IMG/VR virus record: IMGVR_UViG_3300048592_000247
Span: 1 to 38,553 of that record
DNA: 38,553 nucleotides
Origin: a virus
Direction: 5' to 3' (one strand)
The notes under the pieces were generated by a model. The model worked only from the letters and a program-made list of their open reading frames with translations. It was not told the DNA's origin and did not search any database. Of this stretch, positions 1 through 38,553 are shown in pieces (the stretch's first letter is position 1; every line of letters begins with the position of its first letter). Both the position numbers and the translations under genes were made by a program.

Positions 1-314
1 CACCGTACAGCGGTGCAAATTCTGCCGCTTGTCGGCATCGGGCCGAATTGGAAAGCATCTTTGGCCCCGGAAAGGTTGGCCCCGAAAAGGTTGGCCCCGA
101 AAAGGTCGGCCCCGAAAAGGTTGGCCCCGAAAAGGTTGGCCCCGAAAAGGTCGGCCCCGAAAAGGTTGGCCCCGAAAAGGTCGGCCCCGGAAAGGTTGGC
201 CCCGGAAAGGTTGGCCCCGGAAAGGTTGGCCCCGAAAAGGTTGGCGCGTTCTCCCCCTTCATCGCCGCGTCTCCATGCAGCGTGCAATTCGAGTGTTTTT
301 TTAATGTCTATCAT
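1..314 (-). CDS. Pentapeptide-repeat protein, N-terminal part (runs off left edge)
   Basis: Reading the minus strand from an ATG at 314 gives [21 protein letters not shown] followed directly by twelve and a half five-residue repeats of the form A-[N/D]-L-[F/S]-G. The frame then continues without a stop through [14 protein letters not shown] to the window edge, so the C-terminus is missing. A(N/D)LxG is the signature of pentapeptide-repeat proteins, which fold as a right-handed quadrilateral beta-helix. A short head rich in Trp, Glu and Gly before the repeats is common in phage and bacterial members. The start overlaps the stop of the upstream membrane-protein gene as ATGA, suggesting translational coupling. 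Known members inhibit DNA gyrase by mimicking DNA, but most have no assigned role, so no function is claimed. The repeats are almost identical at DNA level. Confidence 0.85.
61..245. repeat. 15-bp tandem repeat, 12 full copies, inside the pentapeptide gene
   Basis: Plus-strand units read ttggccccgaaaagg from 61 to 240, with a partial 13th unit (ttggc) to 245. Only two positions vary: t/c at base 2 (Asn or Asp codon) and a/g at base 10 (Phe or Ser codon). Because 15 is a multiple of 3, all frames stay open, which creates false plus-strand ORFs. The near identity suggests recent expansion or ongoing gene conversion. Confidence 0.95.
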
Positions 315-1273
315 TTCGTTTGATTTAAAATTTGATAATATTTTTCCGCGAGTGTTCCCGCCTTTTCTGTGAACGTTTCATCGAATACGGTTTTCCCGGA
401 CGCCCAATGCCACTGCTTCGCCGCATCTTCAAGGGCTGCGCGCAATTCGGTAACGTGTGCGGCTGATTGTTCGGCGTCGCGTTTGGCCTTTTCGGATAAG
501 GCGTGTTTTTCGGAGGTGCCCAAAAACGTAACCGATACGGCATAAATACCTGCGGCGGAAAACAACCCGGCCAAAATGCAAGCGATAACGAACGGCATTT
601 CGAGCGAACCGTAAAACGAATACTCGAAAGGCAGAACCCCGGCCTTTGCCGCTTGCACGGTCCGCAAATTGAACAGTACCAGGTGAACGAAAAAAGTCAA
701 CACTTCCAGCACAACAACAGCGGCTATTCCTACCTGTGCCGTTGACCGTGACGCGGGGTCTTTCGCCATGCGTAGCGCGTGCCATGAAATAAGGCAATAC
801 GGCACGGCGAACGCTGCCCCCATTTCGCGTAAGGTGAACCACAACCCGTAGACGGCGGTAGCGATGGTGGACAGATACACAATGTCCAGCATACCGATTT
901 GCGGCCATTTGAACCGGCGCTTAACCGGCTCCGGCGTGATCGGCTGCGCGTCCGGCTGTTTCGCGGTGCGCGTCCGGTGTTGTATCGGCTTAGGTTGCGC
1001 CTGTGGCGTTACTGTGCGCGGCGTGACGGCTTCCATGTGGCCGTTTTGGTGTTGGCCTGCGCGGAACTCCGCTAAGAGGGTAGCGGCTGCCTGTGCGGCC
1101 TCCGGCGTCCGGCGTGTAGTGGGTTGCGCCATTACCGTTAACAAGTGTTCGGCCTGCTCTTTGGGTAACGGCGTGTCAAGGCCTGGATGCGGCCCAAACG
1201 GCTGCTTTTTCCAGACTTTTACAACGGCGTCGGTCGTAGTGGCGGTGACGGCGGATATGGTTCTAATCGTCAT
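311..1273 (-). CDS. Multi-pass membrane protein with C-terminal coiled coil
   Basis: The product has 320 residues. Residues 1-120 are soluble, rich in Pro, Gln and Thr, and end in a basic patch (VKRRFKW). About four hydrophobic segments follow at roughly 127-147, 152-170, 181-203 and 226-250. The C-terminal 65 residues are charged and Ala/Glu/Lys-rich with predicted coiled-coil character. I do not recognise a family. It lies in the leftmost early unit after a small hypothetical gene, and its TGA overlaps the ATG of the pentapeptide gene. A membrane protein in an early phage operon could act in superinfection exclusion or anchor replication, but nothing in the sequence decides this. Confidence 0.75.
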
Positions 1274-1277
1274 GGCG

Positions 1278-1532
1278 TTATCCTATTGCAACAAAACGAT
1301 CTTTTTTTAAGCGGCTCTGATAAATATTCCCATCGCTGCACAAAGAACGGATTGTAATAAATGATTTTGATTCTCCAACGATTTCAACAACTTCTGACTT
1401 GCTGCCAAAATTCCAAAGCATTTTTTCCCCAACCTTAAAATCGCCCGCTTTTTTGGCCGGTGCGAAACCATAATTTTGAAGCCAAATGCAAATTTTACCT
1501 TCGATCATTCTGTTTGAATATTGAGTTGCCAT
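1278..1532 (-). CDS. Small hypothetical protein, first gene of the leftmost early unit
   Basis: The product has 84 residues and no recognised family. The centre (about residues 31-60) has alternating hydrophobic residues with FKVGEKMLWNFG and VVEIVG, suggesting a small beta-barrel. The ATG lies about 25 nt downstream of the -7 box of promoter module 1, so this gene opens the leftmost transcription unit. It is followed after 4 nt by the membrane-protein gene, so both are probably on one transcript. Confidence 0.7.
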   Translation of the reverse strand: MATQYSNRMIEGKICIWLQNYGFAPAKKAGDFKVGEKMLWNFGSKSEVVEIVGESKSFITIRSLCSDGNIYQSRLKKDRFVAIG

Positions 1533-1640
1533 ATCGTTGTGTTTTAATTACTCCACAAAGGTGCAGTAAACAAAATTGTATTCCTAATATTTGTACGGTT
1601 ATTTTTCACGAAAGATAAAAATACTTTGATTTTGGTATAA
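1533..1640 (-). promoter_or_regulatory. Early promoter module 1
   Basis: On the minus strand this segment carries TATACCA, then GTGAAAAATA, then TACAAATATTAGGA, then TTTACTGCACCTTTG followed by GGAGTAATTAAAAC and the ATG of the 84-residue gene. CACCTTTG at 1556-1563 is an imperfect Bacteroidota -7 box (TAnnTTTG). Much of the segment matches 4831-4945 nearly base for base and more loosely 7096-7250, so the three are copies of one regulatory module. Conserved upstream blocks could be operators for a shared regulator. Confidence 0.6.
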
Positions 1641-1672
1641 AAAAAACCGCCCACACTTTCCAGCGGGGCGGC
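1641..1672 (-). terminator. Rho-independent terminator ending the recombination operon
   Basis: Plus-strand ccgccc (1647-1652) pairs with gggcgg (1666-1671) across a 13-nt loop. On the minus strand the hairpin is followed by a run of eight T. It lies just past the stop of the RecE-like gene and directly before promoter module 1, separating two early units. Confidence 0.75.
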
Positions 1673-1696
1673 TATCATTGCCAAAAACCGATTATT

Positions 1697-2515
1697 TCAA
1701 AAGTAAAAAAATCCGTTCCCGTCTGCCCAAAATTCCGGCCCGGCGTCTAAATCAGTCATATTGCAGCGGTGAGCCGCGTTTACCAGTATGTTCCACTCTA
1801 TTCGCGCTTTCATTCGGGCGTCCTTCGTAACCTCAAACGGCGTCACATAGCCGTCATTATCTACGGCGATAATGTAGTACCGTACTGGCTCGTTTACGCT
1901 GTCGAACTCATGGCAATAGATAGCGGCCTGCAAATCATACTTGTTATTCCGAATCTGCGAACGTACCAGGCTCTCCCCGGAACGCGCTCCCATGCGTTTT
2001 AAATCCCAAATAACCCGGCTTCCGTTGCGGTCAAAACCGTCGGCATCTTTTACCCCACGATGAAAAAATTTCTTATAAAAGAATTCTGTTTTGACCTGAA
2101 ATTTAAACCCAACCTTGCCGTCAAACGGAACCATAAGTCCGTTATAAACAACGGTAGACGAATTTTCAATGCAGGTTTTCAAAAATTCGGCCTCATTCAT
2201 ATCATCCCGCGAAACTATTATTCTACCGTTTATTTCCGCCTGCATTTCTTCCCATCTTGCAATTTGTTCAAGGCTTTCCGGTGACGGCTTTTTTGCGTTT
2301 ACCTGTGCCGACGTTGGCTTTTTCGGCGCTCCTTCGGGAATTACAAAGAACTTTTCCGCGAACTTTTCAGGCTCAAAAAGAATGCAGTCAAGCAAACTAC
2401 CCGCGTCCATTGCCGCCGTGCTGGAAGGGGTTTCAATGTACCTTTTCAGCATAAGCGGCGAATGTGCTAAGTTTTTGAGCCTCGTAAACGATAAGTGCGC
2501 GATATGGTTGCTCAT
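1697..2515 (-). CDS. RecE-like PD-(D/E)XK exonuclease
   Basis: The product has 272 residues and probably degrades one strand of double-stranded DNA ends to feed the adjacent annealing protein. Visible motifs are an N-terminal helix with LSFTRLKNLAHSP, DAGSLLDCILFEP (about residues 37-50), the metal-binding core VIWDLKRM with D171 and K173, and YDLQAAIYCHEF (193-204), which fits the last helix of the RecE/YqaJ-like fold. The length matches the catalytic domain found alone in phage proteins (DUF3799 type), far shorter than E. coli RecE. The start overlaps the end of the RecT gene by 4 nt, giving the usual exonuclease-annealase pair. The assignment rests on motif layout and partner. Confidence 0.8.
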   Translation of the reverse strand: MSNHIAHLSFTRLKNLAHSPLMLKRYIETPSSTAAMDAGSLLDCILFEPEKFAEKFFVIPEGAPKKPTSAQVNAKKPSPESLEQIARWEEMQAEINGRIIVSRDDMNEAEFLKTCIENSSTVVYNGLMVPFDGKVGFKFQVKTEFFYKKFFHRGVKDADGFDRNGSRVIWDLKRMGARSGESLVRSQIRNNKYDLQAAIYCHEFDSVNEPVRYYIIAVDNDGYVTPFEVTKDARMKARIEWNILVNAAHRCNMTDLDAGPEFWADGNGFFYF

Positions 2516-3300
2516 TTCGTTGCCGTTTGTTGGAGCATCAACTCCGGTTTAAGTTCAAGTTTGCGGTCGGTGAACAGGTCGGCAAACTCTTTGTAGGCCG
2601 GATTGCTGTTGTATAGCAGGCTTAATGTCTCTATTGTTTTGCAAGCCGTTATTTTTGCCTGCAATACTGCCTGGTCAATGGCAACGGCGGGCTTAATTTC
2701 GGCGGCGGCAATTGTGGTTTCCTCGAATGCGGCGGCTTCTTCTTCGATGTGCAGGCCTGCCAATTCATCTGAAAAAGCCATTTTTAGCGCCTTGGCTTCT
2801 GCGCATTTGGCTATCATATTGAACGGCATAACGGCGGCTTTAGAAAAAGCCCCTTTCCCGCTTGCTACTGCCGGATAGTATTCATCGAAGATCACGGTTG
2901 CCGTGAACGGGCAACGCTGCCCACCGATTAGCCGGTACACGGTCATTGTGCAGGAAATAGGCAACTTGCCGGACGCCTTAACCGTTGCCGCCGTATCAAA
3001 TTGCCCGTTTGATTGGACATTATAGCGCGGATCATCTACCCCGGCATTTTGCCCGGTACGGGCTGCTTTGACCCGAAACCCGTCTATGCCAACAATCGTG
3101 TGATACTGTGCACCCTGGTTGCTGTTGTACTTAACGAGGTAGATTTCCTTTTTGAAAGGCGAAAGGTTGTGCTGTTTGCAAGCGTGCGCGAACACTTCCA
3201 GCACGGCATGTGGCGTGTCAAAAGGAATGACACCGGCTTTTGCAAGGGTTTGGATTTGGTCAGGCGTTACTTGCCCGGCGGCAATGACTTCGTTTTGCAT
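2512..3300 (-). CDS. recT: RecT/Bet-family single-strand annealing protein
   Basis: The product has 262 residues. It promotes annealing of complementary single strands during phage recombination and replication. Diagnostic stretches are FAHACKQHNLSPFKKEIYLV, YHTIVGIDGFRVKAARTGQ and FNMIAKCAEAKALKMAFSDE, which match the Bet/RecT core. The ATG at 3300 is preferred over a longer reading because it begins MQNEVIAAGQ, just before the conserved domain. The gene overlaps the end of the upstream gene by 34 nt and overlaps the RecE-like gene by 4 nt. The C-terminal 60 residues are less conserved and Ala/Glu-rich. Confidence 0.92.
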   Translation of the reverse strand: MQNEVIAAGQVTPDQIQTLAKAGVIPFDTPHAVLEVFAHACKQHNLSPFKKEIYLVKYNSNQGAQYHTIVGIDGFRVKAARTGQNAGVDDPRYNVQSNGQFDTAATVKASGKLPISCTMTVYRLIGGQRCPFTATVIFDEYYPAVASGKGAFSKAAVMPFNMIAKCAEAKALKMAFSDELAGLHIEEEAAAFEETTIAAAEIKPAVAIDQAVLQAKITACKTIETLSLLYNSNPAYKEFADLFTDRKLELKPELMLQQTATK

Positions 3301-3680
3301 AATTGTGTTTCTATTTTGACTGATTGAATTTGTGAGTAGTCGAACTCCTTTTCCGCCTCCCAAAAAAGGCAGTGGGCGAAATCGTACAACCGGCGTTCGT
3401 TGTATGCGGCGGCTGCTTTTACGGCTTGGTGTAGTTTTTCAGGCACGGGGATGTTTACCTTTTGCCAGTTGTCGCCGTCTTTGGTGTCAACCTCGATAAG
3501 GTTGGTCATCACGGCACAGTCGAACTCCCAGTCTTGCATACGCTCCATGCCGATCTTAAGAAGGTGGACGTATGCGGCCCGTAATGGCGGGCGATCTTTC
3601 CCGGTTCGCGGATCGGCTGCGCGTTTCTTTTCAACGCTGCGCTCTACGGCGGTCGGGATGTAATATGTCTGATTTTTCAT
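3267..3680 (-). CDS. Hypothetical protein upstream of recT
   Basis: The product has 137 residues and I do not recognise it. The N-terminal third is basic (VEKKRAADPRTGKDRPPLRA) and the rest contains VPEKLHQAVKAAAAYNERR, which could be helical and bind nucleic acid. The gene overlaps its upstream neighbour by 4 nt and runs 34 nt into recT, so it belongs to the recombination operon. A role in DNA handling is inferred only from position and basic charge. Confidence 0.65.
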   Translation of the reverse strand: MKNQTYYIPTAVERSVEKKRAADPRTGKDRPPLRAAYVHLLKIGMERMQDWEFDCAVMTNLIEVDTKDGDNWQKVNIPVPEKLHQAVKAAAAYNERRLYDFAHCLFWEAEKEFDYSQIQSVKIETQLCKTKSLPPGK

Positions 3681-3991
3681 GCTTTTTCGATTTTAGCGCC
3701 GTAAGCGTAAAGTTCAAATTTGGATGCGGTGCCGTCTTTTTTTATCTTATAGATAACCGGATGCACTTCATTACCGTATTTAACTTGGTAGCCGTCAAAA
3801 ATGCCGTATTCGGGCGACCGGCCTTTTGCGATCATTACTCGGTCGCCTTGTTTTAGGCCTGACGCTTTTTCTGCGGCTGCGATAAGTTGCGTTTTAAGCG
3901 TCCGCAATTCGGCGCTATATGCCTCAACGGCAATTTGCCGTTCTTTTTCTTTGGCATAAATAGCGGCTTTAATTTCTTCAATCGTTTGCAT
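3677..3991 (-). CDS. Small hypothetical protein with N-terminal coiled coil
   Basis: The product has 104 residues from the ATG at 3991. A TTG at 4027 would add 12 residues but overlap the upstream gene more. Residues 1-45 form a heptad-like helix (IEEIKAAIYAKEKERQIAVE...). The rest has LKQGDRVMIAKGRSPEYGIFDGY, typical of a small beta-barrel. No family is recognised. The gene overlaps both neighbours by a few bases, in line with cotranscription in the recombination operon. Confidence 0.65.
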   Translation of the reverse strand: MQTIEEIKAAIYAKEKERQIAVEAYSAELRTLKTQLIAAAEKASGLKQGDRVMIAKGRSPEYGIFDGYQVKYGNEVHPVIYKIKKDGTASKFELYAYGAKIEKA

Positions 3992-4184
3992 TGTTTTTTC
4001 GTATTTGTTCGTGAATAATTGCGGCAAGTTTCCATGCCGCCGTTAGTTGTTCGTTTGTCGGGCTTCCCTGAATTTGCCGCAAACGGCCCTCCACTTTTCC
4101 CCGGTGCGGCGAATCTTCCAGCAGCGAAAGTAGGAAGCGAAGGTCGGCCCGGCAACAGCGGGCTTTTCGGTCGAGGTTAGTCAT
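3978..4184 (-). CDS. Small helical hypothetical protein
   Basis: The product has 68 residues from ATG 4184 (MTNLDRKARCC), 2 nt after the stop of the preceding gene. An alternative ATG at 4202 would overlap that gene. It is basic and predicted to be all-helical, with two adjacent Cys residues near the N-terminus. I do not recognise a family. Confidence 0.6.
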   Translation of the reverse strand: MTNLDRKARCCRADLRFLLSLLEDSPHRGKVEGRLRQIQGSPTNEQLTAAWKLAAIIHEQIRKNNAND

Positions 4185-4186
4185 GG

Positions 4187-4402
4187 TTAATCTGTGAGCC
4201 ATTTAAACATTGTCCAATCTGAATTTGAAAACGTGAATACATCAGCGCCTACTTTTTCAGGCTCTACTTTGGCGTAAAAAACGCGCATATACTTATACCT
4301 TCTGGATTTTGAGATATAATAGGTTTGAACCTCTGCAAGTTTAATGCCTGCCGCCGACGCAAATGTTTCGGCGTTATCTTTTAACGCTTTAATTTTCTGC
4401 AA
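4187..4402 (-). CDS. Small hypothetical protein
   Basis: The product has 71 residues. A basic, Tyr-rich middle (YYISKSRRYKYMRVFYAKV) suggests a beta-sheet; the end is TFSNSDWTMFKWLTD. No family is recognised. It is the third gene of the recombination operon, counting from promoter module 2. Confidence 0.6.
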   Translation of the reverse strand: MQKIKALKDNAETFASAAGIKLAEVQTYYISKSRRYKYMRVFYAKVEPEKVGADVFTFSNSDWTMFKWLTD

Positions 4403-4453
4403 AACGTTATCTGTATTTCCGTCTGCCGTATATCCAGCAACCCAGAACAGTAT

Positions 4454-4585
4454 TTATTCGCTTGGTGAATAGAATAAATCCTGCATTTTCCTAATCATTT
4501 GTCCGTCCGCCCCGGTTCCACACCGAATGCGATTGGAAGTTTTGAATTTCATCCCATTCACGCCGGGATGTTTGGCGGTGGTCAT
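4454..4585 (-). CDS. Very small basic protein
   Basis: A 43-residue ORF starts at ATG 4585 and overlaps the TGA of the preceding gene as ATGA. The product begins MTTAKHPGVNGMKF, continues NRIRCGTGADGQMIRKMQ and ends in YSPSE. The coupled start, codon use like the neighbours and the otherwise empty 180-nt gap support a real gene. No function can be proposed. Confidence 0.5.
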   Translation of the reverse strand: MTTAKHPGVNGMKFKTSNRIRCGTGADGQMIRKMQDLFYSPSE

Positions 4586-4830
4586 ATTTGCGACATCGCT
4601 TCGTCGTGCCAGGCGTCGAGCCAGGCTTGTTCGAGGGCATAGTATAATTCGTCTGAAAGATCGTCGGTCATATCCGTTGCGGTGCCGTCCTCATTCAGGA
4701 CGTTCACGCAACGAATATCGGCGCTTTCTTCCTCTGCCGGGTCTTCCATTGTGGCGGCGTAGCCGGGATAACGCACGGCGGTAACGCGGTATGTAAGGCC
4801 GTCGTGGATGATTATGTAGGTGCGTGTCAT
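4582..4830 (-). CDS. Small acidic hypothetical protein, first gene of the recombination operon
   Basis: The product has 82 residues and is strongly acidic. It starts MTRTYIIIHDGLTYRVTAV, probably a beta-hairpin, followed by an acidic linker (EDPAEEESADI) and a helical end (ELYYALEQAWLDAWHDE). The ATG at 4830 lies about 25 nt from the -7 box of promoter module 2. Small acidic early phage proteins can mimic DNA or bind host factors, but there is no motif here to support either. Confidence 0.65.
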   Translation of the reverse strand: MTRTYIIIHDGLTYRVTAVRYPGYAATMEDPAEEESADIRCVNVLNEDGTATDMTDDLSDELYYALEQAWLDAWHDEAMSQI

Positions 4831-4945
4831 ATCGTTTGCGTTTTAATTACTCCACAAAGATGCAGTAAACACAAATACCATCCTAATATTTGTACTGGTA
4901 TTTTTCAACGAAATGAAAATTTAACATTTTCGTGGTATAAATAAA
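4831..4945 (-). promoter_or_regulatory. Early promoter module 2
   Basis: On the minus strand the segment reads TATACCA, GTTGAAAAATA, TACAAATATTAGGAT, then TTTACTGCATCTTTG and GGAGTAATTAAAACG before the ATG at 4830. CATCTTTG (4855-4862) is a near-consensus Bacteroidota -7 box. The last 40 nt are almost identical to module 1. It drives the operon that ends with the RecE-like gene. Confidence 0.65.
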
Positions 4946-4972
4946 AAAAGCCCCGGCGTAGTGCCGAGGCTT
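4943..4972 (-). terminator. Rho-independent terminator before promoter module 2
   Basis: Plus-strand agccccggc (4949-4957) pairs with gccgaggct (4963-4971) around a short loop. The minus strand ends in a run of seven T, and the plus strand also ends in T5, so it may work in both directions. It directly abuts the attC-like site at 4978-5040. Confidence 0.8.
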
Positions 4973-4977
4973 TTTGC

Positions 4978-5040
4978 GCCTAACTGTCGCCTGCCGTTCA
5001 ACCGGCTAAGCGCCGGACGACGGCAGGCTTGGAGTTAGCC
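4978..5040 (-). repeat. attC-like site A (structured inverted repeat)
   Basis: On the minus strand GGCTAAC (5040-5034) begins and GTTAGGC (4984-4978) ends a 63-bp imperfect palindrome. Inside, GCCTGCCGT pairs with ACGGCAGGC, capped by CCGGC-GCTTA-GCCGG. GTTAGGC fits the integron core site GTTRRRY. The site begins 5 nt after the stop of the 117-residue gene. The apical hairpin is shared with the element at 5428-5494 while the middle stem differs but still pairs. Confidence 0.6.
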
Positions 5041-5045
5041 AAAAC

Positions 5046-5399
5046 TTAATCGGATACCACTTGACACTCTGAAATGTCATAGGTTTTTTCGTAGCCCTTC
5101 CCATCGGTCACGATTAGGTCTAAGTGTGATGAATAATAGCCGTTGTTTGAACCGTATCCTGGAATGCGGACGGGGTGTCCACTAATTGGTTTTAGGGCTA
5201 TTCCGTAGCCGTCAATTCGTTCAAAAAAATCATCACTGGTTAAGTCAAATTCAAGCCCCTCAAAATCCCCTAACGTTAAGTCATCAAGGCTTAAATAATG
5301 GTTTTCGCAGCAATCTTGTTCGTGATTTGAATACAACTTCACGCCGTTGTCAAACTCAATCGAATCAGAGTCGAGTTTTATTACTTTCAAATTCTTCAT
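5046..5399 (-). CDS. Cassette-borne protein with DCCE motif, function unknown
   Basis: The product has 117 residues and is acidic. The most striking feature is HEQDCCENHY (about residues 26-35), followed by LSLDDLTLGDFEGLEFDL, DFFERIDGYGIALKP and VRIPGYGSNNGYYSSHLDL. This pattern resembles small uncharacterised proteins seen in phages and environmental bacteria (possibly the DUF7448 type; by memory, not checked). The clustered Cys, His and acidic residues could bind a metal. The gene is bounded by two similar attC-like palindromes, its stop 5 nt before one and its start 29 nt after the other, exactly as in an integron cassette. The leader is A/T-rich with no clear Shine-Dalgarno. Confidence 0.75.
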   Translation of the reverse strand: MKNLKVIKLDSDSIEFDNGVKLYSNHEQDCCENHYLSLDDLTLGDFEGLEFDLTSDDFFERIDGYGIALKPISGHPVRIPGYGSNNGYYSSHLDLIVTDGKGYEKTYDISECQVVSD

Positions 5400-5427
5400 G
5401 TTGGATGTGTTTTAAATTTGAATATTC

Positions 5428-5494
5428 GGCTAACCCTGCTTGCCCGTACACCGACCGGCTATGCGCCGGCGCGACGTACAAGCCGCAGTTAAAC
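5428..5494 (-). repeat. attC-like site B (structured inverted repeat)
   Basis: On the minus strand GTTTAAC (5494-5488), which fits RYYYAAC, opens a 67-bp imperfect palindrome that closes with GTTAGCC (5434-5428). GCTTG pairs with CAAGC and TAC with GTA, capped by CCGGC-GCATA-GCCGG. GTTTAAC overlaps the TAA stop of the 141-residue gene. The closing GTTAGCC is the exact complement of the GGCTAAC that opens site A, as expected for the two ends of one cassette. Confidence 0.6.
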
Positions 5495-5914
5495 CGTCTC
5501 AACCGTAAACCACTCCTCCACCCGGATACCCGGCAACTTCCGCACGGTTTCAATATCGAATATCCCTTTTCTGATATTCCACAGCGTCCGAAGCGAGCAG
5601 GGATAATCCGGGTCGAAATTCTCAACCCAAAGCGAAAATCCCCGCGATTCAATTTCGGCCTTAACCATCTGGTACACCGCTTCGCCGAACTCTTGGCGGG
5701 TGAGCAGGGTTTTTGGTTGCGGGGCTGGCGTGTCCGGCTTGGCGCGCCGGGGCCGGGGCGGATAAGTAGCGTTAATGCCCTTTTGCGCTTCTTTCGCTTC
5801 TTCGTAATCCGCGAACGGGCCTATGTTTTCACCGGTGGACAGGCGGCGCGTGGAGAGCGTGTAGCGCTGATTGTGGTGTTGGCGGGTGAGGTAGTAGCGG
5901 GTTATGCTATCCAT
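5489..5914 (-). CDS. Hypothetical protein with Pro-rich linker and HTH-like C-terminus
   Basis: The product has 141 residues. Residues 1-50 are a small domain (RYYLTRQHHNQRYTLSTRR, then FADYEEAKEAQK). A Pro/Arg linker follows (YPPRPRRAKPDTPAPQPK). The C-terminal half has TRQEFGEAVYQMVKAEIESR and CSLRTLWNIRKGIFDIETV, which resembles a helix-turn-helix placed as in phage DNA-binding proteins. The start overlaps the preceding gene by 13 nt. The TAA stop lies inside the first core of attC-like site B. A regulatory role is possible but unproven. Confidence 0.65.
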   Translation of the reverse strand: MDSITRYYLTRQHHNQRYTLSTRRLSTGENIGPFADYEEAKEAQKGINATYPPRPRRAKPDTPAPQPKTLLTRQEFGEAVYQMVKAEIESRGFSLWVENFDPDYPCSLRTLWNIRKGIFDIETVRKLPGIRVEEWFTVETV

Positions 5915-6090
5915 TTTATTGCTTCATTATCAGTATTCTGGAATACTGATTGTTGGATCGTTTCGATATGCATAGCAAACCTTCCAAGCACATCGTCCAT
6001 ATTTATGCCCGGAATAAGGGCTTTTTTTGACGGAACATGGCCGTCGCGGACGGAATCCGCTCTCATGGTAACATCAAAAATTTTATACAT
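5902..6090 (-). CDS. Small hypothetical protein behind structured leader 1
   Basis: The product has 62 residues, starting MYKIFDVTMRADSVRDGHVP. No family is recognised. The ATG at 6090 overlaps the end of a six-codon reading frame that starts right after the structured leader at 6103-6189. The end overlaps the next gene by 13 nt. Confidence 0.55.
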   Translation of the reverse strand: MYKIFDVTMRADSVRDGHVPSKKALIPGINMDDVLGRFAMHIETIQQSVFQNTDNEAIKWIA

Positions 6091-6102
6091 ATTTTAGTTT
6101 CA

Positions 6103-6189
6103 TTTTTTCGCCCTTTCACCTGGGCCAGGTTGCCGGAATACCCGGCGTGATCTTTCTTATAGTGTAATGTTGAAACCCGGCGCAAACCT
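6103..6189 (-). ncRNA. Structured leader RNA, copy 1
   Basis: On the minus strand the element starts TTTGCGCCGGG and ends TGAAAGGGCGAAAAAATG. In between it holds the hairpin GCCGG-GTATT-CCGGC, then AACC, then the palindrome ACCTGGGCCAGGT. CGCC near the 5' end can pair with GGCG near the 3' end to close a multi-branched structure. A near copy lies at 6482-6568 and a diverged one at 28997-29093, each just upstream of a short gene. Confidence 0.5.
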
Positions 6190-6224
6190 TATTACCCCGA
6201 AACCGACTTCCAGAATAAGAAGGG

Positions 6225-6473
6225 TTAAGACAACGAGGTAGTTTGTCGTATTACCTGTATTTTCGGAAGCGGCATATACTCGTCGCTCCACGCTATTTTG
6301 TGGGTTTCAGGTTCGTTGGTATCCTCGCTTTCCGGGAACCAATGCGCGGTCCCGAACCTGAAGTACTCTGCCACCACACCATCTGCGTCGGCCTGGTACC
6401 GATGCACAGAAGTTTTACCGTAAGCAGACACCTCTATTTGGATAGGGTCGCCTTTCTTCACGCTTTTGTTCAT
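6225..6473 (-). CDS. Small hypothetical protein behind structured leader 2
   Basis: The product has 82 residues from ATG 6473 (MNKSVKKGDPIQIEV). A GTG at 6500 in the same frame would add nine residues but would start inside the structured leader, so I reject it. The sequence looks like a small beta-barrel (KGDPIQIEVSAYGKT, then a Trp- and Glu-rich end). No family is recognised. A four-codon frame (MKTK) precedes it and overlaps its start. Confidence 0.55.
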   Translation of the reverse strand: MNKSVKKGDPIQIEVSAYGKTSVHRYQADADGVVAEYFRFGTAHWFPESEDTNEPETHKIAWSDEYMPLPKIQVIRQTTSLS

Positions 6474-6481
6474 TTTGTTTT

Positions 6482-6568
6482 CATTTTTTCGCCCTTTCAC
6501 CTGGGCCAGGTTGCCAGAATACCCGGCGTTACCCTTCTTATAGTGGAATATTGAACCCGGCGCAAACT
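6482..6568 (-). ncRNA. Structured leader RNA, copy 2
   Basis: This is almost identical to copy 1 over about 55 nt nearest the gene. The hairpin here is GCCGG-GTATT-CTGGC, a C-to-T change that keeps the pair as G-U. AACC and ACCTGGGCCAGGT follow, then TGAAAGGGCGAAAAAATG. The far half (GCGCCGGGTTCAATATTCC) is also conserved, with small changes. Confidence 0.5.
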
Positions 6569-6600
6569 TTCTTGTCGTGGAAATCGCCGGGGGAAAGGGG

Positions 6601-6816
6601 TTATTCAGGGATAATTACCGTTATTTCGTTGGCAATCCCTGCCACAATTACGCACTCCGATTCTGAGTGGTAAGACCTGTTCCCGTCTACGGGTTCGTTT
6701 TGCATTAATATGGGATACACCCCGTTTTCCATAAATACGGTCACGGTTCCGTCCCATGTTGCTTGCCGTTTGGCAGCGGCGAAAACTTCGGCGGATACTT
6801 TTATTTTGGTTGTCAT
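6601..6816 (-). CDS. Small hypothetical early protein
   Basis: The product has 71 residues: MTTKIKVSAEVFAAAKRQAT, then beta-rich segments (VTVFMENGVYPILMQ and ECVIVAGIANEITVIIPE). No family is recognised. It lies 12 nt after the first gene of the rightmost early unit and before structured leader 2. Confidence 0.6.
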   Translation of the reverse strand: MTTKIKVSAEVFAAAKRQATWDGTVTVFMENGVYPILMQNEPVDGNRSYHSESECVIVAGIANEITVIIPE

Positions 6817-6828
6817 TGTGAGAATTTT

Positions 6829-7095
6829 TTATATGGTATTTTTATTTTTTTCGATTGACCAATCGCCACCCGGCGTGTATTGGCGAAATATGATTTCTAC
6901 CGGCCACTCACACGAAATGAGGGCTTTTTTCGTGATCTCGCCCGTTTCCGGGTTCATCATAACATAGGTCATTCCATCGCGCTCCCGCTTTTCAGCGTTT
7001 TGGATTTCAACCGGAAGTTCCGAAAACGGAACCCGTGCGATAGTGTCAAGGTCTTTAGCGGCGGCAATCTTCGAGATAATTTCTTGCGTTGTCAT
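6829..7095 (-). CDS. Small hypothetical protein, first gene of the rightmost early unit
   Basis: The product has 88 residues. The N-terminal helix (MTTQEIISKIAAAKDLDTIA) is followed by RVPFSELPVEIQNAEKRE and a mixed domain containing TYVMMNPETGEITKKAL. No family is recognised. The ATG at 7095 follows promoter module 3, with a leader of about 50 nt after the -7 box. It is probably among the first genes expressed after infection. Confidence 0.6.
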   Translation of the reverse strand: MTTQEIISKIAAAKDLDTIARVPFSELPVEIQNAEKRERDGMTYVMMNPETGEITKKALISCEWPVEIIFRQYTPGGDWSIEKNKNTI

Positions 7096-7255
7096 GTCGT
7101 TTAGTTTTTAAATTTTCGAGGTGCGTTTTTGCTTTCCCCGTTTTGATAGAACAAAGATACGACCACATCAAATACTGTGCAAGTAAATTGCAAAGTATTT
7201 TTCACAAAAGTTTAAAATTACCATTTATGTGGTATAAAAATACTATTTTGGGCAT
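7096..7255 (-). promoter_or_regulatory. Early promoter module 3
   Basis: Minus-strand TATCTTTG (7152-7159) is a perfect Bacteroidota -7 box, preceded by TTG (7180-7182) after 20 nt, the standard -33 spacing. Upstream, TATACCACA, GTGAAAAATAC and the AT-rich blocks align with modules 1 and 2. The 7096-7400 intergenic region holds nothing else on the minus strand apart from the terminator hairpin. Confidence 0.75.
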
Positions 7256-7290
7256 AAAAAACGCCCGGCCTGCTCTTGTGCAAACCGGGC
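7256..7290 (-). terminator. Hairpin terminator beside promoter module 3
   Basis: Plus-strand cgcccgg (7262-7268) pairs with ccgggc (7285-7290), and the minus strand ends in T6. It would stop minus-strand transcripts reading antisense through the 7401-8069 gene before they reach early promoter 3. This repeats the terminator-promoter order seen at the other two early promoters. Confidence 0.65.
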
Positions 7291-7379
7291 ATTTTAATTT
7301 CATCCCGTAACTTACCCGGCGTTGCACCGGGTCATTGACGTCTGGAATTTTTGTTCCTAAAACCGTGCCAAATAGGCGT

Positions 7380-7387
7380 TATTTTTG
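7380..7387 (+). promoter_or_regulatory. Possible -7 box for the plus-strand gene
   Basis: TATTTTTG matches TAnnTTTG and lies 13 nt before the ATG at 7401. The nearest upstream TTG (7351-7353) is 26 nt away, longer than usual, so the promoter is tentative. Confidence 0.35.
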
Positions 7388-7400
7388 CAGGAAAAACAAT

Positions 7401-8069
7401 ATGAATTTACAACAGACTGAAATAGATACGCCCGCCGTGATCCTGGCAAAACGCCTGCTTAGATATATGCGGGCAAAGGGGTATGAAATATTTACGGCCC
7501 CCGGCGAATTGAACATCGTCTATGTAGAGGGAATGGACGTGGACGGTACGCAAAACGTGGATGCGCCGGACGCATGGAACGACCTGCGCTGCGTGATCGA
7601 CTTTGTAGGCGATACCCCCCGGCTGCTTCATTGCGCCGTAGCGACAACCGAACCGGGCCGGGCCGGCACAATGTCGGCAGATGCGGCGAAACGCGGCGGA
7701 GTGGCGCGCATAGCCTTTGGGCAGTACACCGCATGGCGGGCAGGCTTTCATAACACGCGGAAAAACGGAAAGAATCATCCTGCGCTTGTCCATGTAATGC
7801 CGCTGCCTGTTCACCGTGACAAGAACCGGGATATGAAGCGTCCCGGCGATAAAATCCACATAGGCTATTTCGGCATTAACCAGCATTCAACCCGACCCGG
7901 TTATTTCGGCGGAAACGTTGGTACATGGTCGGAGGGTTGTTTAGTCGGGCTATTGTGGGATCAACACCTCGAATTTATGCGGCTGTGCAAAACAGACCCG
8001 CGTTATCTTGCCGATCCGAATTTTATTTTCACGTCGGCAGTGTTGCCGGGAAATGAAATAGCGGAATAA
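7401..8069 (+). CDS. Candidate endolysin with YkuD-like H-x14-SxGC motif
   Basis: The product has 222 residues from ATG 7401, preceded by AGGAAAAACAAT. A TTG at 7335 would add 22 residues but lies upstream of the likely promoter. Residues 151-181 read KIHIGYFGINQHST, then WSEGCL: His162 and Ser177-Glu-Gly-Cys180 have the spacing of the L,D-transpeptidase (YkuD) catalytic motif, although the usual Arg after Cys is absent. YkuD-like enzymes use this Cys to act on peptidoglycan cross-bridges, and related folds occur in cell-wall hydrolytic toxins. There is no signal peptide. It is the only plus-strand gene, facing the probable holin and spanin genes, so a lytic role is inferred. It could instead be an early enzyme modifying the host wall. 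Confidence 0.6.
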   Translation: MNLQQTEIDTPAVILAKRLLRYMRAKGYEIFTAPGELNIVYVEGMDVDGTQNVDAPDAWNDLRCVIDFVGDTPRLLHCAVATTEPGRAGTMSADAAKRGGVARIAFGQYTAWRAGFHNTRKNGKNHPALVHVMPLPVHRDKNRDMKRPGDKIHIGYFGINQHSTRPGYFGGNVGTWSEGCLVGLLWDQHLEFMRLCKTDPRYLADPNFIFTSAVLPGNEIAE

Positions 8070-8105
8070 AAAAGCCGCCCCGGATAACCCGAAGCGGCCA
8101 AAATA
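8069..8105. terminator. Bidirectional terminator between convergent genes
   Basis: gccgc (8074-8078) pairs with gcggc (8094-8098), with further G/C pairing inside. A6 precedes the stem on the plus strand, giving T6 for the minus-strand late transcript, and an A/T-rich stretch follows. It lies between the stop codons of the plus-strand gene and the HU-like gene, so it ends the late operon. Confidence 0.7.
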
Positions 8106-8130
8106 TAGAAACAACTCAAAACAAAATGGC

Positions 8131-8436
8131 TTAATAGGTCGGCACTCCGGTACGGTCGGCAACAATCTGTGCAACCGTCGGCCATGCCTCGAAAACAATT
8201 TCCTGCCGTTCGGGCGTCTCCCATTCGGCCCCGTTAAGGATACCCCGGCGGGCTGCCCGCTTTTCAAGTCGGAATGTGCCGACGCCGTGTATTTCCACCC
8301 TGTTGTGTGATACCAGGCCGCCGGCAATGGCCGGGCCTAAGTGCTTCAGCGATTCCAGCGCCTCAACGGGCGAAATGCCGCTGCGCTCGGCGATGACATA
8401 CGAAATGTCGGTGCGATCAATTTCCGGGTTTCCCAT
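8131..8436 (-). CDS. HU/IHF-family DNA-binding protein
   Basis: The product has 101 residues. The N-terminal helices (DISYVIAERSGISPVEALES) are followed by the beta-arm region VEIHGVGTFRLEKRAARRG, which matches the HU signature around the conserved GxGTF and R-A-A-R-x-G. The arm continues to ETPERQEIVFEA, ending in a helix. Such proteins bend DNA, but here the gene is the last of the late operon, next to the lysis genes, so it may package with or condense phage DNA. It is more diverged than housekeeping HU. Confidence 0.88.
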   Translation of the reverse strand: MGNPEIDRTDISYVIAERSGISPVEALESLKHLGPAIAGGLVSHNRVEIHGVGTFRLEKRAARRGILNGAEWETPERQEIVFEAWPTVAQIVADRTGVPTY

Positions 8437-8873
8437 TATCGTGTTTCTGTTTTTTTAACCGCCGGCGCTACGGGCTTCGGTGTGGGTTTGAGCCAAAAAT
8501 AAAGCATGGTGCCGATGCTGAATAGGGCGGTTAAAATACCCTGCCAGTTTCCGCCTAATGCCGCTGTGGCGAGGTCGCCTACCTTCTCGAATAACCCTAA
8601 AGGAATAGCCGGAACAATCGCCACAACGGTCGCGCCGATGTAGTTCCATGTATTCTTATTGGTTATCCATGCTTTCAGGTCAATCTTTGTGCCTTTCAGG
8701 GCTAAACGAATGGCGTTGCCCGAAGCGAATAGGGCGAACAATGCCCCAACGGCGGTTTGCCCTTCGGATGTCGGGAAACCTACCACAAGGCCGGACGCGG
8801 CCAAAATAAGGCCGTTCCAAAACCCGGTACTGCCCCACCAGGGAGTTGCTTGTACTTTTACTGTGTCACTCAT
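8436..8873 (-). CDS. Small multi-pass membrane protein, holin candidate
   Basis: The product has 145 residues with hydrophobic segments at roughly 18-35, 38-55, 76-97 and 108-128 and a charged Lys/Pro-rich C-terminus (KPTPKPVAPAVKKTETR). This layout and its place between a spanin-like gene and the end of the late operon suggest a holin, which would form lesions in the inner membrane for endolysin release. No specific holin family is recognised. The stop shares one base with the start of the HU-like gene. Confidence 0.6.
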   Translation of the reverse strand: MSDTVKVQATPWWGSTGFWNGLILAASGLVVGFPTSEGQTAVGALFALFASGNAIRLALKGTKIDLKAWITNKNTWNYIGATVVAIVPAIPLGLFEKVGDLATAALGGNWQGILTALFSIGTMLYFWLKPTPKPVAPAVKKTETR

Positions 8874-8890
8874 AATATAGAATTTTTACG

Positions 8891-9244
8891 TTAACGTTTC
8901 TGTTTCATAAATGCAAGTAGTGTCGCGTTTTGCGCCTCAAGTCTTATACGCGCCGCGTTACAATCATCCAGCCCGGTTTTAAGTGAATCGATGACCACGC
9001 GCAAGCGTTGAATATCGCCCCGGTATTCGTTCCGTACTTCGATAATCTCTGTCCTGTGTTCTGCCCGCATTTTCAGAATGTCGGTATTCAGGCGGTCTAT
9101 CCAGAATATGAATCCCACATTGGTGATTATCAATAGCATGATCGAAAACCCCTGCCTTGCGGCCTGATTCCAGAACGATTTAATAAACGCGGCAAAGCCA
9201 GCCCAAAATTCTGCCATAACAGGGTTTTCTTTTTTGTTTTCCAT
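8891..9244 (-). CDS. Single-pass membrane protein with coiled coil, inner-membrane-spanin-like
   Basis: The product has 117 residues from ATG 9244 (MENKKENPVMAEFWAGF). A TTG at 9268 would add eight residues but has weak support. A hydrophobic helix at about 29-48 (IMLLIITNVGFIFWIDRL) is followed by a long heptad-like region to residue 110. This is the architecture of Rz-type inner-membrane spanins, which link to the outer membrane in the last step of lysis. No outer-membrane lipoprotein partner is visible. The call rests on topology and location only. Confidence 0.55.
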   Translation of the reverse strand: MENKKENPVMAEFWAGFAAFIKSFWNQAARQGFSIMLLIITNVGFIFWIDRLNTDILKMRAEHRTEIIEVRNEYRGDIQRLRVVIDSLKTGLDDCNAARIRLEAQNATLLAFMKQKR

Positions 9245-9293
9245 GACGCGGCGTTTCCTGTATAACAAAAAACAACCGTGCCAAATTTGCGTT

Positions 9294-9737
9294 TTACCCG
9301 GCTTTTCTTGCCGCCGGCTGTTGTAGCACCTTTATCAGCGCCTTTGCAATTGCGTCCGGCTTTGAGGTGTCGTTTGCGCTAAAATTCTGCCCGCCAAACT
9401 TAATTACCCACGTCCAGGTATCCACGTTTAGCGTGCCGGATGATCCGCCCACGCCGGGTATCTGCCCGATAAACACTTGTAGTTCCCGCTCTGTCCATAA
9501 CCGGACAAGATTGGCGTCGCCTTCGGATATGAAATCAAATTCGATAGCGGCGCCGATTACATTTGTCGTTCGGAAACTGCCGTCGTCGAATTGTTCGTGT
9601 GCAAGGTGCCGGTCGTTTGCGGCCCCATCGTAGAACGCCTGCCCCGGTTGGATCGGGATAATGTACCCGGCTGCGGTCATCGCCGTTTTCAGATTATTAG
9701 AAACAGCGAATGCTGTTCGGTCGCGTTTAGTTGCCAT
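9294..9737 (-). CDS. Hypothetical tail-associated protein
   Basis: The product has 147 residues. The N-terminus is basic (MATKRDRTAFAVSNNLKTAM), and the rest is a mixed domain with HEQFDDGSFRTTNVIGAAIE and TLNVDTWTWVIKFGG. No family is recognised. It lies between the fibre gene and the lysis genes. Such a position suggests a minor virion protein, a fibre chaperone or a host-range factor. Confidence 0.6.
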   Translation of the reverse strand: MATKRDRTAFAVSNNLKTAMTAAGYIIPIQPGQAFYDGAANDRHLAHEQFDDGSFRTTNVIGAAIEFDFISEGDANLVRLWTERELQVFIGQIPGVGGSSGTLNVDTWTWVIKFGGQNFSANDTSKPDAIAKALIKVLQQPAARKAG

Positions 9738-9756
9738 TGTGTTTATTTATTAGTGA

Positions 9757-12700
9757 TTATGGATAGATTGCGGAAGCGCTCATTGCGTGAAGCCGAAGCG
9801 TCCGCGCTGTTGTTCCGGCTGACTTCAGTATTTTAGTCTCGAATCCTGCTGCGCCGCTGTCCGGCATATTCCCGGTAACGCGCCCGCAAAAAACGCCGTC
9901 AATGTAGAACCGCGCTTCTGTTTTGGACTTGTCAACTTCAATTCGTATGTTATACATTTGACCCGCCGTAACAGTTACGCCTGTATCGGCGGTACTTTCT
10001 GCGCCGGCATTGTCGCGGGAAAATCCCTGAAATTTCCCGGAGTTTGTGCCGTGCGTATATCTTATTCCGACTGAGTCATTAGGAACAATCGTTGTGCTTC
10101 CTATACTTGACGCTATCATACATACTGTCTGAAAAGTGTTTGTGCCATCAGACAAGTCTGGTATTGTGACAAGAGCATTATAAGATATATGTGCAGTTGA
10201 AAGATATGTCGCATAGACGACGGTTTTCGTAAAATAAAACCCGCCGCCGCCGCTTGTTGTGGTCGATGTGGACATTATATTGCAAGCCGGGGTAGTAGAC
10301 GAGCCTGCGGCGGTTGTATTGACTGAACCGCTTGCTATTGCCTGAAATCCCACATCCCCATAATCTCCTGCGGTAGCGCTGCCAGCGCTCCATGCATAAT
10401 ATATATTCCGCCCGCCTATAACGTTCGCCGCGTCGCCTATTATCCGCCAGCGTGAACTCGTGCCGTCGTAAAATATTTGAAAACTCCGCTTTGGGAAAAG
10501 CACAAAATCCTTATCCGTTGAAATCCGGTTTGCCGCCGTCCCATCCGGGTGTTCGCCGGGGAAATATATTGGGTACGATCCGACGTTTATCAATTGCTTT
10601 ATTTCCCCCGAATACCCGGCGGCCATGCTCGTTATAGCCCGTATTCCGTTATCGCCGTCGAGCCTTACGATTTGCGCGTCTGCCCATCCGGTAGGCGCAT
10701 AGTCGTCTTGATCGGAGGTGATCTGCGAGGGTGAAATAACATCCGGCCCCCAACGAAGTCCCGTAGATTCGCCGCTGTCGGCATATAGTTGTTTCCCATT
10801 TGCGCCAACGGGCAGTTTTGCCGCCGTATCCGCGCCGGTGCCTACCGCCAAATCGCCTTTGGTATCCCAAATCGTATCCGTAGAAACCGCGCCGCCGCCT
10901 GCTGGCGTTGCCCATGTTCCATCCCCCCGCCAAAAAGTAGAACTACTGGCCGATGTGCCACTATTCAGGTTTGTTACCGGAAGATTGCCCGTTACATCTG
11001 CGGCCAAATCAATGGCGTTTCTCGTAATCGTTTGCCCGGAAATTGTGATATAGTCCGGCGTTCCGGCTAACGTAACATCCCCTGTGTTCGTGCCGCTAAC
11101 CGTCGCACTTGCGGGAGCGGCCAGGGTTGCCCCGTCGGAAATTGTCAGTGTTGCCGAGGTGGCGGGGGCTGTTACGGCTACTTTATTAATCGACGTTGCC
11201 GCCGCAACACCCAAAACAGGCGTTACTAAGGTGGGCGAAGTTGCCCGAACCGGCGCGCCGCTACCTGTTGCCGTTGTCCATGCCGGTAATGCGCTTGCGC
11301 CGCCGCCTACTAATATTTCTGTCGTTGCCCCGGCTGCGAGCGTTTGATGCGCTCCCGTTGCCGTTGTTCCGGCTGCCAGCAGGCCGTAAGCTGTCGTACT
11401 TGTTGCCCGGCCTGTGCCGCCCTGCGCAACCGTCACGGCTGCATTGCTCGTTAATACCGTACTGGATGCGTTCGGGAAAGTGAATGTTTTGGCACTTGTT
11501 GCCGGGCCTGTAACCGTAAAAAATGCGTTTGCGGTGCCGCCGTTTGCCGTCGGCAGGATACCCGTTACGCCTGTGGTGAGCGGCAGCCCTGTGGCGTTCG
11601 TAAGTGTGCCGGATGACGGCGTTCCAAGTGCCGGCGTTACCAGTGTTGGAGATGTGGCGAACACCAACGCGCCGCTCCCGGTTTCGTCGCTTATTACCCC
11701 GGCCAATTGCGCTGAAGTTGTTGCGGCGAATTGCGAAAGCGGGTTTGATGTAAGCGCATCGCCGCTACCCGCCGGGGTTGCCCATGTGCCGTCACCGCGC
11801 CAAAACGTTGAACCACTGGCGCTTGTTCCGCTGTTGAGGTTTGTTACCGGAAGGTTCCCGGTTACGTCGGTCGAAAGGTCTACCGCCCCGCGTGTAATCG
11901 TTTGCCCGGAGATGGTAATGTAGTCCGGCGTTCCCGCAAGGGTTACGTCTCCGCTATTTGTGTTGGAAGTGTTACCAATGACGGTCAATTGCGCGTCCGT
12001 AACGTACCGCTTATTTGAACTATCGGCGATGTCCGCCGTCGTGGCGTCCGTGCCTGCCGTTACCAGACCTTTTGCGTCGTATGTAATTTTCGTCTTTGTT
12101 GCCCCTGTTATAGCGGCGTTTTCATCCACCTTGCCGTCTAAGGCTGTTTGCAGCCCTGTAACGTCGCCTATTGCGTGCGTGTGCGATGTAGCGGCCTTGC
12201 CGTCAATCTGCCCCTGTATGCCGCTTGTGACGCCGTTGAGGTACTGAAATTCGGTATTTGATACCGTGCCGTCGGCTATTTTCGCCGCGTCGAGGGCTGA
12301 AATAGTTGCGGTAATTGCGCCCGTGCCACTTCCAGAAACATCGCCGGAAAGGGTGATCGTTTGGTCTCCGGTGTTGGTGCCGCTGTGTGTTCCGCCGCTT
12401 AGTGTCGTATCTCCCGAAAGGGTTAAAGTCCGGTCGGAATCGCCTGTCGTTACGGTTAACGTCCGGTCTGCCGTAAGGTTAGCCCCCGGCGTAATTATAA
12501 GGTCGTGTGTTGCATTGGTGTCCAGGATGTGCAGGCCGGTGTTCGGAAAGGTTAACCCGGTTGTCAGCGTATCGCCGTCGGCAATGCCGCCGCCTGTGCC
12601 AACGTCACCCGCTGCCGGTAGTATAGTCATGGAGATAGTATTCCCGTCAAGGGCAACCGTTACGGCAGAGCCGGAATAACTTGCCTGGCCATCTTCGGAT

Positions 12701-13032
12701 ACGTTGAAAACGCTATCAAGTACCGGCCAAACGCTACCGCCCGCCAATGTCAGGATAAGTTCGTAGTTGTATTCCTGCGTCGATAGCGCGACCATTTGCG
12801 CGTTCGTTATTGCCAGCGTAACCGTTCCCCCTGCCCCGGATATTGTCAGCCCTGAACCGCTGGAAAGCGACAGCGCCGCCGTGCCGTTCTTTTCGTAGAT
12901 AACGAAAGTGGCAGACGCCCCAACGAGGGAATACGGGCTACCCCCTGAGGTGAAAGAAAACACCATTCCGAAGGTGCCTTTATAGTATGCGGTTATCGGC
13001 AGCACCCCTGGCCGCCCGTCAAAGTTTGCCAT
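9757..13032 (-). CDS. Tail fibre/receptor-binding protein with internal repeats and lectin-like end
   Basis: The product has 1091 residues. Residues 1-130 form a beta domain ([27 protein letters not shown]) resembling the N-terminal attachment domains of phage baseplate fibres. The middle is a long Gly/Thr/Ser-rich fibre with many GTNTGD and SPTLVTP elements and a block of about 65 residues present twice ([18 protein letters not shown] to [13 protein letters not shown]). The C-terminal 220 residues have [20 protein letters not shown] and GFETKIL, typical of LamG/concanavalin A-like jelly rolls that bind glycans. It probably recognises the host surface. The gene follows the tail-tip genes with 2-nt spacing. 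Confidence 0.8.
10905..11100 (-). repeat. Fibre repeat, copy 2
   Basis: About 190 bp encodes [18 protein letters not shown] to [13 protein letters not shown] and is highly similar to 11770-11965. Changes are mostly silent or conservative. Copies of this kind in fibre genes allow recombination and length change. Confidence 0.7.
11770..11965 (-). repeat. Fibre repeat, copy 1
   Basis: Partner of the repeat at 10905-11100 within the same gene; it encodes the same peptide block with Gly for Ser in [10 protein letters not shown]. Confidence 0.7.
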
Positions 13033-13034
13033 TG

Positions 13035-13595
13035 TTACGGTTTTTTAATTTTTACTGCCCGGTTCGGCAGGCTGAAATACTGTTTGCCGTTTTCGTTCAA
13101 AAAGAAATCGGTATCTGTCGGACTTGCCGGGTAATTTTTCAACCTCAAAACCGCGCCGTAAATAGTTGCCTGCTTCGCGCCGGTGGCATTGATGTTGTAC
13201 CGTAGTACGCCCTGTGCCGTGACCGTGAAAACAATGGGGATAAACCCGGCCCCCTCGTCAATCGTCCATCCTGGCTCTAATAGGTCGGCCTGATACCTGT
13301 CTTGTATGACTTTTAGCGGCGATACGGCAGTAATGGTTGTTATATTCGTATCGGTCGCATTGATGTCCGATATGATTTGCCGCGCCCGGCTTACCCGCAA
13401 AGAATCGGCTGCCAGCGTCCGGGCATTGCCTTCGATCTTGTCGGCCTGGTCGGCGGTCAGTGCGGCAGCCGGGCCAACCGGAACGGCGGTTTCTGTATAA
13501 CTGTCATCGTCGTAGGTAACGCGCGTCACCTCGAAATAGGTAACGCCGTCATCATCCAGAATAAAATTGCGTGTGGTGCTTACTATTTCTGCCAT
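13035..13595 (-). CDS. Hypothetical tail-tip/fibre-associated protein
   Basis: The product has 186 residues. Residues 1-40 are beta-rich ([20 protein letters not shown]), 45-90 form an Ala-rich helix ([20 protein letters not shown]), and the rest is a compact beta domain ([18 protein letters not shown]). No family is recognised. It lies between two giant tail genes with 1-2 nt spacing, so it is very likely a virion component joining fibre to tail tip, by position. Confidence 0.65.
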
Positions 13596-13596
13596 A

Positions 13597-16500
13597 TTAG
13601 TATCCCATTATTGTGATAGATAGCCCGTACTGCGTAGACGCTGCGAGCGTTCCGGCGTACTTAACTGTTATTGAATTGTTGCCCGATGCGGAGAGCCAAA
13701 AATTGCCGATAATCGGCTGCGTAGCGGCGTTGTACGCAACCCATGAAGCGGCGCAACCGTTTGCGAATGATTTTGGCAGGTTCATCGTGAAAACAGTATC
13801 GCTTGCCGACGGGCCGGTGCCGGTGGTAAAAAGTAACAAGGCGCAATTTTGCCCGCCCACAAGTATATCGGTAGTCGGCCCGGTGCCAGCGCCCGCAGCG
13901 TAACTCATTGTCGGTGCGCTGCTGTTATTTTGAAAGGCTTGGCCGGTAACAAGGCCGTTATCCTGTACATAGAAATTATCAGTACCAGACGAGTTTTCAA
14001 CCAACAGGCTTTTAGCCGTCGTTGTGCCGTCTCCCTTTATTTGCACCTTTGCGTCGGCTGGGTCAACGCCTATGCCGATCTTTTGGTCATCGCGGGCGTA
14101 GAAATACGGGTTATTGCTCCCGTCGTGAATCTTTAGGCCGAAATTCGAGGAAGTGGTGCCAATGCCGACAAGTTTTAAGCGGGCTGCCGTGTCATTGGTG
14201 GTATAAGAGGCGTTGGTAAGTAGTACGTTTGCCGTCGAGAACACCCCGCCTGCGCTTTCTATTCGTAGACGATTCCCGGTGCCTAATCCTTGTATCGTGA
14301 AATTCCCGGCGTAATTAAGGCTTAGTTGATTCTTATACACCGACATCGGCTGCATATTGCTCCCCGCGTCGGTTGACATATTAAACACAATAGCCTGCCC
14401 TTCGGCAAAAGACGGGCTGCCCCCATTGCTGTAAACATCCAACGAAATAGACCCGCGCTGCACGTATGGCCCGGTAGCCGTTCCTTGCATTTGCAAACCG
14501 GAAACATCCTGGTCTAATGTGCCATCCGATTCGATTAATATACCGTCGTTGCCGTCAGCCGTAACCATTGAAATGCGCTTGGTCGGGCTGGATTGGTTAA
14601 TCCCTAACCTGTTGTTTGTCGGGTCGTAATACAATGCCGCTTCGCCTGTAATGGCGCTTGTGCCGCTCCAATACGCTATGTGATTAGCCGTGCCGCTTCC
14701 CGTAACCGTACCGCTTCCTGTCCCTAACGATACCCATGCGCCATTGGCTCTGAGGTCTAAGGTATATAAGGTGACATTATAGATTGCAAGGCCGTCACGC
14801 GGGCTACTTATCGCATCGCGTTCGGTGGTTGCCATCGCTGGCAACCCTAATCCTTTGGCCGTGCTAACGATGTCTACTATTGCAGATGCGTGAGGCGCCG
14901 ATGTCGTGCCAAAGGCGGTTGCACCCTCCATGTTGTTTGTCGTGCTTGCCCCGGCAATATAAACCCCTTTTACGTTCGCGTGATTAACGGTAGAGTAAAA
15001 GACGTATAGCGTACCCAGTAGAGACGTTAAAGTGTAGTTCGCTTCAATCCCTATATAATTACCGGAAGCGGAGCCTGTCTGGTTTATGGTATGATCCATC
15101 CGCATGGCCGTCATCGCCCCCGTTCCGGTTGACGAGGTATGATTTCCGCTTGTCGCAAACAGGCGCTTTATGCCGGATGTGTGGCTATAATTTGACCCGC
15201 CGACCGTTACCCGCCCATTCGTGTTATTCGATGCGTTTAGTTGAATTGCCGCCGTAGAGTTTGCGCTACTGGTGATATTCAGCGTTTGGGCTGAATTGCC
15301 AATCTCAAATGCCGCTGCCGTTGTTATGCCGGTGCCGGAATATACAGCCGGGCTGCTCGCTCCGATCAACAACCGCCCCGCGCCGGAATTGGTCGCATCA
15401 AAGGACGCTATCTCGATAGTCGAAGCGGCGTTAACAACTTCAATCGCCAATTTGCTTGCCCGACTGACGTGTGTTGCCGTCAACCAGGCGTAAAATAAGC
15501 GGCCTAACGTTGTGCTATCTGTAGTGGTACTTTCGGCCTGAAAAAGAATTGCAGAACCTAACCCTGCCAAGGCCGCGCCGGTGCTGTTGGCGATTAGCGT
15601 TAATACGTTTTCAGGCGTCGATGTGTTGGCGGTGATGTCGGTAATCGTAACCGCCCCGCCCGTACTTGCCGCCCCGCTGATATTCACCCGCGAAACGCCG
15701 TTCGTCTCGAATTGTAGCGCGTTCGCGTCGTTCGTGCCGATGATTATAGTCGCGCCGGTGTTGTTGCCGCCATCGTTAATGTCGCCACTTGCGCCGCCGC
15801 CGCCGGTTGGCGCTTCGGCCTGCCAGCCAAGTGTTGTGTCCCATGTAAATACATGGCCGTCTACTGTGCCGCTGTACGCCTCCCATTCGCTTGCACTGTC
15901 GTTCCATATTAGCGCTTGTCCCGGCGCTGTGCCGTCTGGTATTACCGCGCCCGTTCCGCCTGTACCGCCTGCGGTGGTATAGATATTAAGCGGAGAAGGA
16001 ACAACCGGCGCGCCGATAGGAATATTAACTGTGGTGGTGCTTGAATCTACTGTTATAGATGTAGCGCCGTCGGCTACATCGCCGTTTACCACGAACGTAA
16101 AAACCTGCCCGCTTTGCGGATCAACGATGTAAATAATATCGTTATCTCGAATACTTCCCCCCTTTACGGGCGTTCCGACGGGTATGCTCGTAACGGTGCC
16201 GGGCGCTATTCCTGTGCTAACGGTGTTCCCGGTCAGGAAGGAAAGTGCGGTTTCTCCGTGAAATCCGGTGGCTGTCGTTGTGCCGGTTCCGCTGCCAGGG
16301 GCAACAACCAACCCCGGCGGGAATGTGCCGAAAATGCCCGCGTCTTCCGGGTTCCCTACCGGCGTTGTGGTATCCAGGTCGGCGTCATCTGCCACGCCGG
16401 TTAAGGCCATTTCGACCGTCCACTGATTTTCACGCGCCCGCCATTCGCCCCGGTTAATTAGCCAGGTGGTGTTATCCAGAAACGTGATACGGCTGTGGAT

Positions 16501-18285
16501 ATGCGTTGCATCTGCCAGAAGCGTCCCGGTGTATAGTTGAACCGGGAACGCTTGTAATTTTTGCAGTTGGTTGGCTAACAGGTCGCCAAATTCAAGATTT
16601 TGGTTTTCGTTCGCCCGCTCCCACGTGGCCGTCGTGGCATCCCAAAGGGTAAACGTTGCATCATCCGTAGTTTCCAGTCTGGCAACCGTCCAAGATTTTA
16701 CCGCCGCGCCAAACAGTGTTTCTATTTTCAGTATCTCGCTGTTGCCGGTGTTGGTATTGTTGGTGACGTACTTGCGCTCTACTTCGTAGTTAGATGCGTT
16801 ATCAAACCCCTGAATCGATAACTCAAGGTTTGAAAAACGCCAATCGTTGAGCGTGGCCGTTACACTGCTTCCGGCGTAATCGCGCCCGCCTAACCCGGTG
16901 GAAAAATCTACACTAAAGCCGGTTTGCCCGGATGGTATATACGGCGTGAATAGGGCAAATTCGTTCGGTATTACCCCGGTGTAATTGGTCGAATATATCC
17001 AAGGCGTTGATACCTCGTAATAAGTCGATGCGACTTGCCAGTTTGGCTGTTCCCGGTTAAGGGTAGGTATCCCAACCCCGCCCGGCGCTATAGATGTCGT
17101 CTCGCTGTCAATCCGGTAATTGCCCGGCGTCGTTTTGATGATCAAACCGAACACATAGCGCCAGGGCTTTGTGTAGGTCACGACCGACACATTAACGAAC
17201 AAGTTGCCCCGTACCCGGAAATAAGTATCTGAATCGAACGCCAACCCGGTAACGGCATACGGCGTATTTGCGCCGCTGTCTTTGTACCACTTCCATGATA
17301 AGTTTTCGAGGTAATTTTTGTATGTCTTGTGATCGTACTTTACTTCCACCCGCGCCAATGCCGGTAGGTAGTGGAATTGCCCGCCGCTCAGGCGGTTGTC
17401 TTCGCCAACCTGAATAACAGGCTTATCATACCCGGAACTTGCCGAATAGGTTAACAGGGTGCCGTCTGTCGCATAGCGCCGCTCGAAAAACAGCGCTTCC
17501 ATGCGTTCGCGTATTTGCTCAAAGCGCCATGCCCCATTCGATAGCATTAGCCGCGCCCCCCAATTTTCGCATATTTCCTGCAACACGGCATAAACGTCTA
17601 TGTACTCCCAATCTTCCCCGTCAGACGATTTTACCCGCTTTGCGAAGGCTTCGCCGGAAACGCGCGAATATTGCAAAGGGTCTTTTGCCGCTGTCGCTGT
17701 CGGCATATTGCCGTCTTGCCAGTTGACGACCGTCCGAATAAATACGTCTGTGCCGCCCCAATACGATGTTAGCCCGACTTCGGAAAGACAGTTAAGAACG
17801 TGGTCGAGCAGGGATAATTTGCCGTAAGGTGCCGGGCTTGGCACGGCTGCCGCGTCTTTGTAGTCGCTTGCTTTTAGCCGGGCAAGGCCGTCGGTGGCCT
17901 TAATGGTGAACTTGTAAACCGATCCGGTATCGTCGAAACTGCCCAATTCGCGTATAACATACCCCGCCCAATATAGCGAAGTGGTCGGCCCTGCCGTGAT
18001 CTTGTACACTGCCAGCGTGAACCGTGATTCTACGCTTTCGATTAAGTCGGTTGCGAAGGTTTCAATATCGGCTACATTCTCCGGCGTTACGATAATCGAG
18101 GCCGCGCAAGTTGAACCCATTATGCCGGGGTTAACGCTGTCTGTTTTTCCGTCATAGGTCAGGGTAAACCCGTCGCTTGCAACGTCAACGGTTAAGGCCG
18201 TGCCGACAAAATCAGCGTCGTCAATATCAACCCGGTATGTTTCACCGTAAAAGGTCGGAAATTGGTATGTTATGCGTGTAGCCAT
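13597..18285 (-). CDS. Large tail-tip protein fused to a fibre region
   Basis: The product has 1562 residues. The first 650 residues are a structured tail-tip part with TLAVYKITAGPTTSLYWAGY, LSLLDHVLNCLSEVGLTSYW and VLQEICENWGARLMLSNGAW, matching the layout of hub/tip proteins that follow the tape measure in siphoviruses. The remaining 900 residues are Gly/Ser/Thr-rich fibre with elements such as HIAYWSGTSAITGEAALYYD and LGIGVDPADAKVQIKG, and a compact final beta domain (TILVGGQNCALLLFTTGTG). The fusion of tip and fibre is unusual in length. The gene starts one base into the tape-measure stop region. Confidence 0.75.
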   Translation of the reverse strand: MATRITYQFPTFYGETYRVDIDDADFVGTALTVDVASDGFTLTYDGKTDSVNPGIMGSTCAASIIVTPENVADIETFATDLIESVESRFTLAVYKITAGPTTSLYWAGYVIRELGSFDDTGSVYKFTIKATDGLARLKASDYKDAAAVPSPAPYGKLSLLDHVLNCLSEVGLTSYWGGTDVFIRTVVNWQDGNMPTATAAKDPLQYSRVSGEAFAKRVKSSDGEDWEYIDVYAVLQEICENWGARLMLSNGAWRFEQIRERMEALFFERRYATDGTLLTYSASSGYDKPVIQVGEDNRLSGGQFHYLPALARVEVKYDHKTYKNYLENLSWKWYKDSGANTPYAVTGLAFDSDTYFRVRGNLFVNVSVVTYTKPWRYVFGLIIKTTPGNYRIDSETTSIAPGGVGIPTLNREQPNWQVASTYYEVSTPWIYSTNYTGVIPNEFALFTPYIPSGQTGFSVDFSTGLGGRDYAGSSVTATLNDWRFSNLELSIQGFDNASNYEVERKYVTNNTNTGNSEILKIETLFGAAVKSWTVARLETTDDATFTLWDATTATWERANENQNLEFGDLLANQLQKLQAFPVQLYTGTLLADATHIHSRITFLDNTTWLINRGEWRARENQWTVEMALTGVADDADLDTTTPVGNPEDAGIFGTFPPGLVVAPGSGTGTTTATGFHGETALSFLTGNTVSTGIAPGTVTSIPVGTPVKGGSIRDNDIIYIVDPQSGQVFTFVVNGDVADGATSITVDSSTTTVNIPIGAPVVPSPLNIYTTAGGTGGTGAVIPDGTAPGQALIWNDSASEWEAYSGTVDGHVFTWDTTLGWQAEAPTGGGGASGDINDGGNNTGATIIIGTNDANALQFETNGVSRVNISGAASTGGAVTITDITANTSTPENVLTLIANSTGAALAGLGSAILFQAESTTTDSTTLGRLFYAWLTATHVSRASKLAIEVVNAASTIEIASFDATNSGAGRLLIGASSPAVYSGTGITTAAAFEIGNSAQTLNITSSANSTAAIQLNASNNTNGRVTVGGSNYSHTSGIKRLFATSGNHTSSTGTGAMTAMRMDHTINQTGSASGNYIGIEANYTLTSLLGTLYVFYSTVNHANVKGVYIAGASTTNNMEGATAFGTTSAPHASAIVDIVSTAKGLGLPAMATTERDAISSPRDGLAIYNVTLYTLDLRANGAWVSLGTGSGTVTGSGTANHIAYWSGTSAITGEAALYYDPTNNRLGINQSSPTKRISMVTADGNDGILIESDGTLDQDVSGLQMQGTATGPYVQRGSISLDVYSNGGSPSFAEGQAIVFNMSTDAGSNMQPMSVYKNQLSLNYAGNFTIQGLGTGNRLRIESAGGVFSTANVLLTNASYTTNDTAARLKLVGIGTTSSNFGLKIHDGSNNPYFYARDDQKIGIGVDPADAKVQIKGDGTTTAKSLLVENSSGTDNFYVQDNGLVTGQAFQNNSSAPTMSYAAGAGTGPTTDILVGGQNCALLLFTTGTGPSASDTVFTMNLPKSFANGCAASWVAYNAATQPIIGNFWLSASGNNSITVKYAGTLAASTQYGLSITIMGY

Positions 18286-21005
18286 TACCGGACGCGCCCG
18301 CGCCTCCTTTCGCCCATTACGTTAGCAATGTGGATACCTTCGGCGCTCAGCGAACCGAACACTTCAATTCTGCCGCCTGCGCCGCTTTCTTCGCGGAATA
18401 CCGAACGCATCAACCGTTCCGGTGTAACGATTTCCGGGTTATTCTTTGCGCCGGGATATTCCCCCATAAGGCCGAATGTAGGCGAAGTGATAACGCCGCC
18501 TTTGGCGAACGGCTGCGCTTTGATTGTCGCTATTTGAACCGCGCCCGCTGCCGCCGTTAAAGCGCCTAATATTGCCCCAACCGGCCAACCAGCGGAAAGC
18601 GCCTTTGTAACGCCGACGGCAGTGTTTACAATAGCCTGACCAATAGCCAGTTTTTTGGCAAGTCGGCCCGCCTTTTTATCAATCTCGTTTTTCTTTGCCG
18701 CTAATTCCGCTTGTAATTGCGCTGTGGCGTCCGCGTTTCCTTTGGCGGCTTCGAGTTTAGCCGCGTATTGCGCATCTAAATCCGCCTTTTCGTTAGTGGC
18801 GTTTTGTTGTTGTAGGGCAACAATGTTGTTGCCAAGCGTTACCGCGCCTTCGTAGACTTTTTTTAGCCAGCCCTCCTCCCATTTCGTGCTTAAGTTCTTG
18901 GCAATTTCCGAAACCGCGTCCCCCATCCCTTTCCCTTCGGCCTTCATATTCGCAACCATCTGCTTCCATGCCTCCCCAATTGACATAGTTCTATCGTTCA
19001 TGCCCTGAACCGCGTCTGCCCATGTGCCGCCCATGTCAAGCAACTTTTGCTGTAAAGGCGTCAGCGAACTTATCACGCCCGGGATAGCCGCCGTTAAGGC
19101 GTTCATTGCGGATAATCCCTCACTTAACATTCCCAAACTTGCGCCGCCTGCTACGTCCGCCGGGTTGCTTGCCTGCGGGCCAACGCCTAACGGGTTTGCC
19201 TGCGGTAACGCCTGAATGATCGGCGCTGCCAGCGTAACCGGCTTGCTCCATTCGTCACGAAGTTTTTTGTAAGCGTCACGGGCGGCTTCGGTTTCGTCTT
19301 TTGTTTTCTTTATGCTTTCCGCATTTCTTTCAACAGCGGATGAATTTGTTTTTGTTGCCGATGTGAGCGCCGCTACTTCGGTAGATGCCGCTTTTAAAGA
19401 TTTTGGATCAACGATATTAATAACACTCGAACCCTGATTATTTGCGGCAAACACTTGGTCAAATGTTTGGCCTACTTTTTCAAGTTCTTCGCGTAACGAC
19501 TTTAATTTTTGCTCCTCATTTTGAATGATAAATGACAGATCCTGAAACGAAAACCCGCCTTCCTGTTGATCGGCACGGAGTTTGAAAATCTTTAATTCCT
19601 TCTCAACTATTTGGGCGCTTAGTTCGGCCTGTGCATTGGCTTTTGCCCGCGCCGCCGCGCCTTTTATTATTTCATTGGTTAACTCCCTTTGGATGACGGC
19701 TAATTGCCCGGCTGTTTGCAGTTCCAGGTTTATTCCTTCCAAATATTCCGGGTATTGCGAAACAAGTTTGCCTATGGCCGTTCCCCGCGCTTCCTGCGAT
19801 GAGGTAACGTCGGATAAAACAGAAATAGAACTATTCAGTACACTTAATTCCTTCGCGCTTTCCTGTGCGACATACTTTTGCGCGTCGCCAAACGATTTGC
19901 CCGCATTGGCGGCGGTATCCATGCTATCGGAAAGGTAGTTAATGCCGATATACAACGCTGTAACGGCTGTCAGAACCGCGCCGATAACGGTTGCACGCAT
20001 CGCTAATGTCAGCCCGTTAAATGCCGCCGTAGCGGTTAGCGCCCCGCTGGCAACAGCGGCGACCGCTGCACCAATCCCTCGAATGATGGTTATAAATATG
20101 CCGCCCGTTGACATTGCCACGCCGATGATCTTAACCAACGGGCCTAAAATTCCAACAAACAAAGTTGCCTGAATGATAGCCCCTTTGGTGGCATCGCTAA
20201 GGCCGGAAAACCAAGACACAACGCCCTGTAATGCATTCGTAAAGGTGTCTAATTTCCCCTTTACATCGAATGTTTTTACAATTGTTTCCCCCAATGTTGC
20301 CAGGGAGTTTCGCGCCTCCGAAGCGGCGTTAACCAGCGCGTTTTTAATGCCGCCCTCAACCGTTTTCAGGCTGCCAGCTGCTTCGGTAATCTTTTGGACA
20401 AATTCGCTTGCCGATACGCCACTTGCTCGGATAGCCTCAACGGAACGGGTGCCAAACGCTTTTTGCATTAATTCGGCAATAACAGGCATACGCTCCGAAA
20501 TGATCGAAACATCTTCCTGTAAAACCCGGCCCTTGCTGATCATCTGCGCAAACTGCCGGGTAACGCCGTCTAAATCTTCGGCGGTGCCGCCCGTTAGGGC
20601 AATGGCGTTTGCCATGCGCTCCAGGATCAACCGCGCATCTTCGGCGGCTAATCCAACGCCCTGTAACCGGATAGAACCTTTTATAGCCTGCTCAAAGTCC
20701 AACCCCGGCGCTTTGGCGGCTTGTCGCAATAGTTCAACCTCCTTTGTGGCGTCGGCTGCGCTTTTCCCCGCGTTTTCAAACGTGGATACCATCGCCAATT
20801 TCAGCGATTCGATTTCCCCGGCTTGTTTTATGGCTGCTGCGCCCAATGCGGCTAACGGCAACGAAATAGAAAGCGCAAGGTCGTTACCAAGTTGCGAAAA
20901 TTTCCGGCCCGACCTTTCCAGGTTGCGCTCAACCTTTTTCAGGTTGCTGTCGAAATCCTTATAAAGAAGTCCGAGCCGTACGTTAAGATCGCTAATTGTT
21001 GCCAT
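18285..21005 (-). CDS. Tape measure protein
   Basis: The product has 906 residues. It sets tail length and probably helps DNA passage. The N-terminus (LNVRLGLLYKDFDSNLKKVE) leads into a tape-measure domain with QAGEIESLKLAMVSTFENAG and GGTAEDLDGVTRQFAQMISK. Hydrophobic stretches at about 255-350 could cross the host membrane. The C-terminal half holds long coiled coils (LDAQYAAKLEAAKGNADATA) and a Gly-rich end. At about 1.5 angstrom per residue the length would correspond to a tail of roughly 130 nm. The start overlaps the G-T chaperone frame by 14 nt. Confidence 0.92.
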   Translation of the reverse strand: MATISDLNVRLGLLYKDFDSNLKKVERNLERSGRKFSQLGNDLALSISLPLAALGAAAIKQAGEIESLKLAMVSTFENAGKSAADATKEVELLRQAAKAPGLDFEQAIKGSIRLQGVGLAAEDARLILERMANAIALTGGTAEDLDGVTRQFAQMISKGRVLQEDVSIISERMPVIAELMQKAFGTRSVEAIRASGVSASEFVQKITEAAGSLKTVEGGIKNALVNAASEARNSLATLGETIVKTFDVKGKLDTFTNALQGVVSWFSGLSDATKGAIIQATLFVGILGPLVKIIGVAMSTGGIFITIIRGIGAAVAAVASGALTATAAFNGLTLAMRATVIGAVLTAVTALYIGINYLSDSMDTAANAGKSFGDAQKYVAQESAKELSVLNSSISVLSDVTSSQEARGTAIGKLVSQYPEYLEGINLELQTAGQLAVIQRELTNEIIKGAAARAKANAQAELSAQIVEKELKIFKLRADQQEGGFSFQDLSFIIQNEEQKLKSLREELEKVGQTFDQVFAANNQGSSVINIVDPKSLKAASTEVAALTSATKTNSSAVERNAESIKKTKDETEAARDAYKKLRDEWSKPVTLAAPIIQALPQANPLGVGPQASNPADVAGGASLGMLSEGLSAMNALTAAIPGVISSLTPLQQKLLDMGGTWADAVQGMNDRTMSIGEAWKQMVANMKAEGKGMGDAVSEIAKNLSTKWEEGWLKKVYEGAVTLGNNIVALQQQNATNEKADLDAQYAAKLEAAKGNADATAQLQAELAAKKNEIDKKAGRLAKKLAIGQAIVNTAVGVTKALSAGWPVGAILGALTAAAGAVQIATIKAQPFAKGGVITSPTFGLMGEYPGAKNNPEIVTPERLMRSVFREESGAGGRIEVFGSLSAEGIHIANVMGERRRGRVR

Positions 21006-21282
21006 TGTTGCGGTTTCTCATTTGTTCAAGTTCTACGTTTGCGTGCGCCTCGAAATTCGCCAATATCGCCGGGTCAATCGGGTGCCATTCGACTACCTTA
21101 ACCCGGTGCCAGGGCGAAGGCCAAAACCGCTCTAATGTCACGTTCTTTTTCAGGTGGGGGGAGCAAACAAGGAAAGAACTAACCCGCGTGCGCTCAAATT
21201 CGTATTTTAAGCGGTTATCGTATGCCGTCACTTTGGCGTCGAAAAATCGGGGTGTTGAGGCCCAAAATTCCGCTTCCGTCAT
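20992..21282 (-). CDS. Tail assembly chaperone T-part, made as a -1 frameshift fusion
   Basis: The in-frame ATG at 21282 gives 96 residues, but the frame is open upstream to the A9 run at 21351-21343. There it encodes DNGPSRIDWQSLIETAAAIG before MTEAEFWASTPRFFDA. The extended part and the EFWxxTPR motif look like the second domain of phage tail assembly chaperones, so the natural product is most likely a G-T fusion of about 248 residues (132 from the upstream gene plus 116). Independent initiation at 21282 cannot be excluded. G-T fusions recruit tail tube to the tape measure. It overlaps the tape-measure start by 14 nt. Confidence 0.8.
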   Translation of the reverse strand: MTEAEFWASTPRFFDAKVTAYDNRLKYEFERTRVSSFLVCSPHLKKNVTLERFWPSPWHRVKVVEWHPIDPAILANFEAHANVELEQMRNRNNGNN

Positions 21283-21284
21283 TC

Positions 21285-21737
21285 CTATGGCCGCAGCCGT
21301 TTCGATAAGGCTTTGCCAGTCGATCCGGGACGGGCCGTTGTCTTTTTTTTTGCGGCGGCGGGATGGTTGCCATCTTCGCTTTTCGGCTTCGGCAGGCTTT
21401 CAAAGATCGCCGTGATACATTGCTGCAAAACGCTCATATCGGTGAAAATCCACTCCGCAACGTCGTCAACCTCAAAGTCGATAGTCAACCCCTCTTTGCG
21501 GTAGCCGTATTTGAGGCCGAAGAAAACAAGGTCGGTGATGGGTTTTACTTGCAACGCCGAAGCGGCGCGCAACATATCCCCCGCATCTGCCCCAGCCCTG
21601 CTTTCTTCAACCTGCCCGGCGATACTGAAAAGCAATTGATTGTAATTGCCGCCCGTCGCCATTTCGTAGGAATAGGCGACTTCGTAGCCGAAAACGGCTG
21701 GCCGCTCTATCCCTCCAATTTTTATCCAATTTACCAT
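21285..21737 (-). CDS. Tail assembly chaperone G
   Basis: The product has 150 residues. It is the unshifted product of the chaperone pair: MVNWIKIGGIERPAVFGYEV, a helical middle (LVFFGLKYGYRKEGLTIDFE) and a basic Ala/Lys-rich tail after the slippery run (AAAKKKTTARPG). Position after the tail-tube gene and before the tape measure is typical. A fraction of ribosomes should shift -1 at the A9 run and continue into the T frame. Confidence 0.8.
   Translation of the reverse strand: MVNWIKIGGIERPAVFGYEVAYSYEMATGGNYNQLLFSIAGQVEESRAGADAGDMLRAASALQVKPITDLVFFGLKYGYRKEGLTIDFEVDDVAEWIFTDMSVLQQCITAIFESLPKPKSEDGNHPAAAKKKTTARPGSTGKALSKRLRP
21343..21374 (-). promoter_or_regulatory. Programmed -1 frameshift site
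   Basis: The minus-strand zero-frame codons are GCA AAA AAA AAG, containing A-AAA-AAG, the slippery heptamer used in E. coli dnaX. A perfect inverted repeat (GATGG-CAA-CCATC, 21374-21362) lies 10 nt upstream. The -1 frame has no stop from here to 20992. Confidence 0.8.
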
Positions 21738-21760
21738 TTTGTCGTTGTTTCAAATAACGA

Positions 21761-22186
21761 TTAAGAGAAGGTGCCTTGCGTGATAGCGCCCGAAACTTCG
21801 ATTTCGTAGGACATGGTTACGCCCTCGTTCTGGCCGCTGGACGTAATGCCCGCGCTCGTAAAATAGCCGTCGCCGGACAACTTGGTGTCGCCCGATACGC
21901 CGGTGCCAAAAATCCAGTTTACCCGCGTTTGAGCAATGACCTGCGTCAAAATTTCGTCGTGTCCGTTTGCAGCGTCATACGCGACGAACAATTCGCCGGA
22001 AATAGAGGCCGAAGTCATGCCCGGCAAAACCTCTTTCCATTGCCCGCTGTCTTTGCAGGTAACGTCGAACATCTCGTTATTAATGGTCAGTTCGGCGTTA
22101 GTTTGGCAGGTGATCGTAACAGGCGTAGCGCCGTCATTTGCTACCTGCAATTTGAGTAGTTTACTGTTTACTGTTCCCGGTGTCAT
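21761..22186 (-). CDS. Major tail tube protein
   Basis: The product has 141 residues and polymerises into the flexible tail tube. The profile is typical of TP901-1-like tube proteins: a beta-rich N-terminus (LQVANDGATPVTITCQTNAE), MFDVTCKDSGQWKEVLPGM, SASISGELFVAYD and YFTSAGITSSGQNEGVTMSY. It lies between the head-tail joining genes and the chaperones as expected. It is 22 nt upstream of the chaperone gene, and its leader is A-rich. Confidence 0.88.
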   Translation of the reverse strand: MTPGTVNSKLLKLQVANDGATPVTITCQTNAELTINNEMFDVTCKDSGQWKEVLPGMTSASISGELFVAYDAANGHDEILTQVIAQTRVNWIFGTGVSGDTKLSGDGYFTSAGITSSGQNEGVTMSYEIEVSGAITQGTFS

Positions 22187-22192
22187 CGCCTG

Positions 22193-22453
22193 TTATTTTA
22201 TAGTGTTTGTGTTTGTTTGTTCGTCTATTTTGGCTCTTATCGCCGCTTGGTTCGCGGCAATTTTGCCGGGGCTTAATGGGGTGCAACCGTTGTACAAATC
22301 CAGATTGCCTTTTTTCAGGGCTGCCCCTTCCGGTAGGTATGTGGCTTTGCCTGCGCTTACCAGTTGCGCGGCGGTTTCATCGGATAATTCAACTCCCCAA
22401 CCGGCCTTTTGCAGACCGCCGTTTATGTCGCATAGTAGTTTGACTTTTCTCAT
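22193..22453 (-). CDS. Small head-tail region protein
   Basis: The product has 86 residues. MRKVKLLCDINGGLQKAGWG and VELSDETAAQLVSAGKATYL suggest a small domain seen in phage head genes, where a strand precedes 'DETAAxLVxxGKAxYLPEG'. The exact role is unknown. It overlaps the preceding gene by 4 nt and lies just before the tail tube gene. Confidence 0.65.
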   Translation of the reverse strand: MRKVKLLCDINGGLQKAGWGVELSDETAAQLVSAGKATYLPEGAALKKGNLDLYNGCTPLSPGKIAANQAAIRAKIDEQTNTNTIK

Positions 22454-22671
22454 CTTCGCTTTTTGCCTTTTAAAACCAATACGCTTCGGGTGTTAAGCGG
22501 CGGCCTTTTTGCCTTCCAATTAATCACGCCGACGGCGGCCAAATATTCCAGGTCACGGTCATAGACTTTCGCATAAAATCCCGGCCTTACGTCGTATCCG
22601 AACGTTGCCCCATCTTTCAGGAATTGCACCATTTCTTGTTTCGGTGCCGGTTCTATTTCTTGCTCTATCAT
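22450..22671 (-). CDS. Small head-tail region protein
   Basis: The product has 73 residues: acidic N-terminus, FLKDGATFGYDVRPGFYAKV, LEYLAAVGVINWKAK and a basic end. It resembles its downstream neighbour in general layout (strand, then a helix with LxxxGxxxW or LxxxGxAxY). It overlaps both neighbours by 4 nt. A structural accessory role is inferred. Confidence 0.6.
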   Translation of the reverse strand: MIEQEIEPAPKQEMVQFLKDGATFGYDVRPGFYAKVYDRDLEYLAAVGVINWKAKRPPLNTRSVLVLKGKKRR

Positions 22672-23045
22672 CGCGTATAGCCTACTGAGTACGTTTGCAT
22701 TATGCGGAATAACTCCGGCTTTGCCGAAAACATATCGGCTTGCCCCTCAAATTCAATGTGGCCGAGGCTCCCCGAACTGGTGTAATCTATGGCCGTCCTT
22801 AGTGCCGCTGCGGCTGCCGCCGTTGTGGCGTAAGTGGTGCCGTAGATGTCTATTTGTACGCTCACCCGGTCAAGGGTAGAGGCGTTTGTTTTGCTGTTAT
22901 GTGGGCGAACTGATCCCGTGTTTATCGCCGCTGCCGGATAGGCTGTTTCCTGCTCCAACACCGACGGGTATATGCGCCCGGCAAAAATTGCGTGTGCCGC
23001 TACATTTGCAGCGATTAGCGTCTTTATCGGGCCTGATACGTTCAT
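22668..23045 (-). CDS. Tail completion protein, DUF3168-like
   Basis: The product has 125 residues. IFAGRIYPSVLEQETAYPAA, SVQIDIYGTTYATTAAAAAA and the ending YSVGYTR fit the gp17/DUF3168 family, which sits between head and tail in siphoviruses. Gene order (HK97 gp10-like upstream, tube downstream) supports this. It overlaps both neighbours by 4 nt. Confidence 0.82.
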   Translation of the reverse strand: MNVSGPIKTLIAANVAAHAIFAGRIYPSVLEQETAYPAAAINTGSVRPHNSKTNASTLDRVSVQIDIYGTTYATTAAAAAALRTAIDYTSSGSLGHIEFEGQADMFSAKPELFRIMQTYSVGYTR

Positions 23046-23569
23046 CGCGTCGCCTCTTTGATTATTTCCCGTTTCAATAATTCCGCCGCAAAACGTAGGG
23101 TCGTCAACCCCGCCGCATCAACAGCAGGACGCACAAAAGGCGTCGGTTTTATCCCGGCCTCCGGTGCGCCGTACTCCATCCAATGGGCATAATAACCGTC
23201 AACCCTGCCGCCGCTAAATACCCCGCCGCTACCGCGCTTGTCCAATTTCGGCCCAACGTGAACGGCTGCGGAACGCCCGAAAATCAGCGCCTTAAATGAC
23301 CGCTTCAAGTTGCCCGGCATGTAGGTTGCTACTATTCGCCCGCTGCCGTTAGGCGCTCGCATTTTGTTTGACACTTTCGGCGTGTCGTATCGGTAGTGCG
23401 CGGCTTCGCTTTGCGCGGCCCGGCCTTGTATGGCAGATATAAGTATGGGAGAGGCTTCTTTGAAAGCCTTTTGAGACTGCTTTTTTGCCGTCTCGGAGAT
23501 GGAAAACAGTTTCCTTTTCAGGGCTGCTATTTCCTCTGCCAATTCCCGATCATATCGAATATTTGCCAT
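23042..23569 (-). CDS. HK97 gp10-like tail-component protein
   Basis: The product has 175 residues. The N-terminal helix (YDRELAEEIAALKRKLF) is followed by GNLKRSFKALIFGRSAAVHV and GYYAHWMEYGAP...PTPFVRPAV, the hallmark of the HK97 gp10 family. Members act in joining head and tail. The gene shares one base with the head-closure gene and overlaps the next by 4 nt. Confidence 0.87.
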   Translation of the reverse strand: MANIRYDRELAEEIAALKRKLFSISETAKKQSQKAFKEASPILISAIQGRAAQSEAAHYRYDTPKVSNKMRAPNGSGRIVATYMPGNLKRSFKALIFGRSAAVHVGPKLDKRGSGGVFSGGRVDGYYAHWMEYGAPEAGIKPTPFVRPAVDAAGLTTLRFAAELLKREIIKEATR

Positions 23570-23919
23570 TATAATTTCCGGTCTGCCGTGATTTTCAAAT
23601 ACCGCCGCCTTCCTAATTCCTCTATTTTCACTATGTCGTAATATTCACTATCGTACAAAATCCGGTGCTTCACTGATACCGTAACTGTGGGCTGCCAGCG
23701 GATCGTAAACCCGATACGCAAAACAGAAAGGTTAACCTGGCCGTCGTAATTTTCGCCCGACGTTGTTGCGGAATATTCCCGCTTTGCCTTTTCGGTTGCG
23801 TAGGTTGTCCACGTCTTATCCAATTCCCCGTAAGCGTTCGCCATCGTCGTGAATGACTGCAAATAGATAGTAGTATCCATTTCGGCAATCGTCGGAAGTA
23901 TCTGCCCCATGTTCTTCAT
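23569..23919 (-). CDS. Head closure/head-tail joining protein
   Basis: The product has 116 residues. Beta-rich segments TTIYLQSFTTMANAYGELDK and FTIRWQPTVTVSVKHRILYD, and YYDIVKIEELGRRRYLKITA, are typical of SPP1 gp16-like head-closure proteins. It starts with an ATGA overlap with the connector gene. An internal ATG 9 nt later is possible. Confidence 0.85.
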   Translation of the reverse strand: MKNMGQILPTIAEMDTTIYLQSFTTMANAYGELDKTWTTYATEKAKREYSATTSGENYDGQVNLSVLRIGFTIRWQPTVTVSVKHRILYDSEYYDIVKIEELGRRRYLKITADRKL

Positions 23920-24488
23920 ATCAGGTACACGCGGTTTTGAAAACTCAAAGCGTCTGCGCTCCTAATCCGGTATCCCGCGCCAACGCCGCCGAGCGGTATA
24001 TCTTCCCTGTTTTCGTACAAGAAAGCAATACGCTGTAACATCGCCGCTTTGGTCGTTGCCGGAACATTTGCGGGCGAAGTGTAGCCCACAACGTAGGTGC
24101 AAATGACCGCGTTCGGATAATCGCCTAAGGCCGGGTAATCGACAGCCGAAGTCGGTATGATGCGCGGTAACGTGCTCTTTACGTCGGCTGTGTAGTTCGC
24201 GGTGCCCCACGTTTGCGTTGCGCCGTTCGCGTCCAGGTATTGGATAGAAGTAACCGAAGCGGCGGGCGTTATCCCTAACACCCACGGCTCCGGCCACTTA
24301 TCCCAATATTGTTTCACCGTTTGAGTTAACAGCGCCCGGCCTTGCACTTTTTCCTCTTTCTCCCTTGCCATTTGGATGAACATTTCTAACATGGCATCGT
24401 GGTCATGCGATGTCAGGTTGAGAAACGTCCGTACCTCGTCAAGGGCAAGCGGTTCGGCTGTCGGCTGCGTTGTTACTTCTACGGTCAT
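23916..24488 (-). CDS. Head-tail connector protein, gp6-like
   Basis: The product has 190 residues. PLALDEVRTFLNLTSHDHDA, then LEMFIQMAREKEEKVQGRAL, then KAAMLQRIAFLYENREDI are hallmarks of the HK97 gp6/SPP1 gp15 connector, which forms a ring under the portal. It follows the capsid gene after 11 nt, as expected in this module. Confidence 0.88.
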   Translation of the reverse strand: MTVEVTTQPTAEPLALDEVRTFLNLTSHDHDAMLEMFIQMAREKEEKVQGRALLTQTVKQYWDKWPEPWVLGITPAASVTSIQYLDANGATQTWGTANYTADVKSTLPRIIPTSAVDYPALGDYPNAVICTYVVGYTSPANVPATTKAAMLQRIAFLYENREDIPLGGVGAGYRIRSADALSFQNRVYLI

Positions 24489-24499
24489 TTTGCTGTCGT

Positions 24500-25831
24500 T
24501 TACGACGGATGAACGGTTGCGGAATACGCGAACGCTTTGCCCTGCTCAGCGGCTACGTCGTGCCAGGTGTTCAATACGATCCGCATGGTAGCGGTGGTCA
24601 GGCCGGTGTACGGGTCGAGCATCAATTCGCTGCCGCCCCATTGGCCTACTTTCAACCGGCTCCAGTCGCCGAAAAACATGTAGTGCCCGCCTGATCCGGT
24701 CGGAACGAGGGTCGATGTCAGTGCGCGGTAGCCGTTGATCGTACCCGTGCCGACGTTGTTCCCTTCCATGATGAAACCATTGCCCGCAACGTCGCGCTTA
24801 ATGGTTTTCAGGATACCGGCAACGCCCGGCGTAGTCAGGTAGGCGATAGCGCCCTCGTTCAGCGCGTCGTCGGTGGCTACTTGCGTTTCGAAGTCAACAA
24901 TCTTAGCCCATGTGGGCGAAGCGGCAACCGTGATGACGTTAACGCCGGCGGTTCCTGTGATACCCGTCGGGGTAGTGCCGCCGCCGCCGTTCAAGGCTGC
25001 AACGTCCAGGGCATTGTCGCGCGCCCGCATCAAACGGTCACGCACAAAGTTTTCGATGTTGATCGAACTTTGGCGCATCAGTTGGGTAGAGAAGTCGCTC
25101 CATGCCGTCAAACGGTTAGGCGACATTTGCACGCGGTCGGTGGTCGGGTTGCTTTCCGTAGAAGCGGCTTGTTCAGCGGCCCACACGGCGGTCGTCGTGC
25201 CGTCGTTGCGCGGAAAATCGATGTTACCCACCAACCCCGGCAGGAATTGAACGCCCAAGCGGGAAAGAACGCCCTGCGGGTCGAGGTAAGGAATCAGTTG
25301 CCCGGTCGCCGTTGCGATGGTATAACCGCCGTCGGTGGTGGTCGTACTCATATCACGTTTGTGAAATCCGGCGGCGGCGCGTTCCTGAATGAAGGACGGG
25401 ATCATAATCCCTTTGCCGAAATCACGGAGGCCCACCTCGTTCGCTTCGCGGGTCGCTTCTTGGTGCATCTCTGCGGCCAACCCGTCAAGTTTGCCCGTTT
25501 GCAAGGCGCGGATAGCGTCGGCAAAGTGGAAACGGCTGCGAACGTCGGCAACACTGTCGCCGCGTTTTTGGATGACGTTCACCGTCGTCGGAACTTCGGC
25601 GGTCGTGCTGGATGTCCATGCAGCAGAACGGGTTTCGATGTCGAGGGTAGTTTCGAGGTGCCTAACTTGAGATTCAAGTGCCTCAAGGTCGCTTTTGGCC
25701 GTTTCAAGTGCCGGGCCGTCGGTTGCCTCTACCCATGTCCGGTTTTCGATTTTTTCGCTTAGCGCTTTTACCTTGTCCAGCGCCGCCGCCCGCTCCTCGC
25801 GTTTGGCTTTCAGCGATTGTGCTGTGTTCAT
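24500..25831 (-). CDS. Major capsid protein, HK97 fold
   Basis: The product has 443 residues. Residues 1-100 are a charged coiled coil (KAKREERAAALDKVKALSEK) acting as a scaffold-like delta domain, probably removed by the protease encoded upstream. The rest has GGYTIATATGQLIPYLDPQG, DFSTQLMRQSSINIENFVRD, and FGDWSRLKVGQWGGSELMLD with a C-terminal WHDVAAEQGKAFAYSAT, all HK97-type features. It is placed right after the protease gene (9 nt). No separate scaffold gene is seen. Confidence 0.95.
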   Translation of the reverse strand: MNTAQSLKAKREERAAALDKVKALSEKIENRTWVEATDGPALETAKSDLEALESQVRHLETTLDIETRSAAWTSSTTAEVPTTVNVIQKRGDSVADVRSRFHFADAIRALQTGKLDGLAAEMHQEATREANEVGLRDFGKGIMIPSFIQERAAAGFHKRDMSTTTTDGGYTIATATGQLIPYLDPQGVLSRLGVQFLPGLVGNIDFPRNDGTTTAVWAAEQAASTESNPTTDRVQMSPNRLTAWSDFSTQLMRQSSINIENFVRDRLMRARDNALDVAALNGGGGTTPTGITGTAGVNVITVAASPTWAKIVDFETQVATDDALNEGAIAYLTTPGVAGILKTIKRDVAGNGFIMEGNNVGTGTINGYRALTSTLVPTGSGGHYMFFGDWSRLKVGQWGGSELMLDPYTGLTTATMRIVLNTWHDVAAEQGKAFAYSATVHPS

Positions 25832-25840
25832 AGTGCTTGT

Positions 25841-26689
25841 TTATTTGTTTGAAAAACGCGCTAACAAGTATTTAACCTGCCGTTGGCGCTGGTTGATAAT
25901 CTCTTTGTCTGTCGAACGCTGCCCGTTTACGGCGGCGATAATTTCCAGGTATGCGGATATAGCGGCTTTGTGCGCTTCGGCTGCCGCCGCGTACAAGTCT
26001 GCATTTTCCGGGTATTCGGTAGCGCACTGGTTACAGTGTTCTATTTCTTCATTCAGTTCGTTGATTGCTTCGGTAGCGGATTCGATCTGCCCTTTGTTTT
26101 CTTCCATCTCCATGCCGTACATATCGGCGGAGCGGGTTTCGGTAACGCCGTCGGCGTCCTCAATCGTGATTTCGGTATCCTTACCCGCCAATGACCGCAC
26201 CTTTGCGTCAAAATCTGCCGGAACGGCAACCATACTTATTTCGTGCGGCTCCCAATCGACCGCCCGGTAATTGTCCAACTTACCTTCTTCAGTGGCCTTT
26301 TTCCGGCTGTATTTGTGGACGGCGTACCCGACCGAAACGTTTTGCAAAATGCCGTCGCGGGCCATTTCAAGAACCTTGTCTCCTTTTTCAGTTTTGGCAA
26401 AACGCAGTTGCGCATACCCTTTTTTGCCGTCGCTCCATGCCCGCTCTACAACGCCCACAACGGTATCTAATACGGAGCCGTAGGCATCGTGATTATCCAG
26501 CACCGGCGCTCCGGCATTAAGCCTATCCATGCGAACGTGCGCCGAATCGAAAGAAAGTTCTTCATTGATTGGGCCATACTCCCATGTGTACATCCGCACG
26601 GGCTTATCGCTGCCAAAAACAACCTCTACCGTCCGGGCATCCACGTTAATAGACCCCGGCTTAAATGCTGCCCGCATTTGCAGACCCAT
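25841..26689 (-). CDS. HK97-type prohead protease with C-terminal coiled coil
   Basis: The product has 282 residues from ATG 26689, 10 nt after the portal stop. A start at 26809 (MSKRNKRR) would add 40 basic residues but overlap portal by 110 nt. The protease core shows GAPVLDNHD (catalytic His), ILQNVSVGY (catalytic Ser) and WEPHEISMVAVPAD, as in the S78/U35 family. Residues after about 190 form a helical extension (SATEAINELNEEIEHCNQCA) that could serve as internal scaffold. It matures the prohead by cutting the capsid delta domain. Confidence 0.9.
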   Translation of the reverse strand: MGLQMRAAFKPGSINVDARTVEVVFGSDKPVRMYTWEYGPINEELSFDSAHVRMDRLNAGAPVLDNHDAYGSVLDTVVGVVERAWSDGKKGYAQLRFAKTEKGDKVLEMARDGILQNVSVGYAVHKYSRKKATEEGKLDNYRAVDWEPHEISMVAVPADFDAKVRSLAGKDTEITIEDADGVTETRSADMYGMEMEENKGQIESATEAINELNEEIEHCNQCATEYPENADLYAAAAEAHKAAISAYLEIIAAVNGQRSTDKEIINQRQRQVKYLLARFSNK

Positions 26690-26699
26690 TGCCGCCTGT

Positions 26700-28073
26700 T
26701 CAGGCGCTTGCGGCTGGTTGCTCGTTTGCGCTTGTTGCGTCGTCGGCTGTACTGCTTTCCGTGTCCGTAGCATCGGCTTCGGTGTCCGGCGTTTGTTGCG
26801 TTTGCTCATTGTTTTTGCCTTGTAAGATTTCACCGAGCAGTTCCATCGGTGCCATATTTTGTTGAATGAAAAGGGTATCCCCCCCTTCAATCTTGTTCAT
26901 GTTTTTCTTTGCCCGGATTTCATTCGGGGTCATCCATCCGTTCTGAATTGCGCTGCTAAAGAATGCGGCCTGAGCTTGCATATCACCCATCATCATGGCG
27001 TCCAGGTCGAACGCGAAAAAGCGGCGGCGCGTCCGGCTTTCGGAAGTCGTAAAAAGTTTGCTGTTAAACTCTTCTTCGATTTTCCTTGCCCAAGGCCGTA
27101 GGCAGTGAATCACAAAGTCCTGGTTTTGCTGCTCCATATTGGAAAACGTGGAGCGGTCTAACTGCGAAAGCAGGTGCAAAGGGACTTTGAAAATTTGGGA
27201 GACTTCGACAGTGGAAAGGTTGGCAAAGTCGATGACCTTTGACTTTTCCGGCCCGGCCTGCATCGGCTTAAAATCGGCTCCGGCATCCAACACCATAATT
27301 GAACCGGCATTTTTACCGCCCAAGTGTTGATCTTCCAGTTTGCCCCGTAAAATGTCGCGTTGATCCTTGCTTAACTGATTCGGGAACGTGATTAACCCGC
27401 CAACGCTTGCGCCTTTCTCAAAATAGGTCTGCGAATACTTCGCCGAATTAACGCCCAGGCTAAAGGCGTCACGGTGGACGAACGATACCTGTTTGCCGGT
27501 TAACCCGTTAAACGATACGCCTTTAATGTGTATCATTTCCGTTTCCGGCAGGTACACGTTAACGGTCTGGTTATCGAATACGCCTGAAACATGGTAAAAC
27601 AGTTGCCCGGATTGGCTGTAAACAATCATTACCACCTCTTGCGGTATCAATTCCAGGGCATAAGGCCGGGCCGTTACCGGGTCAAAGTGGATGCGGGCAT
27701 ACCCGTTACCCATGCACGCATTACTCACCAATGTTTGCAAAAAATCAAACATGGAGTAATGCGGGTGCGGTCTGCCGTCAATAAGATAGGAAACGGGGCT
27801 GCCGTGATCGGGGAAAACGTCACCGTCGCTTTGGCGGCTGAATACACCCCGGCCTAAACTGGCAATACCTTCGGATATATACCGAATGGCCGACCATGCC
27901 GGGGGAATTGTCAGTACGATTTCGTTGGAGATGGTGGTGCCGCCGGGCGCATAAGGCGTAAGGCCGAAATAGGCTGCTACCTGCGGATTAGTAAGGTCTA
28001 ACCCGCGCTGCGGCAAAGGTTGTTCAACCTTGCGCGCATAAAATAGCCCAATTTCGTAGTTACCAACCCGCAT
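26700..28073 (-). CDS. Portal protein, HK97 family
   Basis: The product has 457 residues. It forms the 12-subunit ring for DNA entry and exit. Key stretches are PPAWSAIRYISEGIASLGRG, FLQTLVSNACMGNGYARI, GGKNAGSIMVLDAGADFKPM, and residues 288-340 with STVEVSQIFKVPLHLLSQLD and FSNMEQQNQDFVIHCLRPWA, the clip and wing helices of this family. The last 60 residues are low-complexity and Thr/Gln-rich. It precedes protease and capsid as in HK97. In most relatives it also follows terminase directly; here 7.5 kb of accessory genes lie between. Confidence 0.93.
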   Translation of the reverse strand: MRVGNYEIGLFYARKVEQPLPQRGLDLTNPQVAAYFGLTPYAPGGTTISNEIVLTIPPAWSAIRYISEGIASLGRGVFSRQSDGDVFPDHGSPVSYLIDGRPHPHYSMFDFLQTLVSNACMGNGYARIHFDPVTARPYALELIPQEVVMIVYSQSGQLFYHVSGVFDNQTVNVYLPETEMIHIKGVSFNGLTGKQVSFVHRDAFSLGVNSAKYSQTYFEKGASVGGLITFPNQLSKDQRDILRGKLEDQHLGGKNAGSIMVLDAGADFKPMQAGPEKSKVIDFANLSTVEVSQIFKVPLHLLSQLDRSTFSNMEQQNQDFVIHCLRPWARKIEEEFNSKLFTTSESRTRRRFFAFDLDAMMMGDMQAQAAFFSSAIQNGWMTPNEIRAKKNMNKIEGGDTLFIQQNMAPMELLGEILQGKNNEQTQQTPDTEADATDTESSTADDATSANEQPAASA

Positions 28074-28147
28074 AGGTGCAAAATTGGGCTACTATCGGGC
28101 CAAAGCAGGGTTTTTAGGTGTGGTTTCGGGGCATTGGGTTTGGGTTT

Positions 28148-28390
28148 TTAAAACTTCTTTTGCATTAAATGAATTTCCCGGTGGTACTCGCGGCTTTCAT
28201 ATTTCAAGATGTACATTTTTCCATCTTCGACATTTACAATCCCATCGTCCTGTAATGCGCTTAGCGCGGCAGCGCCTGCGCCGGTTTCCAATATGTCCGA
28301 AACGGGTATCGGCGTAAGATTTACGCAAGCGTTCCACGAAAATCTGTTTCTGATTTCGATTGTTGCGCTTACAATTTTCGATATATCCAC
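28148..28390 (-). CDS. Small hypothetical protein before the portal
   Basis: The product has 80 residues: MDISKIVSATIEIRNRFSWN, then a winged-helix-like middle (SALQDDGIVNVEDGKMYIL), and a basic end. No family is recognised. It is separated from the portal by 74 nt and from the gene upstream by an 87-nt gap that carries a tRNA-like relic. Confidence 0.55.
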   Translation of the reverse strand: MDISKIVSATIEIRNRFSWNACVNLTPIPVSDILETGAGAAALSALQDDGIVNVEDGKMYILKYESREYHREIHLMQKKF

Positions 28391-28443
28391 TTTATCTCTT
28401 TTTTAACAGTAAGCCAACCAGACCTCCCGCTTCGGGGCTAATC

Positions 28444-28473
28444 GCCTCCGGCAGGATTTGAACATGCGACACT
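28444..28473 (-). other. tRNA 3'-end-like relic
   Basis: Minus-strand GTGTCGCATGTTCAAATCC followed by TGCCGGAGGCG resembles a tRNA T-arm (GCATG-TTCAAAT-CCTGC, one mismatch) plus the 3' half of an acceptor stem. No matching 5' half (GCCTCCG) occurs 70-80 nt upstream, so it is not an intact gene. Such fragments can mark recombination or attachment points. Confidence 0.35.
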
Positions 28474-28477
28474 GTTT

Positions 28478-28756
28478 TTATTTTATCTGCCTGTTAAGTT
28501 CGGCACTCCTTTTTTCGTATTCCTTAATAAGCCGTCGCATCCGCTTTCGCACCCTACCTATAAATCCAATTTCAGCGTTCTCAATAGTGGCATGAGTGCT
28601 AAAACTTCCATCTTTAAGTTGAGACAAAAGATGCGACGGAACACCAAATATTCGCGCCATATCTTCGACCGTCATACGCCCGTCTCCATCTACCGCCATT
28701 GGCGGCGGCGGGCCTTTCGGCGGTTCGCCGGTATCCGGCTTTTTGTTGCTGTTCAT
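28478..28756 (-). CDS. Mini-protein resembling a segment of the portal
   Basis: The product has 92 residues. A Pro/Gly-rich head (PDTGEPPKGPPPPMAVDGDG) leads to TVEDMARIFGVPSHLLSQL and FSTHATIENAEIGFIGRVRK. Portal residues 288-312 read TVEVSQIFKVPLHLLSQLDR then FSN, so TVE, IF, VP, HLLSQL and FS coincide in order and spacing. The match continues as an amphipathic helix without clear identity. At DNA level the two regions have diverged. It could be an ancient portal fragment kept as an independent protein, perhaps binding to or blocking portal subunits, or a small HTH protein with chance similarity. Confidence 0.65.
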   Translation of the reverse strand: MNSNKKPDTGEPPKGPPPPMAVDGDGRMTVEDMARIFGVPSHLLSQLKDGSFSTHATIENAEIGFIGRVRKRMRRLIKEYEKRSAELNRQIK

Positions 28757-28757
28757 A

Positions 28758-28973
28758 CTATTTTAGATTTAAAAGTCTGGCAACAGAATCGCTAATTTGG
28801 CGAAAAGCATCGCGCAAAGCGAAGGACGCTTTGAACATCGCAAAGCCCGAAGATTCGCGCAAACCCTTGGTCGCTTCGATATTTTGGCTTGCCTCATCCC
28901 ACGTTATTTTGCGCAAATCATCCCGCGTTATGTGTTCCCAATACTGTTTTAGCAAATCGTTTTCTTGTTCCAT
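28758..28973 (-). CDS. Small helical hypothetical protein behind structured RNA 3
   Basis: The product has 71 residues: an acidic helical N-terminus (MEQENDLLKQYWEHITRDDL), then KITWDEASQNIEATKGLRES and FKASFALRDAFRQISDSVAR. No family is recognised. It starts 24 nt after the structured element at 28997-29093, and its stop lies 1 nt before the next start. Confidence 0.55.
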   Translation of the reverse strand: MEQENDLLKQYWEHITRDDLRKITWDEASQNIEATKGLRESSGFAMFKASFALRDAFRQISDSVARLLNLK

Positions 28974-28996
28974 TTTGTTTAGTTTTTTACTTTAAA

Positions 28997-29093
28997 AAAC
29001 GCGCCCCAGGCTTTAACAAAGGTGTCGCATGGTTGCCGCAAGACACTGACCGGCGTTACCTGGCTACCGTTTCGGGGTTTCCCCGGCGCGTTT
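28997..29093 (-). ncRNA. Structured RNA, diverged third copy, terminator-like
   Basis: On the minus strand AAACGCGCC pairs with GGCGCGTTT at the ends (9 bp), followed by more T. Inside are GGGG-AAA-CCCC, a CCAGG/CCTGG stem and GTGTC/GACAC, and the core GGTAACGCCGG...GCGGCAACC seen in the copies at 6103-6189 and 6482-6568. It starts at the stop of the 96-residue gene. The T-run means it could also terminate the cargo transcript. Confidence 0.5.
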
Positions 29094-29383
29094 CATATTT
29101 CCGGCATTTCTAAAATGACAACTTCAATATGCCCCGGCTTAACGCCGCTCCGGTATAGCCGGAAAGATTCACAAAACGAATCGTAGGACTTAAACCGGCG
29201 CAAAACTTCAGGGTCGCCTGAAAACGAATAACGCCGGTTAAATTCCCGTTCGGTTTCTAACCATGCCTCATACTTTGTTGCCGTATGACTTAACATAGCC
29301 CCGTAAACGGTGAAATAACCGCGAGGCAAAAGCATATTCACCCCTTCAAGTATAACGGCTTGCGTTTCGTTTTCTTCACTCAT
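29093..29383 (-). CDS. Hypothetical protein in glycan block
   Basis: The product has 96 residues: acidic start, LEGVNMLLPRGYFTVYGAML, then EAWLETEREFNRRYSFSGDP and PGHIEVVILEMPEI. No family is recognised. It overlaps the HAD-kinase gene by 4 nt (ATGA) and closes the glycan block before the structured RNA. Confidence 0.6.
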   Translation of the reverse strand: MSEENETQAVILEGVNMLLPRGYFTVYGAMLSHTATKYEAWLETEREFNRRYSFSGDPEVLRRFKSYDSFCESFRLYRSGVKPGHIEVVILEMPEI

Positions 29384-30351
29384 AGCAGGTCGGATATATT
29401 ATTAACAATCGAAATATACTTCGGCTGGTACTTGCATACCCGTAACCCCTCCGCAACGGCGAAAAACCAAACATCCGGCCCGAACGCATCCGCAATCTTT
29501 TGCGCCTCCGGAAATTGCGCCTCGTAGGCGATAAGCGAAAAAGCGGCTTTCCCGGCCTCGGTCAAATACGAACCGAAAATGTGCTTTGCGTTCGGGTCGA
29601 TCAACCAAACGGGGTCGTTTTCGCGGTCGCCACGACAAAGCACGTTTGTCGTACTTAGGTCGCCATGAAAAAACGTCGCATCGTGCGCCATTTCTGCAAG
29701 TTTCGCAACAACTTCCAGCGTTTGCGGCGATGCGCCTGGTATGTCTTTCGGGATGTTGTCAATGTAGGTTTTATACTCATATTTTCGCTGTGGAATAATG
29801 CCCCAAAATTCGCGCAAAATGCGGATAAAGTTGGCGGCATTGGGTTTGTCAACCTCGTATATCATTTCAGTAATAATACACTCATCATTACAGAAAAGAA
29901 CGTCAGGCACACGGATACCCCGCAAACGCGCCTCTTTGTACCATTCAAACTCAAATAATGCCGTTTGGCAATGTTTAATCGCCATTGTTTCCGTGAAAAC
30001 AATACGGTTGCCGGTAAAATCCGACGTTTGCGGCGCAAAGGGGTCAAACGGGCCTATAGTCTGATCATCAATATACAAATTTGCGTATTCTTTCTGAAAA
30101 GAAAGCGCATCGTAAGGAACGGCGTACTTTTTCAACCAACCCCGAATCAACGCCCCGTACCGGCGTTCCTTTTCGTGTTCCTTTAGCCCGGCTTTGCCGC
30201 CCCTGGCCGTGACGATCTTAATGACCGTATCGGGCTGCTCTGTGCGTAGGCGCTGCAAGCGGGCAATTAATTGCCCGTTCGGCCTTAACAGGCTAATGTG
30301 GCTCGAATTGTCGAGGGCTAAGGTGTTATCAAAGTCAACGGCTACAATCAT
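29380..30351 (-). CDS. HAD phosphatase/APH-like kinase fusion
   Basis: The product has 323 residues from ATG 30351, which has GGAGG 10 nt upstream and overlaps the preceding stop as ATGA. Residues 1-100 are a HAD domain: DFDNTL (5-10, nucleophile Asp6), VTAR (47-50), a Lys-containing stretch near 87, and YIDD (93-96). This order resembles capsule-biosynthesis phosphatases of the BcbF/EcbF type. Residues 112-323 resemble aminoglycoside/choline-kinase-like phosphotransferases, with HGDLSTTN (229-236, catalytic Asp) and IDPN (251-254) in place of the metal-binding Asp motif. The kinase probably phosphorylates a small substrate later activated by the neighbouring nucleotidyltransferase. The actual substrate cannot be read from sequence. 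Confidence 0.78.
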   Translation of the reverse strand: MIVAVDFDNTLALDNSSHISLLRPNGQLIARLQRLRTEQPDTVIKIVTARGGKAGLKEHEKERRYGALIRGWLKKYAVPYDALSFQKEYANLYIDDQTIGPFDPFAPQTSDFTGNRIVFTETMAIKHCQTALFEFEWYKEARLRGIRVPDVLFCNDECIITEMIYEVDKPNAANFIRILREFWGIIPQRKYEYKTYIDNIPKDIPGASPQTLEVVAKLAEMAHDATFFHGDLSTTNVLCRGDRENDPVWLIDPNAKHIFGSYLTEAGKAAFSLIAYEAQFPEAQKIADAFGPDVWFFAVAEGLRVCKYQPKYISIVNNISDLL

Positions 30352-30572
30352 TTTATAAACCTCCAATATTTAGGCGCAATGAATATAATTTTATCCGGGT
30401 CATCAACTAAGAACCGCGCATACGCCGCGCCCTCGTTTCTTGTAATGTCGAAAAACCATGCACCGCATACCAACCCCGGCAGATTTGCAGCGCATTCAAC
30501 CTTTACGCCAATCGGCGGCAAAAGTTCCGTTACTTTTGCCCAATCTTCAGACTTAACCGTTCCCTCGCTCAT
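30348..30572 (-). CDS. Small hypothetical protein between nucleotidyltransferase and HAD-kinase
   Basis: The product has 74 residues: DWAKVTELLPPIGVKVECAA, GAWFFDITRNEGAAYARFLV and a Trp-containing end (APKYWRFIK). The W...LPP...W layout recalls small phage proteins of the DUF551 type, but this is weak. It overlaps both neighbours by 4 nt, so it is made with them. Confidence 0.6.
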   Translation of the reverse strand: MSEGTVKSEDWAKVTELLPPIGVKVECAANLPGLVCGAWFFDITRNEGAAYARFLVDDPDKIIFIAPKYWRFIK

Positions 30573-31204
30573 TTCAATGCTTTTAAATAATCCTCCGGGT
30601 CGCCCACCCGGATAAATGTGTTTTCAGGTATCATTCTTGCGCCGATCATGCCGGACGCTATCGAATTTGGGTCGGTCATTCGGTCAACGGTTGCGCCAAC
30701 GTCTTTCAGGAAGTAGAGGCCGGACGCCCGGCATTTGCTTACGGCGTCGCCTTTCTCGGTGACGCTTCCAAGTCGTATATTTTCATCCGGGTATAGGCCG
30801 CCGTATTTCGGGTTTATGGAGAAAAAAAACCATATCGCGTCTGTGCTTCCGTCTTTTAGTTGCCACATTGGCCGTTCCTCTGGAAACTTGGATTCCGGTA
30901 TCACATCGCAATCAATGACCAACACATTTTTCCTGCCCCGCAATAGTTCCAGCGTTTCCGCCCTGCTGGCCGTCGGCGGGCCTTCCATCACTTCAACGGC
31001 GTAACCCTCAAAGCAGGCTTTAATCCGGTCAACGATGCGCTCGCCGCCAAAATAAAGCAGGTGCTTTGGCTTCGGGCTTAACCCCTTCATCCGGGTGCCT
31101 TCGCCGCGTGCGGTTATGACTACGGTTATTTTGTCGCTTTCAAGAAACGATGAGGGGAATTTAAGCACAGTGGCCTCTTTGGCTGTTATAATCCCGGTTG
31201 TCAT
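30569..31204 (-). CDS. Sugar- or phosphate-ester nucleotidyltransferase
   Basis: The product has 211 residues of the Rossmann-like GT-A nucleotidyltransferase fold. The nucleotide-binding signature is TARGEGTRMKGLSPKPKHLL (31-50, G-x-G-T-R with Lys45/Lys47 downstream), and VLVIDCDVIPES (94-105) supplies metal-binding Asp residues. Members join an NTP to a phosphorylated sugar, sugar acid or choline-like group to make an activated donor. The adjacent kinase would provide the phosphorylated acceptor. GTG/ATG alternatives are not supported. It overlaps the next gene by 4 nt. Confidence 0.8.
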   Translation of the reverse strand: MTTGIITAKEATVLKFPSSFLESDKITVVITARGEGTRMKGLSPKPKHLLYFGGERIVDRIKACFEGYAVEVMEGPPTASRAETLELLRGRKNVLVIDCDVIPESKFPEERPMWQLKDGSTDAIWFFFSINPKYGGLYPDENIRLGSVTEKGDAVSKCRASGLYFLKDVGATVDRMTDPNSIASGMIGARMIPENTFIRVGDPEDYLKALK

Positions 31205-31209
31205 ATCGT

Positions 31210-31401
31210 TTATAGTTGTACTTCCTTTTTTATCGTTTCAATCAAACATTCATTTTCGGATTCAATCTCTTTTTTGCAATACTTCTCAAGTTCCGAAAAC
31301 TGCAAAGGGTTTTGGTCATCAACTAACTGCAAGCATTCGCAACGCTTACACCATCTGCCGGTAAAACTGATTATCGGGCCGTCTACCTTGTTGTTATCCA
31401 T
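31210..31401 (-). CDS. Small Cys-rich protein
   Basis: The product has 63 residues with Cys at 18, 21, 23, 42 and 52 (WCKRCECLQL then YCKKE), a possible zinc site. It ends in KKEVQL, like the WKVQL ends of the two methyltransferases, and its first bases match the start of the 125-residue gene after the other methyltransferase. No family is recognised. Confidence 0.55.
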   Translation of the reverse strand: MDNNKVDGPIISFTGRWCKRCECLQLVDDQNPLQFSELEKYCKKEIESENECLIETIKKEVQL

Positions 31402-31405
31402 TTTT

Positions 31406-31969
31406 CTAAAGTTGTACTTTCCAGCAAAATAAATGTTTCGCGTCGTCCGACATTACCGCCGTAACGCGGTCGCCAAAGGCGTCGTCAACCGCCTTTACAA
31501 CGCCATTAATGTAATCCGCGTCATAGTCGTGGCCCGCCATTATGCCGCCCGCCTTTACTTTTGGCATCCATGCGGCGATGTCCGCCGTTACGTTGTCGTA
31601 ATCGTGCGCCGCGTCAATGAAAATAAAATCAATGGAGCGGTTTTTAAAGCGCCTGGCCGCATCAACCGACATACTTTTAATTACCCGGTAATGGCCTTTT
31701 AACGGCTCCATGCCGGTGCTGAATTTCTCCCAAACACTTGGCCCATGCGAATAAATCCACGTTTCCGGGAACATATCAACGGCTACCATGTCAATTTTTT
31801 TGCCCCGGTTAAGGCATTCAACAAGGCCGAAGGAAAACGACTTGCCGGAATACACCCCCACCTCAACCCATGTGCCGCCGTCGGGTATCCATTCGGCAAT
31901 TTCCGTATAGAGATTTTTGAAGTTGAACCAACCTTCGACGGTGTGTTCAATGTGTTCGTATTGTTTCAT
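31406..31969 (-). CDS. SAM-dependent methyltransferase, class I, paralogue 1
   Basis: The product has 187 residues. Motif I is VEVGVYSGKS (35-44), followed by MVAVDMFPET (motif II), IDFIFIDAAHDYDNV and KAGGIMAGHDYD, features of Methyltransf_24-like O-methyltransferases acting on sugars or small molecules. The sequence is a clear paralogue of the 195-residue protein at 32358-32945; motif order, many intervening residues and the C-terminal WKVQL agree. A third small gene lies between the two. Methylation of a glycan or its precursor is inferred from the neighbours. Confidence 0.82.
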   Translation of the reverse strand: MKQYEHIEHTVEGWFNFKNLYTEIAEWIPDGGTWVEVGVYSGKSFSFGLVECLNRGKKIDMVAVDMFPETWIYSHGPSVWEKFSTGMEPLKGHYRVIKSMSVDAARRFKNRSIDFIFIDAAHDYDNVTADIAAWMPKVKAGGIMAGHDYDADYINGVVKAVDDAFGDRVTAVMSDDAKHLFCWKVQL

Positions 31970-31975
31970 GTATTT

Positions 31976-32353
31976 TTATTTATTGGCGTTCACTGATAAC
32001 CAAGCGGCTGCAACGGCTTCCGCAGGGTTAGTCGGGTGTTCGCCAATGTCTTCAAAATCAAAAAAACCGTTAGATTTAACAATTACATTCTGACAAAACC
32101 ACGCATCCGGCTCATTTGGAAATTGCTTTGAAAATCGGATAAATTCAAGAATTGCACCATCTATCTCCAGTAAAATGTCGGTAGCCGTTGGGGCGTAATA
32201 CATCCCACCAACCCCTCCTGGCGGGAATGAGCATTCTTGGATAGTAAACAGGCTGCCTGTTTCGTCATACCCAAAACCGCGTTCAATATATTCCGGCTGC
32301 GGGAAACCCGCTTCCTTTAGCCGCTTCGCTGTTTCAAAAACTACTATGTCCAT
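31976..32353 (-). CDS. Hypothetical protein between the two methyltransferases
   Basis: The product has 125 residues from ATG 32353 (MDIVVFETAKRLKEAGFPQP). A longer reading from 32410 would run through the end of the upstream methyltransferase, so I reject it. Stretches include YIERGFGYDETGSLFTIQEC, YYAPTATDILLEIDGAILEF and EAVAAAWLSVNANK. This layout (a helix with AGFPQP, PTADELLE-like middle, EAVAAAWL end) is common in phage 'hypothetical' proteins of Bacteroidota, with no known role. Confidence 0.7.
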   Translation of the reverse strand: MDIVVFETAKRLKEAGFPQPEYIERGFGYDETGSLFTIQECSFPPGGVGGMYYAPTATDILLEIDGAILEFIRFSKQFPNEPDAWFCQNVIVKSNGFFDFEDIGEHPTNPAEAVAAAWLSVNANK

Positions 32354-32357
32354 TTTT

Positions 32358-32945
32358 CTAAAGTTGTACCTTCCATGAATAAAAAGGCCGGTGTTCGGGG
32401 TCAAAATCATCCGACGGTATCGGGATTAACCGGCTGCCGAATATCTCATCAACTACCGGCTTCACCTCGTGCGGTGCGTTATAATCATGCCCGGCAATAA
32501 TACCGCCCGGTTTCACTTTCGGCAGCCATGCCAGCACATCGCGCCGGACAAAATCTTTGGTGTGGTTGGCGTCAATGAAAACAAAGTCAACCGAGTCATC
32601 GGCGAAATTCGCGGCCGCTTCGCTGCTTTCTGCCCGGATTGTTTCGTAATGCCCGGCCAACGGCTGCATATGGTTGTGAAACATCGTTTCCATCGGTGTG
32701 CTGTTGTGGTGCCAGGCGTCCGGGAAGGCGTCAACGGCTACCATACGAACGTTTTTGCCCTCGTTTAAGCAAGCGACCGTTCCCCAGCGGAAAGATTCGC
32801 CCCAATACACGCCAACCTCAACCCAAACGCCGTTATCCGGTATCCATCGGGCTATTCCTTCATAAAAGGAATAAAAATTGCAAAAACCGCCGTCTTTTAG
32901 GTGTTTTTGCTCGTATTCAGGCGCTTTTGTTGTGTTTTTAGCCAT
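32358..32945 (-). CDS. SAM-dependent methyltransferase, class I, paralogue 2
   Basis: The product has 195 residues. VEVGVYWGES (motif I), MVAVDAFPDA, VDFVFIDANHTKDFV and KPGGIIAGHDYN mirror paralogue 1. The pair must stem from a duplication in which one copy kept its own downstream gene, because the 20 nt across each gene end and next start are nearly identical. Different loop residues suggest different substrates or methylation positions on the same glycan. It overlaps the upstream gene by 8 nt. Confidence 0.82.
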   Translation of the reverse strand: MAKNTTKAPEYEQKHLKDGGFCNFYSFYEGIARWIPDNGVWVEVGVYWGESFRWGTVACLNEGKNVRMVAVDAFPDAWHHNSTPMETMFHNHMQPLAGHYETIRAESSEAAANFADDSVDFVFIDANHTKDFVRRDVLAWLPKVKPGGIIAGHDYNAPHEVKPVVDEIFGSRLIPIPSDDFDPEHRPFYSWKVQL

Positions 32946-33135
32946 TTTTATGCTGTTTATGGAGGTTTATAACCTCCATTGCGGCGTCCGAAAGACTATC
33001 ATAAGCCTTGCTCCCGTACCCCTTAGAATAATATACCATGAATTTGCCGGAAGTGCTTGTAGTTATTGCCGTCGGTACATTTTCCTCCGTAGCAAAATCA
33101 GAAAAATATTTCAATGCCGATTCAAGGTCTTTCAT
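32938..33135 (-). CDS. Small hypothetical protein
   Basis: The product has 65 residues: LESALKYFSDFATEENVPTA, a beta part (TTSTSGKFMVYYSKGYGSK) and a helical end (DAAMEVINLHKQHKNG). It overlaps both neighbours by 4-8 nt. No family is recognised. Confidence 0.55.
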   Translation of the reverse strand: MKDLESALKYFSDFATEENVPTAITTSTSGKFMVYYSKGYGSKAYDSLSDAAMEVINLHKQHKNG

Positions 33136-33689
33136 CTTACAATCATATTCGTTTGTGGTATCCGTACAATATTAATGCCCCTTTTGTCGAGGGTGTGCTT
33201 TAGGTAACTTTCGCTGTGAAACATTTTCCCGGCTGCGAAGTGTTCGCCGTGATCCAGGTAAACTGAAAAATAAGCCTCCATTGAATCGCGGCTGCCAAAG
33301 GCAAATTGATCATTAACCCCTTCCCGGTAGTCGCCATGCGTCGGAATATAGACCGTGTTCGGCCTCATCTCGTAATCTGCAAACCGGATCGGGCCGCTGA
33401 AAGTGATGTCGTACCGGCAACGCACATAGCAGTCCAGGTCTTTCGGCGCTTGCTCCCATGCCCGCCACATATTGTACCACATATTCAGCGTGTTTTCCGG
33501 TTCGGTTTCCGGTGCCTTATTTTCGCGGTAATGCTCCCAATCTTCGCGGGCAAAGGGCCGCATATCGGCGTGATTCTCGTTGTAATCCACTACGCACACA
33601 TCGCCCGGTATTACCAGATTGTCGGCGTGATTCTGTCGGCAGCGGTCGTATGTGCGAAGCCAACCGGAGTAGATGAGGCAGACGGTCAT
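33132..33689 (-). CDS. Glycosyltransferase-like protein (WavE-type)
   Basis: The product has 185 residues. The start MTVCLIYSGWLRTYDRC, then LDCYVRCRYDITFSG (about 84-98) and VYIPTHGDYREGVNDQFAFG (113-132) match the order seen in WavE-like LPS glycosyltransferases and related viral proteins, where R-x-R-x-D and NDQFAFG mark the donor site. The typical family is longer; this is a compact version. It overlaps both neighbours by 4 nt and is placed between another glycosyltransferase and the methyltransferases. Confidence 0.6.
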   Translation of the reverse strand: MTVCLIYSGWLRTYDRCRQNHADNLVIPGDVCVVDYNENHADMRPFAREDWEHYRENKAPETEPENTLNMWYNMWRAWEQAPKDLDCYVRCRYDITFSGPIRFADYEMRPNTVYIPTHGDYREGVNDQFAFGSRDSMEAYFSVYLDHGEHFAAGKMFHSESYLKHTLDKRGINIVRIPQTNMIVR

Positions 33690-33877
33690 AATCCTTGTTC
33701 TTTATCGTCCGGCCATTCAGATTCTTTGTACGCCCGGCAAAGGTTATCCCCAAATATCAATAAAATAACGCTAAAAACCCCGGTAAGCCCAATTTTTTCA
33801 TACAACAAAATAGCGCCTATCGAACTAATAACGATTCCAATAATGTAAACTATTGCCCACTTATTAAAGCCTGTCAT
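33686..33877 (-). CDS. Small two-helix membrane protein
   Basis: The product has 63 residues with two hydrophobic segments (about 8-25 and 31-45: WAIVYIIGIVISSIGAIL and GVFSVILLIFG) and an acidic tail. It overlaps both neighbours by 4 nt. It may anchor the neighbouring glycosyltransferases or act at the membrane, but there is no direct evidence. Confidence 0.6.
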   Translation of the reverse strand: MTGFNKWAIVYIIGIVISSIGAILLYEKIGLTGVFSVILLIFGDNLCRAYKESEWPDDKEQGL

Positions 33878-34893
33878 GCCGTCTGATTTAAAAACTGTGG
33901 AACTAATCGAAATATACTTTCCGCCCGCATCCGCGCCGTATCCAACAGGTTATACCGTTTGATAATGTGATCTTTTGCCATCTGCCAAAGTTCCCACGCC
34001 TTTTCGTAAGGCAACAGGTCATAAGATGCAAACTCCCACCCGGGCCTACCGGCATAGTTCGTAATGCAATAGCCCCCGCCAACGGAGGCAACAAGTAGAT
34101 TGATATTGCTTTTGTGGTCATTGAAAGCGCAGTCAGTTAGCGGTTTCCACATCGCATTAATGCCGAACATCCCCGTTTTAGGGTTTTTCTTGAAAGAATC
34201 AATAAATGCGTAAACATTCGACATATACGGGATCGGCGGCCCGGCGGCGTTTGCAAGGTGCCTAAGCGGCGGTTTCCACCCAAAGAAAATCCACTGCTTT
34301 ATTAGCGGGCTTGCCTTGTTCGCTTCGTACCAATCCCAGCCGCTTATCAGGTCGTGCGCTTGTATCGCTTTGCCCTGCCAACCAAATAAACCCTCATCCG
34401 GTGCAGGGTCATCCGGTAAGTCCGTCGGCAAAATGGCATTAGGTACGACGTAACCCGGAACGGCAGGCGCGGCTCCCAATATCGCCGGTATGCTTTCCAG
34501 AAAAGCAGGGGTAGAAAACCAGTACGTCGATGCGCATTTTAAAGCCTCTACATACTGCTTTCTAATCGCTTCGCCGCTGAAGTCGTTGTAAAGGTCGTGC
34601 GTATCGGGCAACATCATAACGGCGTCGTCCTCATCGAATATCACGGGCTTATCAATTCCCGGCTGCCGCGCCATTTGCAGCAACTCCACCAAATACCCGG
34701 CGCTTTGCCCCCAGGGACGGCGCGTGATAATCACATCGCTGGTCAGGATGTCGCCAAAATTCAGGTCTTTGGCTTTGTAGGTAATATTGAAAACGCCGGG
34801 GTACATTTGGCTCATAACGCCCAACGGGCGAAACAGCCGCCAATAGCCTACGTTGTCCAATGCGGGGGGGTATATGACAAGGATTTTAATCAT
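33874..34893 (-). CDS. GT-B-like glycosyltransferase
   Basis: The product has 339 residues. It starts with a Rossmann strand (MIKILVIYPPALDNVGYWRL), has VIITRRPWGQ, then PVIFDEDDAV (84-92), YWFSTPAFLESIPA, and a C-terminal part with NLLVASVGGGYCITNYAG and GWEFASYDLLPYEKAWELW. This is the layout of GT4-like proteins, including many found in phage late genes, although the donor motif is not the standard E-x7-E. It probably transfers a sugar to host surface polysaccharide or to virion protein. It overlaps both neighbours by 4 nt. Confidence 0.75.
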   Translation of the reverse strand: MIKILVIYPPALDNVGYWRLFRPLGVMSQMYPGVFNITYKAKDLNFGDILTSDVIITRRPWGQSAGYLVELLQMARQPGIDKPVIFDEDDAVMMLPDTHDLYNDFSGEAIRKQYVEALKCASTYWFSTPAFLESIPAILGAAPAVPGYVVPNAILPTDLPDDPAPDEGLFGWQGKAIQAHDLISGWDWYEANKASPLIKQWIFFGWKPPLRHLANAAGPPIPYMSNVYAFIDSFKKNPKTGMFGINAMWKPLTDCAFNDHKSNINLLVASVGGGYCITNYAGRPGWEFASYDLLPYEKAWELWQMAKDHIIKRYNLLDTARMRAESIFRLVPQFLNQTA

Positions 34894-35102
34894 TCGATAA
34901 TTGTGATTTTTACCTTTTTGCCGCTTGTCATAGCGGCCTTAAATGCGTTTATGTCGTCATGCGTAGGGGTATTCGTGCTTTCAATGGTAATTTGAAGCAA
35001 ATACTTTTCAGGATGCACCATATTAATGCGCTCCCCATCGTGAGAAGTTGCGCTACATTCTATTATATCAATAACATCCGTAACAAAAAACTCATTTCCC
35101 AT
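34890..35102 (-). CDS. Small hypothetical protein
   Basis: The product has 70 residues, mixed alpha/beta: VTDVIDIIECSATSHDGERI, EKYLLQITIES and a helical KAAMTSGKKVKITIIE end. It overlaps the glycosyltransferase start by 4 nt. No family is recognised. Confidence 0.55.
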   Translation of the reverse strand: MGNEFFVTDVIDIIECSATSHDGERINMVHPEKYLLQITIESTNTPTHDDINAFKAAMTSGKKVKITIIE

Positions 35103-35359
35103 TATTCAGTTTTTTTACTTAGCGCAGAATCGCCAGACAAAACAAACACCACGTTATGTAATTTCTCCAACTCGGATGACGGAACGCCAAATGCTTTTAT
35201 ATCAGCCTTTTCAAACCCGTCTAAAACAATAACTACCCATCCTGATTCTTTTAGCGACCCTAATGATTGTTGTAAATTATTTCTTAAATGCTCCCTATGG
35301 TCTCTGGTTAAATGTGGAAGGCAAATAAATAAAACCGGCCTTAGTTTAGTTTCTTCCAT
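35102..35359 (-). CDS. Small hypothetical protein
   Basis: The product has 85 residues: RPVLFICLPHLTRDHREHLR, then SGWVVIVLDGFEKADIKAFG and VVFVLSGDSALSKKTE. The alternating strands and helices suggest a small Rossmann-like domain without a recognisable active site. It overlaps the preceding gene by 14 nt and touches the next. Confidence 0.55.
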   Translation of the reverse strand: MEETKLRPVLFICLPHLTRDHREHLRNNLQQSLGSLKESGWVVIVLDGFEKADIKAFGVPSSELEKLHNVVFVLSGDSALSKKTE

Positions 35360-35633
35360 TTTGTTGTTTTAAAATTCCGTTTCCAGGTTCGTTTTTCATT
35401 GTTTCAATTCTTGTTATCAACGTCTCCGGCGTATCGCCGGGCAAATATTCAACCTCTAAGGCGTCGCCAATGGCCGGGTTTGTTACCAAATACTTTTTCC
35501 CGTCAACGGCAATAAGCAGGTTTTTGTTAAACGCAATTCTTACGGCATCAGCGAGTCGCTGCTGTTCTTCGGCGTCATCACCTTCTGTTGGGATTACATG
35601 CCCTACGGATACGAATTCAGATTTTTTTTTCAT
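35346..35633 (-). CDS. Small hypothetical protein next to terminase
   Basis: The product has 95 residues: basic start (MKKKSEFVSVGHVIPTEGDD), AVRIAFNKNLLIAVDGKKYL and LEVEYLPGDTPETLITRIET. No family is recognised. It lies 3 nt after the large-terminase stop and begins the accessory block. Confidence 0.55.
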   Translation of the reverse strand: MKKKSEFVSVGHVIPTEGDDAEEQQRLADAVRIAFNKNLLIAVDGKKYLVTNPAIGDALEVEYLPGDTPETLITRIETMKNEPGNGILKQQNGRN

Positions 35634-35636
35634 TGT

Positions 35637-37343
35637 TTACCCAATCATTATAATATCTTCTTCCAGCAAATAACTACCCTGCTGCGCTTCGCCCCGTTCT
35701 TTCAGCCATTGACCGACGGCGTTTAAAGTCGCGGCAATGCCGTCGATCTTTTCCGCGCTTTTGCCCTTCGAGGGTAGGTAGTTGTTGTTTCGGTCGCTGC
35801 GCTGCATACTCACATTTGCCATGTTCCAACGCAAAACCGGGTGTCCGGCGTGCGTTATTGTTTTGCCATAAATGCCATGTTGCAGGTGCAGGGCTGCCGG
35901 GGTAAGGTATAGCCATGTTTGCGGGGCAACCTCCATCCGTATCCCATCCTCCATTAACGCCGGCACAATATACGAACTAAACTGCCGGTCAAACCCGATA
36001 CTTTGCAGGTAGTGCGGCTGGCATATTTCGACAATATCACGCCGGATTAGTTCGTAGTCGGCTACATCGCCGGGCGTTGTTCTTAACGTCCCATCACGTA
36101 CCCATTGCTCCACAAACGGACGGCGGCTTTTATGCTGTTGTACGGCGCCCTCCGGTATCCAGTAGTACGGAATAATAACGCCTTTTTTATCGCCATCTGG
36201 GGGGAAGTAAAGCACGAAAGAGTTAAAGTCATTGGTTGCCGCCATATCCAGCCCGCCCCAACATTCGCGGCCCATCAGGTCGTTTTCGTCGTACTCATCG
36301 GCGCATTGCATCCATTTTTCATCCGGTATCCAACCCGAAGAACCCGCCTGTTCAATGTTTAGGTTTTTGACCTTAAAATCAATTTCCTTTGTGACGCCTT
36401 GGCTCTTTATTTTGTTGTATTCGGTTCGTAGGCCGGTCATTGAAACGGAAATATCAAGGCCGGGATTTGCCTTGCACCATACTGTTTCGTCACGCCAATC
36501 GTCACCCTCGTCCAATTCGTAGACGAATGCCAATAACTCATCATTTTCGGTTATGCCGGTCAGGATGTTTTTACACGCGGTTAAAAATTGGCTGTTTGGC
36601 CCCAATGGTTTATACCCGGCGGTGGTTATCATCCAGGTCATTGGGTCGTCTACCTTTACCATGCCGGATTCCATCACGTTTAACAGGTCGTCGTTATCCC
36701 ATGCGTGTATTTCGTCGGCTAAAACGTAGTAAGGGCTTGCGCCGTCCTCGGCTTCGCTATCCCGGCCCAGATATGTTACCCATGAAAGCGCATCCGTTCG
36801 GCTTACTTTGGTGGAGGTGTGGCCCGTCGGGATATTCAGCATCTGGCCCAATTCCGGGAAATCGGAAACCAACATCTTCATCATTGTGCGCTGCCGATCC
36901 CATCCTATTTTTGCCTGATCCTTTTTCGTTGCTATCCAATAAACCTCCGGGTCAGTGGCGTTGTCGAACAAAAATCCGATAACGCCAATCGTGACAAGGT
37001 TGGCCGTTTTGGCGTTGCCCCGTGCCACTTTACAGTACACTTTCCGAAACCGTTTTCCTTCGTTGTCGGTTCTTCGCCACCCGTAGGCCATGTACACCAG
37101 TGCGGCAAACCAGGGCATAATATCGAACGGTTGGCCCGTTTCTTTGCCCTTGCTGAATTTGAACAGGTTATATAAATCCAATACCCGCCCGGCTTCATCT
37201 TCATCGAAATAGTACGGGAACGCCGGATCGCCTACCCTCGACAAGTCACGCACGTGGCGCTCCATTGCAAGGCGCATCCATTTACCGACCAATATTTCAC
37301 CGGATAGGATGCCGTTTATGTAGGATTTTGCGCGTTCGATCAT
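35637..37343 (-). CDS. terL: Terminase large subunit
   Basis: The product has 568 residues. It powers packaging and cuts the DNA. The ATPase part has CKVARGNAKT (104-113, Walker A-like) and YYVLADEIHAWDN (205-217, Walker B with Asp-Glu). The nuclease part begins at WGGLDMAATNDFNSFVLYF, where the Asp of GGLDMA starts the RNase H-like metal site, and ends near DGIAATLNAVGQW. Length and layout fit HK97-like terminases that use cos or headful sites. The start overlaps the small-subunit stop as ATGA. Confidence 0.95.
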   Translation of the reverse strand: MIERAKSYINGILSGEILVGKWMRLAMERHVRDLSRVGDPAFPYYFDEDEAGRVLDLYNLFKFSKGKETGQPFDIMPWFAALVYMAYGWRRTDNEGKRFRKVYCKVARGNAKTANLVTIGVIGFLFDNATDPEVYWIATKKDQAKIGWDRQRTMMKMLVSDFPELGQMLNIPTGHTSTKVSRTDALSWVTYLGRDSEAEDGASPYYVLADEIHAWDNDDLLNVMESGMVKVDDPMTWMITTAGYKPLGPNSQFLTACKNILTGITENDELLAFVYELDEGDDWRDETVWCKANPGLDISVSMTGLRTEYNKIKSQGVTKEIDFKVKNLNIEQAGSSGWIPDEKWMQCADEYDENDLMGRECWGGLDMAATNDFNSFVLYFPPDGDKKGVIIPYYWIPEGAVQQHKSRRPFVEQWVRDGTLRTTPGDVADYELIRRDIVEICQPHYLQSIGFDRQFSSYIVPALMEDGIRMEVAPQTWLYLTPAALHLQHGIYGKTITHAGHPVLRWNMANVSMQRSDRNNNYLPSKGKSAEKIDGIAATLNAVGQWLKERGEAQQGSYLLEEDIIMIG

Positions 37344-37843
37344 ACTACTTTTTTAGCCTGGCGGCCTTTCATCATTTCCAATATGAGGGATGTTTTCGGT
37401 TTTTCTTGCACTTTTATACTTTGCCTGTCGCGGGATGATAGCCCAAATTTTTCCCCAATAGCCTTTATTACTTTTACCGCTTCAGCATAAACAATACTGT
37501 TAGGGTTTCTTATAGGCTTGCTCCCCCCGGCGCTTTCAATCCATAGCACAGCCCCGTTTTGGGTGATATGCTCCATTGCGTCGGCGGCCACAAACCAATT
37601 TTCGACATACACCTGCAAAAAGTCGGTGTCTAATTCACTAAGGATTTGCGCCCTGAAAACCTTTCCAGCAACTTCATTCCACTTCTCTACATAACGCCCC
37701 GTAAAATGCGGCGGCGGCGGCGGAACATCTGAAACAGTAGGCAAAACGGTTTCCATGCGGCTTCCATCCCGATCTTTTCGGGATGTCCCAGCCGCTTTTT
37801 TTTCAGCAGCAGACTTTATATGTCTTACGCCTCCTCTGCTCAT
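37340..37843 (-). CDS. terS: Terminase small subunit, P27-like
   Basis: The product has 167 residues. The N-terminus is basic (SAAEKKAAGTSRKDRDG); a Pro-rich stretch follows; then YVEKWNEVAGKVFRAQILSE and NSIVYAEAVKVIKAIGEKFG form the helical core of P27-like small terminases, followed by LSSRDRQSI. It binds phage DNA at the packaging start and recruits the large subunit. It overlaps both neighbours by 4 nt. Confidence 0.85.
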   Translation of the reverse strand: MSRGGVRHIKSAAEKKAAGTSRKDRDGSRMETVLPTVSDVPPPPPHFTGRYVEKWNEVAGKVFRAQILSELDTDFLQVYVENWFVAADAMEHITQNGAVLWIESAGGSKPIRNPNSIVYAEAVKVIKAIGEKFGLSSRDRQSIKVQEKPKTSLILEMMKGRQAKKVV

Positions 37844-38505
37844 AATTCACTTTTTACAATTCCGTTTTTCCCGGTAATGACAAAGCCAACCTGTTTTTTA
37901 GGCCTTGCCGAAACGCCCCCACCCATAAGGGAATCGAAAATATCATCCACAACAGCCCTTTGCTCTACAAACCCATCCGGCATAAAATCAAAAACATCGT
38001 CGGCAAAGGATTGATAAAAATCAAATATTTCTGCATCGTCGTCCATGTCAAAGTTTTCGCACCGCTTGTTTTCGTTCAGGTTCATTGACGACCTAATGCA
38101 AATTTTCCACTCATCGTTTGAAATCAAAACAAACTTTGCGTGTGTATTCGTTGTCCTGATCTTGTCTTTCCCAAACGCCATTTCCAAAGTTGTGGCATAT
38201 TCTTTTTGTCGCGTCGCATAACTTCTGTCTGTCATAATCAGAACATCCAATATCAGGCCGCTTTTAAGCATTTCGTGTAACGCGGTTGCGTCATACACCC
38301 CGGCAGACCATGTGCTAATTAATACTTTAGACGGGCCGGTGATTTTCAAAGTTTCGGAGATAAGATGAATAAGGGAAAATTGGCCTTTAGTCAACCCCAC
38401 CACGCGGCCACCCTTTGCGAAGCCGGAAACGGCCTCTTTGGCAAATTGAAAGGGCAGCATTTTTAGCCCTTTATTGCTCGCTCTTTTGGAAATACTGAAA
38501 TTCAT
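37840..38505 (-). CDS. PLD-like protein next to terminase
   Basis: The product has 221 residues. The centre shows SKVLISTWSAGVYDATALHE and THAKFVLISNDEWKICIRSS-MNLNENKR, which resemble one HKD-type half (H-x-K followed by N) of the phospholipase D superfamily, with a long acidic C-terminus (DMDDDAEIFDFYQSFADD). A single half would need to dimerise to be active, as in PLD-family nucleases. Such proteins often stand beside phage terminases in Bacteroidota, but their role is unknown. It overlaps the small terminase by 4 nt. Confidence 0.7.
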   Translation of the reverse strand: MNFSISKRASNKGLKMLPFQFAKEAVSGFAKGGRVVGLTKGQFSLIHLISETLKITGPSKVLISTWSAGVYDATALHEMLKSGLILDVLIMTDRSYATRQKEYATTLEMAFGKDKIRTTNTHAKFVLISNDEWKICIRSSMNLNENKRCENFDMDDDAEIFDFYQSFADDVFDFMPDGFVEQRAVVDDIFDSLMGGGVSARPKKQVGFVITGKNGIVKSEL

Positions 38506-38507
38506 TT

Positions 38508-38553
38508 TTAGGCTGGTTTAAAAGTTGGCAGATTGACAATATATGCGGTTTGA
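38508..38553 (-). CDS. C-terminal end of an upstream gene (cut by right edge)
   Basis: The minus strand reads an open frame from the edge, QTAYIVNLPTFKPA, to a TAA whose last base is 38508, 2 nt before the PLD-like ATG. The tight spacing matches the operon style. Too short to identify. Confidence 0.45.
   Translation of the reverse strand, partial: QTAYIVNLPTFKPA

Follow-up and report, generated by a model that had tools for sequence, protein, structure and literature searches.

A putative solitary, integrase-less cassette of the integron type in an uncultivated tailed phage

Clusters of attC sites without an integrase (CALINs) were reported in phages in 2023, the Polaribacter phage P12002L among them, and phage-borne attC sites, one of which stems from a Bacteroidota phage, recombined with IntI1 in an assay of that study (Qi et al. 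2023, PMC9892861). That phages may move cassettes, as was proposed in an earlier note on the DNA studied here, had in principle already been demonstrated by that study, also for a Bacteroidota phage (P12002L). Phage CALINs consist of one or more genes between attC-like palindromes in a phage that lacks an integrase. The P12002L site at 30005-30059 has a loop (CATTAAAACGA) that also occurs in array sites of three loci analysed here (L005, L006 and L017). Elsewhere in P12002L (L064, 38032-38939), the DNA methyltransferase gene gp54 is enclosed by a pair of attC-like sites whose boxes are 4/4 complementary, apart from the methyltransferase region at 29-33 kb. Classical integron cassettes generally have R-box-like ends and a palindrome on the 60-bp scale, the gene stop is located near a box, and consecutive boxes are complementary.

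This work describes a locus that resembles both systems in these respects. It is located in the 38,553-bp record of an uncultivated virus, which is referred to here as the window and encodes portal, terminase and RecT-like proteins. We read positions 4978-5494 as a probable solitary cassette of the integron type in a tailed phage that lacks an integron integrase of its own, delimited by an attC-like site (site A) and a second attC-like site (site B). This reading is based on the structure of the locus, its paired boxes, the absence of the block from a close relative and the presence of its gene family in longer phage arrays. Most likely, the unit is a further example of the integrase-less phage cassettes known since 2023. 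Unlike the phage CALINs, sites A and B have neither the loop mentioned above nor the classical AACA...CGTT spacers, and they enclose one gene only. Unlike classical cassettes, they are missed by a model of classical attC sites, and the spacers and the motif beside the boxes differ. The gene itself is a member of the DUF7448 (PF24240) phage proteins; most of the relatives identified here are encoded outside cassettes. A Bacteroidota host of the window phage, as suggested previously, is plausible. In a limited set of open-access texts, neither a recurrent DUF7448 cassette, nor long phage arrays, nor reversed polarity was found described, and DUF7448 was absent by name. The features of the locus are the following.

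4582-4830, minus strand: next phage gene past the cassette, 82 aa.
About 4841-4928: promoter-like region before the 82-aa gene, kept in the related phage L048.
4945-4975: intrinsic-terminator-like hairpin AAAAAGCCCCGGCGTAGTGCCGAGGCTTTTT beside site A, common to the window and L048.
4978-5040: site A, attC-like imperfect palindrome of 63 bp, the best attC-like site in the window (fold z about -5); plus strand GCCTAAC-TGTC-stem-CCGGC TAAGC GCCGG-stem-TTGGA-GTTAGCC.
4984-5433, minus strand: putative cassette of 450 bp with the sites taken in gene direction, running from T5433, which follows G|TT in site B, as far as G4984 in site A, based on the complementarity of GTTAGCC (B) and GGCTAAC (A).
5035-5488: alternative cassette of 454 bp under the opposite polarity.
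5046-5399, minus strand: cassette gene encoding a 117-aa DUF7448 protein, based on the PF24240 match and homologs.
5428-5494: site B, attC-like imperfect palindrome of 67 bp with a weaker fold and extra unpaired bases in one arm; plus strand GGCTAAC-CCT-stem-CCGGC TATGC GCCGG-stem-CGCA-GTTAAAC.
5489-5914, minus strand: P0002, a phage gene of 141 aa that is shortened at site B, based on comparison with the L048 orthologue.

The earlier note described two palindromes in the same orientation around a single small gene (5046-5399, minus strand), and the sequence agrees with it on their positions, their orientation and their box sequences. Read in gene direction, site B is GTTTAAC...GTTAGCC and site A is GGCTAAC...GTTAGGC. 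GTTTAAC and GTTAGGC match RYYYAAC and GTTRRRY exactly, while GGCTAAC and GTTAGCC are one base off each; the AAC/GTT core is present in 4/4 boxes. The stop positions are also as described: the cassette gene stops 5 nt from site A, and the stop of the gene at 5489-5914 (minus strand) falls within the first box of site B. GTTAGCC of site B and GGCTAAC of site A are indeed exact complements at 7/7 positions, as the ends of one circular cassette have to be. Among 400 shuffled versions of the window, one contained two such sites within 1.5 kb of each other whose R'/R'' positions were complementary at 4/4.

The two sites differ in strength. For site A, the folding energy is -20 to -21 kcal/mol, with a z of about -5 and a stability reached in 0/200 shuffles, and its score of 31.0 with a box-plus-stem scanner is the highest of the window, shuffles getting to 25. 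Site B folds weakly (z -0.8 to -1.5), and its score of 22.8 when taken alone is at the genome-wide chance level; the case for site B therefore rests on its position and its match to site A. The shared apical hairpin was recovered as claimed: the apical 15-mers of A and B are identical at 14/15 positions, which was equalled in 4/5000 shuffles of A and B.

An orthologue of P0002 was found in one contig only (L048/L122), with a protein identity of 92%. This related phage has neither palindromes A and B nor the DUF7448 gene. Its P0002 continues for about 22 codons past the end point in the window and is followed by the same terminator-like hairpin, whereas in the window these last 22 or so codons are absent and the stop codon is provided by GTTTAAC of site B. 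In the alignment, identity breaks at GAGACG|GTTTAAC (window) versus GAAGCG|ACAAAAG (L048), where site B begins; the homology break is no more than about 1 bp away from the outer edge of this site. On the other side, conservation with L048 resumes at the terminator, at a distance of 3 bp from site A. The window has about 524 bp in place of about 92 bp in L048, and an additional antisense gene is present further along in L048, which points to a replacement with one sharp edge and not to a clean insertion. In the comparison for presence or absence of exactly 4984-5433 that the earlier note proposed, L048 is without the block, but about 92 bp were exchanged. The nearest TerL relatives (within L049-L062) begin just upstream of TerL and so should not extend to the locus. 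No matching cassette box was found next to site A or upstream of P0002, a search for relatives of the 82-aa gene downstream of the cassette gave none, and an Rfam scan of the whole window gave no match. Two minor observations concern the same pair of phages. The loop of the terminator-like hairpin is inverted between them (window 4945-4975 versus L048 6516-6544), and a 29-nt repeat (93% identical) is present in intergenic DNA of the window (6091-6119 and 6472-6500) as well as in L048 and is perhaps a shared regulatory element.

The earlier statement that no integrase is present was upheld, as PF00589 (phage integrase family) has no match in the 38,553-bp record, which leaves no intI for a complete integron. 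A tyrosine recombinase was not found in the other cassette phage records either. Among 296 sampled genomes of the Bacteroidota, the phylum of genome G005, 84 encode an integron integrase above the curated cut-off. In the mechanism that we consider most likely, the IntI integrase of the infected host would fold single strands of the palindromes into hairpins and cleave the box at G|TT (or AA|C). As a small circle, the gene would move among attC sites, host arrays and other phages, and a host integron integrase probably brought it in this form into the phage or between phages. We infer the action of a host IntI on sites A and B, the past circle and the continued mobility.

One sub-case of the solitary-cassette reading is that the block is a relic that originated in an integron array and has since become fixed, with sites too degenerate to recombine. 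It is consistent with the presence of a single cassette only, the poor fold of site B, the two of four boxes that are off consensus, the absence of an integrase and the shortening of P0002 at the junction. The R'/R'' complement is still perfect, however, and the stem of site A is strong, which suggests little decay. We consider a relic possible but on balance doubtful, its probability overlapping with that of the solitary cassette as a whole.

A covariance model (R1) was built from 32 classical attC sites (class 1, Vibrio and Shewanella), using the arms only with the loops removed. Controls were recovered, namely class 1, Shewanella and host sites, including two host sites outside the training set. 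With filters off, R1 gave no match to sites A and B at E ≤ 10, and by sequence they are therefore not classical attC sites. The phage arrays described below, which obey the box rule, were missed too. Since these arrays fail R1 yet pass the box rule, the failure reflects the model more than the cassette idea. One half of the refuting condition that the earlier note set, no match to an attC model, did occur but is no fair refuter. Its cassette interpretation is well supported by the breakpoint relative to L048 at the margin of site B and by the DUF7448 genes in phage arrays; the missing match to the classical attC model counts against it. These results suggest that such phage arrays are undercounted when attC sites are sought with classical models.

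The 117-aa product of the cassette gene matches DUF7448 (PF24240) with 33.9 bits, against a gathering cut-off of 27 (E 4e-8), and has a predicted all-beta structure (pLDDT 93.6). A fold search with this model retrieved no related solved structure; its only kin were other DUF7448 phage proteins, and no defence family matched the protein. Relatives were identified in 44 viral contigs, 3 cellular contigs and 4 phage records, and none were found in plasmids. In the phylum of G005, DUF7448 is present in 1/395 genomes, namely G005 itself, the source of L045. DUF7448 is a widespread phage protein, and the majority of the relatives identified are encoded by ordinary phage genes that do not belong to cassettes. 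No similarity was observed between the window and L021.

The search for this protein in other genomes, as proposed earlier, led to relatives within cassette arrays of other phages. Complementary GTT.../...AAC ends surround a DUF7448 gene at seven non-redundant loci (the window, L001, L002, L003, L006, L017 and L045), each with p ≤ 0.005 versus shuffles. A phage-like contig (L006/L007) has 13 attC-like sites in 10 kb, of which 11/12 neighbour pairs are 4/4 complementary; the array spans 4507-10126 in L006, is the same in L007, and mostly comprises genes without a known family. L002 has six attC-like sites with 5/5 neighbour pairs obeying the complement rule, and its record contains terminase, portal and tape measure genes and has repeated ends. 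L019 is Peternella_1, a cultured Mu-like flavobacterial (Winogradskyella) phage (PMC8776804), in which three attC-like sites give 2/2 pairs that obey the rule. L017 has one site pair, which is 3/4 complementary. In total, R'(i) and R''(i+1) are 4/4 complementary in 18/19 neighbouring pairs of L002, L006 and L019, while shuffles of L006/L007, L002 and L019 contain about no attC-like sites. Most array units with a same-strand ORF hold one gene, the main ORF ending 1-37 nt before the next box. A portal gene is also present in the record of L005; the hallmark genes of L002 and L005 came from PHROGs, and searches of cassette phages with single Pfam families for portal and terminase were negative. 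The apparent lack of 3' attC sites in the arrays was partly an artefact of an over-strict scanner, as a complete site of 132 bp follows the gene in L006. In Peternella_1 (NC_062754), the three sites are located at 4085-4966 of L019 before the DUF7448 gene, among genes annotated only as hypothetical proteins; this phage may be listed in the supplementary tables of Qi et al. (PMC9892861).

Homologous DUF7448 units recur with unrelated flanks. In the related units L001/L045 (92%) and L017/L019 (93%), the unit is common and similarity is lost close to the boxes. The similarity of both pairs stops at the AAC of the downstream box, where a classical cassette should continue through the attC site. 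In the DUF7448 tree, cassette and non-cassette forms are intermixed, and 4-5 state changes are needed. The apical hairpin of A and B has two matches in viral contigs, which have no attC features and look fortuitous, and one match in 385 genomes of G005's phylum. Within these viral contigs and genomes, the hairpin type of A and B was not found in cassette arrays.

Sites A and B could also be gene-end hairpins with an ordinary role in transcription, either as terminators or as RNA-stabilising stems, the boxes and their complementarity being coincidental. Both sites are indeed located at gene ends and adjoin a true terminator-like hairpin, the fold of site B is weak, and the classical attC model gives no match. 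This explanation nevertheless seems unlikely to us, as both sites lack a T-run and are distinct from the actual terminator, paired boxes together with a common apical hairpin are improbable, and close relatives of the gene are located in arrays with the same box rule. Another hairpin-guided mobile unit, such as one moved by IS200/IS605-type single-stranded DNA transposition or a REP-like element, would fit hairpins on either side of a single gene without an integrase, but it is highly improbable given that the R-box complement rule in 18/19 neighbour pairs and one-gene units with a stop just before the box are features of integron arrays.

Returning to the solitary integron-type cassette, its polarity was compared with that of the arrays. 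The array sites displayed in L006, L002 and L019 and both true L017 sites read AACG...TGTT in gene direction, with the longer spacer at the 5' side. This motif is the reverse complement of the classical AACA...CGTT, and 0/32 classical attC sites start with AACG. Four arrays beside host integrases of the same phylum (L120, L115, L102 and L112) were set against the phage arrays, and in the clearest cases (L102, L112 and mostly L120) the sites run with the genes. Judged by motif and spacer length, and with few host arrays for comparison, this contrast suggests that phage cassettes carry their genes opposite to the attC polarity. Neither site A nor site B shows a clear motif; with lengths of 5/4 and about 4/3, their spacers lean to the same polarity as the phage arrays.

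A wider and only tentative idea, which we hold to be rather unlikely, is that small phage genes form a common pool among Bacteroidota phages, in the shape of integron-type cassettes of a separate lineage with attC sites that are opposite to the genes and missed by the classical model; the window unit would be one member of this pool, and host integrases would move it in trans. Should the cassette be mobile, integrase-less phages would keep and exchange accessory genes through host integrases, and the integron cassette pool would be linked with phage genomes. The DUF7448 genes of L006 and L010 are 94.4% identical from the ribosome site to the stop, the copy of L006 being located in the array and that of L010 in an ordinary gene row. 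One family that is found both as a cassette and as an ordinary gene offers a concrete case for how phage genes become cassettes.
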